Positions 1 to 64,000 of a stretch of DNA of 64,000 nt are shown one piece after another. The notes below the pieces were generated by a model. The model was not told the DNA's origin and did not search any database. It saw only the letters and a program-made list of their open reading frames with translations. Every line of letters starts with the position of its first letter. Position 1 is the stretch's first letter. Location of the stretch: the NCBI RefSeq assembly GCF_030410135.1, contig NZ_JAUGQQ010000004.1, positions 62,001 to 126,000 on the forward strand. Direction: 5' to 3'. This DNA comes from Aequorivita aurantiaca. Lineage in GTDB: Bacteria > Bacteroidota > Bacteroidia > Flavobacteriales > Flavobacteriaceae. Made by a program: the position numbers and the translations under genes.

Positions 1-599
1 TCGTGAAAAATCACGGCTCTGTTTTTAACCAAATCAACAATTCCCTTAAAATCCGCTTCGTCACCAATGTTCAAAACAATTGGCACTGCATTGGATCCTA
101 ACATATCCTTCACTTGCTGGCAAACTGCCATAAAGTTAGCGCCAGAACGATCCATTTTATTAACAAATCCAATACGCGGTACCTTATAATTGTCAGCCAA
201 TCTCCAGTTAGTTTCAGATTGAGGCTCCACACCATCAACCGCGCTAAAAAGGAAAACCAAACCGTCAAGAACTCTAAGCGAACGGTTCACCTCTACGGTA
301 AAATCCACGTGGCCTGGAGTGTCTATAATGTTGAAATTGTATTCTTTTGTCTCGGGAAGCACTTCGCCGTTTTCCATTGGGAATTTCCAAGTACAGGTGG
401 TAGCGGCTGAAGTAATGGTAATACCACGCTCCTGCTCTTGCTCCATCCAGTCCATGGTTGCAGCTCCATCGTGAACCTCGCCAAGTTTGTGGCTCACCCC
501 TGTGTAGAAAAGGATACGCTCCGTGGTTGTAGTTTTACCCGCATCAATGTGTGCGGCAATCCCGATATTTCTTGTATATTTTAAATCTCTTTGTGCCAT
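1..599 (-). CDS. fusA: Elongation factor G, N-terminal part (cut by left edge)
   Basis: GTPase that drives tRNA/mRNA translocation on the ribosome. Only the first ~199 residues lie in the window; the frame runs open through base 1. The translation starts [20 protein letters not shown], and the GTPase motifs are in order: AHIDAGKTT (residues 16-24), RGITI switch I, DTPGHVDF (G3) and NKMD (G4). The ATG (complement of 597-599) lies 3 nt after the rpsG stop, so it is the third gene of the str operon behind rpsL and rpsG, co-transcribed from the promoter at 1571-1601. Nothing odd is visible in the part present. Confidence 0.97.
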
Positions 600-602
600 T
601 GT

Positions 603-1079
603 TTAGAATCTGAAATGTGAGAATGCTTTGTTAGCTTCTGCCATTTTGTGAGTATCCATACGTTTCTTTACCGCAGCGCCTTCTTCTTTTGCAGCGGCAA
701 GAATTTCACCCGCTAATTTTGCGGCCATGGATTTCTCGTTTCTTTTTCTTGAATAGGTAATCAACCATTTCATTGCAGTTGCAATTTTACGGTCCGGACG
801 TATTTGCATAGGAATCTGGAAGGTTGCCCCACCAACTCTACGACTACGAACCTCTACGTGTGGCATAACATTTGAAAGTGCATCCTTCCAAAGCTCCAAC
901 GCAGTCTTTTCTTCGTCTTGTTTCTTTTCTTCTACAATGTCAATTGCATCATAGAAAACTTTGAAAGCCACACTCTTCTTTCCGTCCCACATCATGTTGT
1001 TCACAAAACGTGTAACCAACTGGTCGTTAAACCGCGGATCTGGTAAAAGTGGTCTTTTTTTGGCCTGTCTTTTTCTCAT
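603..1079 (-). CDS. rpsG: 30S ribosomal protein S7
   Basis: Primary 16S rRNA-binding protein that nucleates the head of the 30S subunit. The 158-residue product starts [19 protein letters not shown] and carries the typical S7 core ([20 protein letters not shown]) and the ending KAFSHFRF, so it is full length for the family. It sits 61 nt downstream of rpsL and 3 nt upstream of fusA. In E. coli S7 is also the translational repressor of this operon. I cannot recognise an S7-binding mimic in the 61-nt rpsL-rpsG spacer. Confidence 0.98.
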
Positions 1080-1140
1080 TTGTTGTTTGTTAATGGCCGA
1101 GAATCAATTTTTTCAATTTATCCCAAACCCGTTTTCATTT

Positions 1141-1515
1141 TTACTTCTTTGGGCGTTTTGCTCCGTACTTAGATCTACGTTGCGTGCGGCCTGCAACACC
1201 TGCGGTGTCTAAAGCTCCACGAACAATGTGATACCTAACTCCTGGCAAATCCTTTACCCTTCCACCTCTAACCAATACTATCGAGTGCTCTTGGAGATTG
1301 TGACCTTCGCCCGGGATGTATGCGTTTACTTCCTTACCGTTGGTAAGTCTTACCCTTGCAACTTTACGCATTGCAGAGTTAGGCTTCTTAGGCGTAGTAG
1401 TATATACACGCGTACAAACACCACGACGTTGTGGGCACGAATCCAAAGCAACCGATTTACTCTTCTTGGTTATTTTGGTTCTTCCTTTACGTACTAATTG
1501 TGAAATTGTTGGCAT
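1141..1515 (-). CDS. rpsL: 30S ribosomal protein S12
   Basis: Decoding-centre protein, 124 residues, first gene of the str operon. The sequence [12 protein letters not shown] and the block [20 protein letters not shown] are diagnostic. The Lys residues in TPKKPNSA are the wild-type, streptomycin-sensitive form. [10 protein letters not shown] retains the Asp that RimO methylthiolates in other bacteria. Its ATG lies 37 nt downstream of a leader hairpin (1552-1567) and about 50 nt downstream of a consensus promoter. Full length, with a conserved C-terminus ([12 protein letters not shown]). Confidence 0.98.
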
Positions 1516-1551
1516 ATAAAATATGTATTATTACTGTTTAAAAATAAAACA

Positions 1552-1567
1552 CCCCTATTTTTAGGGG
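1552..1567 (-). promoter_or_regulatory. Hairpin at the 5' end of the str operon mRNA
   Basis: Perfect 6-bp stem CCCCTA/TAGGGG around a 4-nt loop. Given the -7 element at 1571-1578, the transcript should begin within or a few bases before this hairpin, so it would cap the 5' end of the rpsL-rpsG-fusA mRNA. It is followed by a T-rich stretch (TGTTTTATTTTT), so it could also act as a weak attenuator. The structure is seen; the role is inferred. Confidence 0.5.
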
Positions 1568-1570
1568 ATG

Positions 1571-1601
1571 CAAATGTAGAATTTTTTTTCAACTAATCAA
1601 A
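1571..1601 (-). promoter_or_regulatory. str operon promoter, Bacteroidota type
   Basis: On the minus strand TTTG (1601-1598), exactly 19 nt, then TACATTTG (1578-1571). This matches the known Bacteroidota sigma-ABfr consensus TTTG / TAnnTTTG in both elements and spacing. Transcription would start about 1564-1567 and read rpsL, rpsG and fusA. It is the best promoter match in the window. Confidence 0.8.
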
Positions 1602-1702
1602 CCATACCAAATTAATTTTCAGCATACTTTGATTATTTTTTTGATTTAATATGAAACGCAAATTTGAAGCGTTAGTTTTACACAGTAAATTTTCGTCTTT
1701 TT

Positions 1703-3400
1703 TTGAAAAAAATCCTATTCACATTCTTTTACCTTAATATATATACCTGTTTTTTCTTCGGAATAAATGCACAGGAACTTACGCTTTCTATTAAAGCGGA
1801 AAAACCAATCTCACCAAGCCTTAAGGATTCGCTGAAAATTCCCAACAGTTTCATAGATTCCATTTCAGTTAAAAAAGAAACTGATACCGTTTTTATGAAA
1901 TTCCAACAAATGGGATTTATTGAAAGTGAAATTTTGAATTTAAAAAAAGAAAATGACAGTAGCTATGTCGCAAATTTTTTCCTCGGAAAAAAATACAGCG
2001 AAATAACCATTTATTATTCCAAAGAAGACTTCAGCAAAAAGGAATTGCAGCGCTTTTCATCAGAAATTACCGAAAACTATTTCGTACTTCCATTTGAAAC
2101 AATTCCCATTTCCTTGAAAAAACTTACCGCCGTGCGAAATCAACAGGGCAATGCCTTTGCGCGGTTGAAATTATCGGAATTCGAAAAAGATGAAAACGGC
2201 AATTTAAGCGCCACCCTAATCGTCGATAACGGAAATGTACGCACAGTGGACTCCATTGCGGTGAAGGGATATGAAAAATTCCCCCGATCCTTTCTGAAGT
2301 ATTATGCCGGTGTAAAAAAAGGGGGGATTTTCAATCAAAAGAAATTGGTGGAACAGAATGAAAACTTGAACAGTCTCGGATTCGTAAATGCAATTAAAGC
2401 CCCCGAAGCACTTTTCAGAAAAGACTCCACCACAGTTTATTTTTATTTGGAAAAACATAACAACAATCTTTTTGACGGGATACTCGGGTTTGCAACCGAT
2501 GAGGAAACCAAAAAACTTTCCTTCAACGGCTATTTAAATTTAGAACTGAACAACAATCTAAATTTTGGAGAGCAACTATTGATAAACTATAAGGCCGACG
2601 GTCAAGAACAGGTGAATTTTAGAACCAAGGTCACGCTGCCGTATTTGCTGAAAACACCCTTTGGCCTAAGCGGCGAGCTAAGAATTTTCAAACGCGATAG
2701 TTCCTTTATTACAACTGAACAGCAAATTAGAACCACCTATCAAATAAATCCGAAATCAACGACCTATATCGGCTACAAAGGTTATGATTCTAGCAATCTC
2801 TTAGACATAGCTGTTGCAGGAACACCTGTTGAGGATTTTAAGTCCAAATTTTTTATTGCCGGTGTGTCCTATATTAAACCCCAGAACAAAAAACTTTTTC
2901 CAATTAAAACAATGATTGGTGCAGACGCCGGGGTGGGAGTTCGCGATACTCAAGGAAATAGCGATGACCAATTGCGAATAGAAACATTCCTAAACAATAT
3001 TTTTAACCTTAATTATAAAAATTCCATTTTTGTTCAAAATATCACCAGCGCACTTTTCAGCGACAGCTATTTGGTTAACGAATTATTTCGTTTTGGAGGT
3101 ATTAACAGCATTAGGGGTTTCAATGAAAATAGCATTGATGCTTCACTATATTCAATAATAAACACAGAGTATCGGTATCAATTCAATGATGGGGTATACA
3201 TTCATAGCATAATAGATATCGGTTATTTCGAAAACGAAACCCTAGCACTTAAACAGAAATTGTATAGTTTCGGATTCGGTATTGGGCTGAATACCAAGGG
3301 CGGACTATTCAAATTCAACGTTGCCAATGGAAACACACAGGACCAGGACTTCAGTTTTTCCAATACCAAAATTCACATAAGCGTTTCTACCAAATTTTGA
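1703..3400 (+). CDS. Omp85/BamA-TamA-like outer membrane protein
   Basis: Predicted outer-membrane beta-barrel of the surface-antigen (Omp85) superfamily, 565 residues. Starts at TTG (MKKILFTFFYLN...) with a signal peptide ending near GINAQ, residues 1-24. Residues ~178-250 (VDSIAVKGYEKFP...) look like one POTRA-type domain. The rest is a barrel containing the family hallmark FRFGGINSIRGF (RGF at 471-473, the lid-lock motif) and ending in an aromatic residue (STKF). With only one clear POTRA-like repeat it is too small to be the main BamA. It could be a TamA-like or two-partner-type transporter. It lies 120 bp before a SusC gene on the same strand. The client is unknown. Confidence 0.75.
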   Translation: MKKILFTFFYLNIYTCFFFGINAQELTLSIKAEKPISPSLKDSLKIPNSFIDSISVKKETDTVFMKFQQMGFIESEILNLKKENDSSYVANFFLGKKYSEITIYYSKEDFSKKELQRFSSEITENYFVLPFETIPISLKKLTAVRNQQGNAFARLKLSEFEKDENGNLSATLIVDNGNVRTVDSIAVKGYEKFPRSFLKYYAGVKKGGIFNQKKLVEQNENLNSLGFVNAIKAPEALFRKDSTTVYFYLEKHNNNLFDGILGFATDEETKKLSFNGYLNLELNNNLNFGEQLLINYKADGQEQVNFRTKVTLPYLLKTPFGLSGELRIFKRDSSFITTEQQIRTTYQINPKSTTYIGYKGYDSSNLLDIAVAGTPVEDFKSKFFIAGVSYIKPQNKKLFPIKTMIGADAGVGVRDTQGNSDDQLRIETFLNNIFNLNYKNSIFVQNITSALFSDSYLVNELFRFGGINSIRGFNENSIDASLYSIINTEYRYQFNDGVYIHSIIDIGYFENETLALKQKLYSFGFGIGLNTKGGLFKFNVANGNTQDQDFSFSNTKIHISVSTKF

Positions 3401-3520
3401 GAATATCCAATCAAACGCTTTTCATAAGGTTTATAAATCGTAAAAAATGGGAGCAAATACTTGTGTAATTAACTTTTTATTATGATTTTTGCCGTTGGCT
3501 AATTCAAATAATTTATAAAA

Positions 3521-6500
3521 ATGAGAACAAAGTTTAGTGGAATTTTAACGCTTATATTAGCGTTAGTTGTGCAGCTTACCTTCGCACAGCAAAAAACTAT
3601 TACAGGTACGGTGACGGACGATACAGGTCTGCCATTGCCTGGTGCAAACGTTATTGTTAAAGGCACAAGTTCTGGAACACAATCGGATTTTGATGGAAAC
3701 TTTACCATCTCCGCCAATGTGGGGCAGACTCTTGTATTTAGCTATGTAGGGTTTGTCGCCAAAGAAGTAAAAGTAGGAGCTCAAAACAGCATCGACGTTT
3801 CTTTATTACCAGATGCTGCGGCACTAGAAGAAGTTGTTGTAACTGGGTATTCTACAAGAAATCAAACGGTACAAACATCAGCTGTTGTATCCATTTCCGC
3901 TTCGGAATTATCGCAAATGGCGCCAACCACCAGTATAGACAATATGCTGCAAGGTAAGGCGGCTGGTGTGCAGGTAACTGCCGCTAACGGTAAACCGGGA
4001 CAAGGAGCTTTCGTTCGTATTCGTGGAACAGGATCACTTGTTGCTGGAGCATCTTCCCCGCTTTACATCGTGGATGGCGCACCAATAAGAGAACAAGATC
4101 TTGCAAATGTTCCTAACGAAGATATTGAAAACATTACTATTCTTAAAGATGCTGCCACAACGGCGCGTTACGGTTCACGTGGTGCAAACGGCGTTGTAGT
4201 TATCACAACAAAAAATGGTAATAGAAATAAAGATGCGGTAATCCGCTACAGTACACGTTACGGTACAACCTCTAGAATAGAGCCCAACTTCACCATGATG
4301 AATGCGGAACAAAAACTTCAATACGAAGCAGAAATTTATGCTTTGGGCGGACCTGCAGGATCATTGCCTGGGGTGCAAACAACGCCTGGCTCGCCAGAAC
4401 GTGCTGAACTATTGTCTAGAGAAACGGATTGGGCAGACCTTATGTTGAAGGACGGGGTGATTCAGAATAATAACGTCTCTGTATCTGGAGGTGGTGATCG
4501 TGTTGATTATTATTTCTCTGTGAGCCACGACAAGAATACTGGTATCATTGATAAAATAGACGGTTTCGAAAGATTGGGAACTCGTTTGAACGTTAATTTC
4601 GATGCAAAAGAATGGTTAACAATGGGCGTTAACGTGGGTTATTCACGTTCCACTAGTGACGAACCAAGAGATAGAAACAACACTCAGAACCCTTTCCAGG
4701 CTGTTTACGTTACCAATCAATATGAAACGGAGTTTTTGTATGATGCTGATGGCAACATACAGTTAGATGATAACGGAAATCCCGTTTACAATCCAACCCA
4801 CAGAAATTTCGCCACAAGAGGTGCTTTGGAAACAGAGCCTTCAACAGATATTGACCAAGTTACCCTTGCGAGCGTTGATGCCTTGATTAAGTTCTCCAAA
4901 AATTGGAGCTATGGATTCAATACATCCGTTAACCACGGCTTAATTAGAAGAGAAAGCTATTCCAAGCCAGGAGGTATTTTGGATATCATTCTGAACAATG
5001 CGCCCGTTGGTAACAAGTTTGACGATCAACAGGACCGTTTGGATTTAACCATCAGTAATAGACTGAACTATACCTTGAATTTAAACAATCACAATCTAAA
5101 TGTGTTAGGTCTGTATGAATACAACCTGAACGAATTCTACCGTACATTTGTACGTAGTACTGGATTCCCGTCCCCATTGTTAAGTACTCAAATTAGTGCT
5201 GCTGATTTGAACGACGGCTTCACCAATAGATCAAGATTAACTTTGGTATCGTACGGTGTTTTTGCTGACTATGATTATAAAGAAAAATATCTTGCCTCAG
5301 GGTCCATTCGTAGTGACGGTTCATCAAACTTTGGTGACGACTACAAATACGGAACATTCTGGAGTGCGAGTTTAGGATGGAACATTGCAAAGGAAGATTT
5401 CTTCGGAGTTGATGCAATAAACGATCTTAAATTAAGAGCTGCATACGGTTCTGTAGGTAACAGAAATGGAATACAAAGATATGATTCTCAGGCAACAAAT
5501 GCATTTGGTTTTTACCCTGGTGGATCAAGCTCCTATCCTGCTACAGTGGCTAACCCTGAACTAAAGTGGGAAACTACAACCACTGCTAACGTAGGTCTTG
5601 AATTTAACCTTTTCAACAAACGCCTTAGAGGAGTTACCGATTATTTCGTAAGAAATACTACCGATCTATTATTTAATATCCCTACCGCTTGGGAAGCTGG
5701 AATTATTGACCCTACTGGAAGAAGAGGGGTTCCAGGAAACTTAGGAGAAATACAAAATAAAGGTGTTGAAATATCCTTACAAGGAGATATTATCCGCACA
5801 AGTGATTTAACTTGGACAGTTGGTGGAAATATCATTTTCTTGGATACCGAGATAATCGAATTACCGGAGGGTGAGGACATTTCTGTTCCTCTAACAAACA
5901 TCTTGTTTAGAGAAGGAAGTAAGATCAATGAGCACTATTTGGTTCGTTACGTTGGAGTTGATTCCCAAACTGGAAAATCATTATTTTTAGGCGGAGATGG
6001 GAACACATATTTCGCTGAAGACCTTCCGGAAGGTGAAAACCGAGTATTGCAAGGAAAATCAACCATTGCAGATAAAGAAGGAGGATTCTTCACTAACCTA
6101 AACTACAAAGGTTTCGGTCTACGTGCTGATTTTGTTTTCAAAGCTGGAAACTGGATTAATAACTATGTACGAGCTAATGCAGAATCTGATGGTCAAGCCG
6201 TTGAAGATAATCAAGCCGTTACTGCATTTAACTATTGGCAACAGCCTGGTGATACTGACGTAATGCCAAGTCCAATATATGCAGCAGTTGATCAGGCAGT
6301 TAATTCTGATAGATTCTTGGAAAAAGGTGACTATATCCGAATGAGAAATGTTACACTTTCATACAATTTCCCTAGCAAGTATTTGGATAAAACACCTTTA
6401 CAGTCTTTGAGGATTTATGCTCAGGGTCAAAATTTATTGACGTTTACTGACTTTTGGGGTGATCCAGAAGTAGGTCTAGCATCTGGAGAAACAATCAATT

Positions 6501-6589
6501 TTGCTGATTCAGTTGCTCCTGGTGAAGCTACTCTTTACAGTTATCCAAACGTTAAGTCATTCCAATTCGGTTTGGATGTTAGTTTCTAA
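3521..6589 (+). CDS. SusC/RagA-family TonB-linked outer membrane transporter
   Basis: TonB-dependent import channel of the SusC type, 1022 residues. A signal peptide (to about TFAQQ, residue 23) is followed by a carboxypeptidase-D-regulatory-like domain (ITGTVTDDTGLPLPGANVIV, ~27-105). Then comes the TonB-box/plug start (LEEVVVTGYSTRN, ~105), the plug with GTGSL..PLYIVDGAPI, and a 22-strand-type barrel ending LDVSF. The SusD partner starts 19 bp downstream, the usual pedal-bin pair. No polysaccharide hydrolase is nearby, so the substrate cannot be named; a peptide or another nutrient is as likely as a glycan. A weak promoter-like GATTTTTG lies about 30 bp upstream. Confidence 0.95.
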   Translation: MRTKFSGILTLILALVVQLTFAQQKTITGTVTDDTGLPLPGANVIVKGTSSGTQSDFDGNFTISANVGQTLVFSYVGFVAKEVKVGAQNSIDVSLLPDAAALEEVVVTGYSTRNQTVQTSAVVSISASELSQMAPTTSIDNMLQGKAAGVQVTAANGKPGQGAFVRIRGTGSLVAGASSPLYIVDGAPIREQDLANVPNEDIENITILKDAATTARYGSRGANGVVVITTKNGNRNKDAVIRYSTRYGTTSRIEPNFTMMNAEQKLQYEAEIYALGGPAGSLPGVQTTPGSPERAELLSRETDWADLMLKDGVIQNNNVSVSGGGDRVDYYFSVSHDKNTGIIDKIDGFERLGTRLNVNFDAKEWLTMGVNVGYSRSTSDEPRDRNNTQNPFQAVYVTNQYETEFLYDADGNIQLDDNGNPVYNPTHRNFATRGALETEPSTDIDQVTLASVDALIKFSKNWSYGFNTSVNHGLIRRESYSKPGGILDIILNNAPVGNKFDDQQDRLDLTISNRLNYTLNLNNHNLNVLGLYEYNLNEFYRTFVRSTGFPSPLLSTQISAADLNDGFTNRSRLTLVSYGVFADYDYKEKYLASGSIRSDGSSNFGDDYKYGTFWSASLGWNIAKEDFFGVDAINDLKLRAAYGSVGNRNGIQRYDSQATNAFGFYPGGSSSYPATVANPELKWETTTTANVGLEFNLFNKRLRGVTDYFVRNTTDLLFNIPTAWEAGIIDPTGRRGVPGNLGEIQNKGVEISLQGDIIRTSDLTWTVGGNIIFLDTEIIELPEGEDISVPLTNILFREGSKINEHYLVRYVGVDSQTGKSLFLGGDGNTYFAEDLPEGENRVLQGKSTIADKEGGFFTNLNYKGFGLRADFVFKAGNWINNYVRANAESDGQAVEDNQAVTAFNYWQQPGDTDVMPSPIYAAVDQAVNSDRFLEKGDYIRMRNVTLSYNFPSKYLDKTPLQSLRIYAQGQNLLTFTDFWGDPEVGLASGETINFADSVAPGEATLYSYPNVKSFQFGLDVSF

Positions 6590-6608
6590 TTTAAAAAAAA
6601 TTGATAAG

Positions 6609-8042
6609 ATGAAAAAAATAATTTATAAAATTGCGGTTCTTACCCTTGTCATAGGAGGCTTTACCTCCTGCGATAATGAGCTGGACCAGATACCATTTGA
6701 TTCTCTTGCAACTTCTCAAGCATACATTACCGCTTCGGATTTTGAGAATGCAGCCAGAGGTATTTATTCAACCTTAACAAACGCTAGTTTGTACGGCGGC
6801 AGTGATGCCGGAGGAATGCTTGATGCTCCGGACGTTTTGGCTGACAACGTAACCCTTGCCTCAAAAGGTAGAGGAAGTAGAAGAACTTTGCATAACTGGC
6901 AATATTCTGCATCTACTGAACCTATGAGTGGTCTATACGAACGTTCTTACCAAATGATTTTTAGAGCCAATACTTTGTTGGAACAAAGTGTATCCTTTGA
7001 AGGTACTAACAAGGAAAAAGTAGTTGCAGAAGCAAAAGCTTTAAGAGCCTTAGGTCATTTGAACCTTGCAACGTTCTTTGCTAAACTACCTACGCAATCT
7101 GCAGACGCAAACAGCAGCCCAGGAGTTGCTTATGTAACTACAGCTGACTTCTCAATTGAGCCAGCAAGATTATCAGTAGGCGAAACCTATGATATGATTG
7201 TACAGGATCTAAAAGACGCTTTGGTAGGTATACCTGCAACAAGTGAGCCTGGAAGATTGAATGCCGACGGTGTAAACACCTTATTGTCCAGAACCTATTT
7301 ATATATGGGTCAATGGCAAAATTCTATTGACGCAGCAAATGCGGTAACAAAAGCAGTTGCTCCACGAAACACTGTAGTGGGTGTATGGGAAGATGTAACT
7401 AAGGACGGAGTTATTTTCTGGATTGATGTAGATCCTCCAGGATTGGACATTACACCTGGGGTAACTTGGAGCCAGTTCGGTGTCAATACACTAGTTCCCG
7501 AATATGTTGTTTCATATCCGCTATTCCAACTTTTCGAAGATGATGACATTAGAAAAGATGCCTATACCCTACAAGCAAGAAACGGCCCATCAAAATATAA
7601 CGCAATTAAAAAGTTGTTCGCAAGAGAGGACGGGCAATTCCCAGGACGTGTGGATATAAAAATCCTTCGTGCTGCTGAATCCAAATTAAACATTGCTGAG
7701 GCTCAGTACAATCTAGGGAATGAAGCCGCTGCACTTGCTGCATTGGATGCTGTTAGATCAAAAAGATACGCAAGCCCTCCAACCGGTGAAACTGGCACAG
7801 CTTTACGTGACGCAATTCGTCTTGAAAGAAGATTGGAGTTCGCTTTTGAATCACAACGTTTCTTTGATTTAAAAAGATGGGCCCTTCCGGTTGAACGCGG
7901 AGGTTTTGGAGATTTGAACGATGGAACTGGCGTACCGTCTGAAGCACAAAATTTAGCTGTTGGTTCAAAATTTTTCCAACTGCCAATTCCGCAAACAGCA
8001 ATGGATTTGAATCCAAACTTGGAACAAAATTCTGGATATTAA
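6609..8042 (+). CDS. SusD/RagB-family nutrient-binding lipoprotein
   Basis: Surface lipoprotein that forms the lid over the SusC channel, 477 residues from the ATG at 6609. I chose this start because it gives a clean lipoprotein signal (MKKIIYKIAVLTLVIGGFTSC, Cys21); the open frame further upstream only overlaps susC. TPR-like helices are seen with the family signature AKALRALGHLNLATFFAKLP, and the C-terminal part has RLERRLEFAFESQRFFDLKRW, diagnostic for RagB/SusD. It lies 19 bp after susC and 20 bp before a further lipoprotein gene, so the three form one operon. Ligand unknown. Confidence 0.94.
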   Translation: MKKIIYKIAVLTLVIGGFTSCDNELDQIPFDSLATSQAYITASDFENAARGIYSTLTNASLYGGSDAGGMLDAPDVLADNVTLASKGRGSRRTLHNWQYSASTEPMSGLYERSYQMIFRANTLLEQSVSFEGTNKEKVVAEAKALRALGHLNLATFFAKLPTQSADANSSPGVAYVTTADFSIEPARLSVGETYDMIVQDLKDALVGIPATSEPGRLNADGVNTLLSRTYLYMGQWQNSIDAANAVTKAVAPRNTVVGVWEDVTKDGVIFWIDVDPPGLDITPGVTWSQFGVNTLVPEYVVSYPLFQLFEDDDIRKDAYTLQARNGPSKYNAIKKLFAREDGQFPGRVDIKILRAAESKLNIAEAQYNLGNEAAALAALDAVRSKRYASPPTGETGTALRDAIRLERRLEFAFESQRFFDLKRWALPVERGGFGDLNDGTGVPSEAQNLAVGSKFFQLPIPQTAMDLNPNLEQNSGY

Positions 8043-8062
8043 TAATCTAAAAAGTTATCATA

Positions 8063-8521
8063 ATGAAAAAATTCAATATAATATTAACATTCGTCGTTTT
8101 GGCCCTTGTTGCCGTTTCTTGTGAAACTTACGATGATTATGACACTGACCGTAAAACTGTAATCGGATTTACTAGCGCTTCAGACAATGTCAACAATATT
8201 CCCGAAGGAGGCGAAAGAACAAGAACGTTTACAGATGTATTGTTTGTTTCTGATTTGGCACCTGTAGATAGACAATTTACGGTAACAGTTATTCCAACTA
8301 TTTTGCCTGATGCTGAACCCCCTTCAACAGCTACAAATCCTGAAAACTATACTTTTGAGTCTACAGTAGTGATTCCCGCAAACTCTCAACGTGGTTCCTT
8401 TACCGTTACTGGTATTGACAACTCTATTGAAGATGAAAGAGGTGAGTATTTCTCAGTCGCCATTCAAGGCGGTGGAAATGTTGTATCTGGCGGTAGATTT
8501 ACAGTAAGACTTAGACAATAA
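8063..8521 (+). CDS. Small lipoprotein of the SusCD operon
   Basis: 152-residue lipoprotein (Cys20 in LVAVSC) of unknown function. The mature part is beta-rich. It has a run resembling DUF1735/Calx-beta-like folds: an N-terminal FTSASDNVNNIPEGGERTRT, a middle strand pair (FTVTVIPTILPDAEPPS), and VVIPANSQRGSFTVTGIDNSIEDERGEYFSVAI. The IEDERGEYFSVAI stretch is typical of Calx-beta repeats. It is the third gene of the susCD operon, 20 bp after susD, and is followed by a strong terminator. By position it is probably a SusE/F-like surface accessory that helps bind the substrate; this is inference. Confidence 0.75.
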   Translation: MKKFNIILTFVVLALVAVSCETYDDYDTDRKTVIGFTSASDNVNNIPEGGERTRTFTDVLFVSDLAPVDRQFTVTVIPTILPDAEPPSTATNPENYTFESTVVIPANSQRGSFTVTGIDNSIEDERGEYFSVAIQGGGNVVSGGRFTVRLRQ

Positions 8522-8550
8522 GTTTTTTGCAATCGCAACCAATATTTTTA

Positions 8551-8582
8551 AAACATCCCTTAATTTTTAAGGGATGTTTTTT
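8551..8582 (+). terminator. Terminator after the SusCD operon
   Basis: Stem AAACATCCCTTAA (8551-8563) pairs perfectly with TTAAGGGATGTTT (8567-8579) around a 3-nt loop and runs into T's. It lies 30 bp after the lipoprotein stop and ends the plus-strand operon. Confidence 0.9.
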
Positions 8583-8622
8583 ATTACCAGATTTTTATAT
8601 CCAATCCCATCCCAAATCTATT

Positions 8623-8630
8623 TACCTTTG
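8623..8630 (+). promoter_or_regulatory. Candidate -7 element for rlmB
   Basis: TACCTTTG matches the Bacteroidota -7 consensus TAnnTTTG and lies 25 bp before the rlmB ATG. No good TTTG -33 element is seen at the expected spacing, so support is moderate. Confidence 0.4.
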
Positions 8631-8655
8631 AAAACATTAAATTCTTATAAATAAT

Positions 8656-9393
8656 ATGAGCGATACCACAAATACCATTTTTGGAATTTATCCAGTGAAG
8701 GAAGCCCTAGCATCACGAATTGTTTTCGACAAAGTTTTCATTCAAAAAGGAATTGAAAACGATAAATTTGAAGCACTCATTAAAGATCTTGAAAAAGCGA
8801 ACATACCCATAAGTACAGTTCCCTTTGAAAAATTAAATAGGCTCACTAAAGGAAACCACCAAGGTATCGTGGCCGTAACATCTCCTGTCGCATTCCACAG
8901 TTTGGAAGAAGTTGTGGAGACGGCATTAACTAGCGACAAAGCTCCGCTATTTCTAATACTAGATCAAATTACGGATGTCCGAAATTTTGGCGCCATTCTT
9001 CGTACCGCAGAGTGCACCGGCGTAAATGCTGTAATCATTCAAAAAAGTGGTGGTGCGCCCGTTTCTGGCGACACCGTAAAAACTTCTGCCGGAGCCATAT
9101 TTAAGATTCCCATCTGCAAGGTAGAACATATAAAAGATGCAATATTCTATTTGCAAGGTTCCGGAATAAAAACCATTGCAGCAACGGAAAAATCAAACTC
9201 GGAAATATTTTCAGTTGATTTAACCATGCCATTGGCTATTATCATGGGCTCGGAAGGAAAAGGAGTTTCAAAATCTGTGCTGTCATTGGTAGATGAGCGC
9301 GCGGCCCTTCCCTTAATGGGCGAAATCAATTCATTAAATGTTTCGGTGGCTTGCGGAGCGATTCTTTATGAAGTGATTAGACAACGGAGATAG
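8656..9393 (+). CDS. rlmB: 23S rRNA Gm2251 2'-O-methyltransferase (RlmB/TrmH family)
   Basis: SPOUT-class methyltransferase, 245 residues. An N-terminal L30e-like substrate-binding domain (IFGIYPVKEALAS..., ~7-80) is followed by the knotted SpoU catalytic domain. SpoU motifs are present: LILDQITDVRNFGAILRTAEC (motif 1, ~97-117), IIMGSEGKGVSKSV (motif 2, ~195-208) and LPLMGEINSLNVSVACGAILYE (motif 3). RlmB is the best fit; other TrmH-family guanosine methylases cannot be fully excluded. It stands alone between a terminator and a convergent rhomboid gene. Confidence 0.88.
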   Translation: MSDTTNTIFGIYPVKEALASRIVFDKVFIQKGIENDKFEALIKDLEKANIPISTVPFEKLNRLTKGNHQGIVAVTSPVAFHSLEEVVETALTSDKAPLFLILDQITDVRNFGAILRTAECTGVNAVIIQKSGGAPVSGDTVKTSAGAIFKIPICKVEHIKDAIFYLQGSGIKTIAATEKSNSEIFSVDLTMPLAIIMGSEGKGVSKSVLSLVDERAALPLMGEINSLNVSVACGAILYEVIRQRR

Positions 9394-9397
9394 AACT

Positions 9398-10168
9398 TCA
9401 TTCGAGATCTGTTTCAGACTTCTTCTTAAGGGTATAAACTATTTTTATAAATCGTGGCGTTGGAGCGGTAATTTTCTCAGAAACTGGATCGATTGGTATA
9501 TTCTTAGGTATTTCAATAAAATTTCCATTTTCGTCAAACTGTTTCAAAAACGGATCCTTTTCCGAGTCGTAATCATCGTGTTCCCAGTCATATTTCTTAT
9601 TCGGAATTGGATTTCTTTTAAAATAAAAAGCGAATAATAAGCCAATAAAAAATCCTGAAAGATGCCCTTCCCAAGAAATTTCCGGATTAACTGGAAAAAC
9701 GTACCAAAGCATTCCACCATAAAGGAAAACCACAATTAATGATAAGGCAATAAGTTGATATTGTTTGGAGAAAACCCCCTTAAAAAACAAAAAAGCAGCT
9801 AACATATAAACAATCCCGCTAGCGCCAATGTGTAGCGAAGGCCGGCCAATAAGCCACGTAGCGATACCAGTGAATAATAGCCCGAACAGCAGCACTTTCC
9901 AACGGATATCGCGATAAAAATAAAACAAGGCGGAAGAGAGCACAAAAAGTGGAACCGAATTATTAAAAAGATGTTTTAAGCTTCCATGAATGAATGGGCT
10001 AAAAATAATTCCGCGTAAACCCTTCCAATCGCGCGGATATACGCCGAATGAATTGAAATTCAAACTGAATCTCGACTCAACCCAAAATACAATCCACAGT
10101 ACCATTACGAAAAGTAACGGAAATCCGAAAACCTCGGGACTGAATTTCAATTGGTTTGAAGTGGACAT
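9398..10168 (-). CDS. Rhomboid-family intramembrane serine protease
   Basis: Six-helix membrane protease, 256 residues. The active-site motif GASG places the catalytic Ser at residue 117, and WEGHLSG gives the catalytic His at 169. HGSLKHLFNN (61-70) supplies the usual oxyanion His/Asn residues of helix 2. A cytoplasmic C-terminal tail of about 70 charged residues (PNKKYDWEHDDYDSEKD...) follows the last helix. The gene is convergent with rlmB (5-bp gap) and divergent from rarA. Substrates are unknown. Catalytically complete as far as can be seen. Confidence 0.92.
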   Translation of the reverse strand: MSTSNQLKFSPEVFGFPLLFVMVLWIVFWVESRFSLNFNSFGVYPRDWKGLRGIIFSPFIHGSLKHLFNNSVPLFVLSSALFYFYRDIRWKVLLFGLLFTGIATWLIGRPSLHIGASGIVYMLAAFLFFKGVFSKQYQLIALSLIVVFLYGGMLWYVFPVNPEISWEGHLSGFFIGLLFAFYFKRNPIPNKKYDWEHDDYDSEKDPFLKQFDENGNFIEIPKNIPIDPVSEKITAPTPRFIKIVYTLKKKSETDLE

Positions 10169-10200
10169 AAAAAGTAAATTACAAAAAGTAAACCTCTATT

Positions 10201-10208
10201 CAAATTTA
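10201..10208 (-). promoter_or_regulatory. Candidate -7 element for the rhomboid gene
   Basis: TAAATTTG on the minus strand (complement of 10201-10208) matches TAnnTTTG, 33 bp upstream of the rhomboid ATG. No clear -33 element is seen. Confidence 0.4.
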
Positions 10209-10244
10209 TGATAAATTGTCAGTGAATCGGATTTATTAAAATTG

Positions 10245-10252
10245 TAATTTTG
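10245..10252 (+). promoter_or_regulatory. Candidate -7 element for rarA
   Basis: TAATTTTG matches TAnnTTTG and ends only 6 nt before the ATG at 10259. If real, the mRNA is leaderless or nearly so, and the in-frame TTG at 10250 lies inside the promoter. This argues for the ATG as the start. Confidence 0.4.
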
Positions 10253-10258
10253 AACAGT

Positions 10259-11536
10259 ATGAATGCACCGCTTGCCGAAAGAATCCGCCCAACCATTCTT
10301 AAAGATTATTTAAGTCAGCAGCATTTGGTTGGTCCTAATGGTTCGTTGACTACACAATTAAAGACCGGAATGATCCCCTCCATAATATTTTGGGGACCTC
10401 CTGGAACCGGGAAAACTACTCTTGCAAACATTATTGCCAACGAAAGTGGGCGGCCATTTTATATACTGAGCGCCGTAGATAGTGGCGTTGCCGCAGTTCG
10501 TGAAGTCATTGAAAAAGCGAAGAAAAGTGACAATCTTTTTTCAGCCAAAAATCCAATTCTATTTATTGATGAAATACACCGTTTCAGCAAATCGCAGCAG
10601 GATTCCCTTTTGGGAGCTGTGGAAAAAGGTTGGATTACATTAATTGGGGCCACAACAGAAAATCCGAGTTTCGAGGTAATTCCAGCCCTTTTGTCCCGCT
10701 GTCAGGTTTATGTTCTTGAACCCTTTAGCCGCGAGGACTTGGAAGCACTTCTCAAAAAAGCATTGCTACACGACGAAATTTTATCAAAAAAAAATGTCAC
10801 CCTAAAAGAAACCGAAGCAATAATTCGACTTTCAGGCGGTGATGCACGGAAGCTTTTAAATATTCTGGAATTGGTAGTACTTTCAGAAAATGAAGAAAAT
10901 ATTGTAATTACCAATGAATTGGTCATGCAAAAGGCACAGAAAAATACGGTGCTATATGACAAAACTGGAGAACAACATTATGATATCATTTCGGCCTTTA
11001 TTAAATCCATACGAGGAAGTGACCCCAACGCAGCCGTTTATTGGCTGGCCAGAATGATTGAGGGCGGTGAGGATTTAAAGTTCATTGCCCGCAGGTTAGT
11101 GATACTATCTTCCGAGGATATCGGAATGGCAAACCCGAATGCTCTTTTACTGGCCAACAGCACTTTTCAAGCAGTAACTACCATCGGATATCCCGAAGCA
11201 CGAATCATTTTGAGTCAATGCGCCATCTATTTGGCAACCTCTCCAAAAAGCAATGCTTCATATAAGGCAATTGGGCATGCCCAACAACTTGTGAGGCAAA
11301 CTGGCGATCTATCTGTGCCCTTGTCAATTCGGAATGCACCTACCAAATTGATGAAACAGTTGGGATACGGGAAAGAATATGAATATGCCCACAATTATGA
11401 GGGCAATTTTGTGCCTCATGAATTTTTGCCAGAGGAAATTAAAGGAACAACATTTTATAAACCCGGAAACAACTCCAAGGAAAATTCACTAAAAACATAT
11501 TTAAAGCAACTGTGGAAAAACAAATACGAATTTTAA
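10259..11536 (+). CDS. rarA: Replication-associated recombination protein A (RarA/MgsA)
   Basis: AAA+ ATPase of the clamp-loader type that acts at stalled replication forks; 425 residues from ATG 10259 (MNAPLAERIRP, the conserved N-terminus). A TTG three codons upstream is in frame but falls in a promoter-like element. Visible motifs: Walker A GPPGTGKTT (46-54), Walker B ILFIDEIHRF (100-109), sensor 1 IGATTENPSFE (129-139) and arginine finger in LLSRC (Arg147). The C-terminal MgsA/helical domain follows (DPNAAVYWLARMIEGGED, SSEDIGMANPNAL). The gene overlaps the convergent gene downstream by 4 bp. Confidence 0.95.
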   Translation: MNAPLAERIRPTILKDYLSQQHLVGPNGSLTTQLKTGMIPSIIFWGPPGTGKTTLANIIANESGRPFYILSAVDSGVAAVREVIEKAKKSDNLFSAKNPILFIDEIHRFSKSQQDSLLGAVEKGWITLIGATTENPSFEVIPALLSRCQVYVLEPFSREDLEALLKKALLHDEILSKKNVTLKETEAIIRLSGGDARKLLNILELVVLSENEENIVITNELVMQKAQKNTVLYDKTGEQHYDIISAFIKSIRGSDPNAAVYWLARMIEGGEDLKFIARRLVILSSEDIGMANPNALLLANSTFQAVTTIGYPEARIILSQCAIYLATSPKSNASYKAIGHAQQLVRQTGDLSVPLSIRNAPTKLMKQLGYGKEYEYAHNYEGNFVPHEFLPEEIKGTTFYKPGNNSKENSLKTYLKQLWKNKYEF

Positions 11537-12324
11537 TCCTCAATTTGGTAAGTGGTGGAAGAACCATTCGCCGTTATCACTAAATTTCCCGAAGCATCAA
11601 AAGTAGCATTTGCAACATTTCCGGAAACGTCCATAAATTTCACCACTTTCTCCATTACAATTATTTTTCCGACCAAAACAAGTCCGTCGGCCGCCGCGAC
11701 AGATTCTTCATATAATGAATAGCCTTCAGCGGTTTTGCGAAGTAAATAGGTTTTCCCGGCACTGGAATAGTTTGAAAATTTGGCATCTGGCAATAAGCTC
11801 TCGTTTTTGGGCAAAATTATGGGTTTCGAGGCGCCAGACGACTGCTGTTGTACTTCTTTTTCCGATTCCGGTTTGGCGAAATTGTTAGCTAAAAGAACTA
11901 CTTCCTTTTGATCCACGTTCATTGCTTTCAAGCTGATAAATGCCTTCCGAAGCGCATCCTGATAGGATTTGTCGAACTCTTTGAATTTGCTTTTTCCTTC
12001 TTGACTTCTATATATTTCCTTATCATTACAGTCCTTCAAAACCACTTGTAGCTTTGTACCGAAAATGGTGCTGATCTTTTCAACATTCGCGAATAAACCG
12101 TCGCATCTGTTGGCATTAGGAGCTTGGTCTGCCATAAAGGCATTAAAACCATACTTTTCCAAATAGAAGTGCGTCATGGAATTTATTTGAAATTGATCCC
12201 TGCCCTTCAAAAAGTCATATTGTTCGGGCACAACCACATAACTGTAGTCGCTTAAATTTGAATTTTGTGAAATGATGTTAGAAGAAAATAAGAGCGCAAC
12301 GGAAATTAGAAAATAACGGATCAT
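11533..12324 (-). CDS. Secreted protein of unknown function, operon with DUF5723 protein
   Basis: 263 residues with a signal peptide (MIRYFLISVALLFSSNIISQ). I do not recognise a family with certainty. The N-terminal half has SDYSYVVVPEQYDFLKGRDQFQINSM, which resembles flavobacterial periplasmic proteins of unknown role. A middle linker is rich in Glu/Gln/Ser (~150-170), and the C-terminal half is beta-rich (YLLRKTAEGYSLYEES...). Its ATG overlaps the stop of the upstream DUF5723 gene as ATGA, so the two are translationally coupled. Probably envelope-located. Confidence 0.7.
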   Translation of the reverse strand: MIRYFLISVALLFSSNIISQNSNLSDYSYVVVPEQYDFLKGRDQFQINSMTHFYLEKYGFNAFMADQAPNANRCDGLFANVEKISTIFGTKLQVVLKDCNDKEIYRSQEGKSKFKEFDKSYQDALRKAFISLKAMNVDQKEVVLLANNFAKPESEKEVQQQSSGASKPIILPKNESLLPDAKFSNYSSAGKTYLLRKTAEGYSLYEESVAAADGLVLVGKIIVMEKVVKFMDVSGNVANATFDASGNLVITANGSSTTYQIED

Positions 12325-13736
12325 TCTTCGTCAATTATTATATTAAAGCCTAGTTGTAAAGATACACTTTTTGCTTTTGCCAAATTGCTATAATTTATGA
12401 GGTTGTCCGTAACAATGTAAAAATTCAGCTTGCCAAAATCGGCTGCCATTCCCAGTCCAATATTTGAATATGAATAAGAATCTACCGTATATGTTGCTTT
12501 TGCGGAAAGAAAGTCTGTAAATCTTCTTTGGTAAAAAAGTGTTGCAGCCATTTGGGGTCTTTTGGGCCTAAAAATGGAATACAGTTGAAGCCCGATATTT
12601 TGCTTATGAAGATTATTATTGCCCATATTCAAACAATCGCAGGCGCCGCTGCCATTAAATCTGCCAAAGCCATAACTTAAGCTAGCATTCAATTTTGTGG
12701 GCCGGAATTGCACATAGCTGTTATATAAGGTATCAATGGGAATTTCCTCCTTTATTTCGTCTTCAAGATTGTCATAATAGGGAAATGTCGGATCTCCTTC
12801 ACCCAAAGGTGGAAAAATCAGATTAATTCCATCCAACGTATAGCTTCCGTGGGCTCGATAGTTTTCAACATCTTTTGAATGGAAAATGGCGCCAACATCC
12901 AAGGCACTTGCGGAAAGGGTAAATGCATCATTAATTTCATATGTTAAACCCACATCCACTCCAACTCCCACATTGCCGCCAAAAAAAGCGCGGCCTAAAA
13001 TTTCTCGAGTAACCTGCCCCGCCCCGTCTAAATCCCGCAATGAGGAATAGCCCGAAGTTTCCACGCTAACATCTGCGTTTTGAATGGTGTGTTCATAAAT
13101 ATTTTCAGAAGTTTCATCACCCAAACGAGTTACGAAGGTTCCGGAATTATTTACACTTCGATAACTGAACATACTTGAATAAAGCTTCAATCGGGCGCCA
13201 ACGGTAAGTTTTTTGCTTATTTGCTTATTGAGCCCGAAATGGTATACTGTCATAAAATCGCCCGTGGTGCTTATTTCGCCCAAATCAAATTCATAATTCA
13301 AATAGTCCCGATTTCCTTCCCAAGCCAAAATGGCCAGATCTCTGGGAAAGTAGGCTATAAAATCAAGTTCTTGATAAATACCTCCAGAAAAGTAAATTTC
13401 ACTTTGCGATCGCCATCCAAAATTTATAAGCTCCAACTGCTGCGTTGCCGTAAAGAAATCCGTATTCTTCATTTCGAAAATCTTCTGGGTAATACGATCA
13501 TTGATATTATCATTGCCGTTCTTAAAAATATCATAGGCAGATACGCCCGAGGAGCCACCGTTCACATGAATTTGTGACAGGAACGGGATTCCATAATGTT
13601 TCTTTTGAAGCACCTTGCTACCAGGGTTAAGCATCAAGGATTGGGGAATATCATCAAATCCGTAGAGAATTTGCTTATTCTGTGATGTAGCAATTGCTCC
13701 CACGAGAGATAATATGATAACAAGAAAATTTCGCAT
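12321..13736 (-). CDS. DUF5723-type outer membrane beta-barrel protein
   Basis: 471 residues with a signal peptide (to about AIATSQ, residue 19). The early motif GFDDIPQSLMLNPGSKVLQKKHYGIPF and the repeated barrel strands ending in LQLGFNIIID resemble the DUF5723/PorV-like outer-membrane proteins common in Flavobacteriia; no enzymatic motif is visible. Middle gene of a three-gene operon: an upstream lipoprotein (stop 4 bp before this ATG) and a downstream secreted protein coupled by ATGA. Function unknown; a structural or secretion-related barrel is likely. Confidence 0.75.
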   Translation of the reverse strand: MRNFLVIILSLVGAIATSQNKQILYGFDDIPQSLMLNPGSKVLQKKHYGIPFLSQIHVNGGSSGVSAYDIFKNGNDNINDRITQKIFEMKNTDFFTATQQLELINFGWRSQSEIYFSGGIYQELDFIAYFPRDLAILAWEGNRDYLNYEFDLGEISTTGDFMTVYHFGLNKQISKKLTVGARLKLYSSMFSYRSVNNSGTFVTRLGDETSENIYEHTIQNADVSVETSGYSSLRDLDGAGQVTREILGRAFFGGNVGVGVDVGLTYEINDAFTLSASALDVGAIFHSKDVENYRAHGSYTLDGINLIFPPLGEGDPTFPYYDNLEDEIKEEIPIDTLYNSYVQFRPTKLNASLSYGFGRFNGSGACDCLNMGNNNLHKQNIGLQLYSIFRPKRPQMAATLFYQRRFTDFLSAKATYTVDSYSYSNIGLGMAADFGKLNFYIVTDNLINYSNLAKAKSVSLQLGFNIIIDEE

Positions 13737-13740
13737 TGTA

Positions 13741-14286
13741 TTAGTATTCCAAAAAATAGGTAGTCTTGGATTTTAAATTCAAGTTGCCTTCTAAGGTTTC
13801 ATCGGAGGAGGGAATTGATACCGAAACCACAACTTTATGTGCTTGGGTTAGAAGCAAAATATTTTCGCCTTCCACATTTTCAACAAATTCCGTTACTACA
13901 GGAGCAGCAAGCGAGCCTTGTGCTACGGGCGTTCCTGTTGCATAGGTTGTGTCATTAGCCTCGCTCAAAAATTGGAAATTTACTAGAAAATCTCGTGGAA
14001 TGCTGTTTGTGAATTTAAAGTAGAATTCGGCCCGCTTTAGGCTTTCCTGCAGTGTACCGTCATCCAAAAATTTAATTTCAGTTGTGTCGCGAACGGTAAG
14101 TACGGGTGTGGAATTTATAGAGTCAAAGAACCGATTTGCCTGAATATCGAAGTAAATCAAATCCAGTTCAACAATGGGAGTAAGGGCTATTTGTTCGGCT
14201 TGGTCAAAATCAGTATCCTTTATGCATGCCGTAAAAAATAGGCAAGCACAGGCCATAAGAATGGACAAAGAGAATTTAGTATTCAT
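13741..14286 (-). CDS. Lipoprotein of unknown function, first gene of the DUF5723 operon
   Basis: 181-residue lipoprotein: signal MNTKFSLSILMACACLFFTAC with the acylated Cys at 21. The mature part is beta-rich, with TPIVELDLIYFDIQANRFFDSI (~36-57), AEFYFKFTNSIPRDFLVNFQFLSE and a C-terminal NLNLKSKTTYFLEY. No named family recognised. It lies 4 bp upstream of the DUF5723 barrel gene, so the lipoprotein, barrel and secreted protein are probably made together and may form one envelope complex. Confidence 0.72.
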   Translation of the reverse strand: MNTKFSLSILMACACLFFTACIKDTDFDQAEQIALTPIVELDLIYFDIQANRFFDSINSTPVLTVRDTTEIKFLDDGTLQESLKRAEFYFKFTNSIPRDFLVNFQFLSEANDTTYATGTPVAQGSLAAPVVTEFVENVEGENILLLTQAHKVVVSVSIPSSDETLEGNLNLKSKTTYFLEY

Positions 14287-14335
14287 TAATGGGGATAATT
14301 TATCTGTAGTAAACGCCGAATTTATCAGATTATTA

Positions 14336-15025
14336 CTACAAATATTTTTTTATCTCGGAAAGTTCAGTAATGGCCAAATATGGTGGCGCCACCGCTTCAT
14401 TTCTATAATTGAAGAATAGTGTATGCATCCCAGCGTTATTTGCGCCAATGATGTCCGCTTCAAAACTGTCGCCAATCATTACGCTTTTATTCGGAACGGC
14501 AGATGCCTTGTTCAGCGCAGCTTGGAAAACGGACGGATGGGGTTTTTTTAGTCCCACTTCCTCCGAAGTGGTTACGGTCTTAAAATATTTTTTTATGCCG
14601 CTATTATTCAATTTTAGATATTGCACCTGTTCGAACCCATTGGTAATTATGTGAAGATTATATTTCGAGGAAAGGTAATCCAGGATTTCAACGGTGTTTA
14701 GAAAAAGATGGTTGTCAATGGGAAGCTCCTCAATATAGCAAACGGCAATCGCGTCAATGGTTTCAAGCGGATATTTTAATTCGAAGATATTGAAGGTATC
14801 TGTCAATCTACCTCTTCGAAGCTCGTCTTTTGATACACGATCTTCTCGAAATTTTTTCCAATACAAAAGATTGATGGGCTCATATTCTCGCAAAAAATCC
14901 ACAAGCGGCAAGGTGATGTTATGCTTCCGGAAAACCCTTTCAAATGCCAAGCCGGAATTTCGATCGAAGTCCCAAAGGGTATGGTCCAAGTCAAAAAAAA
15001 TGTCGGCTATCTCATTGTTTCGCAT
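14336..15025 (-). CDS. YjjG-family HAD phosphatase (noncanonical pyrimidine nucleotidase)
   Basis: HAD-superfamily hydrolase, 229 residues. Motif I DIFFDLDHTLWDF gives the nucleophile Asp12 and acid/base Asp14. Motif II is in LHIITNGF, motif III is the Lys in VGLKKPHPSVF, and motif IV is MIGDSFEADIIGANNAG. The cap insertion and overall length fit YjjG, which in E. coli dephosphorylates non-canonical pyrimidine nucleotides. The start overlaps the stop of the upstream deacetylase-like gene by 14 bp. Confidence 0.85.
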   Translation of the reverse strand: MRNNEIADIFFDLDHTLWDFDRNSGLAFERVFRKHNITLPLVDFLREYEPINLLYWKKFREDRVSKDELRRGRLTDTFNIFELKYPLETIDAIAVCYIEELPIDNHLFLNTVEILDYLSSKYNLHIITNGFEQVQYLKLNNSGIKKYFKTVTTSEEVGLKKPHPSVFQAALNKASAVPNKSVMIGDSFEADIIGANNAGMHTLFFNYRNEAVAPPYLAITELSEIKKYL

Positions 15026-16310
15026 ATTCTTGGAGTTTTTCTGAAAAAATTATTCGCCAAACCTTATTATTATCTGTAGCCGAAAAATCTCGGTTTGAGA
15101 AAATCATGCTAAAAGTTCCGTTTACTTCCTCCACTGCCTTAATTGTATTGTTCACGGTTTTTTCAATATCCGAGGCATATTTTTTTTGGAAGGCCAAAGT
15201 TGTCATTGCCGAAGGATGAATTACCAGCGGAGTTTTAACTTCATAATCCAAATCATAGAATAAAAATGGAGTGCAGGTACCTGCCCGGAACCCGACCGTA
15301 TCTCGAAAAACCATAGTGAAATCGCGTTTCACTTCTAGTTCCACCAAATGTCTGTAAATGTCCGGAAGGTTCACCAAATAATCTGAATTCATGGAACTAG
15401 CCAAGGCACGATTGGTAATTTCCTGCATCCGCCGCTTTTCAATTTTTAATAGCTCATAATCTTTAAGAGAATTAAATGAAAAGATAAGTCCCACTTCCTT
15501 GTAATCAGATATATATTTTATCAGCATTTTGAATGTCTGCCGATGCGTATTCATACTTTCAGTGAACGACCGGGCATTTCCCAAAAGAAAGAAAACAGTG
15601 AGTTTAAAATCGCTGCGCGTGGCTTTGTTAACTACCCATTTGAAAGTGTCCATCGGGTCCCGCTTAATTCCTAGTACAACTTGGGTCCGCTCCATCATAT
15701 TTCGAAACTTTCCGTTGAAAAAGCTATCAACGAAGCCCACCACCGTCCTAAACATGCCTTTCTGTTTATACGCATAAGGCTGCGCGGCCTCAATCACGGG
15801 ATGTATCGTGAGTGATTTTTGTGGAAAGACAAGTTCTGGAAAAGTCTGATTCAATTTATCCTTAAAAAGATAGGCCCAAATATCTACGATAGGTTGGTGC
15901 AAAAATCCTTCTTTATATGCAAGACTTTCCGAGGCCATAAAACGGCCAATTTCATCCTTCACGTGCGGAAGATATTCCTCATAACGCGTAATCATATAAA
16001 AGCTGGCAGAAAAAATATCAAATGGAAGGCCGCTACTACTTGAGACAGAAAAAAAACCAAAGGTCTCGCCCCACTTCTTCACTGTAAATTCAATCGATTC
16101 CAAACCTTGCTGTTCCAGCAACCCATAACTCTGAAAAAACAGTTCGTTGCCCAGTGGTTTTTTTCCATAGGAAATTTTGGGCCCTTGATGTGCTATAAAC
16201 TCTTCAATCCCCGAAGTGAACGAAACCTCTGTTCCCAAAATACGAATGCAAATGTGCTTAAAAATATAGGATATTCGCGGGGTAAGTTTTTGGGTGTAGA
16301 TTAACAGCAT
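15012..16310 (-). CDS. Polysaccharide-deacetylase-like protein, metal site apparently degenerate
   Basis: 432 residues, no signal peptide. Architecture fits the Bacteroidota family annotated as polysaccharide deacetylase with an N-terminal DUF7033-type domain (FDIFSASFYMITRYEEYLPH, ~98-117, then QPIVDIWAYLFKD). It continues into a C-terminal NodB-like half (GFRAGTCTPFLFYDLDYEVKTPL). In relatives as I recall them the catalytic half starts with a DID metal motif and has a conserved HPS. Here these read HPVIEAA and LIFSFNS, so metal ligands seem lost. It overlaps the HAD gene downstream and lies 6 bp after radC. Role unknown; perhaps a non-catalytic carbohydrate binder. Confidence 0.65.
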   Translation of the reverse strand: MLLIYTQKLTPRISYIFKHICIRILGTEVSFTSGIEEFIAHQGPKISYGKKPLGNELFFQSYGLLEQQGLESIEFTVKKWGETFGFFSVSSSSGLPFDIFSASFYMITRYEEYLPHVKDEIGRFMASESLAYKEGFLHQPIVDIWAYLFKDKLNQTFPELVFPQKSLTIHPVIEAAQPYAYKQKGMFRTVVGFVDSFFNGKFRNMMERTQVVLGIKRDPMDTFKWVVNKATRSDFKLTVFFLLGNARSFTESMNTHRQTFKMLIKYISDYKEVGLIFSFNSLKDYELLKIEKRRMQEITNRALASSMNSDYLVNLPDIYRHLVELEVKRDFTMVFRDTVGFRAGTCTPFLFYDLDYEVKTPLVIHPSAMTTLAFQKKYASDIEKTVNNTIKAVEEVNGTFSMIFSNRDFSATDNNKVWRIIFSEKLQEYAKQ

Positions 16311-16316
16311 GGCGGG

Positions 16317-17012
16317 TTACAGCATATTTTCATCGGCAAAGCTAAAGTAAGCCTTTTCGGTAATTATAAGATGGTCCAGCACTTTAATGTCGAGGCTTTC
16401 GCCTGCAATCTTCAATTTTTTGGTTAGTTGAATGTCAGCCTGGCTGGGCTTCAATGTTCCCGACGGATGATTATGTGCCAAAATAATGCCCACCGCTCCA
16501 AGTTGTAAAGCATCTTTGAAGGCCAAGCGAACATCCACTACAGTTCCAGTGATTCCGCCCTTGCTCAACTGGGCACTTTTAATAATTTTGTTCGAATTGT
16601 TTAAATAAAGAATCCAAAATTCCTCGTGCGGAAGTTCGCCAATAATGGGTTGCACGAATTCGAATACTGAATTGCTCGACGTAATTTTCTTACGTTCCAA
16701 GGCCTCGCCGGTTCTTCTTCTTCGGCCCAATTCCATGGCGGCGGCAATACAGATGGCCTTAGCCTGCCCTATTCCTTTAAATTCCATTAATTCAGGAATT
16801 GAGAGTCTTCCCAATTCGCTCAGATTGTTATTTGCAGATGCCAGGATACGCTGGCTCAGGGATACTGCACTTTCGTTCCTGCTGCCGGACCCTATCAAAA
16901 TTGCTATTAATTCTGCGTCACTAAGTACAGCTCGACCTTTCAACAGCAGCTTTTCGCGCGGACGGTCGTCTTCGTTCCAATTTTTTATGGAAAAGGAATT
17001 GTTGTCTTCCAA
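16317..17012 (-). CDS. radC: RadC/JAB-domain protein
   Basis: 231 residues. An N-terminal UPF0758 helical part (NEDDRPREKLLLKGRAVLSDAEL) leads into a helix-hairpin-helix (LMEFKGIGQAKA, ~75-86), followed by a JAMM/MPN+ metalloprotease-like domain. The zinc motif is complete: His180, His182, Ser190 and Asp193 in AHNHPSGTLKPSQAD, with Glu130/131 upstream. The start is TTG: there is no ATG before the conserved N-terminus and an in-frame stop lies three codons further up. Long called a DNA-repair protein, but the biochemical role is not settled. Confidence 0.92.
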   Translation of the reverse strand: MEDNNSFSIKNWNEDDRPREKLLLKGRAVLSDAELIAILIGSGSRNESAVSLSQRILASANNNLSELGRLSIPELMEFKGIGQAKAICIAAAMELGRRRRTGEALERKKITSSNSVFEFVQPIIGELPHEEFWILYLNNSNKIIKSAQLSKGGITGTVVDVRLAFKDALQLGAVGIILAHNHPSGTLKPSQADIQLTKKLKIAGESLDIKVLDHLIITEKAYFSFADENML

Positions 17013-17146
17013 GGTTAGTTACGTTTCCTTAAAGATAATAATGATTGGGTGAACCGCCATTCAATTTTATCGAAAACAATACTTTGGAAAATATAATTTT
17101 CATTTTTATTGAATACATTTATTCCTTCAACCAACATGATTTAAAG

Positions 17147-17587
17147 ATGAAATCACTTTTAGAAGCAGAACCCTTGGCGGAAATAAAAACTAGGCTCAAT
17201 GCACTTACTCCAATAAGCGAAAGAAAATGGGGAAAAATGGAGGTTGCTCAAATGCTCCATCACTGCCAGCACCCTTTAAACGTTTCATTGGGGAAGGGGA
17301 ATGTCAAAAAACAATTTTTTCCGTTGGCCTTTCTTTTTAAACCCCTGCTTTACAACGACAAGCCATGGAAACAGGGATTGCCCACGTCAAAATCATTTAA
17401 GGTAACGGACAGTAAAGATTTTGAAGTAGAAAAAGCCACACTTGGGCAGCTAATTGATGAGTTTCACACAAAGAAGAATGAAACTCACTGGAATCCGCAC
17501 CCTCTTTTTGGGAAGTTCACGCCACAGCAATGGGGACAGATGCAGTATAAACATTTAGACCACCATTTTCAGCAGTTTGGGGTTTAA
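17147..17587 (+). CDS. DUF1569 (DinB-like) protein
   Basis: 147 residues from the ATG at 17147 (MKSLLEAEPLAEIKTRL). The frame is open further upstream, but that part is AT-rich and unlike the family. Features of the DinB/YfiT-like four-helix fold of DUF1569 are visible: WGKMEVAQMLHHCQHPL with a metal-type His pair (~32-42), HPLFGKFTPQQWGQMQYKHLDHHFQQF at the C-terminus with further His residues. Family members are of unknown function; the three-His arrangement suggests a metal site. Stands alone, followed by a long hairpin. Confidence 0.78.
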   Translation: MKSLLEAEPLAEIKTRLNALTPISERKWGKMEVAQMLHHCQHPLNVSLGKGNVKKQFFPLAFLFKPLLYNDKPWKQGLPTSKSFKVTDSKDFEVEKATLGQLIDEFHTKKNETHWNPHPLFGKFTPQQWGQMQYKHLDHHFQQFGV

Positions 17588-17610
17588 ACCGATTTGTTGG
17601 GTGTGTATAC

Positions 17611-17666
17611 AAAAAAAAGGAGGAGAAAAAATTCTGAGCAAGCTCAAAATTTTTCTCCTCCCTTTC
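17611..17666 (-). terminator. Long two-way terminator between the DUF1569 gene and tRNA-Arg
   Basis: A near-perfect inverted repeat: AAGGAGGAGAAAAAATT on the left pairs with AATTTTTCTCCTCC on the right, with TGAGC/GCTCA closing a tiny loop. On the minus strand it ends in eight T's, a strong terminator for the tRNA transcript. On the plus strand it follows the DUF1569 stop by about 25 bp and can end that transcript too. Confidence 0.8.
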
Positions 17667-17675
17667 ATTTATTCG

Positions 17676-17749
17676 TGACCGCGGAGGGATTCAAACCCCC
17701 AACCCTCAGAGCCGAAATCTGATGCGCTATTCAGTTGCGCCACGCGGCC
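17676..17749 (-). tRNA. tRNA-Arg (anticodon UCG)
   Basis: A 74-nt cloverleaf on the minus strand. The acceptor stem GGCCGCG/CGCGGTC has one G-U pair and an A discriminator. The D stem is GCGC/GCGC, the anticodon stem TCAGA/TCTGA with loop TTTCGGC (anticodon TCG, positions 34-36), and the T arm GGGGG-TTTGAAT-CCCTC. CCA is not encoded. It reads CGA and probably other CGN codons as Arg. It lies 73 bp downstream of the yqeY-like gene and just before the long terminator. Confidence 0.95.
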
Positions 17750-17822
17750 TTATTTCAGTGTTCAGTTTCAGTGTTCAAAATTCATTCTTTCAGAAAAATC
17801 TTTTACCTGGTAACCATTTTAA

Positions 17823-18272
17823 TTATGAAAGTTTTGCCTTAACTACTGTAGAAATAGTTTTTCCATCTTTCTTTCCCGCCAATTTTGCACTTGCCAAGCC
17901 CATAACCTTACCCATATCTGCCATTGATGTGGCTCCAGTTTCTGCGATAATTTGTTCAACAATTTTTGCAACTTCCTCATGGCTGAGTTGCTGTGGCAAA
18001 AATTTCTCTATAATTGCCGCTTGGGCCAACTCTGGTTCAGCCAAATCTGGCCGATTTTGTTGATTGTAAATTGCAGCGCTATCCTTGCGTTGCTTCACTT
18101 GTTTTTGAAGAATTTTAACTTCTTCTTCTTCTGATAGTTCTGCCCTAGAACCTGTTTCTGTCTGAGCCAATAGCAGGGCAGATTTAATGGACCTCAATGC
18201 TTCCAAGGACTGTGTGTCCTTAGCTTTCATTGCCGTTTTCATTGCTTCCATTACTTTATCCTGCAGACTCAT
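17823..18272 (-). CDS. GatB/YqeY domain protein
   Basis: 149-residue stand-alone YqeY domain, the helical tail domain also found at the C-terminus of GatB in tRNA-dependent amidotransferase. Conserved features: EAMKTAMKAKDTQSLEALRSIKSAL, a coiled EEEEVKILQKQVKQRKDSA, ILEKFLP-like IIEKFLPQQLSHEEV and MADMGKVMGLASAKLAGKKDGKTIS. The biological role of free YqeY proteins is not established; tRNA binding is the usual guess. It is the last gene behind the dcw cluster, 149 bp after ftsZ, with a terminator between them. Confidence 0.92.
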   Translation of the reverse strand: MSLQDKVMEAMKTAMKAKDTQSLEALRSIKSALLLAQTETGSRAELSEEEEVKILQKQVKQRKDSAAIYNQQNRPDLAEPELAQAAIIEKFLPQQLSHEEVAKIVEQIIAETGATSMADMGKVMGLASAKLAGKKDGKTISTVVKAKLS

Positions 18273-18361
18273 TTTTTATTTTTATAGAGTGCGAAGATAC
18301 TTAATAAACAGCAAATGCAAAAAAGGAAATCTTATATTTCTATGCCCAAAATTAGTTCAAT

Positions 18362-18395
18362 AAAAAAGCCCGAACTCAATATTGAAATTCGGGCT
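18362..18395 (-). terminator. Terminator after ftsZ
   Basis: Stem AGCCCGAA (18367-18374) / TTCGGGCT (18388-18395), 13-nt loop. On the minus strand the hairpin is followed by a run of T's (six A's on the plus strand at 18362-18367). It lies 27 bp after the ftsZ stop and ends the dcw transcript. Confidence 0.85.
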
Positions 18396-18421
18396 CCAGC
18401 TTTAAGTGAAAAAAATATCAC

Positions 18422-20386
18422 TTAGTCCACGTTATCGTGCAAAAATGAATTGTTTCTTCTTAATTCAATTCCGTCTTCGTCAGTGTTTACCGATGTCCTG
18501 GAAATATTGGGCTCGCTTTTGGTTTGGTTTAGGTCAATCCCCATACGTTTGTATGCGGGTTGTTTTTCAATTTCATCAATGCGGGATGGACTGTTTTTAA
18601 ATTTATAATTAAACTCCTTCATCTTTCTTTTTCGCTCTTCCGTGCGTTCACTCAATATTTTGGATATTGGGGAGTTTAATGGGTCTTCATCTTCCTGGCT
18701 CTCTTTTTCGTTAGTTTCTGGGTCTGAAATGGTCCTCTTTTCAAAAACAATTTCCTCTTCGTCCACTTCTTCGGCAACTGCTTTGGAGGGTTTCGCACTA
18801 TTTAGCCGATTTTCCACTTCTTGATAATCGTCCAAACTATAGCGTTTTATACCATCACCAGAAACCTCTGTAACTGGAATAATTTCAATATGATCCTGAA
18901 CTTCTATTTCATCCAAATTAATGAAAACGGCATCTTCAGTATTATCCTTCTCTACACTCTTTTTTGCATTATTAATAGGAAGGTCAAACATTAAAATTTG
19001 ATCTTCATTATTTTCAACACTATTTTTCGGAACTACGGTTTCGTCTTTTTTCGGTGCCTCAAGAATTACGAATTGGTTAACATTCATATTGTTCACCGCC
19101 ACTTGATTGAACTCTTCTATGTCCTTGGCAACAACTTCCTCGTAAGAAACATTTATATTTTTCAGTAATTCCGAAGTTTTCACGTAACCTTCGAACGGCG
19201 GTTTTTGTTCAATTTCGGCGTCGTCAAAAAGGGTATGCTTTACAACTGTCGGTTCTGTTTTTTGTTGTGGCGCTATGAGCTGCGGAGGTAATTTAACTGA
19301 AGTGGCTGTTGCTTTTGGATTAAGCTCGTGTTCCGCCTTTTGTTCGTCTTCCAGAGTGTGGATTATCTTTTTTGTTTCAGTATTGACAATTTCATTTTGT
19401 TGTTCAACATTGAAACCAGTTGCAATTACTGTAATGGAAATGGAGCCTTCCAGACTTTCCTCTTCGCCAACACCCATTATAATATTTGCACTGTGCCCTG
19501 CCTCATCTTGAATATGGTCACTGATTTCCCCAATTTCGTCAATGGTGATTTCATCGGATCCAGAAACGATTAACAACAGTACGTTTTTTGCGCCTTTTAT
19601 TTTATTATCGTTTAGTAACGGGGAATCCAGCGCCTTACCTATGGCCTCCTTAGCCCGATTTGAACCAGATGCGGTGGCGCTTCCCATTATTGCCGTTCCG
19701 CTATTGGCAAGAACAGTTTTAGCATCGCGAAGATCTATGTTTTGGGTGTAGTGGTGCGTGATAACTTCGGCAATTCCACGAGCAGCGGTGGCCAAAACTT
19801 CATCGGCTTTTGAAAATCCGGCTTTAAAACCAAGATTTCCATAAACTTCACGCAGTTTGTTGTTATTGATTACCACCAAGGAATCCACATTTTGGCGTAA
19901 TTTTTCTACCCCGATTTGAGCTTGGTCGTTTCTGGTTTTTCCCTCAAACTGAAAAGGTATGGTAACAATCCCAACGGTAAGAATATCCATATCCTTTGCC
20001 ATTTTCGCGATTATAGGCGCGGCACCGGTTCCGGTTCCTCCGCCCATACCTGCTGTAATGAAAATCATTTTGGTGCTGGAGGTGAGCATACTACGTATTT
20101 CTTCCATACTTTCCACCGCGGACTGTTCGCCTACTTTTGGATTCGCGCCCGCGCCAAGCCCTTCCGTAAGGGAAACTCCCAATTGGATTTTTATGGGTAC
20201 GGGGCTATTTTCCAAAGCTTGCGAATCTGTATTACAAATTACAAAGTCAACTCCCTTTATGCCCTGGCTGAACATATGGTTAATGGCGTTACTTCCACCG
20301 CCGCCTACTCCAATCACTTTAATCACGTTGGATTGGTTCTTCGGCAGATCGAATGAAATGTTGTCGAATTCTGTTTTGCTGCTCAT
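18422..20386 (-). CDS. ftsZ: Cell division protein FtsZ with long C-terminal extension
   Basis: Tubulin-like GTPase that forms the Z ring. 654 residues, far longer than E. coli FtsZ (383) but usual for Flavobacteriia. The globular GTPase part covers ~1-325 with GGGGSNAI (28-35) and the tubulin signature GGGTGTG (115-121). About 300 residues of acidic, low-complexity linker follow. Near the end sits a conserved peptide PAYKRMGIDL, the likely FtsA contact, and the tail finishes LRRNNSFLHDNVD. Last gene of the dcw run, 77 bp after ftsA; own terminator. Confidence 0.97.
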   Translation of the reverse strand: MSSKTEFDNISFDLPKNQSNVIKVIGVGGGGSNAINHMFSQGIKGVDFVICNTDSQALENSPVPIKIQLGVSLTEGLGAGANPKVGEQSAVESMEEIRSMLTSSTKMIFITAGMGGGTGTGAAPIIAKMAKDMDILTVGIVTIPFQFEGKTRNDQAQIGVEKLRQNVDSLVVINNNKLREVYGNLGFKAGFSKADEVLATAARGIAEVITHHYTQNIDLRDAKTVLANSGTAIMGSATASGSNRAKEAIGKALDSPLLNDNKIKGAKNVLLLIVSGSDEITIDEIGEISDHIQDEAGHSANIIMGVGEEESLEGSISITVIATGFNVEQQNEIVNTETKKIIHTLEDEQKAEHELNPKATATSVKLPPQLIAPQQKTEPTVVKHTLFDDAEIEQKPPFEGYVKTSELLKNINVSYEEVVAKDIEEFNQVAVNNMNVNQFVILEAPKKDETVVPKNSVENNEDQILMFDLPINNAKKSVEKDNTEDAVFINLDEIEVQDHIEIIPVTEVSGDGIKRYSLDDYQEVENRLNSAKPSKAVAEEVDEEEIVFEKRTISDPETNEKESQEDEDPLNSPISKILSERTEERKRKMKEFNYKFKNSPSRIDEIEKQPAYKRMGIDLNQTKSEPNISRTSVNTDEDGIELRRNNSFLHDNVD

Positions 20387-20463
20387 AGTTCTATTTTTTT
20401 TGCAATTTTTTTATTTTCTTTTTTTTTCCGAATTCAAAGTTTTTAATCCTTGACATAAACTCC

Positions 20464-21825
20464 TTATTCCGCATTGTCCAGAAATTCTTTGAATTTCTCG
20501 GCCCATTTGTCAAAAAACCGTTTTGAGGTCTTCGTTTCCTTTTCGGGATTCTTTTTTTCCTTTTTTGCTATTTCTGTTTCAGAAGTGGTTTCAGCTGTGT
20601 CCGCTTTTTCATCTTGGGAAACTGCCGTATCATGCGGAAAGCGTTTCATCAATGAAGATTTTTCCTTGCTTTCCAGACTGTTCAACACCAATCCAACGGC
20701 GGTGGCATACATGGGGCTGGTTGTTTCGGCATCGCTGTCGCCGGCCAAATGCTCATTGGGATAACCAATTCGCGTATCCATTCCCGTAATATATTCCACC
20801 AACTGCTTTATATGCTGCAGTTGGGCACCACCTCCGGTAAGTACAATCCCGGCAATAAGTTTCTTTTTTTGGTCCTCGTGTCCATAATTTTTTATTTCCA
20901 TGTAGGCCTGCTCAATAATTTCGATTACGCGGGCGTGGATTATTTTGGAGAGGTTTTTTAAGCTGATTTCTTTTGGCTCCCTGCCTCTTAAACCGGGGAT
21001 GGAAACAATCTCATTGTCTTTGTTTTCTCCTGGCCAAGCGGAACCGAATTTTATTTTCAACAGTTCGGCCTGCTTTTCAATTATGGAACAACCTTCCTTT
21101 ATGTCTTCAGTAATAACGTTGCCACCAAATGGGATAACGGCCGTATGGCGAATAATTCCATCTTTAAAAATTGCCAAATCCGTTGTTCCGCCTCCAATGT
21201 CAATCAACGCAACTCCTGCCTCCTTTTCTTCCTGGCTTAATACCGCCTTCGCCGATGCCAATGGTTCCAACGTTATGGCGGAAAGTTCCAGTCCCGCACT
21301 TTTAATACATCTACCTACGTTTCTGATTGATGAAACCTGCCCTAGCACAACGTGGAAATTAGCTTCCAATCTGGCGCCGTACATCCCGATAGGTTCCTTT
21401 ACTTCAGCCTGCCCATCTACCTTAAAATCTTGAGGCAGCACGTGCAGTATTTCTTCACCGGGTAGCATTACCAATTTGTGGACCTGGTTGCACAGACGGT
21501 CAATATCTTCCTCGCCAATAACATCCTCACCGTTGGGACGGGTTATATAATCACTGTGCTGAAGACTTCTAATGTGCTGCCCGGCAATGCCCACAACCAC
21601 TTCCTTTATTTTCAATCCGGATGAAGTTTCGGCATCCTGCACGGCTTGTTGGATGGATTGAATGGTTTGGGTAATGTTGTTCACAACGCCTCGGTGCACG
21701 CCAAGGCTTTTCGCTTTCCCAATTCCCAACACTTCCATTTTGCCATAATCATTTTTCCTACCAATCATTGCAACTATTTTGGTAGTTCCAATATCCAATC
21801 CTACGGCAATATTATCTTTTTCCAT
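20464..21825 (-). CDS. ftsA: Cell division protein FtsA
   Basis: Actin-like membrane tether of the Z ring, 453 residues from ATG 21825 (MEKDNIAVGLDIGTTK). A TTG seven codons upstream is in frame but overlaps ftsQ. Actin-fold signatures: phosphate-1 GLDIGTTKIVAMIG (~9-22), phosphate-2 VALIDIGGGTTDLAIF and adenosine motif IVLTGGGAQL. The C-terminal part has a charged, Lys/Glu-rich linker (KADTAETTSETEIAKKEKKNPEK) and a terminal helix, RFFDKWAEKFKEFLDN, fit to be the membrane-binding amphipathic helix. Starts 4 bp after the ftsQ stop. Confidence 0.97.
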   Translation of the reverse strand: MEKDNIAVGLDIGTTKIVAMIGRKNDYGKMEVLGIGKAKSLGVHRGVVNNITQTIQSIQQAVQDAETSSGLKIKEVVVGIAGQHIRSLQHSDYITRPNGEDVIGEEDIDRLCNQVHKLVMLPGEEILHVLPQDFKVDGQAEVKEPIGMYGARLEANFHVVLGQVSSIRNVGRCIKSAGLELSAITLEPLASAKAVLSQEEKEAGVALIDIGGGTTDLAIFKDGIIRHTAVIPFGGNVITEDIKEGCSIIEKQAELLKIKFGSAWPGENKDNEIVSIPGLRGREPKEISLKNLSKIIHARVIEIIEQAYMEIKNYGHEDQKKKLIAGIVLTGGGAQLQHIKQLVEYITGMDTRIGYPNEHLAGDSDAETTSPMYATAVGLVLNSLESKEKSSLMKRFPHDTAVSQDEKADTAETTSETEIAKKEKKNPEKETKTSKRFFDKWAEKFKEFLDNAE

Positions 21826-21829
21826 GGTC

Positions 21830-22546
21830 TTACTTTTTTGTGGCAATTACCTGATTTTCAAATTTCAGGTTTACCTTGTTGTACGCGTACAACGTACTAT
21901 CCTGTTTTGTCTTTTTATAGAATGCTTTAAAGTTTTGAAACTTTTTATCGATGTTTTCTGGTTGCCCGAAAAGCACTTGAAAATCCATCGTGCGTAGTTC
22001 CAATGCTATGTTGCCATCAGCTTTTCGGTGCAAACCAATCACGCTGCTTTTCATAAATTCATCCTCTTCAATTTTGAGCAACAGCGAGGTTACTTCCTTA
22101 AAATTATTTTTTGAAACTCCTGTAATTATTGGCACCCTTGCGGAGTATACATCAGAAAGTGGCATTTTTTTACCATCCGCATCCAAATAATAATCCGGTG
22201 TTGCGGAGACCCGACCTACTGGTTTTCTTTGTTCAATTTTAGCGCCAAGTGCGCCATCTATCGATACATAAACCTGAGCGCCACGAACCATAGGATTTTC
22301 AAGCAATCTTTGCTCCATCTTCTTCAAAACTAAAGTTTCTTTACCTATGCTCGTAACATCGTCATGTTTTTGTATCAACAATTTATTAACTGTATTATAG
22401 GTGATAAAAGGGCTATTTTCATCTAAAAACTCTACGTTTAGTTTGGTGATCTTTCTGGCATCATTTCGTTTTTTGGTAAAGCTGAAAAGAAAGGCCAAGA
22501 GTCCGATAAGGAGTATAAATTTCATTATGTCAATACTACGTCTCAT
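21830..22546 (-). CDS. ftsQ: Cell division protein FtsQ/DivIB
   Basis: Bitopic divisome protein, 238 residues: a short cytoplasmic N-terminus, one membrane helix (FILLIGLLAFLFSF, ~10-23), then a POTRA-like periplasmic domain. The block LEQRLLENPMVRGAQVYVSIDGALGAKIEQRKPVGRV (here starting KKMEQRLL) is characteristic of the family. It overlaps the murC stop by 11 bp and lies 4 bp before ftsA, so all three are co-translated from the dcw message. Confidence 0.9.
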   Translation of the reverse strand: MRRSIDIMKFILLIGLLAFLFSFTKKRNDARKITKLNVEFLDENSPFITYNTVNKLLIQKHDDVTSIGKETLVLKKMEQRLLENPMVRGAQVYVSIDGALGAKIEQRKPVGRVSATPDYYLDADGKKMPLSDVYSARVPIITGVSKNNFKEVTSLLLKIEEDEFMKSSVIGLHRKADGNIALELRTMDFQVLFGQPENIDKKFQNFKAFYKKTKQDSTLYAYNKVNLKFENQVIATKK

Positions 22547-23891
22547 GTCTCAACTTTTCGGTTAATTTTTGTACTTCGGCCCCAATATCGCCAGCACCAA
22601 CCAGCAACTTTATCCTGCATTTGGATTGTAATAAAATTTCTGGCAAGGCAGATTTAAACACCACTCTTTTATGTTCTACGTTTATCTGTTTTAAAAGCCA
22701 TTCGGAAGTAATTCCAGCCATTGGCTCCTCCCTTGCCGGGTAAATATCCAACAGGACCACTTCGTCAAATTGGGAAAGACTTTTTGCAAAACCTTCAGCA
22801 AAATCGCGCGTTCTGCTAAAAAGATGGGGTTGAAAAACAATCTGTTTACGATCTTCCGGATACATTTCATCCACCGCCTGGAACAGCGCGTCAAGTTCTG
22901 TAGGATGGTGCGCATAATCATCTATCAGAACAAGTTCCTCGGTTTTAATTTTGTATGAAAACCTTCTTTTAACACCTTTAAAGGAAGCCAATGCTTTGGG
23001 CAGGCAATCGGTTGGGGAGCCTGCTAGAATTGCCATGCCCAGAGCCATAATGGCATTCGTAAGATTGTGGTGTCCCGGAAGTTTGAAGGTGAAATTTTCC
23101 AAAACTCCGTTCGGCGTTTTTAAGTTGAAATAATATATACCATCCTCAATTTTTACTTGCTGCGCTTCATAATTCGCCGTTTCATCAATGGCCACGGTCA
23201 TTCCATCCAAAGGCAGATTCTTTTTTATAAGAATGTGATCATCCTTTTCAACCAATTGCGCGAAAGTTCTGAAAGCGGCCTCAATTTCAGAAGCATCCCC
23301 GTAAATATCCAGATGGTCAGCATCCATCGACGTAATGCAGGAAATGTCGGGACGAAGCTGAAGGAAGGAGCGGTCAAATTCATCTGCTTCAACAACGGTT
23401 ATTTTATTGCCTCTGTAAATAAAATTTGAGTTATAATTTTCTGCGATTCCACCTAAAAAGGCAGTAACGGGCATCTTGCATTCTGCCAACAAATGCCCTA
23501 AAATTGCGGAAGTCGTAGTTTTTCCATGTGTTCCGGCAACGGCAAGGCAAAGGGTATTTTTTGAAACTTCACCCAAAAGTTGTGCGCGCTTCAAAATTTT
23601 AAAATTTTCAGAGATAAAGAAATTGAATATTTTGTTGCCCTGCGGAATGGCTGGCGTATAAACGATCAAAACAGTTTCCTTTGCTAAAATTTCTTCCGGA
23701 ATTTCAGAAACTGCATCCACAAATGTTACCGGAATTCCTTCGGAAATTAAATCATCGGTCAAATCCGTGGGCGTTTTATCGTACCCAAAAACAGCCTTCC
23801 CCTGCATCTTGAAATACCGCGCGAGCGCACTCATTCCGATGCCACCGATGCCGACGAAATAGTAGGTTTGTATGTTTTTGAGTTCGATCAT
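22536..23891 (-). CDS. murC: UDP-N-acetylmuramate--L-alanine ligase
   Basis: ATP-dependent ligase adding L-Ala to UDP-MurNAc, 451 residues. N-terminal Rossmann motif FVGIGGIGMSALARYF (~12-27), central ATP-binding loop AGTHGKTTTSAILGHLL, the conserved DEFDRSF, then the C-terminal Mur ligase domain with DDYAHHPTE and VFQPHLFSRTRDF. Full length. An 84-bp AT-rich spacer with AGTTTAAA-like repeats separates it from murG, and it overlaps ftsQ by 11 bp. Confidence 0.97.
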   Translation of the reverse strand: MIELKNIQTYYFVGIGGIGMSALARYFKMQGKAVFGYDKTPTDLTDDLISEGIPVTFVDAVSEIPEEILAKETVLIVYTPAIPQGNKIFNFFISENFKILKRAQLLGEVSKNTLCLAVAGTHGKTTTSAILGHLLAECKMPVTAFLGGIAENYNSNFIYRGNKITVVEADEFDRSFLQLRPDISCITSMDADHLDIYGDASEIEAAFRTFAQLVEKDDHILIKKNLPLDGMTVAIDETANYEAQQVKIEDGIYYFNLKTPNGVLENFTFKLPGHHNLTNAIMALGMAILAGSPTDCLPKALASFKGVKRRFSYKIKTEELVLIDDYAHHPTELDALFQAVDEMYPEDRKQIVFQPHLFSRTRDFAEGFAKSLSQFDEVVLLDIYPAREEPMAGITSEWLLKQINVEHKRVVFKSALPEILLQSKCRIKLLVGAGDIGAEVQKLTEKLRHET

Positions 23892-23975
23892 TTTAAGTTT
23901 AAATATTTAGAAGTTTAAATGGTTAAAAGTCGGTGCGATTGAAAAAGCACTAAAACTTTTAAACTCATAAACTCT

Positions 23976-25070
23976 TCAACTCATTTCGAGTAATTTTTCT
24001 ATTTCTTCAACTATATCTTTCGTGGCATTTGGTTTTGCCAGTTTTTTTATGTTTTCCGAAAGGGTTTTTTGTTTTTCTTCGGAAGAAATTAGTGCCAAAA
24101 ATTCCTTTTCAAACTTGCTTTCCAATTCCGTTTCGCGAATTAAGAGTGCTGCATTTTTATCAGAAATAGCCATTGCATTTTTAGTTTGATGGTCTTCCGC
24201 AACATTTGGTGATGGAATGAAAATTACCGGTTTTCCCACCAAACATAACTCTGAAACCGAAAGGGCACCCGCGCGTGAAATGATAAAATCGGCTGCGGCA
24301 TATGCCAAATCCATTCGGTTTAAAAATGTGTGCACCTGCACACTTTGGTTTCCGGAATTTTTATAGGTTTCTTCGTAATATTTCCCGCACTGCCAAATCA
24401 CTTGCAAATTATTTGCCTCGAAAAATTGTAATGATTTTTCAATCAATTGGTTTATTCTTTTAGCGCCCAAACTTCCGCCCAAAACCAATAGCGTTTTTTT
24501 GTCATTTTCTAATTTAAAAAATTGGATTGCTTCAGCTCTTTTTGATGAAATGTCCAGCAAATCCTGCCGTACTGGGTTGCCAGTTAGTTTTATTTTTTGT
24601 GGGGGAAAGAACTTTTCCATTCCTTCATATGCCACACAAATTCTTTGAACTTGTCCGCTAAGCCATTTGTTTGTAATTCCGGCGTGGCTGTTTTGTTCCT
24701 GAATCAAACAGGGAATTTTTCTTATGGAAGCCATTTTCAGCAACGGGGCGCTAGCATAACCTCCAGTTCCAATGGCTGCATCAGGTTTAAATTTTTTCAG
24801 AATTTTGCCCGATTTTATCAAACTTGAAATCAATTTCAGCGGAAATGCCAAGTTTTGTAACGAAAGATTTCGTTGAAAACCGGAGATCCACAATCCTTTA
24901 ATTTTATATCCGGCCTGCGGCACCTTTTCCATTTCCATTCTGTCCTTTGCGCCCACAAACAAAAATTCAGCATCGGGGAAACGACCTTTTAACTCGTTCG
25001 CAATGGCAACCGCCGGGTAAATATGACCGCCGGTTCCTCCTCCGCTAATGATGAATTTTTTTGGTTTCAA
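23976..25070 (-). CDS. murG: Lipid II synthase MurG (UDP-GlcNAc transferase)
   Basis: GT28 glycosyltransferase making lipid II on the inner face of the membrane, 364 residues. The N-terminal G loop is [16 protein letters not shown] (~9-24); later ones are [12 protein letters not shown], then [36 protein letters not shown], the UDP-GlcNAc binding region. It lies 43 bp after ftsW in the dcw cluster. Complete and ordinary. Confidence 0.97.
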
Positions 25071-25113
25071 CAGATTATTATTGTTTCATTTTTGAAATTC
25101 TTGTTTCCTGTTT

Positions 25114-26304
25114 TTAAATAGCTTCGCTTAAAATGTCCAAGGGATTTTCTTCTTTTTCTTCCTTCGCGACCACTTCCCGTTTTGCACTTACACTTAAAAT
25201 CATTCCCAAGGCCAAACACGTCATCCAAATGGAGGTTCCGCCACTGCTTATTAATGGTAAATTTTGCCCGGTAACTGGGAACAATTCCACCGCAACCGCC
25301 ATGTTTATCATAGCTCTAAAAACGATGGGCAAACCCACGCCAATGACGAGCAGTTTTCCGAAAACTGAGGTAGATTTATGTGCAACTACAACAATTCTGA
25401 AAAGCAAAAACAGATATAATACCATTAGAAACATACCGCCCAAAAGGCCCCATTCCTCAACGATAATGGCATAAATAAAATCTGAAGAGGACTGTGGCAA
25501 AAAGTTTTTCTGCACGCTTTTGCCTGGGCCCAACCCCGTTATGCCACCGGAGGCGATTGCTATTTTGGCCTTTTCAATTTGGTAGTCGGCTTCGGTATCT
25601 TTATTATCGCTGAAATTTTCAACCCGACTTATCCACGTATCCACACGGTTCGGGAAAACCCCGGGAAATGCCTTTGCGGAAATCACAAAAAACGTGAGAA
25701 AAACTAAACCCGCACCAAGTATGATAGCCAAGTAACGCAACGGATACCCGCCAATAAAAACAAGGATAACAATCATTACGAAAAAGATTGCGGTGGTTGA
25801 AAAATTCGCGGGAAGAATTAATGCCAAAACAATGAAAACTGGGGTCCAAAGGGGCAGGATGGTTTCCTTAAAAGTTACGGTTTTGTCCTTTATGCGAGAA
25901 AGATACCGGGCCACATATGTCATTAAAACAACGCCCGCCAAGGTTGACGTCTGAAATGTTACGCCCACAAAAGGAACGCGTATCCACCTACTTGCGTTTG
26001 CCCCGTCAATGGTGGTTCCTTCAGCCATTGTGATTATTAATAGTAGAATAATTACGGGAACGGCAATAATGGAAAGGCCTCGGAAATAATTATATGGAAT
26101 TTTATGTACGCCATACAAAATGGCGATTCCCAATACCAAATGTGCAAAATGCCTTAACAGGTATGGAAGCGTGCTACCATCGCCATACAGATAGGCCAAA
26201 TTACTGCTGGCGCTGTAAACCGGCAAAAAGGAGAAAAGCGCCAAAAGGCCTGCTATTCCCCATATTGCCCTATCGCCCTGTAAGTATTGGAAAATGTTTC
26301 GCAC
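25114..26304 (-). CDS. ftsW: SEDS glycosyltransferase FtsW
   Basis: Polytopic SEDS-family peptidoglycan polymerase of the septum, 396 residues with about ten membrane helices. Family features: GANASRWIRVPFVGVTFQTSTLAG, GGYPLRYLAIILGAG, the loop SGGITGLGPGKSVQKNFLPQSSSDFIYAIIVEEWGLLGG and GQNLPLISSGGTSIWMTCLALGMIL near the end. It pairs with the ftsI transpeptidase encoded in the same cluster. 41 bp after murD, 43 bp before murG. Confidence 0.95.
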   Translation of the reverse strand: MRNIFQYLQGDRAIWGIAGLLALFSFLPVYSASSNLAYLYGDGSTLPYLLRHFAHLVLGIAILYGVHKIPYNYFRGLSIIAVPVIILLLIITMAEGTTIDGANASRWIRVPFVGVTFQTSTLAGVVLMTYVARYLSRIKDKTVTFKETILPLWTPVFIVLALILPANFSTTAIFFVMIVILVFIGGYPLRYLAIILGAGLVFLTFFVISAKAFPGVFPNRVDTWISRVENFSDNKDTEADYQIEKAKIAIASGGITGLGPGKSVQKNFLPQSSSDFIYAIIVEEWGLLGGMFLMVLYLFLLFRIVVVAHKSTSVFGKLLVIGVGLPIVFRAMINMAVAVELFPVTGQNLPLISSGGTSIWMTCLALGMILSVSAKREVVAKEEKEENPLDILSEAI

Positions 26305-26345
26305 TTTTATTTATTGTTTATTGATTATTACTTCAATTTCAAGAA

Positions 26346-27683
26346 TTATAGGTTCCTTACCGCTTCCTTAAACTGTCGGCCTCGGTCTTCGTAATTTTCG
26401 AACAAATCGAAGCTGGCGCAGGCCGGAGAAAGAAGTACGGTATTATTTCTTTCAGCTAATTTGTAGGCAATCTGCACCGCTTGCGCCATGGAATCCGTTT
26501 CAAAAATTGTATCGACAATATTTCCAAAGGCATTAATGATTTTTTGATTGTCGACGCCCAAGCATATAATTGCCTTCACTTTTTCATTTACCAGCGGCAA
26601 AAGTTCACTGTAATCGTTGCCTTTGTCCACGCCACCCACAATCCAAACCGTTGGGTTTTCCATACTATCCAATGCATAAAATGTTGCATTTACGTTCGTA
26701 GCCTTGCTGTCGTTTATATACATCACATTGTTGATTTTCAAAACTTTTTCAAGACGGTGTTCAACCCCTTGAAATCCTTCCAGACTTTCACGAATGGTTT
26801 GTTTTCTAATTCTCAATAATGTGGCTACGGTTGATGCGGCCATAGCATTTTTAACATTGTGTTCCCCCTGTATTCCTAATGTTGCGATTGGCATAGTAAA
26901 TTCTGTGTTATTTATTTTTATTATTATTTCGTTGTTTTTTTTAAATGCCCCTTGATTCAATTCTTTTTTAACTGAAAAAGGCAGCGGCTGCGATTTTATT
27001 TGGTTCTGCGAAAGCCATTTTATAATTTCCACATCGTCTGCGTCATAAATGAAATAGTCCTGCGACGTTTGGTTCATTACGATCCTGAATTTTGAAGCGA
27101 TATAATTTTCATATTTATAATCATATCTATCCAAATGGTCCGGACTTAAATTGGTCAAGACCGCGATGTGGGGCGTAAAGGTTTCAATTCCGTCAAGCTG
27201 AAAACTGCTGAGCTCAAGCACAAAATTTTCATACTTTTCCTCGGCAACCTGTTCCGCAAAACTCTTCCCGATGTTACCGCCCAATGCCACATTCAGTCCG
27301 CCGTTTTTCAATAATTCGTATGTCAAACTTGCGGTTGTGGTTTTTCCGTTACTGCCGGTAATTCCCACGGTTGTTGCTTTCGTAAATTTTGAAGCGAATT
27401 CTATTTCAGAAATTATCTTCACTCCTTTTTCAATCAATTTTTTAATGATCGGCGCCGTATCAGGAATTCCCGGACTTTTCATCACCAAATCCGCAGCAAG
27501 GATTTTTTCTTCGGAATGGCCTTCATCTTCCCATTCAATCCCATTATTTATAAGAACTTGTTTGTATTTCTCCTTTATTTTTCCGAAGTCTGAAACAAAT
27601 ACTTCGAAACCTTTTTTCGTTCCCAAAAGGGCAGTTCCCACTCCGCTTTCACCACCTCCCAGAATTACGATATTCTGCTTCAT
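26346..27683 (-). CDS. murD: UDP-N-acetylmuramoyl-L-alanine--D-glutamate ligase
   Basis: Adds D-Glu to UDP-MurNAc-L-Ala. 445 residues from ATG 27683 (MKQNIVILGGGESG); the open frame goes 15 codons further up but without family similarity. Rossmann-like ILGGGESGVGTALL (~6-19), ATP loop GITGSNGKTTTASLTYELL, LSPDHLDRY and C-terminal NDSKATNVNATFYALDS, LSPACASFDLFENYEDRGRQFKEAV. Complete. 116 bp after mraY, a spacer holding short heptamer-type repeats. Confidence 0.97.
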   Translation of the reverse strand: MKQNIVILGGGESGVGTALLGTKKGFEVFVSDFGKIKEKYKQVLINNGIEWEDEGHSEEKILAADLVMKSPGIPDTAPIIKKLIEKGVKIISEIEFASKFTKATTVGITGSNGKTTTASLTYELLKNGGLNVALGGNIGKSFAEQVAEEKYENFVLELSSFQLDGIETFTPHIAVLTNLSPDHLDRYDYKYENYIASKFRIVMNQTSQDYFIYDADDVEIIKWLSQNQIKSQPLPFSVKKELNQGAFKKNNEIIIKINNTEFTMPIATLGIQGEHNVKNAMAASTVATLLRIRKQTIRESLEGFQGVEHRLEKVLKINNVMYINDSKATNVNATFYALDSMENPTVWIVGGVDKGNDYSELLPLVNEKVKAIICLGVDNQKIINAFGNIVDTIFETDSMAQAVQIAYKLAERNNTVLLSPACASFDLFENYEDRGRQFKEAVRNL

Positions 27684-27745
27684 AATGCGTACAGATAATT
27701 TTCTTCTTCCGATGACGCTAGGGCGCAAAGTGTTTTCATATCTGC

Positions 27746-27785
27746 ATAAACTTCTAAACTCATCACTAAACTTTTAAACTTATTG
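27746..27785. repeat. Short AAACTTN-type repeat cluster in the mraY-murD spacer
   Basis: Several near-copies of AAACTT and its extension TAAACT at about 7-8 bp spacing (ATAAACTTCTAAACTC, then CTAAACTTTTAAACTT). A very similar cluster lies in the murG-murC spacer at about 23885-23975 (ACTAAAACTTTTAAACTC). Only visual comparison supports this. Confidence 0.4.
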
Positions 27786-27799
27786 ACCCACCGATTTCC

Positions 27800-29032
27800 T
27801 CAACGTATCTTCAGCGTTACAATCGTAATTACTGCTAAAAAAATCCCCACAATCCAAAACCGTGTTACAATTTTACTTTCGTGAAAACCTTTAATTTGAT
27901 AATGGTGATGCAATGGCGACATTCTAAAAATCCGTCTTCCCTCGCCAAATTTTTTCTTTGTGTATTTGAACCAACTTACCTGCAAAACCACCGAGAGATT
28001 TTCCATCAAAAATATTCCGCAGAGGATGGGGATTAACAATTCTTTTCGCACTGCAATTGCGATCACGGCAATGATTCCGCCGATAGTCAAGCTGCCCGTG
28101 TCGCCCATAAATACTTGTGCGGGATACGTGTTGTACCACAAAAAACCAATGAGCGCTCCCACAAAAGCTGTTATGAAAATGGTCATTTCGCCCGTATTTG
28201 GGATGTACATAATATTTAAGTAATCAGAAAAAATGACATTGCCCGAAACCCAAGCGAAAAGTGCGAGGGTGAGGCCAATGATGGCTGAAGTTCCCGCCGC
28301 AAGTCCGTCAATACCATCTGTTAGGTTTGCGCCATTTGAGACTGCAGTAATAATAAAAATAACGATTGGAATGAAAATGAGCCAGACGTAGCTTTTGTAG
28401 TTATCGCCCGCCCAACTTATTAATTCTGAATAATTAAATTCATTTTCCTTTACAAAGGGAATGGTTGTGAGCATCGCTTTGTCCTTCACATAAAATTCAT
28501 TTGTGGGGCCTTTGGCAATTATTTCGGTTTCCGTTCCCGGATTTTCTATAGTTCGCTGCACAATGATGGCCGGATGGAAATACATTGTGGCGCCCACGAA
28601 AAGTCCCAGCCCAATTTGACCGATCACTTTAAATTTCCCCGGCAAACCTTGCTTATCGTTTTTAAATTTTTTGATGTAATCGTCTATAAATCCAATGGTT
28701 CCCATCCACAGCGTAGTTACGATTAGAAGGATTACGTAAATATTTTCTAGCTTGGCAAAGAGCAATACGGGAATAAGCGTGGCCAAAATGATGATTATAC
28801 CACCCATAGTCGGGGTTCCAGCTTTTTCATTCTGGCCTTCCAACCCAAGGTCGCGGATGGATTCCCCCACCTGTTTCTTTTGAAGGAATTTTATTATTTT
28901 CTTCCCATAAACAGTGGCAATAAACAAAGAAAGAATAACGGCCAAAATAGCGCGAAACGTAATAAAATTGAACAGCCCGGTGCCCGGTACGTCATATGTT
29001 CTGTCTAAATATTCAAAGAGATAGTAGAGCAT
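27800..29032 (-). CDS. mraY: Phospho-N-acetylmuramoyl-pentapeptide transferase
   Basis: Membrane enzyme that makes lipid I from UDP-MurNAc-pentapeptide and undecaprenyl phosphate; 410 residues, about ten helices. Signature blocks: [15 protein letters not shown] (~74-88), the catalytic [35 protein letters not shown] and [16 protein letters not shown]. His residues in [26 protein letters not shown] fit the family. The Bacteroidota form has an extra periplasmic insertion of about 40 residues ([17 protein letters not shown]...). 4 bp after murE. Confidence 0.97.
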
Positions 29033-29036
29033 TAGG

Positions 29037-30500
29037 CTATTTGTTTAGAATTTTTAAAAGTTGGCTCGCTATTTTAAAATCATCAAAATCAAAGCGTTCA
29101 CCGTTTATTTCTTGATAAGTTTCATGGCCCTTTCCGGCAATTAAAATGATGTCGTTTTCCTGGGCCATTTGGCATGCCGCCTTTATGGCTTCCTTTCTAT
29201 TTGTTATTGAAATGGTTTTTTTATAATGTTCCGGCGGTACGCCGGCCTCAATTTGTTGTATTATTTTCTCAGGATTCTCCGAACGCGGATTATCACTTGT
29301 GAAAATAACTTTTGTGCTCAGTAATGCCGCAATATTGCCCATAACCGGCCGCTTTTGAGCATCGCGATCGCCGCCACAACCCACAACTGTAATTACTTCT
29401 TCATTGCCGGTGCGAATGCCGTTTATCGTTTCCAAAACATTTTTCAAGGCATCAGGCGTATGCGCATAATCTACAATTGCCGTGATTTGCTTTTCAGAAA
29501 TTAGATATTGAAATCGGCCGTCAACACTTTCCAAAGTGCTCATAATTTGAAGAATTTCAAGCTCCTTCAATCCCAAAAGCTTAGCAGTACCGAAAATTGC
29601 GAGTAGATTGTAAGCGTTGAAGCCGCCAATCAATTTCACCCATAGTTCCTGATTTTTTATTTTTAAAAGTTGTCCGGTAAACTGGCTCTCTAAAATTTGG
29701 GCTTTGAAATCGGCATAAGTTTTTAGGGCGTATGTTTGCTTTTTGGCCTTTGTGTTTTGGAGCATCACCACGCCATTTTTATCGTCCACATTTACCAATG
29801 CGAAAGCCTTTCCAGACAATTCATCGAAAAAGGATTTTTTCACATCGCGGTATTCAGCAAAATTCTTGTGATAATCTAAATGATCGTGGGAAAGGTTGGT
29901 GAAAACGCCACCGCAAAAGTTTAGCCCTTCAGTTCGTTTTTGATGTATTCCGTGGGAGCTCACCTCCATAAAACAAAACTCCACCCCCGCGTCGACCATT
30001 TCACGTAAATAGTTGTTGATGGTCAATGAATCCGGTGTAGTGTGCGTAGCTTTATATTCCGTATTGCCAACCATTATTTTAACGGTGGAAAGTAGCCCAG
30101 CCTCCATACCCGCCTTCTTAAAAAGCTGGTATAATAGGGTGGAAACAGTGGTTTTACCGTTGGTGCCAGTAATGCCAACCAATTTTAATTCTTCGGAAGG
30201 ATTGTTGTAATAATTGGCAGCCATAATTGCCATTGCCTCATGTGAATCCGCAACTTGCACGTAGGTTATTCCGTTTACTATAGTATTGGGCAAAATTTCG
30301 CAAATAATGGCCAATGCTCCGTTATCCGCAGCTTTCTTTATAAATTGATGGCCATCGGAAACGGTTCCCTTTATTGCAACAAAAACATCATTTAGCGATA
30401 CTTTTCGGGAGTCAAATTCAAGATTATTTATTGCCACGGAAGTGCTGCCCACAACACTTTCAATGGTAACTTTATATAATATGTCCTTAAGTAATATCAC
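29037..30500 (-). CDS. murE: UDP-MurNAc-L-Ala-D-Glu--meso-diaminopimelate ligase
   Basis: Adds the third peptide residue, 487 residues. ATP loop [19 protein letters not shown] (~109-127), carbamylated-Lys region, [14 protein letters not shown], and the substrate-selecting motif DNPR (in [13 protein letters not shown]). DNPR is the signature of enzymes using meso-diaminopimelate rather than lysine, so the wall is A1-gamma type. It overlaps ftsI by 4 bp (ATGA) and lies 4 bp before mraY. murF, usually next in E. coli, is absent from the cluster. Confidence 0.97.
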
Positions 30501-32497
30501 GATAAATTCAAGGTTATCAATTGGCCTTTTTTGATGTTTTCGCCGGATTTTATGGATTGGTGGGAAACGGTCCCATTCCCCACCACCTGAACTCTTAGGC
30601 CAAGATTTTCCAACAGCGATACTGCGTCCATACCAGCCATTCCTGTTACGTTGGGCACAATTTTGGGAGCTTGTTGTAATTTGGCATAATATCTTTCATA
30701 ATCCTTTTTTACAACCGGATCAGATTTTTCTACTTCTTCCACCGAATCAATATTCGGAGAATCCGTAAATATTTTTTGAGCAATTCTTTTAAAAACCGGA
30801 CCCGAAACATCAGCGCCGTAAAAACCCTTTCGCGTACTAGGTTTGTGAATGATCACAATGCAGGAATATTTAGGATTTTCCGCAGGGAAAAACCCTGCAA
30901 ATGAGGAAATATAGCGGCGGTTACCCTTCCAATCCGGCATCCAATATTCCGTTTGTGCCGTTCCAGTTTTACCGGCCATTGAGAAGTCTGGGGAATACAA
31001 TGATTTTGCGGTACCGCGTTTCACTGTATTTTTAAGAATTTCCCGCACCTGCTTCAATGTTTCATCGGAACAAATTTTAGGGTTTATAATTTTCGTATCG
31101 TAGGTTGTAACCTTTTCATTCCAAGCCCTCACCTCCTTGATAAAACGAGGTTTTACCATTACACCATGGTTTGCAATGGCGTTGTAAAAAGTCAATGTTT
31201 GCAAAGGCGTTAAGCGCAATCCATATCCATAGGACATTGAAGGCAAGGCATTTTTACTCCATTTTTTATCGCCCGGCTGCGGAATCATAGGAATTCCCTC
31301 ACCTTTTATTGCGACTCCTGTTTTCTGATCTAAATGCCAGCTTTTTAAACGATTGATAAATTTATTGGGTGTTTTGGAATAGCCATCGTCAATAATAGTT
31401 GCCAGGCCAATATTGGAAGAAACCTCCAGCGCGCGGGCAGCAGAAATTTTTCCGAAGCCTCCCCGGTGCGAATCATTTATAGGTTTTCCGTAGAAAATTT
31501 TTCTGCCATTTCCGGTATCTAATACAGTGCTAGTATCAATTACCTTGTCCTCCAAAGCCGCCATAAATGCCATTACTTTAAAGGTTGATCCCGGTTCATG
31601 GGACTCACCGATGGCGTAGTTTAATTTTTCATAATAGGTGCCTTGCGAGGTTCGACCCAAATTGGAAACTGCCTTTATTTCGCCTGTGGCCACCTCCATC
31701 ACGATCACGCTTCCGTGTTCAGCCTCATAATGTTCTAGCTGTTTTAAAAGCGCATGATGGGCAATATCTTGAATATTTACATTTATAGTTGAAACAATAT
31801 CAAACCCATCTTGCGGCTCAATTTCATTGTCATCGGAAATTGGCTTCCATTGGCCTTTGGCAATTTTTTGTTTTAGGCGATGGCCTTCTTTTCCGGTCAA
31901 AAGATCATTAAAAGCGCCCTCCAAACCTACGGCGTAATAGCCTGGGCGATCGAATGCTTCATCGCCCACTGTCCGCTGTGCGATTTGGCCAATAGGATGT
32001 TCACGAACGGTCCGTTGCTCCACTATAATGCCTCCCTTGTATGGCCCTTTTCTGAAGAGCGGCAAGTTTTTCACCTTTATATAGTTAGAATAACCCAAAT
32101 TTTTGACTACCAATTGATATCGGTTTTTATCGGCGCGAGCCTTTCTAAACATATCCTGATAATACGATACGGGCTTGCCGAAAAGCTTACTTAAACCTTC
32201 GGAAAGGGGTTTTAAATTTTCATTAAAATCTTCGGAAGAAACCGTTACAGCGTCAAAACGTATATCATATTTTGGAACTGAAGTAGCCAATAAGCTCCCA
32301 TCATCGGCATATACATTGCCCCGGTTAGCAGGAATAACGAAATTTTTGGTTGTGCTTTCCTTGGCAAGTTCTCTGTACTGCTCTCCATGAACAAATTGAA
32401 TATTCATCAATTTAACGCTTATGGCCAATGCAAAAACAAACATACATCCCGCGATGATGTATAAACGGTTCAATATGTTTTTTTCCTCAAATGCCAT
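30497..32497 (-). CDS. ftsI: Septal penicillin-binding protein (FtsI/PBP3) with PASTA domain
   Basis: Class B transpeptidase, 666 residues. One N-terminal membrane helix (LYIIAGCMFVFALAISVKLM, ~12-31), the pedestal with RGNVYADDG (59-67), then the penicillin-binding domain with all three motifs: STFK (Ser304 nucleophile), SSN (360-362) and KTGT (510-513). A single PASTA domain ends the protein (PNVTGMAGMDAVSLLENLGL...). Lies between the FtsL-like gene and murE, overlapping murE by 4 bp. Confidence 0.95.
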   Translation of the reverse strand: MAFEEKNILNRLYIIAGCMFVFALAISVKLMNIQFVHGEQYRELAKESTTKNFVIPANRGNVYADDGSLLATSVPKYDIRFDAVTVSSEDFNENLKPLSEGLSKLFGKPVSYYQDMFRKARADKNRYQLVVKNLGYSNYIKVKNLPLFRKGPYKGGIIVEQRTVREHPIGQIAQRTVGDEAFDRPGYYAVGLEGAFNDLLTGKEGHRLKQKIAKGQWKPISDDNEIEPQDGFDIVSTINVNIQDIAHHALLKQLEHYEAEHGSVIVMEVATGEIKAVSNLGRTSQGTYYEKLNYAIGESHEPGSTFKVMAFMAALEDKVIDTSTVLDTGNGRKIFYGKPINDSHRGGFGKISAARALEVSSNIGLATIIDDGYSKTPNKFINRLKSWHLDQKTGVAIKGEGIPMIPQPGDKKWSKNALPSMSYGYGLRLTPLQTLTFYNAIANHGVMVKPRFIKEVRAWNEKVTTYDTKIINPKICSDETLKQVREILKNTVKRGTAKSLYSPDFSMAGKTGTAQTEYWMPDWKGNRRYISSFAGFFPAENPKYSCIVIIHKPSTRKGFYGADVSGPVFKRIAQKIFTDSPNIDSVEEVEKSDPVVKKDYERYYAKLQQAPKIVPNVTGMAGMDAVSLLENLGLRVQVVGNGTVSHQSIKSGENIKKGQLITLNLS

Positions 32498-32500
32498 ATT

Positions 32501-32514
32501 CAGTGGTCAGTGGT
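32501..32514. repeat. Two copies of a CAGTGGT heptamer before ftsI
   Basis: CAGTGGTCAGTGGT: two exact tandem copies immediately upstream of the ftsI start codon, followed by degenerate CGGCGGA/CGGTGTA. It resembles heptanucleotide repeats seen elsewhere in this window (see 62362-62392). Confidence 0.5.
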
Positions 32515-32562
32515 CGGCGGACGGTGTATTTCTGTCCTTGCCTTTTGTTCTTTATTATTAGC

Positions 32563-32883
32563 TTACTTTTTCCTCTGTATAATTCTGATTCTCTTTGGCG
32601 GTGTGGATGAAGGCTGCAACCCGCGACTTTCCATTGCAGCAATTATTTTGCTCTCCATCCGGGCTTGCATCAACAGCATTCTTACATCAACATATTCGCT
32701 TTTTAGCTCCTTAACTTGTGCATTTAGCTTAGAAATTTTGTGCACTTTTTTGTCGGCGCTGTGCGAACTCCCAATCATTACAAGGGCCAAAATGGAAAGG
32801 AAAATGATGAACCGCCAATTTTTGAGCGCATCATCACTTACTAGAAATTTCCCTTTTATAATGTTGTAAAAACCCTCTTTCAT
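32563..32883 (-). CDS. ftsL: FtsL-like divisome protein
   Basis: 106-residue bitopic protein placed exactly where ftsL sits in dcw clusters, between rsmH and ftsI. A 21-residue cytoplasmic N-terminus is followed by one helix (NWRFIIFLSILALVMIGSS, ~22-40) and a heptad-like coiled coil (VHKISKLNAQVKELKSEYVDVRMLL). The sequence itself is weakly conserved, so the call rests on topology, size and position. Expected to form a complex with FtsQ and FtsI. Confidence 0.82.
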   Translation of the reverse strand: MKEGFYNIIKGKFLVSDDALKNWRFIIFLSILALVMIGSSHSADKKVHKISKLNAQVKELKSEYVDVRMLLMQARMESKIIAAMESRGLQPSSTPPKRIRIIQRKK

Positions 32884-32923
32884 TATCCCATGTTTTTTCT
32901 TTCCTCTGTGCTAAATGCGTGAC

Positions 32924-33820
32924 CTAATTTTTTTCGGCGATACGAAGTTTGGCGCTTCTGGCGCGATTGTTTTCTTTAATTTCCTCATCGGAAGGAGTTA
33001 TGAATTTCCCGATTGGCTTAAACGGAACCTCTACCCTTCCAAAAACGTCTTTTTCCGGCTCACCCTCAAACATCCCATTTCTGATAAAGCGTTTCACCAG
33101 TCTATCTTCCAAAGAATGATAGCTAATTAGGCTAATTCTTCCCCCGGGCTCCAGAACCTCTTTGGTTTGAAGCAAAAATTCTTTTAGGGCCTCCAATTCC
33201 TGGTTTACTTCAATGCGAATGGCTTGATAGATTTGCGCCAAAAGTTTGTTCGCCTTGTGCGGGGGCAAAAACCTGCTCAAAACTTTTTTAAGCTGTTCGC
33301 TGGTTTTTATTTTTTCCTCTTGCCGCGCCTCAACAATTACTCTTGCCATTCCGGCCGCGCTTCGCAATTCACCATAATTTGAAAGAACGCTCCGCAATTG
33401 GGCTTCTTCATATTTGTTGACCACCGTATACGCCGAAAAATTGCTGTCTCTGTTCATTCGCATATCCAAATCCGCTTCAAAACGAGTTGAGAAACCTCTC
33501 TCTGCCACATCAAATTGATGGGAGGAAACTCCGAAATCGCCGAGAATTCCATCCACTTTTTTGAAGCCGTTAAATCTTAAAAATTGCTTCAAAAAGCGAA
33601 AGTTTTGATTTATCAACAAAAATCGGGAATCATCAAGGGCATTTTGGAGGGCATCCTTATCTTGGTCAAAAGCGATCAATTTGCCAGTCGGACCCAAACG
33701 GTTCAAAATTTCCCGGGAGTGGCCGCCGCCGCCAAAAGTTACATCCACATAAACCCCATCGGGCTTTATGCTTAAACCCTCAACCGTTTCTTGAAGCAAA
33801 ACCGGATTATGATATTCCAT
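32924..33820 (-). CDS. rsmH: 16S rRNA m4C1402 methyltransferase
   Basis: SAM-dependent methyltransferase (MraW), 298 residues from ATG 33820 (MEYHNPVLLQETVEGL). Two further ATGs, two and three codons upstream, are also possible. SAM motif I VDVTFGGGGHSREIL (~25-39), GILGDFGVSSHQFDVAERGFSTRFEADLDMRM with the conserved catalytic region, and ISYHSLEDRLVKRFI near the end. It overlaps the mraZ stop by 14 bp. Confidence 0.96.
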   Translation of the reverse strand: MEYHNPVLLQETVEGLSIKPDGVYVDVTFGGGGHSREILNRLGPTGKLIAFDQDKDALQNALDDSRFLLINQNFRFLKQFLRFNGFKKVDGILGDFGVSSHQFDVAERGFSTRFEADLDMRMNRDSNFSAYTVVNKYEEAQLRSVLSNYGELRSAAGMARVIVEARQEEKIKTSEQLKKVLSRFLPPHKANKLLAQIYQAIRIEVNQELEALKEFLLQTKEVLEPGGRISLISYHSLEDRLVKRFIRNGMFEGEPEKDVFGRVEVPFKPIGKFITPSDEEIKENNRARSAKLRIAEKN

Positions 33821-34280
33821 CACCATCATTGCTTTTGTTTCCCATTACTTCTTCCGCCAAATCAGCAAAGTCGCTAGCGGCATCGTCTATGGCCTGTTCA
33901 TATTTATCCTTATCCCAAATTTCCACAATGTTGATTGCCGTGGCAATCACCAATTCCTTGTTTAAGCCCGCAAAAGCAAGTAAATCCTTTGGGATCAACA
34001 AGCGACCTGTAGAATCTAGTTCTACGTGCTTCACTCCGGCAGTAAACCTTCTAATAAAATCGTTGTTTTTTCTGTTGAAACGGTTTAGCTCCCCCATTTT
34101 CACCATTAAGCTGTCCCATTCTTTCATTGGGTAAATTTCCAGGCAGGGCTGAAAAACAGCTCGCTTAATTACAAAGCCTTCTGGCGCAACCGAAGCTAAT
34201 TGCTTTTTTAAAGGGGCGGGCACCATGAGCCTTCCCTTTACGTCTGCTTTACATTCGTATGTGCCTATTAGATTGAGCAT
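33807..34280 (-). CDS. mraZ: Transcriptional regulator MraZ
   Basis: 157 residues with two SpoVT/AbrB-like swapped-hairpin domains. The first is GTYECKADVKGRLMVPAPLKKQL (~5-27); the second is VELDSTGRLLIPKDLLAFAGL (~91-111). Each has the DxxGRxxxP core. In E. coli and Mycoplasma MraZ binds 10-bp-spaced repeats upstream of its own gene; such repeats are present here at 34330-34376. First gene of the dcw cluster. Confidence 0.96.
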   Translation of the reverse strand: MLNLIGTYECKADVKGRLMVPAPLKKQLASVAPEGFVIKRAVFQPCLEIYPMKEWDSLMVKMGELNRFNRKNNDFIRRFTAGVKHVELDSTGRLLIPKDLLAFAGLNKELVIATAINIVEIWDKDKYEQAIDDAASDFADLAEEVMGNKSNDGDGIS

Positions 34281-34312
34281 TGTGAAAATTTCCTGTATGC
34301 AATTTGTATTTT

Positions 34313-34320
34313 CAAATATA
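34313..34320 (-). promoter_or_regulatory. -7 element of the dcw/mraZ promoter
   Basis: TATATTTG on the minus strand matches TAnnTTTG, 32 bp upstream of the mraZ ATG. The position of a -33 element would fall in the GTGGTA repeats just upstream, so the promoter and the putative MraZ operator overlap. Confidence 0.6.
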
Positions 34321-34329
34321 AATAACTTT

Positions 34330-34376
34330 TACCACAATTTACCACATTCTACCACTTTGTTGATAAGTTTTACCAC
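34330..34376 (-). promoter_or_regulatory. GTGGTA direct repeats: putative MraZ operator
   Basis: GTGGTA occurs on the minus strand at 34335-34330, 34345-34340 and 34355-34350, i.e. exactly every 10 bp, with a fourth copy at 34376-34371 (21 bp further). MraZ of other phyla is known to bind short direct repeats at 10-bp spacing before mraZ (TGGGN in E. coli). The repeats abut the -7 element, as expected for a repressor site. Confidence 0.7.
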
Positions 34377-34451
34377 CTTGTGAAGAACGGGAAAATCATT
34401 TCATCATTAACAAACCCTGCATATAGTTAGATCATATGAAAATATTTTGTT

Positions 34452-34459
34452 TACTTTTG
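34452..34459 (+). promoter_or_regulatory. Candidate -7 element for the alpha/beta hydrolase gene
   Basis: TACTTTTG matches TAnnTTTG, 26 bp before the ATG at 34486. It covers the in-frame TTG region upstream and so favours the ATG start. Confidence 0.4.
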
Positions 34460-34485
34460 TTCTTTCTAAATTGGACCAACCAAGT

Positions 34486-35250
34486 ATGTCGGATAACTTA
34501 AAGAAAGAAGGGAAATTTTCATATTTAGAAATAGGTGAAGGCGCTCCGATAATCATCCTTCACGGGCTTATGGGCGGGTTGAGTAATTTTGACGGAGTGG
34601 CAGATTTTTTTCCCACAAAAGGCTACAAAATTCTAATTCCCGAACTTCCCATTTATAAAATGACGTTGTTGCGCACGAACGTTAAAAATTTCGCGAAATA
34701 CGTTGGACAGTTTATTGACCATTTAGGTTATAACGAAGTTATTCTTCTAGGAAATTCATTGGGCGGACACATAGGTTTGCTTTGCACGAAAATGTATCCG
34801 GAAAAAATAAAAGCGTTGGTAATAACAGGAAGCTCTGGGCTTTATGAAAGTGCAATGGGCGAAAGTTATCCAAAGCGGGGCGATTATGACTATATTAGAC
34901 AGAAAGCCGAAAATGTTTTTTATGATCCGGCCATTGCCACCAAAGAAATAGTAGATGATGTTTATCAAACGGTAAACGATCGAAACAAGCTGATACGTAC
35001 GCTTGCCATTGCCAAAAGTGCAATTAGGCACAATATGGCGAAGGATTTGCCCAAAATGCGCACTCCAACTTGCATCATCTGGGGAAAGAATGATAATGTA
35101 ACGCCTCCGGAAGTTGCTATTGAATTTCACGAACTTCTACCGGATTCCGATCTTTTTTGGATTGACAAATGCGGACATGCCGCAATGATGGAGCATCCGC
35201 AAGAATTTAACGAGCTGCTTTATAACTGGTTACAGAAACGCGGGTATTGA
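34486..35250 (+). CDS. Alpha/beta-fold hydrolase
   Basis: 254 residues from ATG 34486 (MSDNLKKEGKFSYLEIGEG). Classical fold markers: oxyanion HGLMGG (26-31), nucleophile elbow GNSLGG (Ser91), acid in IWGKNDNVTP and catalytic His in CGHAAMMEHP. The triad is complete. The substrate is not predictable; esterase or C-C hydrolase is possible. It is divergent from mraZ and 89 bp upstream of engB; conserved placement next to engB is common in related genomes as far as I recall. Confidence 0.88.
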   Translation: MSDNLKKEGKFSYLEIGEGAPIIILHGLMGGLSNFDGVADFFPTKGYKILIPELPIYKMTLLRTNVKNFAKYVGQFIDHLGYNEVILLGNSLGGHIGLLCTKMYPEKIKALVITGSSGLYESAMGESYPKRGDYDYIRQKAENVFYDPAIATKEIVDDVYQTVNDRNKLIRTLAIAKSAIRHNMAKDLPKMRTPTCIIWGKNDNVTPPEVAIEFHELLPDSDLFWIDKCGHAAMMEHPQEFNELLYNWLQKRGY

Positions 35251-35339
35251 TTCATTTTAATTCTTAGCTGCAAGGGTTGAGGTATCACATTAAATTCCAA
35301 CAAAGTTAATCTCATTCATTTTTAAATATTTTCCAAAAA

Positions 35340-35951
35340 ATGCAAATTAAATCGGCTGAATTTCTAATGAGCAATAGCGAGGTTGCCAAATGCCCAAAGG
35401 ATCGATTGCCGGAATACGCATTTATTGGTCGCAGCAATGTGGGAAAATCATCGCTAATCAATATGCTGATGCAGCGAAAAAGTCTTGCCAAAACTTCTGG
35501 CAGACCTGGTAAAACACAGTTAATAAATCACTTTCTTGTAAATAAAAATTGGTATTTGGTAGATTTGCCAGGTTATGGATACGCCCGAGTTTCCAAGAGC
35601 AGCAAAAAGACTTTTCAGAAATTCATTACAAATTATTTTGAAAAAAGGGAACAAATGGTACTCGCCTTCGTTCTTGTAGATTGCCGTCATGAGCCGCAGC
35701 CAATAGACCTCGATTTTATGCAATGGTTGGGGGAAAGTGGGATACCTTTCAACATAATCTTTACAAAAGCTGATAAGTTGAAAACCAAAGCATTGGAACG
35801 AAACATCGCCACCTATACCGAAAAAATGCTCGAGTCTTGGGAGGAAATGCCCGCATTTTTCGTTACCTCCGCGAGCAATTCCATAGGAAGGGAAGAAGTT
35901 TTACAATATATTGACCAACTGAATTCCACAATCCAAAATTCCGATTTCTAA
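35340..35951 (+). CDS. engB: Ribosome biogenesis GTPase EngB (YsxC/YihA)
   Basis: TRAFAC GTPase needed for 50S assembly, 203 residues. G1 GRSNVGKSS (30-38), G2 region TSGRPGKTQLINHF, G3 DLPGYGYARV, G4 TKADKLK, G5 in FVTSASNS. Full length. Ends 2 bp before the convergent gldC stop. Confidence 0.96.
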   Translation: MQIKSAEFLMSNSEVAKCPKDRLPEYAFIGRSNVGKSSLINMLMQRKSLAKTSGRPGKTQLINHFLVNKNWYLVDLPGYGYARVSKSSKKTFQKFITNYFEKREQMVLAFVLVDCRHEPQPIDLDFMQWLGESGIPFNIIFTKADKLKTKALERNIATYTEKMLESWEEMPAFFVTSASNSIGREEVLQYIDQLNSTIQNSDF

Positions 35952-35953
35952 AT

Positions 35954-36295
35954 TTAATTCCCTCGTTTAAGCTCTAACTTTTCTGCGAAATAATCACAGA
36001 AGTCGCGCATCGTATCACTCATTTTATCATCATTGGTAGCACGCTGAAAGGTATCAGCCATTGCGGTTAAGGTTTGGTGGAAAAAGATTTTCATTTCATC
36101 AACAGGCATTTCTTTCGTCCACAAATCAATCCGAAGCGATTCCTTCCGCTTGCTGTCCCACACCGATAGCATTACTGCCTTGGTCTCTTCGTTGGTTATG
36201 CCACCATCTTGGGCAGTCCAAGTGATGTGTTCAGGAATCTTGTTTTCGTCCAAGCCGACTTTTAATTTTATTTCAGAAGTATGTTTTACTGCCAT
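35954..36295 (-). CDS. gldC: Gliding motility protein GldC
   Basis: 113-residue soluble protein matching GldC of Flavobacteriia (HTSEIKLKVGLDENKIPEHITWTAQDGGI and MPVDEMKIFFHQTLTAMADTF). In Flavobacterium johnsoniae GldC is needed for full gliding; its molecular role is not known. Its ATG overlaps the gldB stop by one base (TAATG), so it is translated together with gldB. Confidence 0.93.
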   Translation of the reverse strand: MAVKHTSEIKLKVGLDENKIPEHITWTAQDGGITNEETKAVMLSVWDSKRKESLRIDLWTKEMPVDEMKIFFHQTLTAMADTFQRATNDDKMSDTMRDFCDYFAEKLELKRGN

Positions 36296-37254
36296 TATCT
36301 TTTAGGTTTGTATTTTGAATTTTTAAATATTTCATCCGCATCAGCAACCATAAGTTGTTGAACCGTGGTTCTGTTATTTTCCATATACGCCCGAACAATT
36401 TTCCAGCCCAAATACCGCCCCAGCATTCCGGGTGATTCATTATCTATTTCAAGATAAAATTTTGAAAACGGTGCCGGATTTATGAAACGAGCGCCCAGTT
36501 TGGGATCTGTACTGTACAGCAATTCTTTCTCAATAAAATAACGCCACATATATTCCTCATTTTCTTCGGACCATTGAAATTCCTCTTCAGTATAACCTAT
36601 TTTTTCAGCGTCAGAAACATCCGGAAGCCATAAATCCATTAAATAAAGTTGCTTTCCGAAATAAATAATTTGGTGCAAGAAAGAGGTCTTTCGAGGCGGC
36701 TGTATATATTGTGTTGCATAAACTTCTGCCACATCGGGCCCAATTTGGGATGGCTTCATTTCCTTTGAAATATACTTTTCAATGCCTTCGTAAAAATGGT
36801 GATCACTTCCCAAATAGTTGTCCAATCCAATCACCAACAAACTATCCGTGGGAATTACCTTGTTCCGGTAATCAACGTCCGAAGTGGTAGTTACAACCAC
36901 GGGCGTCTGGAATTGTGGAAAATAATATTTTATGTGCTGAAACAGTGGCACGAGCACGTCCGTTAAGGCATCATTCTGAGGAAAAGTTTGTATTACCTCA
37001 TTTTCCAACTCATTTTGAAGGGTATCGGCCATTTTTGCGAGCCAAATGCTGTCATGATATTGTTTGGGAAAAAAAGCTGGAAATTCAGCCTTTAATTTTT
37101 GTAGATTTTCCGGGCTTGTGGCTGCAAATGCTTTATCAAAACGTAAAATTTCAACATTGATAGGTATTCTTTCAATATCTGTTTCAACTTTGCTTTTATT
37201 ATTACAGCCTAAAAGGAAAATGAACACAGCCCCAAAGACGAAACGAAGAATCAT
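36295..37254 (-). CDS. gldB: Gliding motility lipoprotein GldB
   Basis: 319-residue lipoprotein from ATG 37254 (MILRFVFGAVFIFLLGC, Cys17). An ATG ten codons upstream is also in frame and cannot be excluded. The body matches GldB: ERIPINVEILRFDKAF, FQTPVVVTTTSDVDYRN, DSLLVIGLDNYLGSDHHFYEGI and a C-terminal ESPGMLGRYLGWKIVRAYMENN. GldB is essential for gliding and stabilises the T9SS/gliding machinery. Forms an operon with gldC; a promoter-like element lies at 37324-37331. Confidence 0.94.
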   Translation of the reverse strand: MILRFVFGAVFIFLLGCNNKSKVETDIERIPINVEILRFDKAFAATSPENLQKLKAEFPAFFPKQYHDSIWLAKMADTLQNELENEVIQTFPQNDALTDVLVPLFQHIKYYFPQFQTPVVVTTTSDVDYRNKVIPTDSLLVIGLDNYLGSDHHFYEGIEKYISKEMKPSQIGPDVAEVYATQYIQPPRKTSFLHQIIYFGKQLYLMDLWLPDVSDAEKIGYTEEEFQWSEENEEYMWRYFIEKELLYSTDPKLGARFINPAPFSKFYLEIDNESPGMLGRYLGWKIVRAYMENNRTTVQQLMVADADEIFKNSKYKPKR

Positions 37255-37323
37255 GTTAAAAATGTTATGTTTGGTTAACGCCATTCCTTTTTATTAATTT
37301 TATCTTTAACATCTTTTGCGTTG

Positions 37324-37331
37324 CAAAGGTA
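37324..37331 (-). promoter_or_regulatory. Candidate -7 element for gldBC
   Basis: TACCTTTG on the minus strand, 69 bp before the GldB start at 37254 (39 bp before the alternative one). A TCTG lies 22 bp further up as a possible -33. The element is inside the short nadE leader, so the divergent promoters overlap. Confidence 0.45.
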
Positions 37332-37359
37332 TTATTATAAAAAATTAAAAGCACAGAAA

Positions 37360-38160
37360 ATGCAGACTGAAAAAGTTATAAAATTTATAGTTGAATGGTT
37401 AAGTAACTACGCGGAAAAGGCAAAAATGAATGGCTTCGTAATTGGAATTAGCGGCGGAATTGATTCTGCAGTAACATCAGCGCTGTGTGCAAAAACGGGA
37501 CTTGATCTTTTGTGTGTTGAAATGCCCATTCATCAAGAAGTCTCGCAAGTTGGGCGTGCCTATAGCCATATTGAATGGCTAAAAAAGAACTTTAGCAGTG
37601 TAAACAAAATTGAGGTCAATCTTACACCGGTTTTTGATTCTTTAACAACTGCGTTGCCAAAGGTGCAAAATGAGGAATCCAGATTTATGCCCCTTGCAAA
37701 CACGCGTGCGCGATTGCGAATGGCAACTCTTTATTATTTTGCGGGGCTTCATAAATATTTAGTTGCGGGAACCGGCAACAAGGTGGAGGATTTTGGAGTT
37801 GGGTTTTACACTAAATATGGTGATGGAGGTGTAGATTTAAGCCCTATAGCCGATTTGATGAAAAGTGAAGTTTACGAAATCGCAAAACATCTTGGAATTA
37901 ATGATGAAATAATAAACGCCGCTCCCACTGATGGCCTTTGGGGGGATGATCGCACCGATGAGGACCAACTGGGCGCCACTTACGATGAACTGGAGTGGGC
38001 CATGAAAATGACCGAATCGGGCAAAACCAATGCTGATTTTTCGGGAAGAAAACAGGTGGTTTTTAATATTTACAATCGGCTCCATAAAGCCAATCAACAC
38101 AAAATGGTTCCTATTCCTATATGCGAAATACCTTCGGAGTGGAAAAAATCTGTAATTTAA
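37360..38160 (+). CDS. nadE: NAD synthetase (ammonia-dependent)
   Basis: Converts deamido-NAD to NAD with ATP; 266 residues from ATG 37360 (MQTEKVIKFIVEWL). PP-loop SGGIDS (31-36), LCVEMPIH, AGTGNKVEDFGVGFYTKYGDGGVDLSPIADLMKSEVYEIA and a C-terminal KMVPIPICEIP are typical. There is no glutaminase domain, so ammonia is the donor or a partner supplies it. Divergent from gldB. Confidence 0.95.
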   Translation: MQTEKVIKFIVEWLSNYAEKAKMNGFVIGISGGIDSAVTSALCAKTGLDLLCVEMPIHQEVSQVGRAYSHIEWLKKNFSSVNKIEVNLTPVFDSLTTALPKVQNEESRFMPLANTRARLRMATLYYFAGLHKYLVAGTGNKVEDFGVGFYTKYGDGGVDLSPIADLMKSEVYEIAKHLGINDEIINAAPTDGLWGDDRTDEDQLGATYDELEWAMKMTESGKTNADFSGRKQVVFNIYNRLHKANQHKMVPIPICEIPSEWKKSVI

Positions 38161-38291
38161 CGAATAATTTAACCATTAAACGAAAGGTTTAATATTCTTA
38201 GTCTTAAGATTTTATAAATTCAAAATGTAGTATTAATATTACGCACTTAAATACTAGTTTTTTACGAATACTGAACTATAAATCCCACAAG

Positions 38292-38924
38292 ATGAAAAAA
38301 GTTGTAATTGCCGATCATCACCCAATAACTAAAAAAGGTGCAGAAGTTTTGTTGAACAGCACAAATGAATATTCCATAGTGGGGAAAGTCTCTCGTGGAT
38401 CAGAATTGCTAAAATGTTTGGAAAAGGATAGACCAGACATTTTGATTTTGGAACTTGACATTCCCGAAATAAATGGATTTCATGCCTTAAGAAGTATTCG
38501 TGAAGAGTTTCCGAGAACTCGTATTGCCATTTTTTCCTCCCATCCCGAAGAAATATATGCACTACGTTCCATAAAATCTGGGGCCGCGGGGTATATTCCA
38601 AAAACTTCGTCAGAATCCATTTTTCTTCAAGCCATTAAACTTATTGCTGCTGGTGGTATTTTCTTAAATGAGGAACTAACGGCCGCATTCAACAACAAAT
38701 CCATAAATGACAACTCAATTATGGGACGCTATAAAAAACTTTCCGCGCGAGAAATTGAGGTGCTGAATTTATTAAGCAACGGAAAGCGCAATAAGGATAT
38801 CGCATCGCTTTTGGAGATAAACGAAAAAACAGTTAGCACTTATAAAACACGATTGCTTAAGAAATTGAAGGTTACGAGTTTGGCAGAATTGATAAACCAA
38901 GCTCGCATGTTTCAGTTTAATTAA
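38292..38924 (+). CDS. LuxR/NarL-type response regulator with atypical receiver
   Basis: 210 residues: receiver domain (~1-120) and a C-terminal GerE-type helix-turn-helix (KLSAREIEVLNLLSNGKRNKDIASLL, ~150-175, with VSTYKTRLLKKL as recognition helix). The receiver is unusual: the phospho-acceptor position reads Glu54 (in ILILELDIP, where NarL-type proteins have Asp). The acidic pair at the N-terminus is Asp-His (VIADHHP) instead of Asp-Asp. The Ser/Thr (FSSH) and Lys (GYIPK) switch residues are kept. It is probably not controlled by phosphorylation in the normal way. Convergent with dnaG, 1 bp apart. No histidine kinase nearby. Confidence 0.88.
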   Translation: MKKVVIADHHPITKKGAEVLLNSTNEYSIVGKVSRGSELLKCLEKDRPDILILELDIPEINGFHALRSIREEFPRTRIAIFSSHPEEIYALRSIKSGAAGYIPKTSSESIFLQAIKLIAAGGIFLNEELTAAFNNKSINDNSIMGRYKKLSAREIEVLNLLSNGKRNKDIASLLEINEKTVSTYKTRLLKKLKVTSLAELINQARMFQFN

Positions 38925-38925
38925 T

Positions 38926-40884
38926 TTACAGCACGCGGTTCAATTTATTAGAGAGCACTTTCTTTAAGCTTATGTAATCCACAATTTCCTGTAGGCCGGA
39001 CTCTTTATCCGCGTTTTCTTCGTGTTTTATTGCTTCGGAAAGTTCGTTTATTTTTTGAGAGACCAAATGCCTACGTAAATTGAGGATAGTCTCACTAACT
39101 ATTTGGGCTATGGTTTGCTCCTTTACCTTCACATAAATTTCCTTTCGCTCCCAGTTACTGAGGGAATATTTTTCTTCTTCCATCAAAATATGTGTTACGG
39201 TGGATGCCATTTCTGGGTCAAGCTCATTTATAAAAGTTTCTGATTTGGCTTCGGGATTTTGGTTGAACCGGTTGACGACCTCAACATATAATTCTTTGAA
39301 ATCCCGAGTCATAAACTCAATTTCATCTTCCTGTAGATCGAGATATATTTTTTCAAAAACGCGTGATTTATGAATTTCAGGTTTTAATATAATTTCTCCC
39401 TTTTCATCGGCCTCCAGAATTAACTCCTCAAAATCCTCTTCCACATTTCCGTACAGTAACAGCAACTCGATAATTTTTTGTTCCAATTGAAACTGCACAT
39501 CGACCTTTTCAATTTTTTTCTCTGAAGAAATTACCTCAAAAGATTGCTGTGGAATTTCATTTCTTTTTGCCGAATCCTTTTTTTCCTTTTGAAAAATCTG
39601 TGCAAGGGTGTTGAAAAGCACTTGTTCCGAAATATCCATAATTCGCGAGCATTCCTTAATATACACTTCGCGTTTGATAACGTCGGGAATTTTTGCGATG
39701 CTGTTTACCATATCGTGTATGGTTTCGGCCTTTTTTATGGGATCGTTTTTTGCTTCATCGGCAAGCAAAGAAGCTTTGAAAGTGATGAAATCCTTTGAGT
39801 TTTCCTCCAAAAAAAGCGTGAGCTCTTCCAAAGAATTTTTGCGTGCAAAACTGTCCGGGTCCTCGCCTGGTGGAAAGGTGCAGATTTTCACGTTCATGCC
39901 CTGTTCCAAAATTAAATCTATACCGCGAAGGGATGCGCGAAGCCCAGCAGCATCACCATCAAAAAGGACGGTAATGTTTTTGGTGAGCCTATTTATAAGC
40001 CTAATTTGCTCGGGAGTTAAAGCCGTTCCCGAAGAGGAAACTACATTGTGGATGCCCGTTTGGTGAAACTGGATTACATCTGTATAGCCTTCCACCAAAT
40101 AGCAATTGTCTTCTTTCGCGATGCTCTGCTTGGCGTGAAAAATTCCGTAGAGCACTTTACTTTTATGGTAAATGTCGCTTTCGGGGGAATTTAAATATTT
40201 CGCAGCTTTTTTATCGGAAGTCAAAATACGTCCTCCAAAACCAAGCGTTCGACCGCTCATACTTAAGATGGGGAACATTACCCTGCCTTTAAAGCGGTCG
40301 AATTGTTTTTCTTCCTTGACAATAGACAGACCAGTTTTTTCAAGAAATTCAAGTTTGTAGCCTTTTTTTATTGCGTGACTTGTGAAGGCGTCCCAAGCAT
40401 CCGGTGAATAGCCGAGCTCGAATTTTTTTATGCTTTCCTCTGTAAAACCGCGTTCCTTAAAATAGGAAAAGCCGATGGCCTTGCCTTCATCTGTTTTTAA
40501 AAGTGTGTTATGAAAATAATCTTTCGCAAATTCGCTAACCAGATATAGACTTTCGCGTTCGTTTGCTTGCTCTTTGTCCTCGGGAGTTTGCTGGGTTTCT
40601 TCTACTTCAATTCCGTATTTCTTTGCCAAATATTTTATGGCTTCGGGGTAGGTGAAATGTTCGTGCTCCATTAAAAAAGCAACCACGTTCCCGCCCTTTC
40701 CGCTACTGAAATCTTTCCAAATTTGCTTTACCGGGCTTACCATAAAACTGGGGGAGCGCTCATCTGTAAAAGGACTTAAGCCTTTGAAGTTGCTGCCGGA
40801 TTTTTTAAGGTGTACAAAATCGCCGATAACCTCCTCTACTCGGGCGGTTTCCAAAACATTGTCTATGGTGGTTTTTGAGATCAG
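38926..40884 (-). CDS. dnaG: DNA primase DnaG, zinc ligands lost, probable CTG start
   Basis: Makes RNA primers at the fork; 652 residues if started at CTG 40884, giving the conserved N-terminus ISKTTIDNVLETARVEEVIGD. A stop lies five codons above, and no ATG, GTG or TTG precedes the conserved part. The first TTG (40854) would cut ten conserved residues. The CHC2 zinc-ribbon fold is present (FKGLSPFTDERSPSFMVS), but the four ligand positions are Ser37, Thr40, Asp58 and Ser61. TOPRIM motifs EGYTD and FDGDAAG are intact, followed by a DnaB-interaction helical tail. It abuts the response regulator gene tail to tail. Confidence 0.94.
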   Translation of the reverse strand: MISKTTIDNVLETARVEEVIGDFVHLKKSGSNFKGLSPFTDERSPSFMVSPVKQIWKDFSSGKGGNVVAFLMEHEHFTYPEAIKYLAKKYGIEVEETQQTPEDKEQANERESLYLVSEFAKDYFHNTLLKTDEGKAIGFSYFKERGFTEESIKKFELGYSPDAWDAFTSHAIKKGYKLEFLEKTGLSIVKEEKQFDRFKGRVMFPILSMSGRTLGFGGRILTSDKKAAKYLNSPESDIYHKSKVLYGIFHAKQSIAKEDNCYLVEGYTDVIQFHQTGIHNVVSSSGTALTPEQIRLINRLTKNITVLFDGDAAGLRASLRGIDLILEQGMNVKICTFPPGEDPDSFARKNSLEELTLFLEENSKDFITFKASLLADEAKNDPIKKAETIHDMVNSIAKIPDVIKREVYIKECSRIMDISEQVLFNTLAQIFQKEKKDSAKRNEIPQQSFEVISSEKKIEKVDVQFQLEQKIIELLLLYGNVEEDFEELILEADEKGEIILKPEIHKSRVFEKIYLDLQEDEIEFMTRDFKELYVEVVNRFNQNPEAKSETFINELDPEMASTVTHILMEEEKYSLSNWERKEIYVKVKEQTIAQIVSETILNLRRHLVSQKINELSEAIKHEENADKESGLQEIVDYISLKKVLSNKLNRVL

Positions 40885-40900
40885 GTTTTTGGATTTTTAG

Positions 40901-40924
40901 ATTGTTGAATTGTTGAATTGTTGG
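40901..40924. repeat. Three tandem ATTGTTGA octamers upstream of dnaG
   Basis: ATTGTTGA, ATTGTTGA, ATTGTTGG in direct tandem, 17 bp upstream of the proposed dnaG start codon. The rest of the 277-bp dnaG-to-polyprenyl-synthase gap shows nothing I can name. Confidence 0.6.
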
Positions 40925-41161
40925 ATTTTTTCAAGTGTAAAAATAGGTATTTCTATAAAGTTTGGGCTATGGTAGTGGATGGAAAACATAATTTGCGAGG
41001 AACGGTGGCCGTATTGCGATTTGATTTCTTGGGAAGGGGTTACTTTATTGAACCAAAAACATTTTCTAAAAGCCTCAAACCGCTGCTCTCATAAAAACGC
41101 AATACAGAAACAGCTAGTTCATTTCGGCGAAATTTCAACTGAAAAGTGAATCTGTTTACTG

Positions 41162-42139
41162 CTACTTTTTTCTATCAATCACGTAATTCACCATCAAAAC
41201 CAAGGATTCTTTATAGACAGATTCGGGATAAGTTTCCAAAAGCTGTAGGGCTTGCTGTTGGTATTCCTTCATTTTCGCTACGGCATAATCAAGGCCACCG
41301 GTTTCTTTTACTAAAGTGATGACCTCCTTCACGCGCTGTTTGTTTTTATTATGGTTCTTAACGGAATTGATGAGCCACTTTTTTTCTTCGGAATTGGAAT
41401 TGTTGAGGGTGAATATTAAAGGTAGCGTCATTTTTTGCTCTTTAATATCTATGCCGGTTGGCTTGCCGATGTGTTCGTTGCCATAATCAAAAAGGTCATC
41501 TTTAATTTGAAACGCGGTGCCAATAAGCTCCCCGAATTTTCGCATTTTTTCAACCTCTTCATCTGGCGCCATCACAGATCGTGCGCCCATTGCGCAACAA
41601 GCTGCGATTAAGGTTGCGGTTTTTTGACGGATTATTTCGAAGTAGATTTCTTCAGTTATATCGAGTCTTCGGGCTTTTTCAATTTGAAGCAATTCACCCT
41701 CGCTCATTTCGCGAACGGCTACGGAAATTATTTTCAGCAAATCGAAATCATCGTTATCAATGGAAAGCAATAATCCTTTTGAAAGCAGATAATCGCCCAC
41801 GAGTACGGCGATTTTGTTTTTCCAAAGTGCATTTATTGAGAAAAAACCGCGGCGGCGATCGCTGTCGTCCACCACATCGTCATGCACTAAAGTTGCTGTG
41901 TGTATAAGTTCAATTACCGATGCGCCGCGATAAGTGCGTTCGTTCACTTGGCCGTTGCCAGTCATTTTTGCAATGAGGAACACGAACATCGGTCGCATTT
42001 GTTTTCCCTTTCGGTTTACTACGTAATGTGTGATTCGATTTAAGAGGGAAACTTTGGAAGACATAGAGGCGGAGAACTTTTTTTCGAAAAGCTCCATTTC
42101 GGTTTCAATGGGAAGTTTGATGCGCGAAACTATCTTCAT
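41162..42139 (-). CDS. Polyprenyl diphosphate synthase (long-chain, octaprenyl type)
   Basis: Trans-prenyltransferase extending FPP/GGPP with IPP, probably for the menaquinone side chain; 325 residues from ATG 42139 (MKIVSRIKLPIETEMELFEKKF). First Asp-rich motif DDVVD (87-91) with GKQMRP before it and RRRG after it; second Asp-rich motif in FQIKDDLFDYGN. A TTG three codons upstream is in frame but less likely. Chain length cannot be fixed from sequence by eye. Stands alone. Confidence 0.9.
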   Translation of the reverse strand: MKIVSRIKLPIETEMELFEKKFSASMSSKVSLLNRITHYVVNRKGKQMRPMFVFLIAKMTGNGQVNERTYRGASVIELIHTATLVHDDVVDDSDRRRGFFSINALWKNKIAVLVGDYLLSKGLLLSIDNDDFDLLKIISVAVREMSEGELLQIEKARRLDITEEIYFEIIRQKTATLIAACCAMGARSVMAPDEEVEKMRKFGELIGTAFQIKDDLFDYGNEHIGKPTGIDIKEQKMTLPLIFTLNNSNSEEKKWLINSVKNHNKNKQRVKEVITLVKETGGLDYAVAKMKEYQQQALQLLETYPESVYKESLVLMVNYVIDRKK

Positions 42140-42463
42140 AAAGGCCAAAGATAGTTAAAAATGAACGATGGTTTTTAGGGTTACGCTTCCTGAATTTGAT
42201 GTGCTTTTCAGCCAAATTAAATATTTTAACTTTTTTTTATTAAAAGCAATTGGAAGCCGTTTTATGGGAAAGTCAGATTTTTTTTGATAGAAAAAGAATA
42301 TTTCAATTATGCTGTTAATAAATGTTATGATTGCGGAAAAAACGAAGAGATTTTTTCCAAATTCCGAAACTATGTTAAACTACCCTCATCAACCCTCGAA
42401 AACACTGTGCAAGCCCTATTTTTGAAAAAATCATTTTTTTAACCCTTATTAATAATTTACAAA
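42140..42463. other. Intergenic gap with a candidate promoter
   Basis: 324 bp without a gene. TATTTTTG at 42417-42424 matches the -7 consensus TAnnTTTG, 39 bp before the plus-strand gene at 42464; no good -33 is seen. Poly-T/A stretches are frequent. I see no RNA gene or repeat. Confidence 0.5.
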
Positions 42464-43276
42464 ATGAAAAAAATTACATTATTGGCAGCATTATTTGCTG
42501 GCTTTGCTATGAATGCGCAGTTGTTCAGTGACGATTTTGAGGATCAGGATATTTCTGACTGGACATTATTGGATGAAGATGGTGATGGTTTTAACTTTAG
42601 AGCCTATGACCCGAGTATCGCACAAAACGGCGAGCGTAATTACATGTCATCAGAATCTTGGGATCCAATTGTAGGACCTCTAACACCAGACAATTATGCG
42701 ATATCTCCTGCAATTGATGTAGCCGGCAACGGAACATTACAACTTGATTATCTAGTGGGTGGTCAAGACCCTCTTTATTTTGACGAGATTTATACTGTAT
42801 ATGTGTCTACAGGAAATACTATCGCTGATTTCGAGAATACTGACCCCACTGTAACAGTTAGCTTTACAGAGAATATAGGTAACGATCCTGCTGCTGCAGG
42901 AGAACTTGTTCCTAGAAACCTAGATTTATCTTCTTTGGACGGTGCAACAACACTTTACATTGCTTTCAGACATCACGATGTTACAGATCAATTTATCATT
43001 AATTTTGATGATGTTGTTCTTACCGGTGTTCTTAGTGTTGAAGACAATGCTCTTGCCGGTTTCAATTATTTTGTTTCAAACAATCAATTGAACCTTTCCG
43101 CAAACACCGCTTTGGAAAATGTCGCACTTTACAATATGTTAGGGCAACAAGTTGTTTCTCAAAAATTGAGTAACAATACCGAAACTGTTGAACTTTCTGG
43201 TCTTCAGTCTGGTATTTACATCGCTACTGTTTCTATTGACGGAGCAAGCAAGTCTTTTAAAATTGTAAAAAACTAA
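42464..43276 (+). CDS. Secreted choice-of-anchor-J protein with T9SS sorting domain
   Basis: 270 residues. A signal peptide (MKKITLLAALFAGFAMNAQ, 1-19) leads to a jelly-roll choice-of-anchor J/cleaved-adhesin domain (SDDFEDQDISDWTLLDEDGDGFNF, NYAISPAIDVAGNGTLQLDYLVGGQD, DQFIINFDDVVLTG; ~20-190). A type A T9SS sorting domain closes the protein (LNLSANTALENVALYNMLGQQVV...GIYIATVSIDGASKSFKIVKN, ~205-270). It is exported by the type IX system and anchored or released at the surface. The ligand is unknown. Single gene with its own terminator. Confidence 0.88.
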   Translation: MKKITLLAALFAGFAMNAQLFSDDFEDQDISDWTLLDEDGDGFNFRAYDPSIAQNGERNYMSSESWDPIVGPLTPDNYAISPAIDVAGNGTLQLDYLVGGQDPLYFDEIYTVYVSTGNTIADFENTDPTVTVSFTENIGNDPAAAGELVPRNLDLSSLDGATTLYIAFRHHDVTDQFIINFDDVVLTGVLSVEDNALAGFNYFVSNNQLNLSANTALENVALYNMLGQQVVSQKLSNNTETVELSGLQSGIYIATVSIDGASKSFKIVKN

Positions 43277-43299
43277 TTTACGTTTTATACTGAATTGAG

Positions 43300-43326
43300 A
43301 AGAGCGGCCAAAAGCCGCTCTTTTTT
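43300..43326 (+). terminator. Terminator after the anchor-J protein gene
   Basis: Stem AAGAGCGGC (43300-43308) / GCCGCTCTT (43314-43322), 5-nt loop, then a T run. It lies 23 bp after the stop. The last bases overlap the rlmN stop on the other strand, where the same hairpin could also end rlmN. Confidence 0.92.
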
Positions 43327-44365
43327 ATTGCTTGTTTGCCAATTGCCCGCAGGCTGCATCAATATCCTTTCCGCGGCTGCGGCGTACGGTTACTGGTATT
43401 CTGCCATGTTCCAAAGCTTCAATATAATCCTGAATTACCGTTGAGGATGCCTGCTGAAATTCGCCATCGTCTATCGGATTGTATTCAATAATATTAACTT
43501 TGCACGGCACATATTTACAAAAGGTGACTAACGCTTCTATATCTTCCCATTTGTCGTTTATGCCTTTCCAAACAATGTATTCATAAGTAATTTTTCGTTT
43601 GGTTTTGCTGTACCAATATTCTAAAGCCTCGCGCAAATCGGGTAATGTGAAGTTTTTTGCAAAAGGCATAATCTGTTCCCGGGTTTCCTGGATTGCGGAA
43701 TGAAGGGATACTGCAAGATGGAATTTCACCTCATCATCGGCCAGTTTTTTTATCATTTTCGGCACACCCGAAGTAGAAACAACAATACGTTTTGGGGACA
43801 TTCCTAATCCTTCATCAGAAGTTATTTTCTCAATGGATTCGAGCACATTTTTATAATTCATCAGTGGTTCGCCCATTCCCATAAACACAATATTGGTGAG
43901 CGGTTTGTCGTGATACAACCTGCTTTCTCTATCAATGGCAACAACTTGATCATAGATTTCATCGGGATTCAAGTTTCGCATTCGCTTTAATCTGGCAGTA
44001 GCACAGAATTTACAATCCAAACTACAACCCACTTGTGAGGAAACGCAAGCAGTAGTCCTTTTTTTCGTTGGAATTAAAACAGATTCCACCACCAAATCGT
44101 CGTGAAGTTTTACGGCGTTTTTTATTGTACCATCTGCACTTTTTTGAAGATGGTCCACCTTTATGTGGTTGATTACAAAATTTTCGTTTAAATGTGCGCG
44201 GATTTCCTTGGAAAGATTTGTCATTTCCTCAAAGCTATGAAGTCCCTTGCTCCAAAGCCATTCATAAACTTGCGTTCCGCGGAAGGCTTTCTCACCAATG
44301 CTTTCGAAAAAACTCCGAAGTTCTTCTTTTGAAAGGGCGCGTATATCTCTTTTTTCTGAAACCAT
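43325..44365 (-). CDS. rlmN: 23S rRNA/tRNA m2A methyltransferase RlmN
   Basis: Radical-SAM enzyme methylating C2 of A2503 in 23S rRNA and A37 in some tRNAs; 346 residues. The CxxxCxxC cluster motif is Cys114, Cys118, Cys121 (CSLDCKFC). The conserved catalytic Cys pair is completed by the C-terminal one in DIDAACGQL. NIVFMGMGEPLMNYKNV and SVSTSGVPK-like VVSTSGVPKMIKKL are typical. It lies alone between two hairpins. Confidence 0.96.
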   Translation of the reverse strand: MVSEKRDIRALSKEELRSFFESIGEKAFRGTQVYEWLWSKGLHSFEEMTNLSKEIRAHLNENFVINHIKVDHLQKSADGTIKNAVKLHDDLVVESVLIPTKKRTTACVSSQVGCSLDCKFCATARLKRMRNLNPDEIYDQVVAIDRESRLYHDKPLTNIVFMGMGEPLMNYKNVLESIEKITSDEGLGMSPKRIVVSTSGVPKMIKKLADDEVKFHLAVSLHSAIQETREQIMPFAKNFTLPDLREALEYWYSKTKRKITYEYIVWKGINDKWEDIEALVTFCKYVPCKVNIIEYNPIDDGEFQQASSTVIQDYIEALEHGRIPVTVRRSRGKDIDAACGQLANKQ

Positions 44366-44387
44366 TTTGCAAAATTACTTTATTTTA

Positions 44388-44424
44388 AAGAAAAAAGCCT
44401 CTTTCCTTTCAGAATAGAGGCTTT
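44388..44424 (-). terminator. Terminator after the serine protease gene
   Basis: Stem AAAGCCTCT (44394-44402) / AGAGGCTTT (44416-44424), 13-nt loop; on the minus strand it runs into T's (A's at 44390-44396 on the plus strand). It lies 20 bp after the protease stop and upstream of rlmN. Confidence 0.85.
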
Positions 44425-44444
44425 GCACATAATGAGTAATTTGG

Positions 44445-46103
44445 TTAGTGCTTAATGATTATCTTTTTAGTAATGAAATCCTTACTGTCCTCATCAACCA
44501 AACGCAGGAAATAAATACCTTCGGAAAGATTATCGACGGCAATGGTGTTCATCGTATTGGACAAATTACCCGCACGAATCTGTTGACCCATCGCATTGGA
44601 AAATACAAAGGACAAATGTGGATAGCGATTGTTCATGACCGTAATCATTGAACTTGCGGGATTGGGATAAATTTTAAGGTCGCCAATTAATTGAAAATCG
44701 GGCGTATTCAACAAATTTTGAAGTGTTTCAACGGTTGCGTTACCGGTGTTTGCTGGGTCTAACCATTCTTTTAGTCTAGATTGCGGGGAATTTCCATTAT
44801 TCCAGGAAACACCGAACCTACCATAAATATCATAATCTCTGTTGTTTTGCAAGCCGGCGCAAGCAGATTGTCCGGCATAAAGTTGACCAATGATTCTTCC
44901 ATTTTGGTCAAACAATGGTGAGCCGGAAGAGCCACTTTCGGTTGTGCCGATTTCCCATCCATTCCCCGCGCCGTGTGTTCCTCCTCCAATTAGCCAAACT
45001 TTTGTTCCATTGGCATCCACTTTTTGTGCGCCGGAATCATCGCGGCATACTTTCATAATATCACCATTTGGATGATGTATCCCAACTTCGAAGGTTGGGT
45101 TTGTATCCGAATTATCCCAACCCGCAAAGGCAACATCCCAAGATTCGGGAATTGGAGTAAAAAGTTCCACCAATGCGAAATCACTCAAACTGCTTTTGGC
45201 TTTCAACTCAGCGCCGCTTACGGTGAAATTGGTCTGAAGATCGCCACTATCACCGCCCGTCGCACACACCGGGGTCGGGCTTACCCAATTGAAACGAGCG
45301 GACCAAAGCGCTGGATTGCTGTTGTCCAGACAGTGGTTCGCGGTCAATAAATATGGTGTTTTATCGTTCGCGGTATTATTTATAAGCGAAGCGGAACACA
45401 AATGGCCATTGCCCAAATTTAAAAGTGCTACTGCTTTTTTGAGAACGTCTTTTTTTGAATCAAAGTCATTTCCAATGGGACAGTTAACGTCATAATTGCA
45501 TTCGCCAGAATCATTCAAACCGCGGTTTTCATCAATTAAAACATTTAACCTTCCCATTCTATAGCCGTGAATAACGCTGTTAATGTTAAGCTTTGGGGTT
45601 CCTTGTACTCCTGGGGGTTGATAGTATTCAATCCAAATAATTTCGCCTTCAATAAACCAGGTTCCCAAATGACCCTGGCTACTGTTTTGATTGCTGGTAA
45701 GGGCTGAGATTATATCAGATTTTGTGTCATTGTATAGCTGTAGTCGCGTGCCGGGTGGCAAAAAGAAATCGTCAAAATTCACGCTTAAATTTAGAGCTCC
45801 TGCAGACTTTATTGTTGCTTGCCAAATTTTTCCGCCGTTTGGCAAAGCTGTCCATAGCCCGCCGTGCTGCATATTTAAATTCAACGGAATTTCTATGCCA
45901 TACCTCCAAGGCAGGGTTTTATCCAAATCATTGATACTGTCCTGTTGCAATATGTTTTCAAAATCCAATCTTGGAAGTCTTATAATATTTGGAATTCTTA
46001 CCAAATTCAAATCCCAACTTTCCGGCAATTCCTCACCCCCACCCTGTGGAAAGGCGGAAAATATGGTGAAAAATAAAAGGAAGAAAAGAGTAATTTGTTT
46101 CAT
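44445..46103 (-). CDS. T9SS-exported trypsin-like (lysyl-endopeptidase-like) serine protease
   Basis: 552 residues from ATG 46103 (MKQITLFFLLFFTIFSAFPQ signal). A pro-/N-terminal beta domain (~30-195) is followed by an S1-fold protease domain: His257 in TANHC, Asp308 in LSDFALVEL, Ser393 in ESGSSGSPLF. Cys residues (202, 208, 236, 258, 280, 353, 415) could form disulfides. The GSSGSP form and NGHLCSASLINN resemble lysyl endopeptidases, but Lys specificity cannot be proven here. A C-terminal T9SS type A sorting domain (LKIYPNPASS...GIYFLRLVDEDSKDFITKKIIIKH) directs export. Triad intact. Confidence 0.87.
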   Translation of the reverse strand: MKQITLFFLLFFTIFSAFPQGGGEELPESWDLNLVRIPNIIRLPRLDFENILQQDSINDLDKTLPWRYGIEIPLNLNMQHGGLWTALPNGGKIWQATIKSAGALNLSVNFDDFFLPPGTRLQLYNDTKSDIISALTSNQNSSQGHLGTWFIEGEIIWIEYYQPPGVQGTPKLNINSVIHGYRMGRLNVLIDENRGLNDSGECNYDVNCPIGNDFDSKKDVLKKAVALLNLGNGHLCSASLINNTANDKTPYLLTANHCLDNSNPALWSARFNWVSPTPVCATGGDSGDLQTNFTVSGAELKAKSSLSDFALVELFTPIPESWDVAFAGWDNSDTNPTFEVGIHHPNGDIMKVCRDDSGAQKVDANGTKVWLIGGGTHGAGNGWEIGTTESGSSGSPLFDQNGRIIGQLYAGQSACAGLQNNRDYDIYGRFGVSWNNGNSPQSRLKEWLDPANTGNATVETLQNLLNTPDFQLIGDLKIYPNPASSMITVMNNRYPHLSFVFSNAMGQQIRAGNLSNTMNTIAVDNLSEGIYFLRLVDEDSKDFITKKIIIKH

Positions 46104-46183
46104 TCCGGCCGACAATTAGATTTTAAAAGGAAGACTAAGGTAAATTTTTATTCTGACATTTGGAAACCAAACCCTTATAAATT

Positions 46184-46209
46184 AAAAAATCCCGAATGAT
46201 ATCGGGATT
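46184..46209 (-). terminator. Terminator after queA
   Basis: Stem AATCCCGA (46189-46196) / TCGGGATT (46202-46209), 5-nt loop, followed on the minus strand by six T's. It lies 24 bp after the queA stop. Confidence 0.85.
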
Positions 46210-46232
46210 CCTTTAATTTTGCTATGAATTTT

Positions 46233-47282
46233 TTAGATTATTAGCATTGCGTCACCATAAGTATAAAATCTATATTTCTCTTTTATGGCTTCGGCATAGG
46301 CTTCCTTTATAAAATCGTGGCCGGCAAATGCAGAAACCATCATCAATAATGTGGATTTTGGGGTGTGGAAATTGGTCACCATTGCATTGGCAATACTAAA
46401 ATCATAAGGAGGAAATATAAATTTATTGGTCCAACCAGTGAAAGGGTTCAAAGTATGGTTAGAAGAAACCGAACTTTCCAAAGCCCGCATTGCAGTTGTT
46501 CCGACAGCACAGATTCTTCTCTTTTTTTGAATTCCCTTATTAATAATTTGTACAGCTTCCGGGGTAATCATCATTTCCTCAGAATCCATTTTGTGCTTCG
46601 AAAGATCTTCAACTTCCACTGAGCTGAAAGTACCCAAACCTACGTGCAGCGTTACTTCAGCAATACTTACACCTTTTATTTCCAATCGTTTCAAAAGATG
46701 TTTTGAAAAGTGCAGCCCAGCAGTTGGCGCGGCAACGGCTCCTTCATTTTTAGCAAAAATGGTTTGGTATCGCTCGGCATCTTCGGGCTCGACTTCTCTT
46801 TTAATATATTTCGGCAGAGGCGTTTCACCCAGTTCGGTCAATTTATTTCGAAATTCCTCATAGGAACCATCAAACAGAAAGCGCAACGTTCTGCCGCGCG
46901 AGGTAGTGTTGTCAATAACTTCCGCCACGAGGGTTTCATCATCGCCAAAATACAACTTGTTACCTATCCTGATTTTTCGGGCGGGATCTACCAAAACGTC
47001 CCAAAGACGTGTTTCGGGATTCAATTCCCTCAAAAGGAAAACTTCAATTCGAGCGCCGGTTTTTTCTTTGTTCCCGAACAATCGCGCGGGAAAAACCTTG
47101 GTATTATTGGTAATCAAAACATCATCCTCCTCAAAATAATCAATAAGATCCTTGAACATTTTGTGTTCGATTGTTTTGTTTTTTCGGTTCAGTACCATCA
47201 GGCGAGATTCATCGCGGTTTGGTGCTGGATATTCAGCCAATAATTCCTCAGGAAGATTAAAGTTGAAATTTGAAAGTTTCAT
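46233..47282 (-). CDS. queA: S-adenosylmethionine:tRNA ribosyltransferase-isomerase
   Basis: Penultimate step of queuosine synthesis, making epoxyqueuosine on tRNA. 349 residues from ATG 47282 ([20 protein letters not shown]); an ATG two codons above (47288) also fits, while the frame further up is not conserved. Blocks: [60 protein letters not shown], and [17 protein letters not shown]. Full length. It has its own good promoter at 47322-47354 and terminator. Confidence 0.96.
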
Positions 47283-47321
47283 TCCCATAATTCGTTGTGT
47301 CTTTAAATTTTTACAAGGGCG

Positions 47322-47354
47322 CAAATATACAACCTCCACACAGGCGTTGTCAAG
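47322..47354 (-). promoter_or_regulatory. Promoter of queA
   Basis: Minus strand: CTTG (47354-47351), 21 nt, TATATTTG (47329-47322). The -7 element matches TAnnTTTG fully and the -33 differs by one base from TTTG. 39 bp before the queA ATG. It splits queA from the aroA operon upstream. Confidence 0.6.
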
Positions 47355-47453
47355 TAAATGCGGGTTTATTATTTGGAAATGTGGATTGGCGGGTGCTGGA
47401 AGCGAAAAGTTGAAAGTTTAAAACTTGAGGTCCGGAGCAAAAACTGGCAATAG

Positions 47454-48698
47454 TTATTTTGATGTGTTCTCAAAAACACAATCGATGCCTACCTTTTGCA
47501 AGTCTTCCCAAAACATTGGATATGATTTTGAAACCACCTGGGCGTTTTTTATAATTAGATTTGTTTTCATTGCCAAAGGCGCAAAGGCCATTGCCATTCG
47601 GTGATCTTGATAAGTTTCGATGGAACTGTTGGGGTTAATTTTGAAGGATTTTTCAAGAACTAATGAATGGTCATCAACGGTTATATTGGCGCCCAATTTT
47701 TTAAGTTCAATATTAAGTGCGGCGAGTCTATCAGTTTCTTTTATTTTTAATGTTTGCAGGCCTAAAAGTTTGCAACCGATTCCCAACCCAAAACAGGTTA
47801 CGGCAATTGTCTGCGCCAAATCTGGTGTGTTGGACAGATCGAGCATTAAGGAATCCGGCAATTCCGAAGTCTTTTTTGAAAGGGAAATTGTTTTTTGGGA
47901 AGCATCAAAAATCGTTTCAACTCCCAGGGATTTATAGATCTGCGCCAATGCAGCGTCACCCTGTCTGCTTTCCTCAGAAAAACTGGAAAGCGTAATTTCC
48001 AAATTATCCGAAAGGGCAACCAAACTATAAAAGTAGGAAGCCGAGCTCCAATCAGATTCCACAACTATTTCCGTTTTTAAAATAGTTTCAATGGAAGGAA
48101 TTGTAATTGTATTTTCACTGAAATCGCCCGAAATTCCAATTTTTTTCAAAAGCGAAAGAGTCATTTCAATATAGGGCGCGGAAGTTATATTGCCCTCCAA
48201 ATATATTGTCAAACCGTGGGGAAGATTCGGCGCAATCAGCATTAATGCTGAAATGTATTGGCTACTCACATCTGCATTTATCTTCACTTCTTTTTTCGAC
48301 AGTGATTTGCCTTTGATTTTCAGTGGCGGAAAGCCTTCTTTCTTGAGATATTCAATGTCGGCTCCAACGTTTTTTAATGCATCCACCAATATTGAAATAG
48401 GCCGTTCTTGCATGCGCTGGCTGCCGGTGAGCGTAATTTCCGCTCCTTCTTTTGCTGCAAAAAATGCAGTCAAGAAACGCATTGCAGTGCCCGCGTGATG
48501 CACATCCACAAGTCCAGTTTTTGTTTCCAAACCTTTTTTTAGAACAACCGTATCATCACTATCGGATAAATTTTCGATAGAAATATTTGGAAAAGATGCC
48601 TGTAGAATAAGTAATCGGTTCGACTCACTTTTAGAGCCGCCAATATTTATTTTGATATTTTTTTGGGGAATTGTTCCTCGTTTCAGAAGCACATTCAT
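47454..48698 (-). CDS. aroA: 3-phosphoshikimate 1-carboxyvinyltransferase (EPSP synthase)
   Basis: Sixth step of the shikimate pathway, 414 residues, the slightly short Bacteroidota form. GSKSESNR (21-28), HAGTAMRF (68-75), QERPI, SSQY, catalytic Asp in NTPDLAQTIA, KETDR and DHRMAM are all present. At the position of E. coli Pro101 (AMRP) there is Phe75, and the preceding Asn of NAGTA is His, which changes the glyphosate/PEP pocket wall. The stop of the small membrane protein overlaps its start by 4 bp (ATGA). With the DAHP synthase gene 6 kb upstream on the same strand it frames an aromatic cluster. Confidence 0.95.
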   Translation of the reverse strand: MNVLLKRGTIPQKNIKINIGGSKSESNRLLILQASFPNISIENLSDSDDTVVLKKGLETKTGLVDVHHAGTAMRFLTAFFAAKEGAEITLTGSQRMQERPISILVDALKNVGADIEYLKKEGFPPLKIKGKSLSKKEVKINADVSSQYISALMLIAPNLPHGLTIYLEGNITSAPYIEMTLSLLKKIGISGDFSENTITIPSIETILKTEIVVESDWSSASYFYSLVALSDNLEITLSSFSEESRQGDAALAQIYKSLGVETIFDASQKTISLSKKTSELPDSLMLDLSNTPDLAQTIAVTCFGLGIGCKLLGLQTLKIKETDRLAALNIELKKLGANITVDDHSLVLEKSFKINPNSSIETYQDHRMAMAFAPLAMKTNLIIKNAQVVSKSYPMFWEDLQKVGIDCVFENTSK

Positions 48699-48937
48699 CT
48701 TCCGGAATCTTTATCTTTTAGTCTGGCCCGAAATTTTCCAAAGGTTACAAAAAAGCCATAAACAAAGCCGGCCAAAAGAAGGGTGAGAAGAAACATTAAT
48801 GGATTTCTATCTGTGAAAAAGGCCATATCAAAACCATCAATCGCCCATTTTATAAACGTGAAAATAACCGCGAATGCAATGGCAAGAGATACTACCGAGG
48901 GCCAAAAACCTTTTGTATTGATTACTTTTTTAAACAT
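48695..48937 (-). CDS. Small two-helix membrane protein of unknown function
   Basis: 80 residues with two hydrophobic helices (SVVSLAIAFAVIFTFIKWAI, ~14-33; PLMFLLTLLLAGFVYGFFVTF, ~46-66) and a charged C-terminus (RARLKDKDSGR). No family recognised. It is squeezed between the MazG-like gene (no gap) and aroA (4-bp overlap), so it is co-translated with them; a conserved filler in this cluster is likely. No functional inference possible. Confidence 0.75.
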   Translation of the reverse strand: MFKKVINTKGFWPSVVSLAIAFAVIFTFIKWAIDGFDMAFFTDRNPLMFLLTLLLAGFVYGFFVTFGKFRARLKDKDSGR

Positions 48938-49264
48938 CTACTTTAACTTTTCATTTCCGTGATGCCTGTCGTGGTCGCGCTTGGTTTTTAGCTCCAATTT
49001 TTTCTCAAAAGCTTGTTCGAGATTGACTCCCGTTTGGTTTGCAAGACAGAGCACCACGAAAATAACATCTGCCAGCTCTTCGCCCAAATCTTTGTGTTTA
49101 TCGCTTTCCTTTTCGCTCTGTTCACCGTAGCGACGTGCAATTATACGCGCTACTTCGCCCACTTCCTCGGTAAGCTGTGCCATATTGGTGAGTTCATTGA
49201 AGTAGCGCACGCCATGCTGTTTTATCCACACATCAACAGCTTTTTGGGCATTTTCGATATTCAT
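48938..49264 (-). CDS. MazG-like nucleotide pyrophosphohydrolase
   Basis: 108-residue all-alpha NTP pyrophosphohydrolase. The metal-binding helices are seen: LTEEVGEVARIIARRYGEQSEKES (ExxE) and DLGEELADVIFVVLCLANQTG (ExxD). Such single-domain proteins hydrolyse (d)NTPs, often as house-cleaning enzymes. It starts 12 bp after the stop of the DUF3857 gene and abuts the small membrane protein. Confidence 0.88.
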   Translation of the reverse strand: MNIENAQKAVDVWIKQHGVRYFNELTNMAQLTEEVGEVARIIARRYGEQSEKESDKHKDLGEELADVIFVVLCLANQTGVNLEQAFEKKLELKTKRDHDRHHGNEKLK

Positions 49265-49276
49265 AATGGTTATTTC

Positions 49277-51298
49277 TTATACCTTCGAAAGTACTACTTT
49301 TTCATTTTCTTTGGCAATTAAAAGCTCATAGAATTTTTTCAAATTATCATATTCCTCGGCCGCGATAAAGGATTCATTGATTGAAAATTCCACCGAAAGC
49401 TGCAATTTGTTGCCCACATGAGAAATTAAATACTTAAAACTTCCCGTGTTTTCCCCTAAATTGAAAATGGCGTTTGCGGGCATGGTTTCTACTTTATAAC
49501 CTTCCGGCAATTCAATATTTATAATGTAGCGGTCTTTCATCGAGTAGCCAAAATCAATGGGGTATTCGCGAGTTTCGGGTTTAAAGGGACTTTCCTTTTC
49601 AGCCATAAAAACCATTGGCGAAAAGTACAACTTGCCCGCCACTTCCTCAACGACATCAATGGATTCAAAATCATATTCCAGGGAAACGGGTTTTCCCAAG
49701 GTTTGCAGATTTTCGAAATGCAGGTTTGAAAGTTCCACTTGGGCGAGGCTTTTTTCAACCTCCTTTCGCTGTGCGTCCTCATTCATACTTTTGAATTCCG
49801 ATCTGTACTGAAAGGCATAATTTCCAGTGAATCTGTTCTGTGTCTTTCCGCTGTCCGAATGATCGGGTTGAATGGTTGCCGTTACCATTGCACTCTTAAC
49901 AGCTGGAATTTGTGGGCTTAATGACACCCATCCGGAAGTGCCATCCTTTTTAATGATTCGGCCTTTCCAGTTCATAATGCTGGGTCTTAAAATGCCGATT
50001 TCGGCTCCCTTATTTGTTGCATCAAGCAATATAATTCCATTGGGAAATTCCACTGCCGCAATTACATAATTGAATCCGTTGCGCGTGGGAAACAGCGGCA
50101 TTCCGTGATCTTTGGTGCTCACTAAAACCGGGTTTGCGTTTATATTGGCATTACGGAGCATTGCCACGAGCATCAAATTGATGTCCGCCACATTGCCGGA
50201 ACCTTTTTTATATGCTTCCTTTACTCCTTCATTAGTGTAATAGCCAGTAAAGTTATTCCATGTCATTTTGTTTACCACAAAAGAAAAAATGCGGGAAACC
50301 TTTTCCTCGGGATTGCTTATCCCGCTTAGTAGCTTGCTTAAATCGTCCTCAAAATAGTTGGTGCGCGTCAATTCATTTCCGAATGAATCTACTTGATAAA
50401 TGCTTTTCGAAACGTCTTCCCACGTGGTGGAAAATGTTTCCAACGGAGCACCCGGAAAATCAACATAGCTCAATTCAAATTTAATGCCCGTGGAATAGTT
50501 ATCAATATTGCCCGCAAAGGCTTCATTTTTCATTGCGGGAACGTCTTTTAACGCTATGGTATAAATATCTTCTTTCATCTTCACCTCTCTTGCACCTCCC
50601 GCGCTTGTTCTATTGCCATAAATATCATATTCTGTGCGGGCATTCGCTAACGGAATGGTTCGGTCTTTTACTACCTTATCAATTTTATATGGCACCCAAC
50701 CTTTTTGGTGGGTCTTGAAAACAAAATATTCGGGAGAGGCGAAGCGAATTTCTAGCTTTTCCACTGGAATGGTTTCCTGAAAACGAAATTCATCAATATT
50801 GCTAATGAATGGTGATTTTATGGTGTATTTGTATTCCACCACACTGCCTTGCCTTAAATCTGGCATTGTAAATTTCACCTTTTGCAGATACTTAGTGGTT
50901 TTTTCCTCAAAGATTCCGTCACTTTTTAATTTGATTTCCTCAACTTTATTGTTAGCGCCTAAATTATAAGTGTAAGCTTTCAGCCCCGAAATTTCGTCAT
51001 TTGAACTTGATACACTTTGGTAAAGATCAATTTCTTTTGAAGCCCATTCAAAACCTTCCTTTTTATAAATTTTTACACGCTCGAAGTAGTCGGTAATCAA
51101 ATACCATCCGCTGTCTTCGCTGTATTGAAATTCGGTGGTGGATTCGCGATACAAAATGGCGGCATTAGCCGAGGGGTCCGTGGGATGCTGGGTTTGAAGC
51201 AATTCCTCTTCGGAAACTTTTCCGAATTTATAATTTTGGGCAACTGAAACAGTAGCGAAGCATATAGTCGCAAACAATGCAAGAAAGGTTGATTTCAT
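49277..51298 (-). CDS. DUF3857/transglutaminase-like protein, apparently inactive
   Basis: 673 residues with a signal peptide (to VSVAQ, ~21). N-terminal DUF3857 beta domain (~50-250), transglutaminase-like core (~330-430) and C-terminal DUF3858-type domain. At the catalytic Cys position of GDCK-type relatives it reads GNV (Val370), and at the catalytic His it reads FNY (Tyr411); only the Asp (LLDAT, 426) remains. It should therefore not be an active cysteine enzyme. It lies 11 bp after its neighbouring relative, 51310-53208, which keeps the Cys and His. Periplasmic or outer-membrane-associated; role unknown. Confidence 0.85.
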   Translation of the reverse strand: MKSTFLALFATICFATVSVAQNYKFGKVSEEELLQTQHPTDPSANAAILYRESTTEFQYSEDSGWYLITDYFERVKIYKKEGFEWASKEIDLYQSVSSSNDEISGLKAYTYNLGANNKVEEIKLKSDGIFEEKTTKYLQKVKFTMPDLRQGSVVEYKYTIKSPFISNIDEFRFQETIPVEKLEIRFASPEYFVFKTHQKGWVPYKIDKVVKDRTIPLANARTEYDIYGNRTSAGGAREVKMKEDIYTIALKDVPAMKNEAFAGNIDNYSTGIKFELSYVDFPGAPLETFSTTWEDVSKSIYQVDSFGNELTRTNYFEDDLSKLLSGISNPEEKVSRIFSFVVNKMTWNNFTGYYTNEGVKEAYKKGSGNVADINLMLVAMLRNANINANPVLVSTKDHGMPLFPTRNGFNYVIAAVEFPNGIILLDATNKGAEIGILRPSIMNWKGRIIKKDGTSGWVSLSPQIPAVKSAMVTATIQPDHSDSGKTQNRFTGNYAFQYRSEFKSMNEDAQRKEVEKSLAQVELSNLHFENLQTLGKPVSLEYDFESIDVVEEVAGKLYFSPMVFMAEKESPFKPETREYPIDFGYSMKDRYIINIELPEGYKVETMPANAIFNLGENTGSFKYLISHVGNKLQLSVEFSINESFIAAEEYDNLKKFYELLIAKENEKVVLSKV

Positions 51299-51309
51299 TG
51301 GAGAGTTAT

Positions 51310-53208
51310 TTATTGAATATTTTGTTTTAAAAGTATTTTTGAACGGTCAAGCCGGGCGATGGATCTTAGGAAATCGCGATAGTTTTCATATTCCGCCGGC
51401 GGATATTCGCCTTTGTTCATAATTAATTTTCGTGTGTAGATTAAATTGTTTTCGGCATTTAGGCTGAAACCGATTTCATATTTACCAAATTTTGTTTCCA
51501 ACAACGACGCATTCGGCAGGGCGTCCACCACTAAATTTTTGGGCAACTGTACTTCAACCGTATCAACATCCACAAATCCATGGCTTATGTATAAGTTTTG
51601 CTTTCTGTTTTCAATTCTTGGTGGGATGTATTTGTTTTGGTTGAAAATATTGGCGCAAAAAAGAAAATCATTGCCCACCGGATTTGCATAATTTGGGATA
51701 TTGAGCGATAACTTTTCGGTGAAAACTATTTTCTCCCTATCGTTTTCAAAGGTAAAGTCATTGATGGTAAAACCATTGATATAGCTCCATCGGTCTTTGT
51801 AGTTTTGATCAACCTCATCCTCTTTTTTCTTCGGAAGAAAATATTTATCATCGTACTGCCATCCTTGGGAAACACTTTGGAAATTGGCAACAGCATTTCC
51901 CTTTGGGTCCACGATCACGGTGGAAAAACTTTCTTGCGTATTCTGTTCTGTTTTATACACTTGGGTATGCGCAATTTTACCGCCTTCGGGGGTCACAATA
52001 AGCACGTCACGATCATCCGTAAAATTGGCGATATATCCAAAAGGCGCATCCTGACTGGTACACTCGAGCCAAGTAAACTCCTCTCCATCCGGAATTGCGA
52101 GAATGGCATGATTGAACCATGGCAAAGGAAAATCCTTATTTAGGGCTATTTTGTTGTCGCCGGCATTCACTAAGGTATAATACGAAGGAACATCCACGGC
52201 CTGCAATAGCGCTCGAGTATAATTAGTTAATGCCTTGCAATCACCATAGCTCAGTTTGTCCACCTCGGATGCAAGCATCGGTTTCCATCCGCCAATTCCA
52301 ATTTGAATGCTTACGTAGCGCACTTTGTCTTGCACGAATTGGTAAATTTTTCTGGCCTTTCCCTCATTGGTGGTTTCGTTTGCCACCAAACTTTTAATGC
52401 GTGCAAGCGTACCTTCGGGCAATTCGCCCAGATCAAAAAGCAGTGTTTTGTCCACCCAACTCCCAAACTGTTGCCAATCTTTCCCGGAGCCGACGAGGTT
52501 TTTCATTTTAAATTTTTCAAGAGCCAAATAAACCGCGGGGAAAATGGTACTTGTGGACGGACTGCGTTCTTCTCTTTGGATTGCCTTTAGGTCTGAAGCA
52601 GAAAATATTATTTCATCAAGATTTTCAGAGACGGAAATATTGAATTTTTCTAAATTTTGCGCTCTATATCTTGGCTTGTTTGCGGGATCAAATTTAATTT
52701 TAAAGACACTTTTTTGAACACTTTCGGCATAACCTCCCATTGGGAACCAAGGGTTAATAAAGGCAGAATCGCCCGATTCCGTTTCACTGTCGTAAACCAC
52801 AATGTATGGATAGGTGGTGGGAGTATAATTTAGATAGAGCATACGGTCATCACTATAAATGCTGATGCCAGTTCTGCTTACATCTATAAAATCCTTCTTT
52901 TTAAAATGCTCCAATTCCTTTCCGACGGCATTATAGATTCGAACTTCCACATTTTTTACGCGGGAATTTGCATCATAAAATTCATAAAGATTTGGATCTT
53001 GATCACCGAGCTTGTTCAAAACTGCAATTACCCTATGGGTTTTTTGCTTCATTTTTCCAATATCGGTCACATCAATCTCTACCAATTCATCAATCAAAAT
53101 ACTGTTGGAATATTCAATAAGCTCTTTGTTTATTGAAGCTATGGAGTAATCTTGGGCAAAAATGACAGTCGTGCAAATGAATAGTGCAAAGCAAAAAACC
53201 TTTTTCAT
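51310..53208 (-). CDS. DUF3857/transglutaminase-like protein, catalytic residues present
   Basis: 632 residues with a signal peptide (MKKVFCFALFICTTVIFAQ). Same three-part layout as the downstream neighbour: DUF3857 (~40-240), transglutaminase fold (~280-400), C-terminal beta domain. Active-site residues are present: Cys324 in YGDCKALTNY and His367 in WFNHAIL, with Glu382 (LECTSQ) at the third position in place of Asp. Substrate unknown; such enzymes may cross-link or cleave amide bonds in the periplasm. Gene order puts it 62 bp after dtd. Confidence 0.87.
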   Translation of the reverse strand: MKKVFCFALFICTTVIFAQDYSIASINKELIEYSNSILIDELVEIDVTDIGKMKQKTHRVIAVLNKLGDQDPNLYEFYDANSRVKNVEVRIYNAVGKELEHFKKKDFIDVSRTGISIYSDDRMLYLNYTPTTYPYIVVYDSETESGDSAFINPWFPMGGYAESVQKSVFKIKFDPANKPRYRAQNLEKFNISVSENLDEIIFSASDLKAIQREERSPSTSTIFPAVYLALEKFKMKNLVGSGKDWQQFGSWVDKTLLFDLGELPEGTLARIKSLVANETTNEGKARKIYQFVQDKVRYVSIQIGIGGWKPMLASEVDKLSYGDCKALTNYTRALLQAVDVPSYYTLVNAGDNKIALNKDFPLPWFNHAILAIPDGEEFTWLECTSQDAPFGYIANFTDDRDVLIVTPEGGKIAHTQVYKTEQNTQESFSTVIVDPKGNAVANFQSVSQGWQYDDKYFLPKKKEDEVDQNYKDRWSYINGFTINDFTFENDREKIVFTEKLSLNIPNYANPVGNDFLFCANIFNQNKYIPPRIENRKQNLYISHGFVDVDTVEVQLPKNLVVDALPNASLLETKFGKYEIGFSLNAENNLIYTRKLIMNKGEYPPAEYENYRDFLRSIARLDRSKILLKQNIQ

Positions 53209-53270
53209 GAATTTTTTATTATCGGTGGCAATATATAAAATTCTAAAAGGTTAAAAAAAAGTTAAAGAAA

Positions 53271-53723
53271 TTATTCCTTATTTTTTGAATCCATCCAAAT
53301 TGTTACAGGCCCATCATTCACCAGAGCAACATCCATCATTGCTCCGAACGTGCCCGTTTTCACGGTTTTGTCCATTTCTTCTTCTAATTGAAAAATAAAT
53401 TTTTCATAAATGGGAATGGCAATTTCAGGTTTTGCCGCTTTTATAAAAGAGGGACGGTTTCCCTTTTTGGTGCTTGCGTGAAGGGTGAATTGGCTAACAA
53501 CCATACATTCGCCCTTCACATCCAAAACTGAAAGATTCATTGCTCCGTTTTCATCGGAAAAAATACGTAGCCGAGCTATTTTCGCAGTTAACCATTTAAT
53601 ATCTTCCATGGTATCTTCGGTTTCGATACCCAATAAAATAAGCAGTCCGTGCTCTATTTCAGAAAATATTTTCGCATCAATAGTTACAGATGCCGATTTT
53701 ACACGTTGAATTAGGGCTCTCAT
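53271..53723 (-). CDS. dtd: D-aminoacyl-tRNA deacylase
   Basis: Removes D-amino acids (and Gly from tRNA-Ala) from tRNAs; 150 residues. N-terminal MRALIQRVKSASVTID, the active-site SQFTLHASTKKGNRPSF (SQFTL motif) and the cross-subunit GPVTIWMDS (GPVT, cis-Pro) are complete. In an operon-like run with rsgA (104 bp upstream) and the DUF3857 pair. Confidence 0.96.
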   Translation of the reverse strand: MRALIQRVKSASVTIDAKIFSEIEHGLLILLGIETEDTMEDIKWLTAKIARLRIFSDENGAMNLSVLDVKGECMVVSQFTLHASTKKGNRPSFIKAAKPEIAIPIYEKFIFQLEEEMDKTVKTGTFGAMMDVALVNDGPVTIWMDSKNKE

Positions 53724-53827
53724 TTTATCATTTCGGCTTTAGGGCAGCGGCTGCTGTTTCTGAGTTTAGCGTGTCGGTTGTTATTAAATTTTAAATATTA
53801 GGGATTTGGATTTTAAAATTTAGGATT

Positions 53828-54775
53828 TTACTTTTCATGAATATCCTTTCGGAAATGGTCCTCCTCTCCTTCCAAAATCTGCAAATAACTTTTGTAGCGC
53901 GACCAAGCAATCTCTTCATTTTCCAATGCCTTTTTTACGGCGCAGTGCGGTTCTTCCAAATGCAGGCAGTTGTTGAATTTGCAATCATTTTTCCTTTCGA
54001 AGAATTCGGGAAAGTAAACGCCAATTTCTTCTTTGTCCATCTCCACTACGCCAAAACCTTTAATTCCAGGGGTATCAATTATCTGTCCGCCAAAGGAAAG
54101 ATCAAACATTTCTGCAAATGTTGTGGTGTGCTGCCCCTGCAAATGTTGTTCTGAAATTTTTGAAGTTTTAAGGTGGAGGCCGGGCTCCAACGAATTTATG
54201 AGTGTAGATTTCCCCACGCCGCTATGGCCCGAAAACATTGAAACCTTATTTTTCATCAATGCTGTTACCTTTTCAATATTTTTTCCAGTAATGGCTGAAA
54301 TGCCAATGCATTCATAGCCGATTTTTCTGTAAAGCGCCGCCAGAAATTTTATTTCCAACAATTCGTCTTCGGTATAGGTATCAATTTTATTAAAAAGAAG
54401 TACTGCTTTTATGTGATATGCTTCCGCAGTAACCAAAAATCGGTCAATGAAAGTGGTGAAAGTGGGCGGATTATTTAATGTAACCAACAGAAAAGCAAGA
54501 TCTATATTGGCCGCAATAATGTGGGTTTGTTTTGAAAGATTTACAGATTTGCGGATGATGTAATTTTCCCTTTCGTCAATATGTTTGATAACGCCCACGG
54601 TTTCATCACCCTTCTTCTCAATTTCAAAATCGACGTGATCGCCTACCGCCACGGGGTTTGTACTTTTAATCCCGCCAATCCGGAATTTACCTTTGATGCG
54701 GCAATCGTAAAAGCTTCCATTTTCCGCTTTCACGGAATACCAACTACCGGTGGATTTATATACGATTCCTTTCAC
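53828..54775 (-). CDS. rsgA: Ribosome small-subunit-dependent GTPase A
   Basis: Circularly permuted GTPase for late 30S assembly; 315 residues from GTG 54775, which gives MKGIVYKSTGSWYSVK, the usual N-terminus. A TTG five codons above is the only other start. OB fold (~1-70), then G4 NKID (129-132), G1 GHSGVGKST (183-191), G3 DTPG (234-237), and a zinc motif Cys265, Cys270, His272, Cys278. 21 bp after the DAHP synthase-chorismate mutase stop. Confidence 0.95.
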   Translation of the reverse strand: MKGIVYKSTGSWYSVKAENGSFYDCRIKGKFRIGGIKSTNPVAVGDHVDFEIEKKGDETVGVIKHIDERENYIIRKSVNLSKQTHIIAANIDLAFLLVTLNNPPTFTTFIDRFLVTAEAYHIKAVLLFNKIDTYTEDELLEIKFLAALYRKIGYECIGISAITGKNIEKVTALMKNKVSMFSGHSGVGKSTLINSLEPGLHLKTSKISEQHLQGQHTTTFAEMFDLSFGGQIIDTPGIKGFGVVEMDKEEIGVYFPEFFERKNDCKFNNCLHLEEPHCAVKKALENEEIAWSRYKSYLQILEGEEDHFRKDIHEK

Positions 54776-54796
54776 AGCACAAATTTGCAAAACTTT

Positions 54797-55879
54797 TTAA
54801 TCATTCATAACTTTTTTCTGATGATTGATGGACTCTTGGTGAATGGCTTTGTACAATTTCAGCACAAATTCCTCACTTAATTTGTTGTGTTCACCTTCTA
54901 AAATCATGCGTCCCAAAACTTCATTCCATCGTTTAACCTGTAAAATGGCCACATTATTTTTCTTTTTAAGAAGCCCAATATTATCAGCAATTTTCATTCG
55001 CTTCCCGAGCATTTCCATCAGTTGGTCGTCAATCAAATCTATTTGTGTGCGCAGGGTGTTCAAATGATTGTTAAATTCCGCTTCATTGCCTTCCATCTTC
55101 CGAATTTTCAAGTCCACCGTCATTTTGTCGAGTGCTTTCGGGGTAATTTGCTGTTTTGCATCGCTCCATGCATTGTCTGGATCGAAATGGGTTTCAACCA
55201 TTAGTCCGTCGTAATTCAAATCTAGCGCGGTTTGGCAAAGGTCAAAAATAATATCCCTTCGGCCGGCAATGTGTGAGGGGTCCAAAATCAGTGGCAAATC
55301 GGGAAAACTATTCTGCAAATCTATCGGAATTTGCCATTCGGGATTATTTCTATACCGCGTTTTTTCATAAGTTGAAAAACCACGATGGATTACACCCAAT
55401 TTCGAAATGCCGGCTTCATAAAATCGTTCCACCGCGCCCAGCCATAGTGCCAAATCTGGGTTTACGGGGTTTTTTACCAACACAATCTTATCGGTTCCCT
55501 TTAAGGCATCTGCAATTTCCTGCACGATAAACGGCGAAACAGTAGTGCGTGCGCCCACCCAAAGTATATCAACATCGTGCTTTAGTGCCAAATCTACGTG
55601 GTTTGCATTTGCGACTTCGGTTGCTGTCAATAAGCCTGTTTCGTGTTTTGCCCTTTGGAGCCATTTTAATCCCAGCGCGCCCACGCCCTCAAAATTTCCG
55701 GGGCGGGTGCGTGGTTTCCATATGCCCGCCCGCAACACGGAAGTATCAGTTTCTTTAAGTTGGTGTGCAATTTTGAGGACCTGCTCCTCGGTTTCGGCAC
55801 TGCACGGGCCGGCAATTACCAACGGATGGCTCAGGCCGAATGCATCCAACCAATTTCGGAATTCCTTTTTGTTTTCCAT
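54797..55879 (-). CDS. Bifunctional DAHP synthase / chorismate mutase
   Basis: 360 residues from ATG 55879 (MENKKEFRNWLDAF). The DAHP synthase domain (~1-260), small class related to KDO8P synthase, has AGPCSAET (23-30), RAGIWKPRTRPG (50-61), LVKNPVNPDLALWLG and DPSHIAGRRD. A C-terminal AroQ chorismate mutase (~265-360; IDLIDDQLMEMLGKRMKIADNIGLLKKK, then VKRWNEVL) follows. It joins the first shikimate step to the branch to Phe/Tyr, a fusion known in Bacteroidota. The leader before it carries a Phe-Trp-Trp peptide and a terminator, so expression is probably set by attenuation. Confidence 0.94.
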   Translation of the reverse strand: MENKKEFRNWLDAFGLSHPLVIAGPCSAETEEQVLKIAHQLKETDTSVLRAGIWKPRTRPGNFEGVGALGLKWLQRAKHETGLLTATEVANANHVDLALKHDVDILWVGARTTVSPFIVQEIADALKGTDKIVLVKNPVNPDLALWLGAVERFYEAGISKLGVIHRGFSTYEKTRYRNNPEWQIPIDLQNSFPDLPLILDPSHIAGRRDIIFDLCQTALDLNYDGLMVETHFDPDNAWSDAKQQITPKALDKMTVDLKIRKMEGNEAEFNNHLNTLRTQIDLIDDQLMEMLGKRMKIADNIGLLKKKNNVAILQVKRWNEVLGRMILEGEHNKLSEEFVLKLYKAIHQESINHQKKVMND

Positions 55880-55891
55880 ATATTCAATTTC

Positions 55892-55918
55892 AAAAAAAAA
55901 GTCCCAATATGGGACTTT
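55892..55918 (-). terminator. Attenuator terminator in the leader of the DAHP synthase-chorismate mutase gene
   Basis: Stem AAAGTCCC / GGGACTTT (8 perfect bp, 5-nt loop) directly followed on the minus strand by nine T's, ending 12 nt before the gene's ATG. No minus-strand gene ends here, so it can only act as a leader terminator. Two alternative pairings block its upstream arm: UCCC with GGGA at 55945-55948, and AATAT (55930-55926) with ATATT (55910-55906). Confidence 0.85.
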
Positions 55919-55949
55919 CAAAAGTATATTATAAAATACAACAATCCCT

Positions 55950-56015
55950 TTAGCTAACGCTTCTCAAAAGATGCCACCAAAAATTGGATGTATTGAAGAT
56001 GTTATTTATGTTCAT
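55950..56015 (-). CDS. Trp/Phe-containing leader peptide of the attenuator
   Basis: 21-codon open frame, ATG 56015 to TAA 55950; residues 11-16 read NFWWHL, with two adjacent Trp codons (55974-55979) just after a Phe codon and another Phe at residue 7. The stop lies 31 nt before the terminator hairpin. The GGGA that can pair with the terminator arm starts 1 nt after the stop, so a ribosome at the stop would mask it while one stalled at Trp-Trp would not. This is the layout of a classical ribosome-controlled attenuator. It is too short for normal gene callers. Confidence 0.8.
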   Translation of the reverse strand: MNINNIFNTSNFWWHLLRSVS

Positions 56016-56020
56016 AGCGG

Positions 56021-56052
56021 CTAAAGTAGCCAATAAATGTGATTTTGAAAAC
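56021..56052 (-). promoter_or_regulatory. Candidate promoter of the leader transcript
   Basis: TACTTTAG on the minus strand (56028-56021) fits TAnnTTTG in seven of eight bases, with TTTTC about 18 nt upstream. Start of transcription would be within a few bases of the leader peptide ATG at 56015. Support is moderate. Confidence 0.4.
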
Positions 56053-56067
56053 GTTTTGGGAAAAATT

Positions 56068-56121
56068 TTAAAGGCCGAAGCGCCACCACTTCGGAAGAAA
56101 TTTGTGTAGTTTTGTTTTCAT
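56068..56121 (-). CDS. Second possible Trp-rich leader ORF
   Basis: 17-codon frame MKTKLHKFLPKWWRFGL followed by TAA. It also has adjacent Trp codons (56083-56088), which lie in the loop of a 6-bp hairpin CCGAAG/CTTCGG (56075-56094). It would be transcribed only if a promoter lies inside gldA; it also overlaps the gldA promoter. It may be a second sensor, a relic, or chance. Confidence 0.35.
   Translation of the reverse strand: MKTKLHKFLPKWWRFGL
56107..56114 (+). promoter_or_regulatory. Candidate -7 element for gldA
   Basis: TAGTTTTG matches TAnnTTTG, 13 nt before the gldA ATG at 56128. A short leader is implied. No clear -33 element. Confidence 0.4.
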
Positions 56122-56127
56122 AAAAAT

Positions 56128-57027
56128 ATGTCGATACAAGTAGAAAATATCACCAAAATTTACGGCCATCAAAAGGCACTGGACAATATTTCCTTTAAAA
56201 TAGAAAAAGGAGAAATTGTGGGTTTTCTTGGGCCTAATGGCGCCGGAAAATCTACGATGATGAAGATTCTCACAACGTTTCTGCCAGCCTCGGATGGGGT
56301 TGCATTTGTTAATGGTTTTGAGGTGAACAAAGATGATATTGACGTTAAGAAAAGCGTGGGCTATCTGCCCGAGCACAACCCGCTTTATTTGGATATGTAC
56401 GTTCGGGAATATCTTTTTTTCAACGCTGGAATTTATAATATTCCAAAAACTGAGGTTGAAAATGTAATTGAGAAAACGGGTTTATTGCCAGAAGCCAACA
56501 AAAAAATCGGTCAACTTTCAAAGGGTTACCGGCAGCGTGTTGGGCTTGCAAATGCGCTTTTGCACAATCCCGAAGTTTTAATTTTAGATGAACCAACCAC
56601 GGGCTTGGATCCAAACCAATTGATTGAAATCCGGCAACTCATAAAAAACGTCGGAAAAGAAAAAACAGTTTTGCTTTCCACCCATATTATGCAGGAAGTT
56701 GAGGCCATTTGCGATCGCGTAATTATTGTTAATAAGGGTGAAATTGTGCTCGATAAAAAACTGTCAGAATTAAAAAACAATAAGCAGCAAATTATTGAAG
56801 TAGAATTTGATTATCGCGTGGAAGAGGTGGCCCTACAAAAAATTCCGAAGCTTGAAAAGATTGAAAATTCAATAGGTTTTGTGTATCAACTCTATTTCGA
56901 GACCGAACACGATATGCGCGGAAAGGTATTCGATTTTGCGCACGACAATGGTTTAAAAATTCTTCAATTGCACCAAAAAAATACTACTCTCGAAAAACTA
57001 TTTTCTGAACTCACTATTCAAAAATAA
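56128..57027 (+). CDS. gldA: Gliding motility ABC transporter ATP-binding subunit GldA
   Basis: ABC ATPase, 299 residues: Walker A GPNGAGKST (35-43), signature LSKGYRQ (130-136), Walker B VLILDEP (150-156), D-loop GLDP and switch His in STHIM. The N-terminus MSIQVENITKIYG and the C-terminal accessory domain of about 80 residues fit GldA, which with the GldF/GldG membrane parts is required for gliding in Flavobacterium; gldFG are not in the window. A generic ABC-2 exporter ATPase is the alternative. Ends overlapping the convergent GIN gene by 14 bp. Confidence 0.85.
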   Translation: MSIQVENITKIYGHQKALDNISFKIEKGEIVGFLGPNGAGKSTMMKILTTFLPASDGVAFVNGFEVNKDDIDVKKSVGYLPEHNPLYLDMYVREYLFFNAGIYNIPKTEVENVIEKTGLLPEANKKIGQLSKGYRQRVGLANALLHNPEVLILDEPTTGLDPNQLIEIRQLIKNVGKEKTVLLSTHIMQEVEAICDRVIIVNKGEIVLDKKLSELKNNKQQIIEVEFDYRVEEVALQKIPKLEKIENSIGFVYQLYFETEHDMRGKVFDFAHDNGLKILQLHQKNTTLEKLFSELTIQK

Positions 57028-57763
57028 GTTGACCGCTGTAAAGGACTTCAACCTCAACAATGGGGGGTCTATTTTTGCAAATAACGTTGCCCAAACTAAC
57101 TATTTGACCTCTAATGGATTCTTGTGGATTTACCACTATAGGCCCGGTACTTCGATGGTAGACATTTAAATTCTGAACAATTAAGTTTTCCGAATAAATC
57201 CTACAATCACTCGCGTAAAGGCCAAAATTGGCGTTGGTCGCACTACCGCTTAAATAAAATTTTGATAGGCCATTGGCAACAATCGTAAGATTTTCAACAT
57301 TCAAATTCAGTTTAAAATCCCCGTCAATATGATATTGGTCCTCGTTATGTTGATCTTCAGAAGCCAGGATTAAATTTGGAAATCCCAAGACACCGATACT
57401 TTCCACGGCCAAGCCGGTGCTACTTCTAATTTCGGTGAGATTTGGAGTGGTGATATATACGTGCGTCAATCCGTAGTCCCGCACCAAATTACAAGCGTTA
57501 TTATTGTGGATTTGGAGAACGCCGTTTGCAACGGAAACTTCAATGTCGCTCATTAAATTTTCTCCTGTTTGCACCATCACTTTATGTTCCTCACCTTGCT
57601 TTACGAACAGTTTTATTCGTTCCCAAACTATAATTTTCTGAAAAGGTTGAATTGGCATTTCTTGTTGCACGGTTTTTCCTGCGGTTTGAATGCAGTCCCA
57701 TCCATTTTCGGAATTACAACCAAAAAGAGCTAACACGAAAAAGAGGTAAAATATGTTCTTCAT
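57014..57763 (-). CDS. GIN-domain (DUF2807) lipoprotein, copy 1
   Basis: 249-residue lipoprotein (MKNIFYLFFVLALFGC, Cys16; second Cys motif WDC at 22-24). The mature part is a beta-helix-like GIN domain (DUF2807) with QPFQKIIVWERIKLFVKQGEEHKVMVQTGENLMSD and NLILASEDQHN. It is clearly related to copy 2 at 58932-59684 (both have NACNLVRDYG and TAGxTV near the N-terminus). Last gene of the pagL-GIN-pagL-GIN run; its end overlaps gldA. Function unknown; surface or periplasmic adhesive/scaffold roles have been suggested for such folds. Confidence 0.85.
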   Translation of the reverse strand: MKNIFYLFFVLALFGCNSENGWDCIQTAGKTVQQEMPIQPFQKIIVWERIKLFVKQGEEHKVMVQTGENLMSDIEVSVANGVLQIHNNNACNLVRDYGLTHVYITTPNLTEIRSSTGLAVESIGVLGFPNLILASEDQHNEDQYHIDGDFKLNLNVENLTIVANGLSKFYLSGSATNANFGLYASDCRIYSENLIVQNLNVYHRSTGPIVVNPQESIRGQIVSLGNVICKNRPPIVEVEVLYSGQLIFE

Positions 57764-57796
57764 TTATGATTTTTATAAAACAAAAAATGTAGCAAT

Positions 57797-58906
57797 TTAC
57801 AGCCTGTAACCCACACCAAATTCTACGGCTTCTGCTTTTGCCCAATGTGCATGGACGGTTACGGCAGCGAAAATAGTGTCCTTCCAAAAATAGCGTTTAA
57901 GTCCCAAACGGTTATAAATTCGGTTTTCAAAAGCATACGGCCAATAGACATAATAACCCAATTGTGAGATGAACGCTGCTTTATTAAATCGCCATTCATG
58001 GCCCACAAAAAGCCCAACTCGCTTATAATCCTCATCGCCCGAAAGTCCGTCCTCGGGATAGGCGATGGAGCGATAGTTTATCAATTCTTTTAAAAAAGTG
58101 GAAAAGAAAATGTCTACTCCTCCGGTAAAAGTGCTTTTATAATTGATGCGTTTGTCCACAAAAGCCGAAATTACGTAAAACGGCTCTTGGCCCAATCCAA
58201 CCACATCACTTTCATTAATTCCCGTTCTAAAAGCGAAGTTGTATTTAAACCTTTCGGCGTGAGTGCGACTTAGAGAATCTTCTTTTTTAATATATTCTGG
58301 GAATTCCTCATAATCCAATTGATAGCTGAGGCCAGCATTCAGCAAAAAAGAATTGGTGCTATTATTGGGCGCTTTAAAATTCGCATTGCTATAATGAATA
58401 ATCGTAAATCCTGCATGGAATCCCAATCCTTTGTAAATATTTTCTCGAACGTAATTTCCCTTTAAAAAAGTAGTGCTTAAAAGTTGCGTGCCGTAGGCAT
58501 TGTTATTGTAGTTTGAATTCGTATCAAAAGGACTCTCAGAATATGCAATTCCCTGTCCCACCCGAAGCATGAGGTGCCTATTTAAAAAATACCAATTCAT
58601 ATGGCCATACACGCCCCAAACATTGCCAAGGTATTCATTGTGCATGTCCTGATACGCCAGCGTAAATCCCCAATCGGGATAATTGTAGCGCCGCTCCCAT
58701 TCATTGAAACCGTACGTTTTTCTGTTAAGGGAAAGGAAAAAACCAGTGGGGTGACCCGAAATTAAATGTTGAATGTCAGGATTGTGCTCGAGCACCGTGC
58801 CGTAAAAATAATCGGCTTCCAGAGAAATTGGTTTCAATTCCTTTTCCTGTGAAAAGATTGGAAAACTTAAAAGTAAGGCAGCGAATACGGAAAAGAGGTG
58901 CTTCAT
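57797..58906 (-). CDS. PagL-like acyloxyacyl hydrolase-family outer membrane protein, copy 1
   Basis: 369 residues from ATG 58906 (MKHLFSVFAALLLSFPIFSQ signal); a TTG three codons above is less likely. Beta-barrel protein; the block HYSNANFKAPNNSTN holds the His and Ser (HxS) of lipid A 3-O-deacylase PagL. At the PagL Glu position (14 residues after the His) there is Asn, so activity is uncertain. It is about twice the length of PagL. It pairs with a GIN lipoprotein gene downstream, and the pair is duplicated (see 59688-60779). Confidence 0.8.
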   Translation of the reverse strand: MKHLFSVFAALLLSFPIFSQEKELKPISLEADYFYGTVLEHNPDIQHLISGHPTGFFLSLNRKTYGFNEWERRYNYPDWGFTLAYQDMHNEYLGNVWGVYGHMNWYFLNRHLMLRVGQGIAYSESPFDTNSNYNNNAYGTQLLSTTFLKGNYVRENIYKGLGFHAGFTIIHYSNANFKAPNNSTNSFLLNAGLSYQLDYEEFPEYIKKEDSLSRTHAERFKYNFAFRTGINESDVVGLGQEPFYVISAFVDKRINYKSTFTGGVDIFFSTFLKELINYRSIAYPEDGLSGDEDYKRVGLFVGHEWRFNKAAFISQLGYYVYWPYAFENRIYNRLGLKRYFWKDTIFAAVTVHAHWAKAEAVEFGVGYRL

Positions 58907-58931
58907 ATTTTTCAACGCCGGTAAAGATAAA

Positions 58932-59684
58932 CTAATCTTTAAATAATAAACGGCCGGTGAAAAATTCTTTTACCTCAACAACCGCAGGGCGGGAATAACT
59001 AACAATATCACCGGTTGCCATTATTTTCCCGACAATACTTTGTTGCGGGTTTACCACCATTTTGTTAGCACTTCTTTGAAAAACCTCAAGTTTATCTATC
59101 AATAAATTTTCGCCTTCAAAACGGGGCATTTCATCAGCAAAGTTCAAATTTGCTATTTCAGTGAAACCGGATATGTAGAAAACGCTTTGGCCGTTGGCGC
59201 TTACGCGGAATTCTTCACAAACAATATTCAAATAAAAATCGCCGCTTTTACGAATATTTTCCGGACCCGTACTGCTATTGCTAATCAATGTTAGTTTTGG
59301 AAAATTTAAAATTCCCTCGCCAATAACGTCATAAGCGGAACTGTTTCGAATTTCAACAATGTTCGGCGCAGTTACAAAAATCTTTGTAATTCCGTAATCG
59401 CGCACCAAATTGCAGGCATTTCTATCTTTTACAACCAACGTGTTTTCTTCAACAATTACTAAAACATCACTCAGAAGATTTTTGCCCGTTTCCAGTATTA
59501 TTTCCTGGGTATTGCCCTGTTTTAAATATAATGTTACGTCGTCCTCAATGCGAATTTTTGAAAATTCTGAAACAACAAATTTCTTTGAAACAGTTTCTCC
59601 CGCCGTTTGGGTGCAATCCCAAGAATTTTCAGAATCACACGAAAACAGCAAAAATAGAAATCCGATAAACAGTAATTTCTTCAT
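58932..59684 (-). CDS. GIN-domain (DUF2807) lipoprotein, copy 2
   Basis: 250 residues, lipoprotein signal MKKLLFIGFLFLLFSC (Cys16) and a WDC motif at 22-24 as in copy 1. GIN-type repeats: SEFSKIRIEDDVTLYLKQGNTQEIILETGKNLLSD, RNACNLVRDYGITKIFVTAPNIVEIRNSSAYDV. Shared blocks with copy 1 (NACNLVRDYG, VVNPQxSIxG) show a duplication. It starts 3 bp after the stop of pagL-like copy 2 and ends 25 bp before the ATG of copy 1. Confidence 0.86.
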   Translation of the reverse strand: MKKLLFIGFLFLLFSCDSENSWDCTQTAGETVSKKFVVSEFSKIRIEDDVTLYLKQGNTQEIILETGKNLLSDVLVIVEENTLVVKDRNACNLVRDYGITKIFVTAPNIVEIRNSSAYDVIGEGILNFPKLTLISNSSTGPENIRKSGDFYLNIVCEEFRVSANGQSVFYISGFTEIANLNFADEMPRFEGENLLIDKLEVFQRSANKMVVNPQQSIVGKIMATGDIVSYSRPAVVEVKEFFTGRLLFKD

Positions 59685-59687
59685 AAT

Positions 59688-60779
59688 TTATATTCTAATC
59701 CCCACACCAAATTCAACACCTTCCACTTTTGCACCGTGCGATTTTAGGGTAATTGCACTAAAAAGTTTGTCGGTAAAATAATATTTCAAACCAACCCGAA
59801 AATACGTCCGGCCTTCGAAATCATACGGATAATAAACGTAAAAACCCGCTTGGGTAATTAAAGCCAAGTTATTGAATCGCAATTCATGCCCGGCAAAAAT
59901 TCCCACGCGTTTATAATCCTCATCGCCTTTTACATCAAAACTTGGAAACGCCACGGAAAGGTATTCTATTTCTTTTTTTAGAAATGGCAAATAGAAAAAA
60001 TCTCCTCCGAATTGCACTGTACTTTTATAGCTCAACCGCTTATCTGCAAATGCAGAAACCACGAAAAACGGATGTTGACCGAGATTCAAATAATCACTTT
60101 CATTCAAACCACCGCGAAGTATGAAGTTGAACTTTATGGGTTCTGAAATTTTCTGAGGATTCGAATCCGAAATATACGTCGAAGTTTCATCGGTCACGGA
60201 ATATTGCACACCCACATTAAATGTGAAGGCATTCGTGCTGGAATTTGGCGCCTTAAAATTTCCGTTGGAATAATGCACCAAAGCAATCCCAGCCTGCACT
60301 CCGAAGTTTTTAAAGAGATTTTGTTTTTTATAATTCAGCATCAAATAAGTGGAACTCAACAAATGTGTCCCGTATGCATTGTTTTTGAAATTCGTTTCCA
60401 AATCAAACGGATTTGTATTGTAAGCAATTCCCTGTCCTATTCGGAAGAAAAGATTTCGCTTCAAAAAGTAAAAATTGAAATGCCCATAAAGCCCATAATT
60501 TTCACCCAAAACATCGTAATGCGCATTTTGATGCACGAAAGAAAACCCCCAATCGGGATAGTTATATTCTTGATGCCAACGTTCGGTTCCATACGTTTTT
60601 CGGTTAAAACCAATAATAAAACCATCGGGATGCGCTTTCACCAAATGTGAAATATCCTTGTTATGCCGAAGAATAGTTCCGTAGAAATAATTGGCGTCCA
60701 CAAAGAAATCCTTGCTTTTTTCCTGCGAAAAAACAAAAGAAGTCGTGAAAAAAAACAGCAAAAGAGTGATTCGAGACAT
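59688..60779 (-). CDS. PagL-like acyloxyacyl hydrolase-family outer membrane protein, copy 2
   Basis: 363 residues from ATG 60779 (MSRITLLLFFFTTSFVFSQ signal); a GTG one codon above is possible. Closely matches copy 1 along the length (ANYFYGTILRHNKDISHLVKAHPDGF, NAYGTHLLSSTYL, HYSNGNFKAPNSSTN, DEDYKRVGIFAGHELRFN). Same HxS pair and Asn instead of Glu. Starts 20 bp after the metF stop, so it may be carried by the metH-metF transcript. Confidence 0.82.
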   Translation of the reverse strand: MSRITLLLFFFTTSFVFSQEKSKDFFVDANYFYGTILRHNKDISHLVKAHPDGFIIGFNRKTYGTERWHQEYNYPDWGFSFVHQNAHYDVLGENYGLYGHFNFYFLKRNLFFRIGQGIAYNTNPFDLETNFKNNAYGTHLLSSTYLMLNYKKQNLFKNFGVQAGIALVHYSNGNFKAPNSSTNAFTFNVGVQYSVTDETSTYISDSNPQKISEPIKFNFILRGGLNESDYLNLGQHPFFVVSAFADKRLSYKSTVQFGGDFFYLPFLKKEIEYLSVAFPSFDVKGDEDYKRVGIFAGHELRFNNLALITQAGFYVYYPYDFEGRTYFRVGLKYYFTDKLFSAITLKSHGAKVEGVEFGVGIRI

Positions 60780-60799
60780 CACCGCAAATTAAAGCATTC

Positions 60800-61756
60800 T
60801 CAAAAAACCTGCGAGGCAATCTGCCTAATATTGCTGCTTTTTCCCATAGAATAATAGTGAAGAAATGGCACGCCAGCCTTCACAAGTTCCTTGCTTTGCT
60901 TTACGCACCAATCAATCCCAATCTGCCGAACAGCTTGATTGTCCTTTGCTTTTACCACTTCCATTACCAACGCATCCGGCAAATCGACCTTAAACCGATG
61001 CGGAATTAAATTGAGGTGCGACTTCACGGAAATAGGTTTCAAGCCCGGAATAATTGGAACGGTAATGTCTTCCGCTCTGCATTTTTTTTCAAACTGAAAG
61101 AATTTCTCGTTGTCAAAAAACATTTGTGTAACAATATATTCTGCGCCGTTTTTAATTTTCTTTTTCAAAAAATGGATATCGCTTTCACTGCTCGGTGCTT
61201 CCATATGTTTTTCGGGATAACCGGCAACGCCCACGCAAAAATCGGTGGGAAACGTATTTTGAAGTTCGTCATCCAAATAAGTGCCCCTGTTCATAAAATG
61301 TATTTGAGAAACAAGATCGCAGGCGTATTTATGCCCGTTTTTATTGGGGGTGAAATAGGTTTCGCTTTTCACCGCATCACCCCGTAGCGCCATTACATTG
61401 TCAATTCCCAAAAACTGAAGGTCGATCAAAAAATTTTCGGTTTCCTCTTTTGAAAAACCTCCACAAAGAATATGTGGCACGGCATCAACCTCATATCTAT
61501 TTTGAATGGCGGCACAAATTCCAACCGTTCCGGGACGTTTACGAACTACTTTTTTCTCTATCAAACCATCTTTCAATTCCTTAAAAACATATTCTTCGCG
61601 ATGATAGGTTACGTTGATGTACGGGGGTTTAAATTCCATCAACGGATCAATATTCTCAAAAATGGAGTGTATGTTTTCACCTTTTAAAGGCGGTAAAATC
61701 TCGAACGAAAATTGCGTTTTTCCGTTGCCGTTCTTTATGTGCTCGGTAACTTTCAT
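60800..61756 (-). CDS. metF: 5,10-methylenetetrahydrofolate reductase
   Basis: FAD enzyme making 5-methyl-THF for methionine synthase; 318 residues, TIM barrel. FSFEILPPLKGENIHSIF, NVTYHREEYVFKELKDG, DNVMALRGDAVKSE, GVAGYPEKHMEAPS, EYIVTQMFFDNEKFFQFEKKC and IPGLKPIS are the family blocks. Its ATG immediately follows the metH stop. Both the substrate path (metF to metH) and the contact of the genes say they form one operon. Confidence 0.96.
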   Translation of the reverse strand: MKVTEHIKNGNGKTQFSFEILPPLKGENIHSIFENIDPLMEFKPPYINVTYHREEYVFKELKDGLIEKKVVRKRPGTVGICAAIQNRYEVDAVPHILCGGFSKEETENFLIDLQFLGIDNVMALRGDAVKSETYFTPNKNGHKYACDLVSQIHFMNRGTYLDDELQNTFPTDFCVGVAGYPEKHMEAPSSESDIHFLKKKIKNGAEYIVTQMFFDNEKFFQFEKKCRAEDITVPIIPGLKPISVKSHLNLIPHRFKVDLPDALVMEVVKAKDNQAVRQIGIDWCVKQSKELVKAGVPFLHYYSMGKSSNIRQIASQVF

Positions 61757-64000
61757 TTAGTCTGCAAGGTTTGTTTTCAGCCAATTCGTGGCTTCGTCTA
61801 AATTCATATTTTTTCGGGTTGCGAAATCCTCAATTTGGTCTTCCTTAATTTTTCCAAGGCCGAAATAACGCGCTTCTGGATTCGCAAAATAATAACCCGA
61901 AACCGATGCCGCCGGCCACATCGCCAAACTGTCGGTGAGTTCTACCCCAATGTTTTCATTTACGTTTAAAACCTCCCAAATGGTGCGCTTTTCCAAATGG
62001 TCGGGACAGGCGGGATAACCCGGCGCGGGACGGATTCCTTTATATTTTTCTGAAATCAACTCTTCGTTGGAAAGAATTTCTTCGGAAGCGTAGCCCCAAT
62101 AGTTGGTGCGGACTTCTTTGTGAAGATATTCCGCAAACGCTTCCGCCAAGCGGTCTGCCAAAGCTTTTACCATTATAGCATTGTAATCATCGTGATCCGC
62201 AACATATTTGGCGGCCAATTCCGCAGTTCCAAAACCGGCGCTCACGCAGAAACAGCCCACGTAATCTTGGATTCCAGTTTCTTTGGGCGCAATGAAATCT
62301 GCCAAAGCAATATTGGGTTTTCCTTTAGCCTTTTGGGATTGTTGGCGAAGAGTTCTAAAAAAATTCTGAATTCCGAATTCTGAATTCTGAATTATTATAT
62401 CATCATTTACAGAATTCGCCTCAAAAATTCCAAAGACAGCGCGCGCTTCCAACAATTTTTCAGAAATTATTTTGTCGAGCATTTGTTGTGCATCCTTAAA
62501 TAATTCCGAAGCTTGTTCGCCCACCACTTTATCGGTTAAAATATTGGGATATCTTCCGTGCAGCTCCCAACTTCTAAAAAAAGGCGTCCAATCTAAATAA
62601 TCCAACAATAGATTTAAATCGAAGACTTTTAGAATGTGAACTCCCAACTGATTCGGTTTAACTATTTCAGAAGTTTTCCAATCTATTTGAAATTTATTTT
62701 TCCGTGCTTCGGAAATTGGGAGATATGTTTTTACCTTTTGGCGTTTTAAAAAATCCTTTCGGAATGTATCATATTCCTGTTTTATATTTTCTTTATAGGA
62801 AGTCGAAGTTTCCTTTTTCAGCAAATCGCCAACAACGGTAACCGCGCGGGAAGCGTCGTTTATATGTACGACTGCGCATTCATATTCGGGATCAATTTTA
62901 ACTGCCGTGTGCGCACGGCTCGTAGTTGCACCGCCAATCAATAAGGGAACCTTAAAATTTTGCCGCTGCATTTCTTTCGCTAAAAAAACCATTTCGTCCA
63001 ACGAAGGCGTAATTAATCCGCTTAAACCGATGGCATCCACATTTTCCTCTTTTGCGGTGGCGATTATTTTTTCCGGCGGCACCATTACGCCCAAATCGAT
63101 TATTTCATAATTATTGCACGCCAAAACAACGCCGACAATGTTTTTACCGATGTCGTGTACATCGCCTTTCACAGTTGCCATCAATATTTTTCCCGCGTTT
63201 TTGGAATCCGTAATCTGTGGGTTTTTCAACTTTTCCTCCTCAATAAAGGGGAGCAAGTACGCCACTGCTTTTTTCATAACCCGCGCGCTTTTTACCACTT
63301 GCGGCAGAAACATTTTTCCGCTGCCAAAAAGGTCGCCGACCACATTCATCCCAATCATTAAATTCCCTTCAATTACTTCAATTGGTTTATTAGCGGCTTG
63401 TCTTGCTTCTTCAATATCTTCTAAAATAAATTCATCAATTCCTTTTACCAACGCCCTTGTAATACGGTTTTGCAACGATTCTTCGCGCCAAGAGAGATCA
63501 ATTTTACTTTCCTTTGCACTTCCTTTTACGGTCTCGGCAAAATCGAGCAAACGTTCCGTTGCGTCTTCACGTCGGTCGAACATAACATCTTCAACGCGCT
63601 CCAATAAATCCTTCGGAATATTATCATAAACCTCCAGCATTGATGGGTTTACAATCCCCATATTCATCCCGGCTTGAATTGCGTGGTACAAAAACACGGA
63701 ATGCATCGCCTCGCGGACGGGATCATTACCCCGGAAACTAAAGGAAACATTGCTCACCCCACCGCTTACGCTCACATGCGGCAGATTTTCCCGAACCCAG
63801 CGCGTGGCCTCGATAAAATCAATAGCGTTTTTTCGGTGCTCATCCATTCCCGTTGCAACGGGAAAAATGTTTAAATCGAAAATAATATCCTCGGGCGCGA
63901 ATTTCACTTTGTTCACCAAAATGTCATAGGAGCGTTTGGCGATTTCTATCCTTCTGTCGTAATTATCGGCTTGGCCCGTTTCGTCAAACGCCATCACGAT
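61757..64000 (-). CDS. metH: Cobalamin-dependent methionine synthase, C-terminal part (cut by right edge)
   Basis: 748 codons of MetH are present; the frame runs open through base 64000 and the homocysteine-binding half is missing. In order: end of the methyl-THF-binding pterin domain ([36 protein letters not shown]), cobalamin cap domain ([18 protein letters not shown]), B12-binding domain with [15 protein letters not shown], and the AdoMet activation domain ([40 protein letters not shown]). An in-frame run of TCAGAAT heptamers sits in the activation domain. Followed without gap by metF. Confidence 0.97.
62362..62392. repeat. Four tandem heptamers (ATTCTGA/TCAGAAT) inside metH
   Basis: ATTCTGA, ATTCCGA, ATTCTGA, ATTCTGA in tandem plus ATT, fully inside metH, coding for residues reading [10 protein letters not shown]. 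The unit is 7 bp, so gain or loss of one unit would shift the frame. Similar AT-rich heptamers are seen in spacers elsewhere in the window. Confidence 0.7.

Follow-up and report, generated by a model that had tools for sequence, protein, structure and literature searches.

The DAHP synthase-chorismate mutase gene (DAHPS-CM) of Aequorivita aurantiaca is preceded by a short leader peptide ORF with two adjacent Trp codons and by an intrinsic terminator. We conclude that this element is very probably a ribosome-controlled transcription attenuator that senses charged tRNA-Trp, and that it belongs to a Flavobacteriaceae attenuator that reads Phe/Tyr in pheA-keeping relatives. In 23 genomes, DAHPS-CM is preceded by a Trp-Trp leader, a segment 2 near the stop of that leader and a terminator, and the element is therefore more than a product of chance. 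In relatives that keep pheA, the leader reads Phe/Tyr, which the initial annotation had missed.

The leader element and the genes around it

The window analysed here is a stretch of 64,000 nucleotides of the A. aurantiaca genome, and its features are given in Table 1. The initial annotation had placed the leader, the hairpin, the nine T's and the distance to the gene correctly, the hairpin being counted here as 9 Watson-Crick pairs. An intrinsic terminator is present between the leader ORF and the gene (55918-55892, minus strand). Its hairpin, AAAGTCCCA-TAT-TGGGACTTT (55918-55898), gains an outer G-T in the hairpin scan and is separated from the end of the leader ORF by AGGGATTG, a spacing of 31 nt. 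The nine T's occupy 55900-55892, and the ATG of DAHPS-CM (55879-55877) follows 12 nt further. TACTTTAG resembles the -7 box of the Bacteroidetes promoter consensus. It lies 5 nt upstream of the leader ATG, so that transcription of the leader may begin on the AUG or right beside it. A box of the form TAnnTT[TA]G is found upstream of the leader in 19/23 Trp-Trp, 11/11 Phe-rich and 13/18 Phe/Tyr cases.

Table 1. Positions of the leader element and neighbouring genes in the window
Feature	Position	Strand	Evidence
Leader peptide ORF MNINNIFNTSNFWWHLLRSVS, 21 codons, Phe12-Trp13-Trp14	55950-56015	-	sequence; Trp-Trp leaders at the orthologous position in 23 genomes
Leader stop TAA	55952-55950	-	sequence
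Control codons Trp13-Trp14 (TGGTGG)	55974-55979	-	in all 23 Trp-Trp leaders by class definition
Segment 2, GGGATT, 5' arm of the proposed antiterminator, one base past the leader stop	55943-55948	-	pairs with segment 3
Segment 3, AAAGTCCCA, common to antiterminator and terminator	55910-55918	-	sequence, hairpin scan, duplex energy
Segment 4, TGGGACTTT, and T-run: terminator 3' arm and tail	55892-55906	-	sequence, hairpin scan
Promoter-like -7 box TACTTTAG, 5 nt upstream of the leader ATG	56021-56028	-	sequence
DAHP synthase-chorismate mutase gene (DAHPS-CM)	54797-55879	-	PF00793, 137 bits; PF01817, 77.6 bits
rsgA, downstream neighbour, locus marker in relatives	53828-54790	-	TIGR00157, 229 bits (cut-off 100); synteny
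gldA, divergent upstream neighbour, locus marker in relatives	56128-57027	+	TIGR03522, 453.5 bits (cut-off 402.6); synteny
aroA, same strand as DAHPS-CM, ~6 kb downstream	47454-48698	-	PF00275

How the element could work is suggested by its layout, from which we infer stalling, termination and antitermination in the cell. When Trp is ample, the ribosome would get to the leader stop and hide segment 2, so that segments 3 and 4 would form the terminator upstream of DAHPS-CM. When Trp is scarce, the ribosome would stall at Trp13-Trp14, and the free segment 2 would pair with segment 3 and let transcription continue.

DAHPS-CM carries a DAHP synthase domain (PF00793) and a type II chorismate mutase domain (PF01817), all of its NCBIfam matches lie under their cut-offs, and it is 92% identical to the Aequorivita aquimaris gene. 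The interval from DAHPS-CM to aroA, whose co-regulation the initial annotation had raised as a possibility, has two minus-strand terminator-like sites, both within ORFs, and nine such sites in total compared with 8.5 in shuffles.

The initial annotation had left room for Phe as a second signal. We dropped it for the window genome because pheA and tyrA are absent: neither prephenate dehydratase (PF00800) nor prephenate dehydrogenase (PF02153, tyrA) has a match there, and trpC is present. Moreover, the residues flanking Trp-Trp vary among the 23 leaders, and Phe12 is not conserved. With these two profiles no enzyme using the chorismate mutase product was found in the window genome, and the attenuator would induce chorismate mutase along with DAHP synthase. 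The chorismate mutase domain (residues 276-355) is nevertheless well conserved in the Trp-Trp clade of the genus. Relaxed selection on it was considered and rejected: the ratio of chorismate mutase to DAHP synthase distances was 0.92 for the Trp-Trp genus rows (n=9), 1.30 for the Phe-rich rows (n=11) and 1.48 for the outgroups (n=17). Retention of the domain may reflect a role in allosteric control of DAHP synthase.

Taken alone, the region is unremarkable, and the case for the element is for that reason built on comparison. Whole-leader folding gave z -1.43, with 20/200 shuffles folding equally well, and 54500-56400 holds 3 terminator-like sites against 2.8 in shuffles. The terminator fold has -10.8 kcal/mol. 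The antiterminator pairing is short: the duplex of segments 2 and 3 has -9.0 kcal/mol (z -2.07, p 0.043; p 0.296 by a cruder six-base score). A genome-wide search for a TGGTGG-GGG-CCC pattern was uninformative, with 51 forward and 92 reverse matches versus 58 and 46 in the control.

Conservation of the leader and of its pairing

The comparison of relatives' intergenic regions proposed in the initial annotation supports Trp attenuation of DAHPS-CM. The terminator lies upstream of the gene in 23/23 Trp-Trp loci. The best segment 2, taken as the best duplex found per leader (7/23 reach p 0.05), starts -4 to +6 nt from the stop in 23/23 and 18-31 nt past the second Trp codon, also in 23/23. In permutations that ignore kinship among rows, done for the Trp-Trp and the Phe/Tyr sets, segment 2 pairs better with its own segment 3 than with permuted partners: the mean was -8.77 versus -7.71 kcal/mol in the Trp-Trp set and -12.22 versus -9.96 kcal/mol in the Phe/Tyr set, and 0/2000 permutations were as low in either.

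Pair changes in the Phe/Tyr set (n=18) support the pairing of segments 2 and 3, pair 3 being G-C in 7, G-U in 2 and A-U in 9. Pairs were counted on the raw sequences because MAFFT misplaces segment 2 by one base in some Phe/Tyr leaders; the counts cover 20/23 Trp-Trp rows (without L006, L026 and L259; L and G numbers are our loci and genomes), and the automatic choice was wrong for L111 and L252. Segment 2 starts at least 14 nt before the ORF end in 11/11 Phe-rich and 17/18 Phe/Tyr leaders, so that a ribosome at the stop would again hide it. In some relatives the off state might be aided by a pairing between segment 2 and the codons that precede Trp-Trp (mean z -1.76 over the 23 Trp-Trp leaders); this pairing is weak in the window (z -0.21).

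Leader codons and pheA content

DAHPS-CM was found in 27/28 Aequorivita genomes. Ten have the Trp-Trp leader and no pheA adjoining the gene. In 11, pheA lies directly upstream of the gene, and a Phe-rich leader (e.g. MSTIFTFNNFWFFYFKDRTGIVV) with a terminator precedes pheA. Six have neither Trp-Trp leader nor pheA; their leaders read MNTIFNFNNLWQFYFIK in G206, MNTIFNIINLWQFYFIK in G224, MKIHINYNICRICWHLLINCHQ in G202, MASGTPSIFVSDKSI in G209 and MKFRFTSLSFLNLKFIGSYKP in G221, and no clear leader or terminator was found upstream of DAHPS-CM in G201. A pheA protein search matched 11/28 genus genomes, and these are precisely the ones whose leader is Phe-rich; the PF00800 profile agrees, with 14/14 control genomes positive, and the negatives G201 and G203 are single-contig assemblies. 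The tyrA profile (PF02153) has no match in 27/28 genus genomes and one partial match of 27.9 bits in G199. In L114 and L115 (G206 and G224), pheA is gone and the leader is still mainly Phe; ~140 nt separate terminator and gene and contain TACTTTGC, which could be a bypass promoter. A search for a pheA remnant upstream of DAHPS-CM in these two loci gave a best E of 0.44.

The leaders may also follow Trp synthesis. The trpC profile (PF00218) matches in 22/28 genus genomes and is without a match in G201, G209, G221, G212, G210 (where the trp region reaches a contig edge just after the trpE start) and G214 (69% complete, with no DAHPS-CM match). Nine of the 10 Trp-Trp genus genomes have trpC, as do G225-G228. 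G201, G209 and G221 lack pheA, trpC and a Trp leader. The Bacteroid-trp leader is missing from these three genomes and from G216, which retains trpC. The exception among the Trp-Trp genomes, G212, keeps its Trp-Trp leader although its trp operon is a remnant of trp leader, trpG and a shortened trpD, without trpC and with no trpE-sized ORF listed.

Outside the genus, 22 genomes were drawn from 75 non-Trp-Trp DAHPS-CM loci and searched for PF00800, which was found in 19 and absent from L013, L055 and L080. A Phe/Tyr-rich leader with a terminator stands upstream of pheA in 19/19 of the pheA+ genomes (in L171 the leader lies further upstream). Trp-Trp occurs in 0/30 pheA+ leaders read (19 outgroup and 11 genus); a single Trp is common in them.

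A draw of 299 family genomes, each at least 90% complete, contained 23 without PF00800 (inferred for G326, G327 and G355). DAHPS-CM was present in 19/20 pheA-less genomes of this draw outside the genus, and 18 upstream regions were readable; L267 was not counted, its gene starting at a contig edge with the upstream sequence unreadable. Trp-Trp with a terminator was found in 10/18 (L251-L257, L259, L265 and L266, L251 being in the genome of L005), one Trp in the leader of L250, and no such leader in 7/18 (L258, L260-L264 and L268). Searches for the Bacteroid-trp leader gave no match in G041, G098 or G128, a congener of G355, nor in G225, a Marixanthomonas MAG. At L249 of the latter, the first gene of the trp cluster is a trpD-like ORF, which an unrelated ORF precedes, with no trpE or trpG in the stretch read (names assigned by eye except trpC).

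Altogether, Trp-Trp was found in 23/40 readable pheA-less genomes (16 of the genus, 4 named, 17 of the family draw, and L013, L055 and L080) versus 0/30 pheA+ genomes; we give no p-value because the rows are related. All 23 Trp-Trp genomes are without pheA (21 shown, 2 inferred), and among the 17 readable pheA-less genomes without Trp-Trp, four have one Trp (G202, G206, G224 and G101).

Homology of the leaders and direction of change

The two leader types occupy the same locus. gldA lies divergently upstream of pheA in 15/19 outgroup loci (the other four are short or without a match), and divergently upstream in 27 genus rows, in L004, L005 and L026, and in 14/19 family-draw loci; at L265 and L266 neither gldA nor rsgA is within reach. 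A model built only from pheA-linked leaders (24 of 29) matches the window leader at 55893-56009 with 37.8 bits (E 5.6e-4), and L265 and L266 at E 2e-6 and 6e-6. Among the 18 Trp-Trp sources, 4 have a match at E 0.01 or better (the window, L111, L265 and L266), and the model gave one wrong-strand match, in L160 (E 9e-4). These matches support homology of Trp-Trp and pheA-linked leaders for some members, and for the rest it is likely.

In the DAHPS-CM tree, Phe-rich and Trp-Trp genus members stand apart, and the latter join L004-L006 (support 94; 89 in a larger tree). In the gldA+rsgA tree, the genus is one group (100/99) in which both leader states are mixed, with L004-L006 outside. Since the two trees disagree, regain of a pheA cassette and repeated loss are equally possible, and exchange of the cassette within the genus is likely. 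L122/L242 (G212) is a mosaic, with the flanks and Trp-Trp leader of one clade and a DAHPS-CM gene that falls within the Phe-rich group. In L027/L177 (Kordia sp. NORP58 MAG), pheA is directly upstream of DAHPS-CM and 66% identical to an Aequorivita pheA, the pheA of other outgroup loci being ~42-50% identical; it is possibly the source or sister of the genus cassette.

Discussion

What we observe is the anatomy of the element, its conservation, the complementarity of segments 2 and 3, and the association of leader codons with pheA. In genomes that keep pheA the attenuator would read Phe/Tyr, in many cases alongside a single Trp, and in pheA-less genomes with trp it would mostly read Trp. From the match of the pheA-linked leader model and the matching of leader and pathway, one attenuator appears to have been re-set to the aromatic amino acid that is still made. 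We lean towards a single orthologous Flavobacteriaceae attenuator that on more than one occasion went from sensing Phe/Tyr to sensing Trp, tracking loss of pathway branches, and that dropped its Trp codons when Trp synthesis went.

The match between leader codons and pheA might instead be inherited linkage, in which a cassette of leader, pheA and gene was lost or swapped a few times and no selection re-tuned the codons. We regard this as possible but doubtful. The changes are few: pheA requires at least 4 and Trp-Trp at least 6. In the independent-pairs test, 2 pairs are supported (4 if every branch is used), a number at which significance is unattainable. Within the genus, gldA and rsgA do not separate the leader states, and in G212 a Phe-clade gene stands behind a leader and between flanks of Trp-Trp type. 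However, the gene tree has Trp-Trp leaders at no fewer than three separate positions (the Aequorivita group, L026/L259 and L265/L266), although long branches make some joins unsure, and a Trp leader is missing from the three genus members that have neither pheA nor trpC. Linkage by itself also does not explain why the new codons are those for Trp.

The short antiterminator of the window would fit an ORF that is no sensor, with a plain terminator or a short translated ORF reducing expression regardless of amino-acid supply. We consider this highly improbable, as Trp-Trp and its spacing from the stop and from segment 2 persist while the neighbouring residues vary, the codon run of pheA+ relatives is another one that matches their pathway, and permuted partners of segments 2 and 3 pair worse. 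It is also quite improbable that the leader was copied from that of the trp operon (Bacteroid-trp, RF01692) and is not an altered Phe/Tyr leader. Both carry Trp runs, the trp leader of the same genome reading MNRFTQNTWWWKNLRQTS. However, RF01692 is not among the nine Rfam matches in the window at E up to 10 (49 bits needed), and its sole match in this genome lies upstream of the trp operon (57.3 bits, gathering score 49). The pheA-linked leader model, which matches the window leader, passes over the trp leader of L093, and gldA and rsgA flank both leader types.

The reading that we prefer, a Trp-sensing attenuator derived from a Phe/Tyr-reading one, has relatives among known systems. Attenuation controls the trp and phe operons in Proteobacteria. 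Those attenuators share with the window element a leader peptide with control codons, a terminator and an alternative antiterminator, but the window element acts on the common first step, with codons that vary with pheA content among relatives. The Bacteroid-trp leader, listed in PMC2864571 and named for F. psychrophilum in PMC6414381, likewise has a Trp-coding leader and alternative structures at a biosynthetic operon in Bacteroidetes; the window element differs in its gene, DAHPS-CM instead of trp, and in its sequence. An Rfam scan of the window at loose thresholds gave nothing at gathering score: Phe_leader (RF01859) was rejected at 20.8 bits (E 2; gathering score 55), and no T-box is among the nine matches. 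Apart from two tRNAs in L181, nothing in the 19 pheA+ outgroup loci and one Phe-rich locus reached the gathering score of an Rfam family. Phe/Tyr-coding uORFs upstream of shikimate genes are described in PMC6429828 for the five genomes of that study and, like the flavobacterial leaders, tie Phe/Tyr codons to shikimate metabolism; its main text does not contain the word Flavobacter, and the text available describes no change of specificity. Our literature search, with subscription journals mostly outside its scope, found no Phe/Tyr leader in Flavobacteria and no altered specificity.

Attenuators are textbook regulators, and the gain of a different amino-acid specificity is rarely visible. Here, a single locus is found in several states among close relatives (Phe/Tyr ahead of a long operon, Phe-rich with pheA present, Trp-Trp where pheA is missing, and no Trp where both pheA and trpC are missing), which allows the change to be followed and tested. 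The Phe/Tyr attenuator upstream of pheA in all the pheA+ genomes outside the genus is itself without an Rfam family at gathering score. The pheA-less genomes are predicted, from their gene content, to be auxotrophic for Phe and Tyr. If our reading is true, the leader peptide would reveal the aromatic amino acids whose synthesis a genome has kept, with states that can be compared within one genus, and leader codons would be a cheap genomic hint of auxotrophy.
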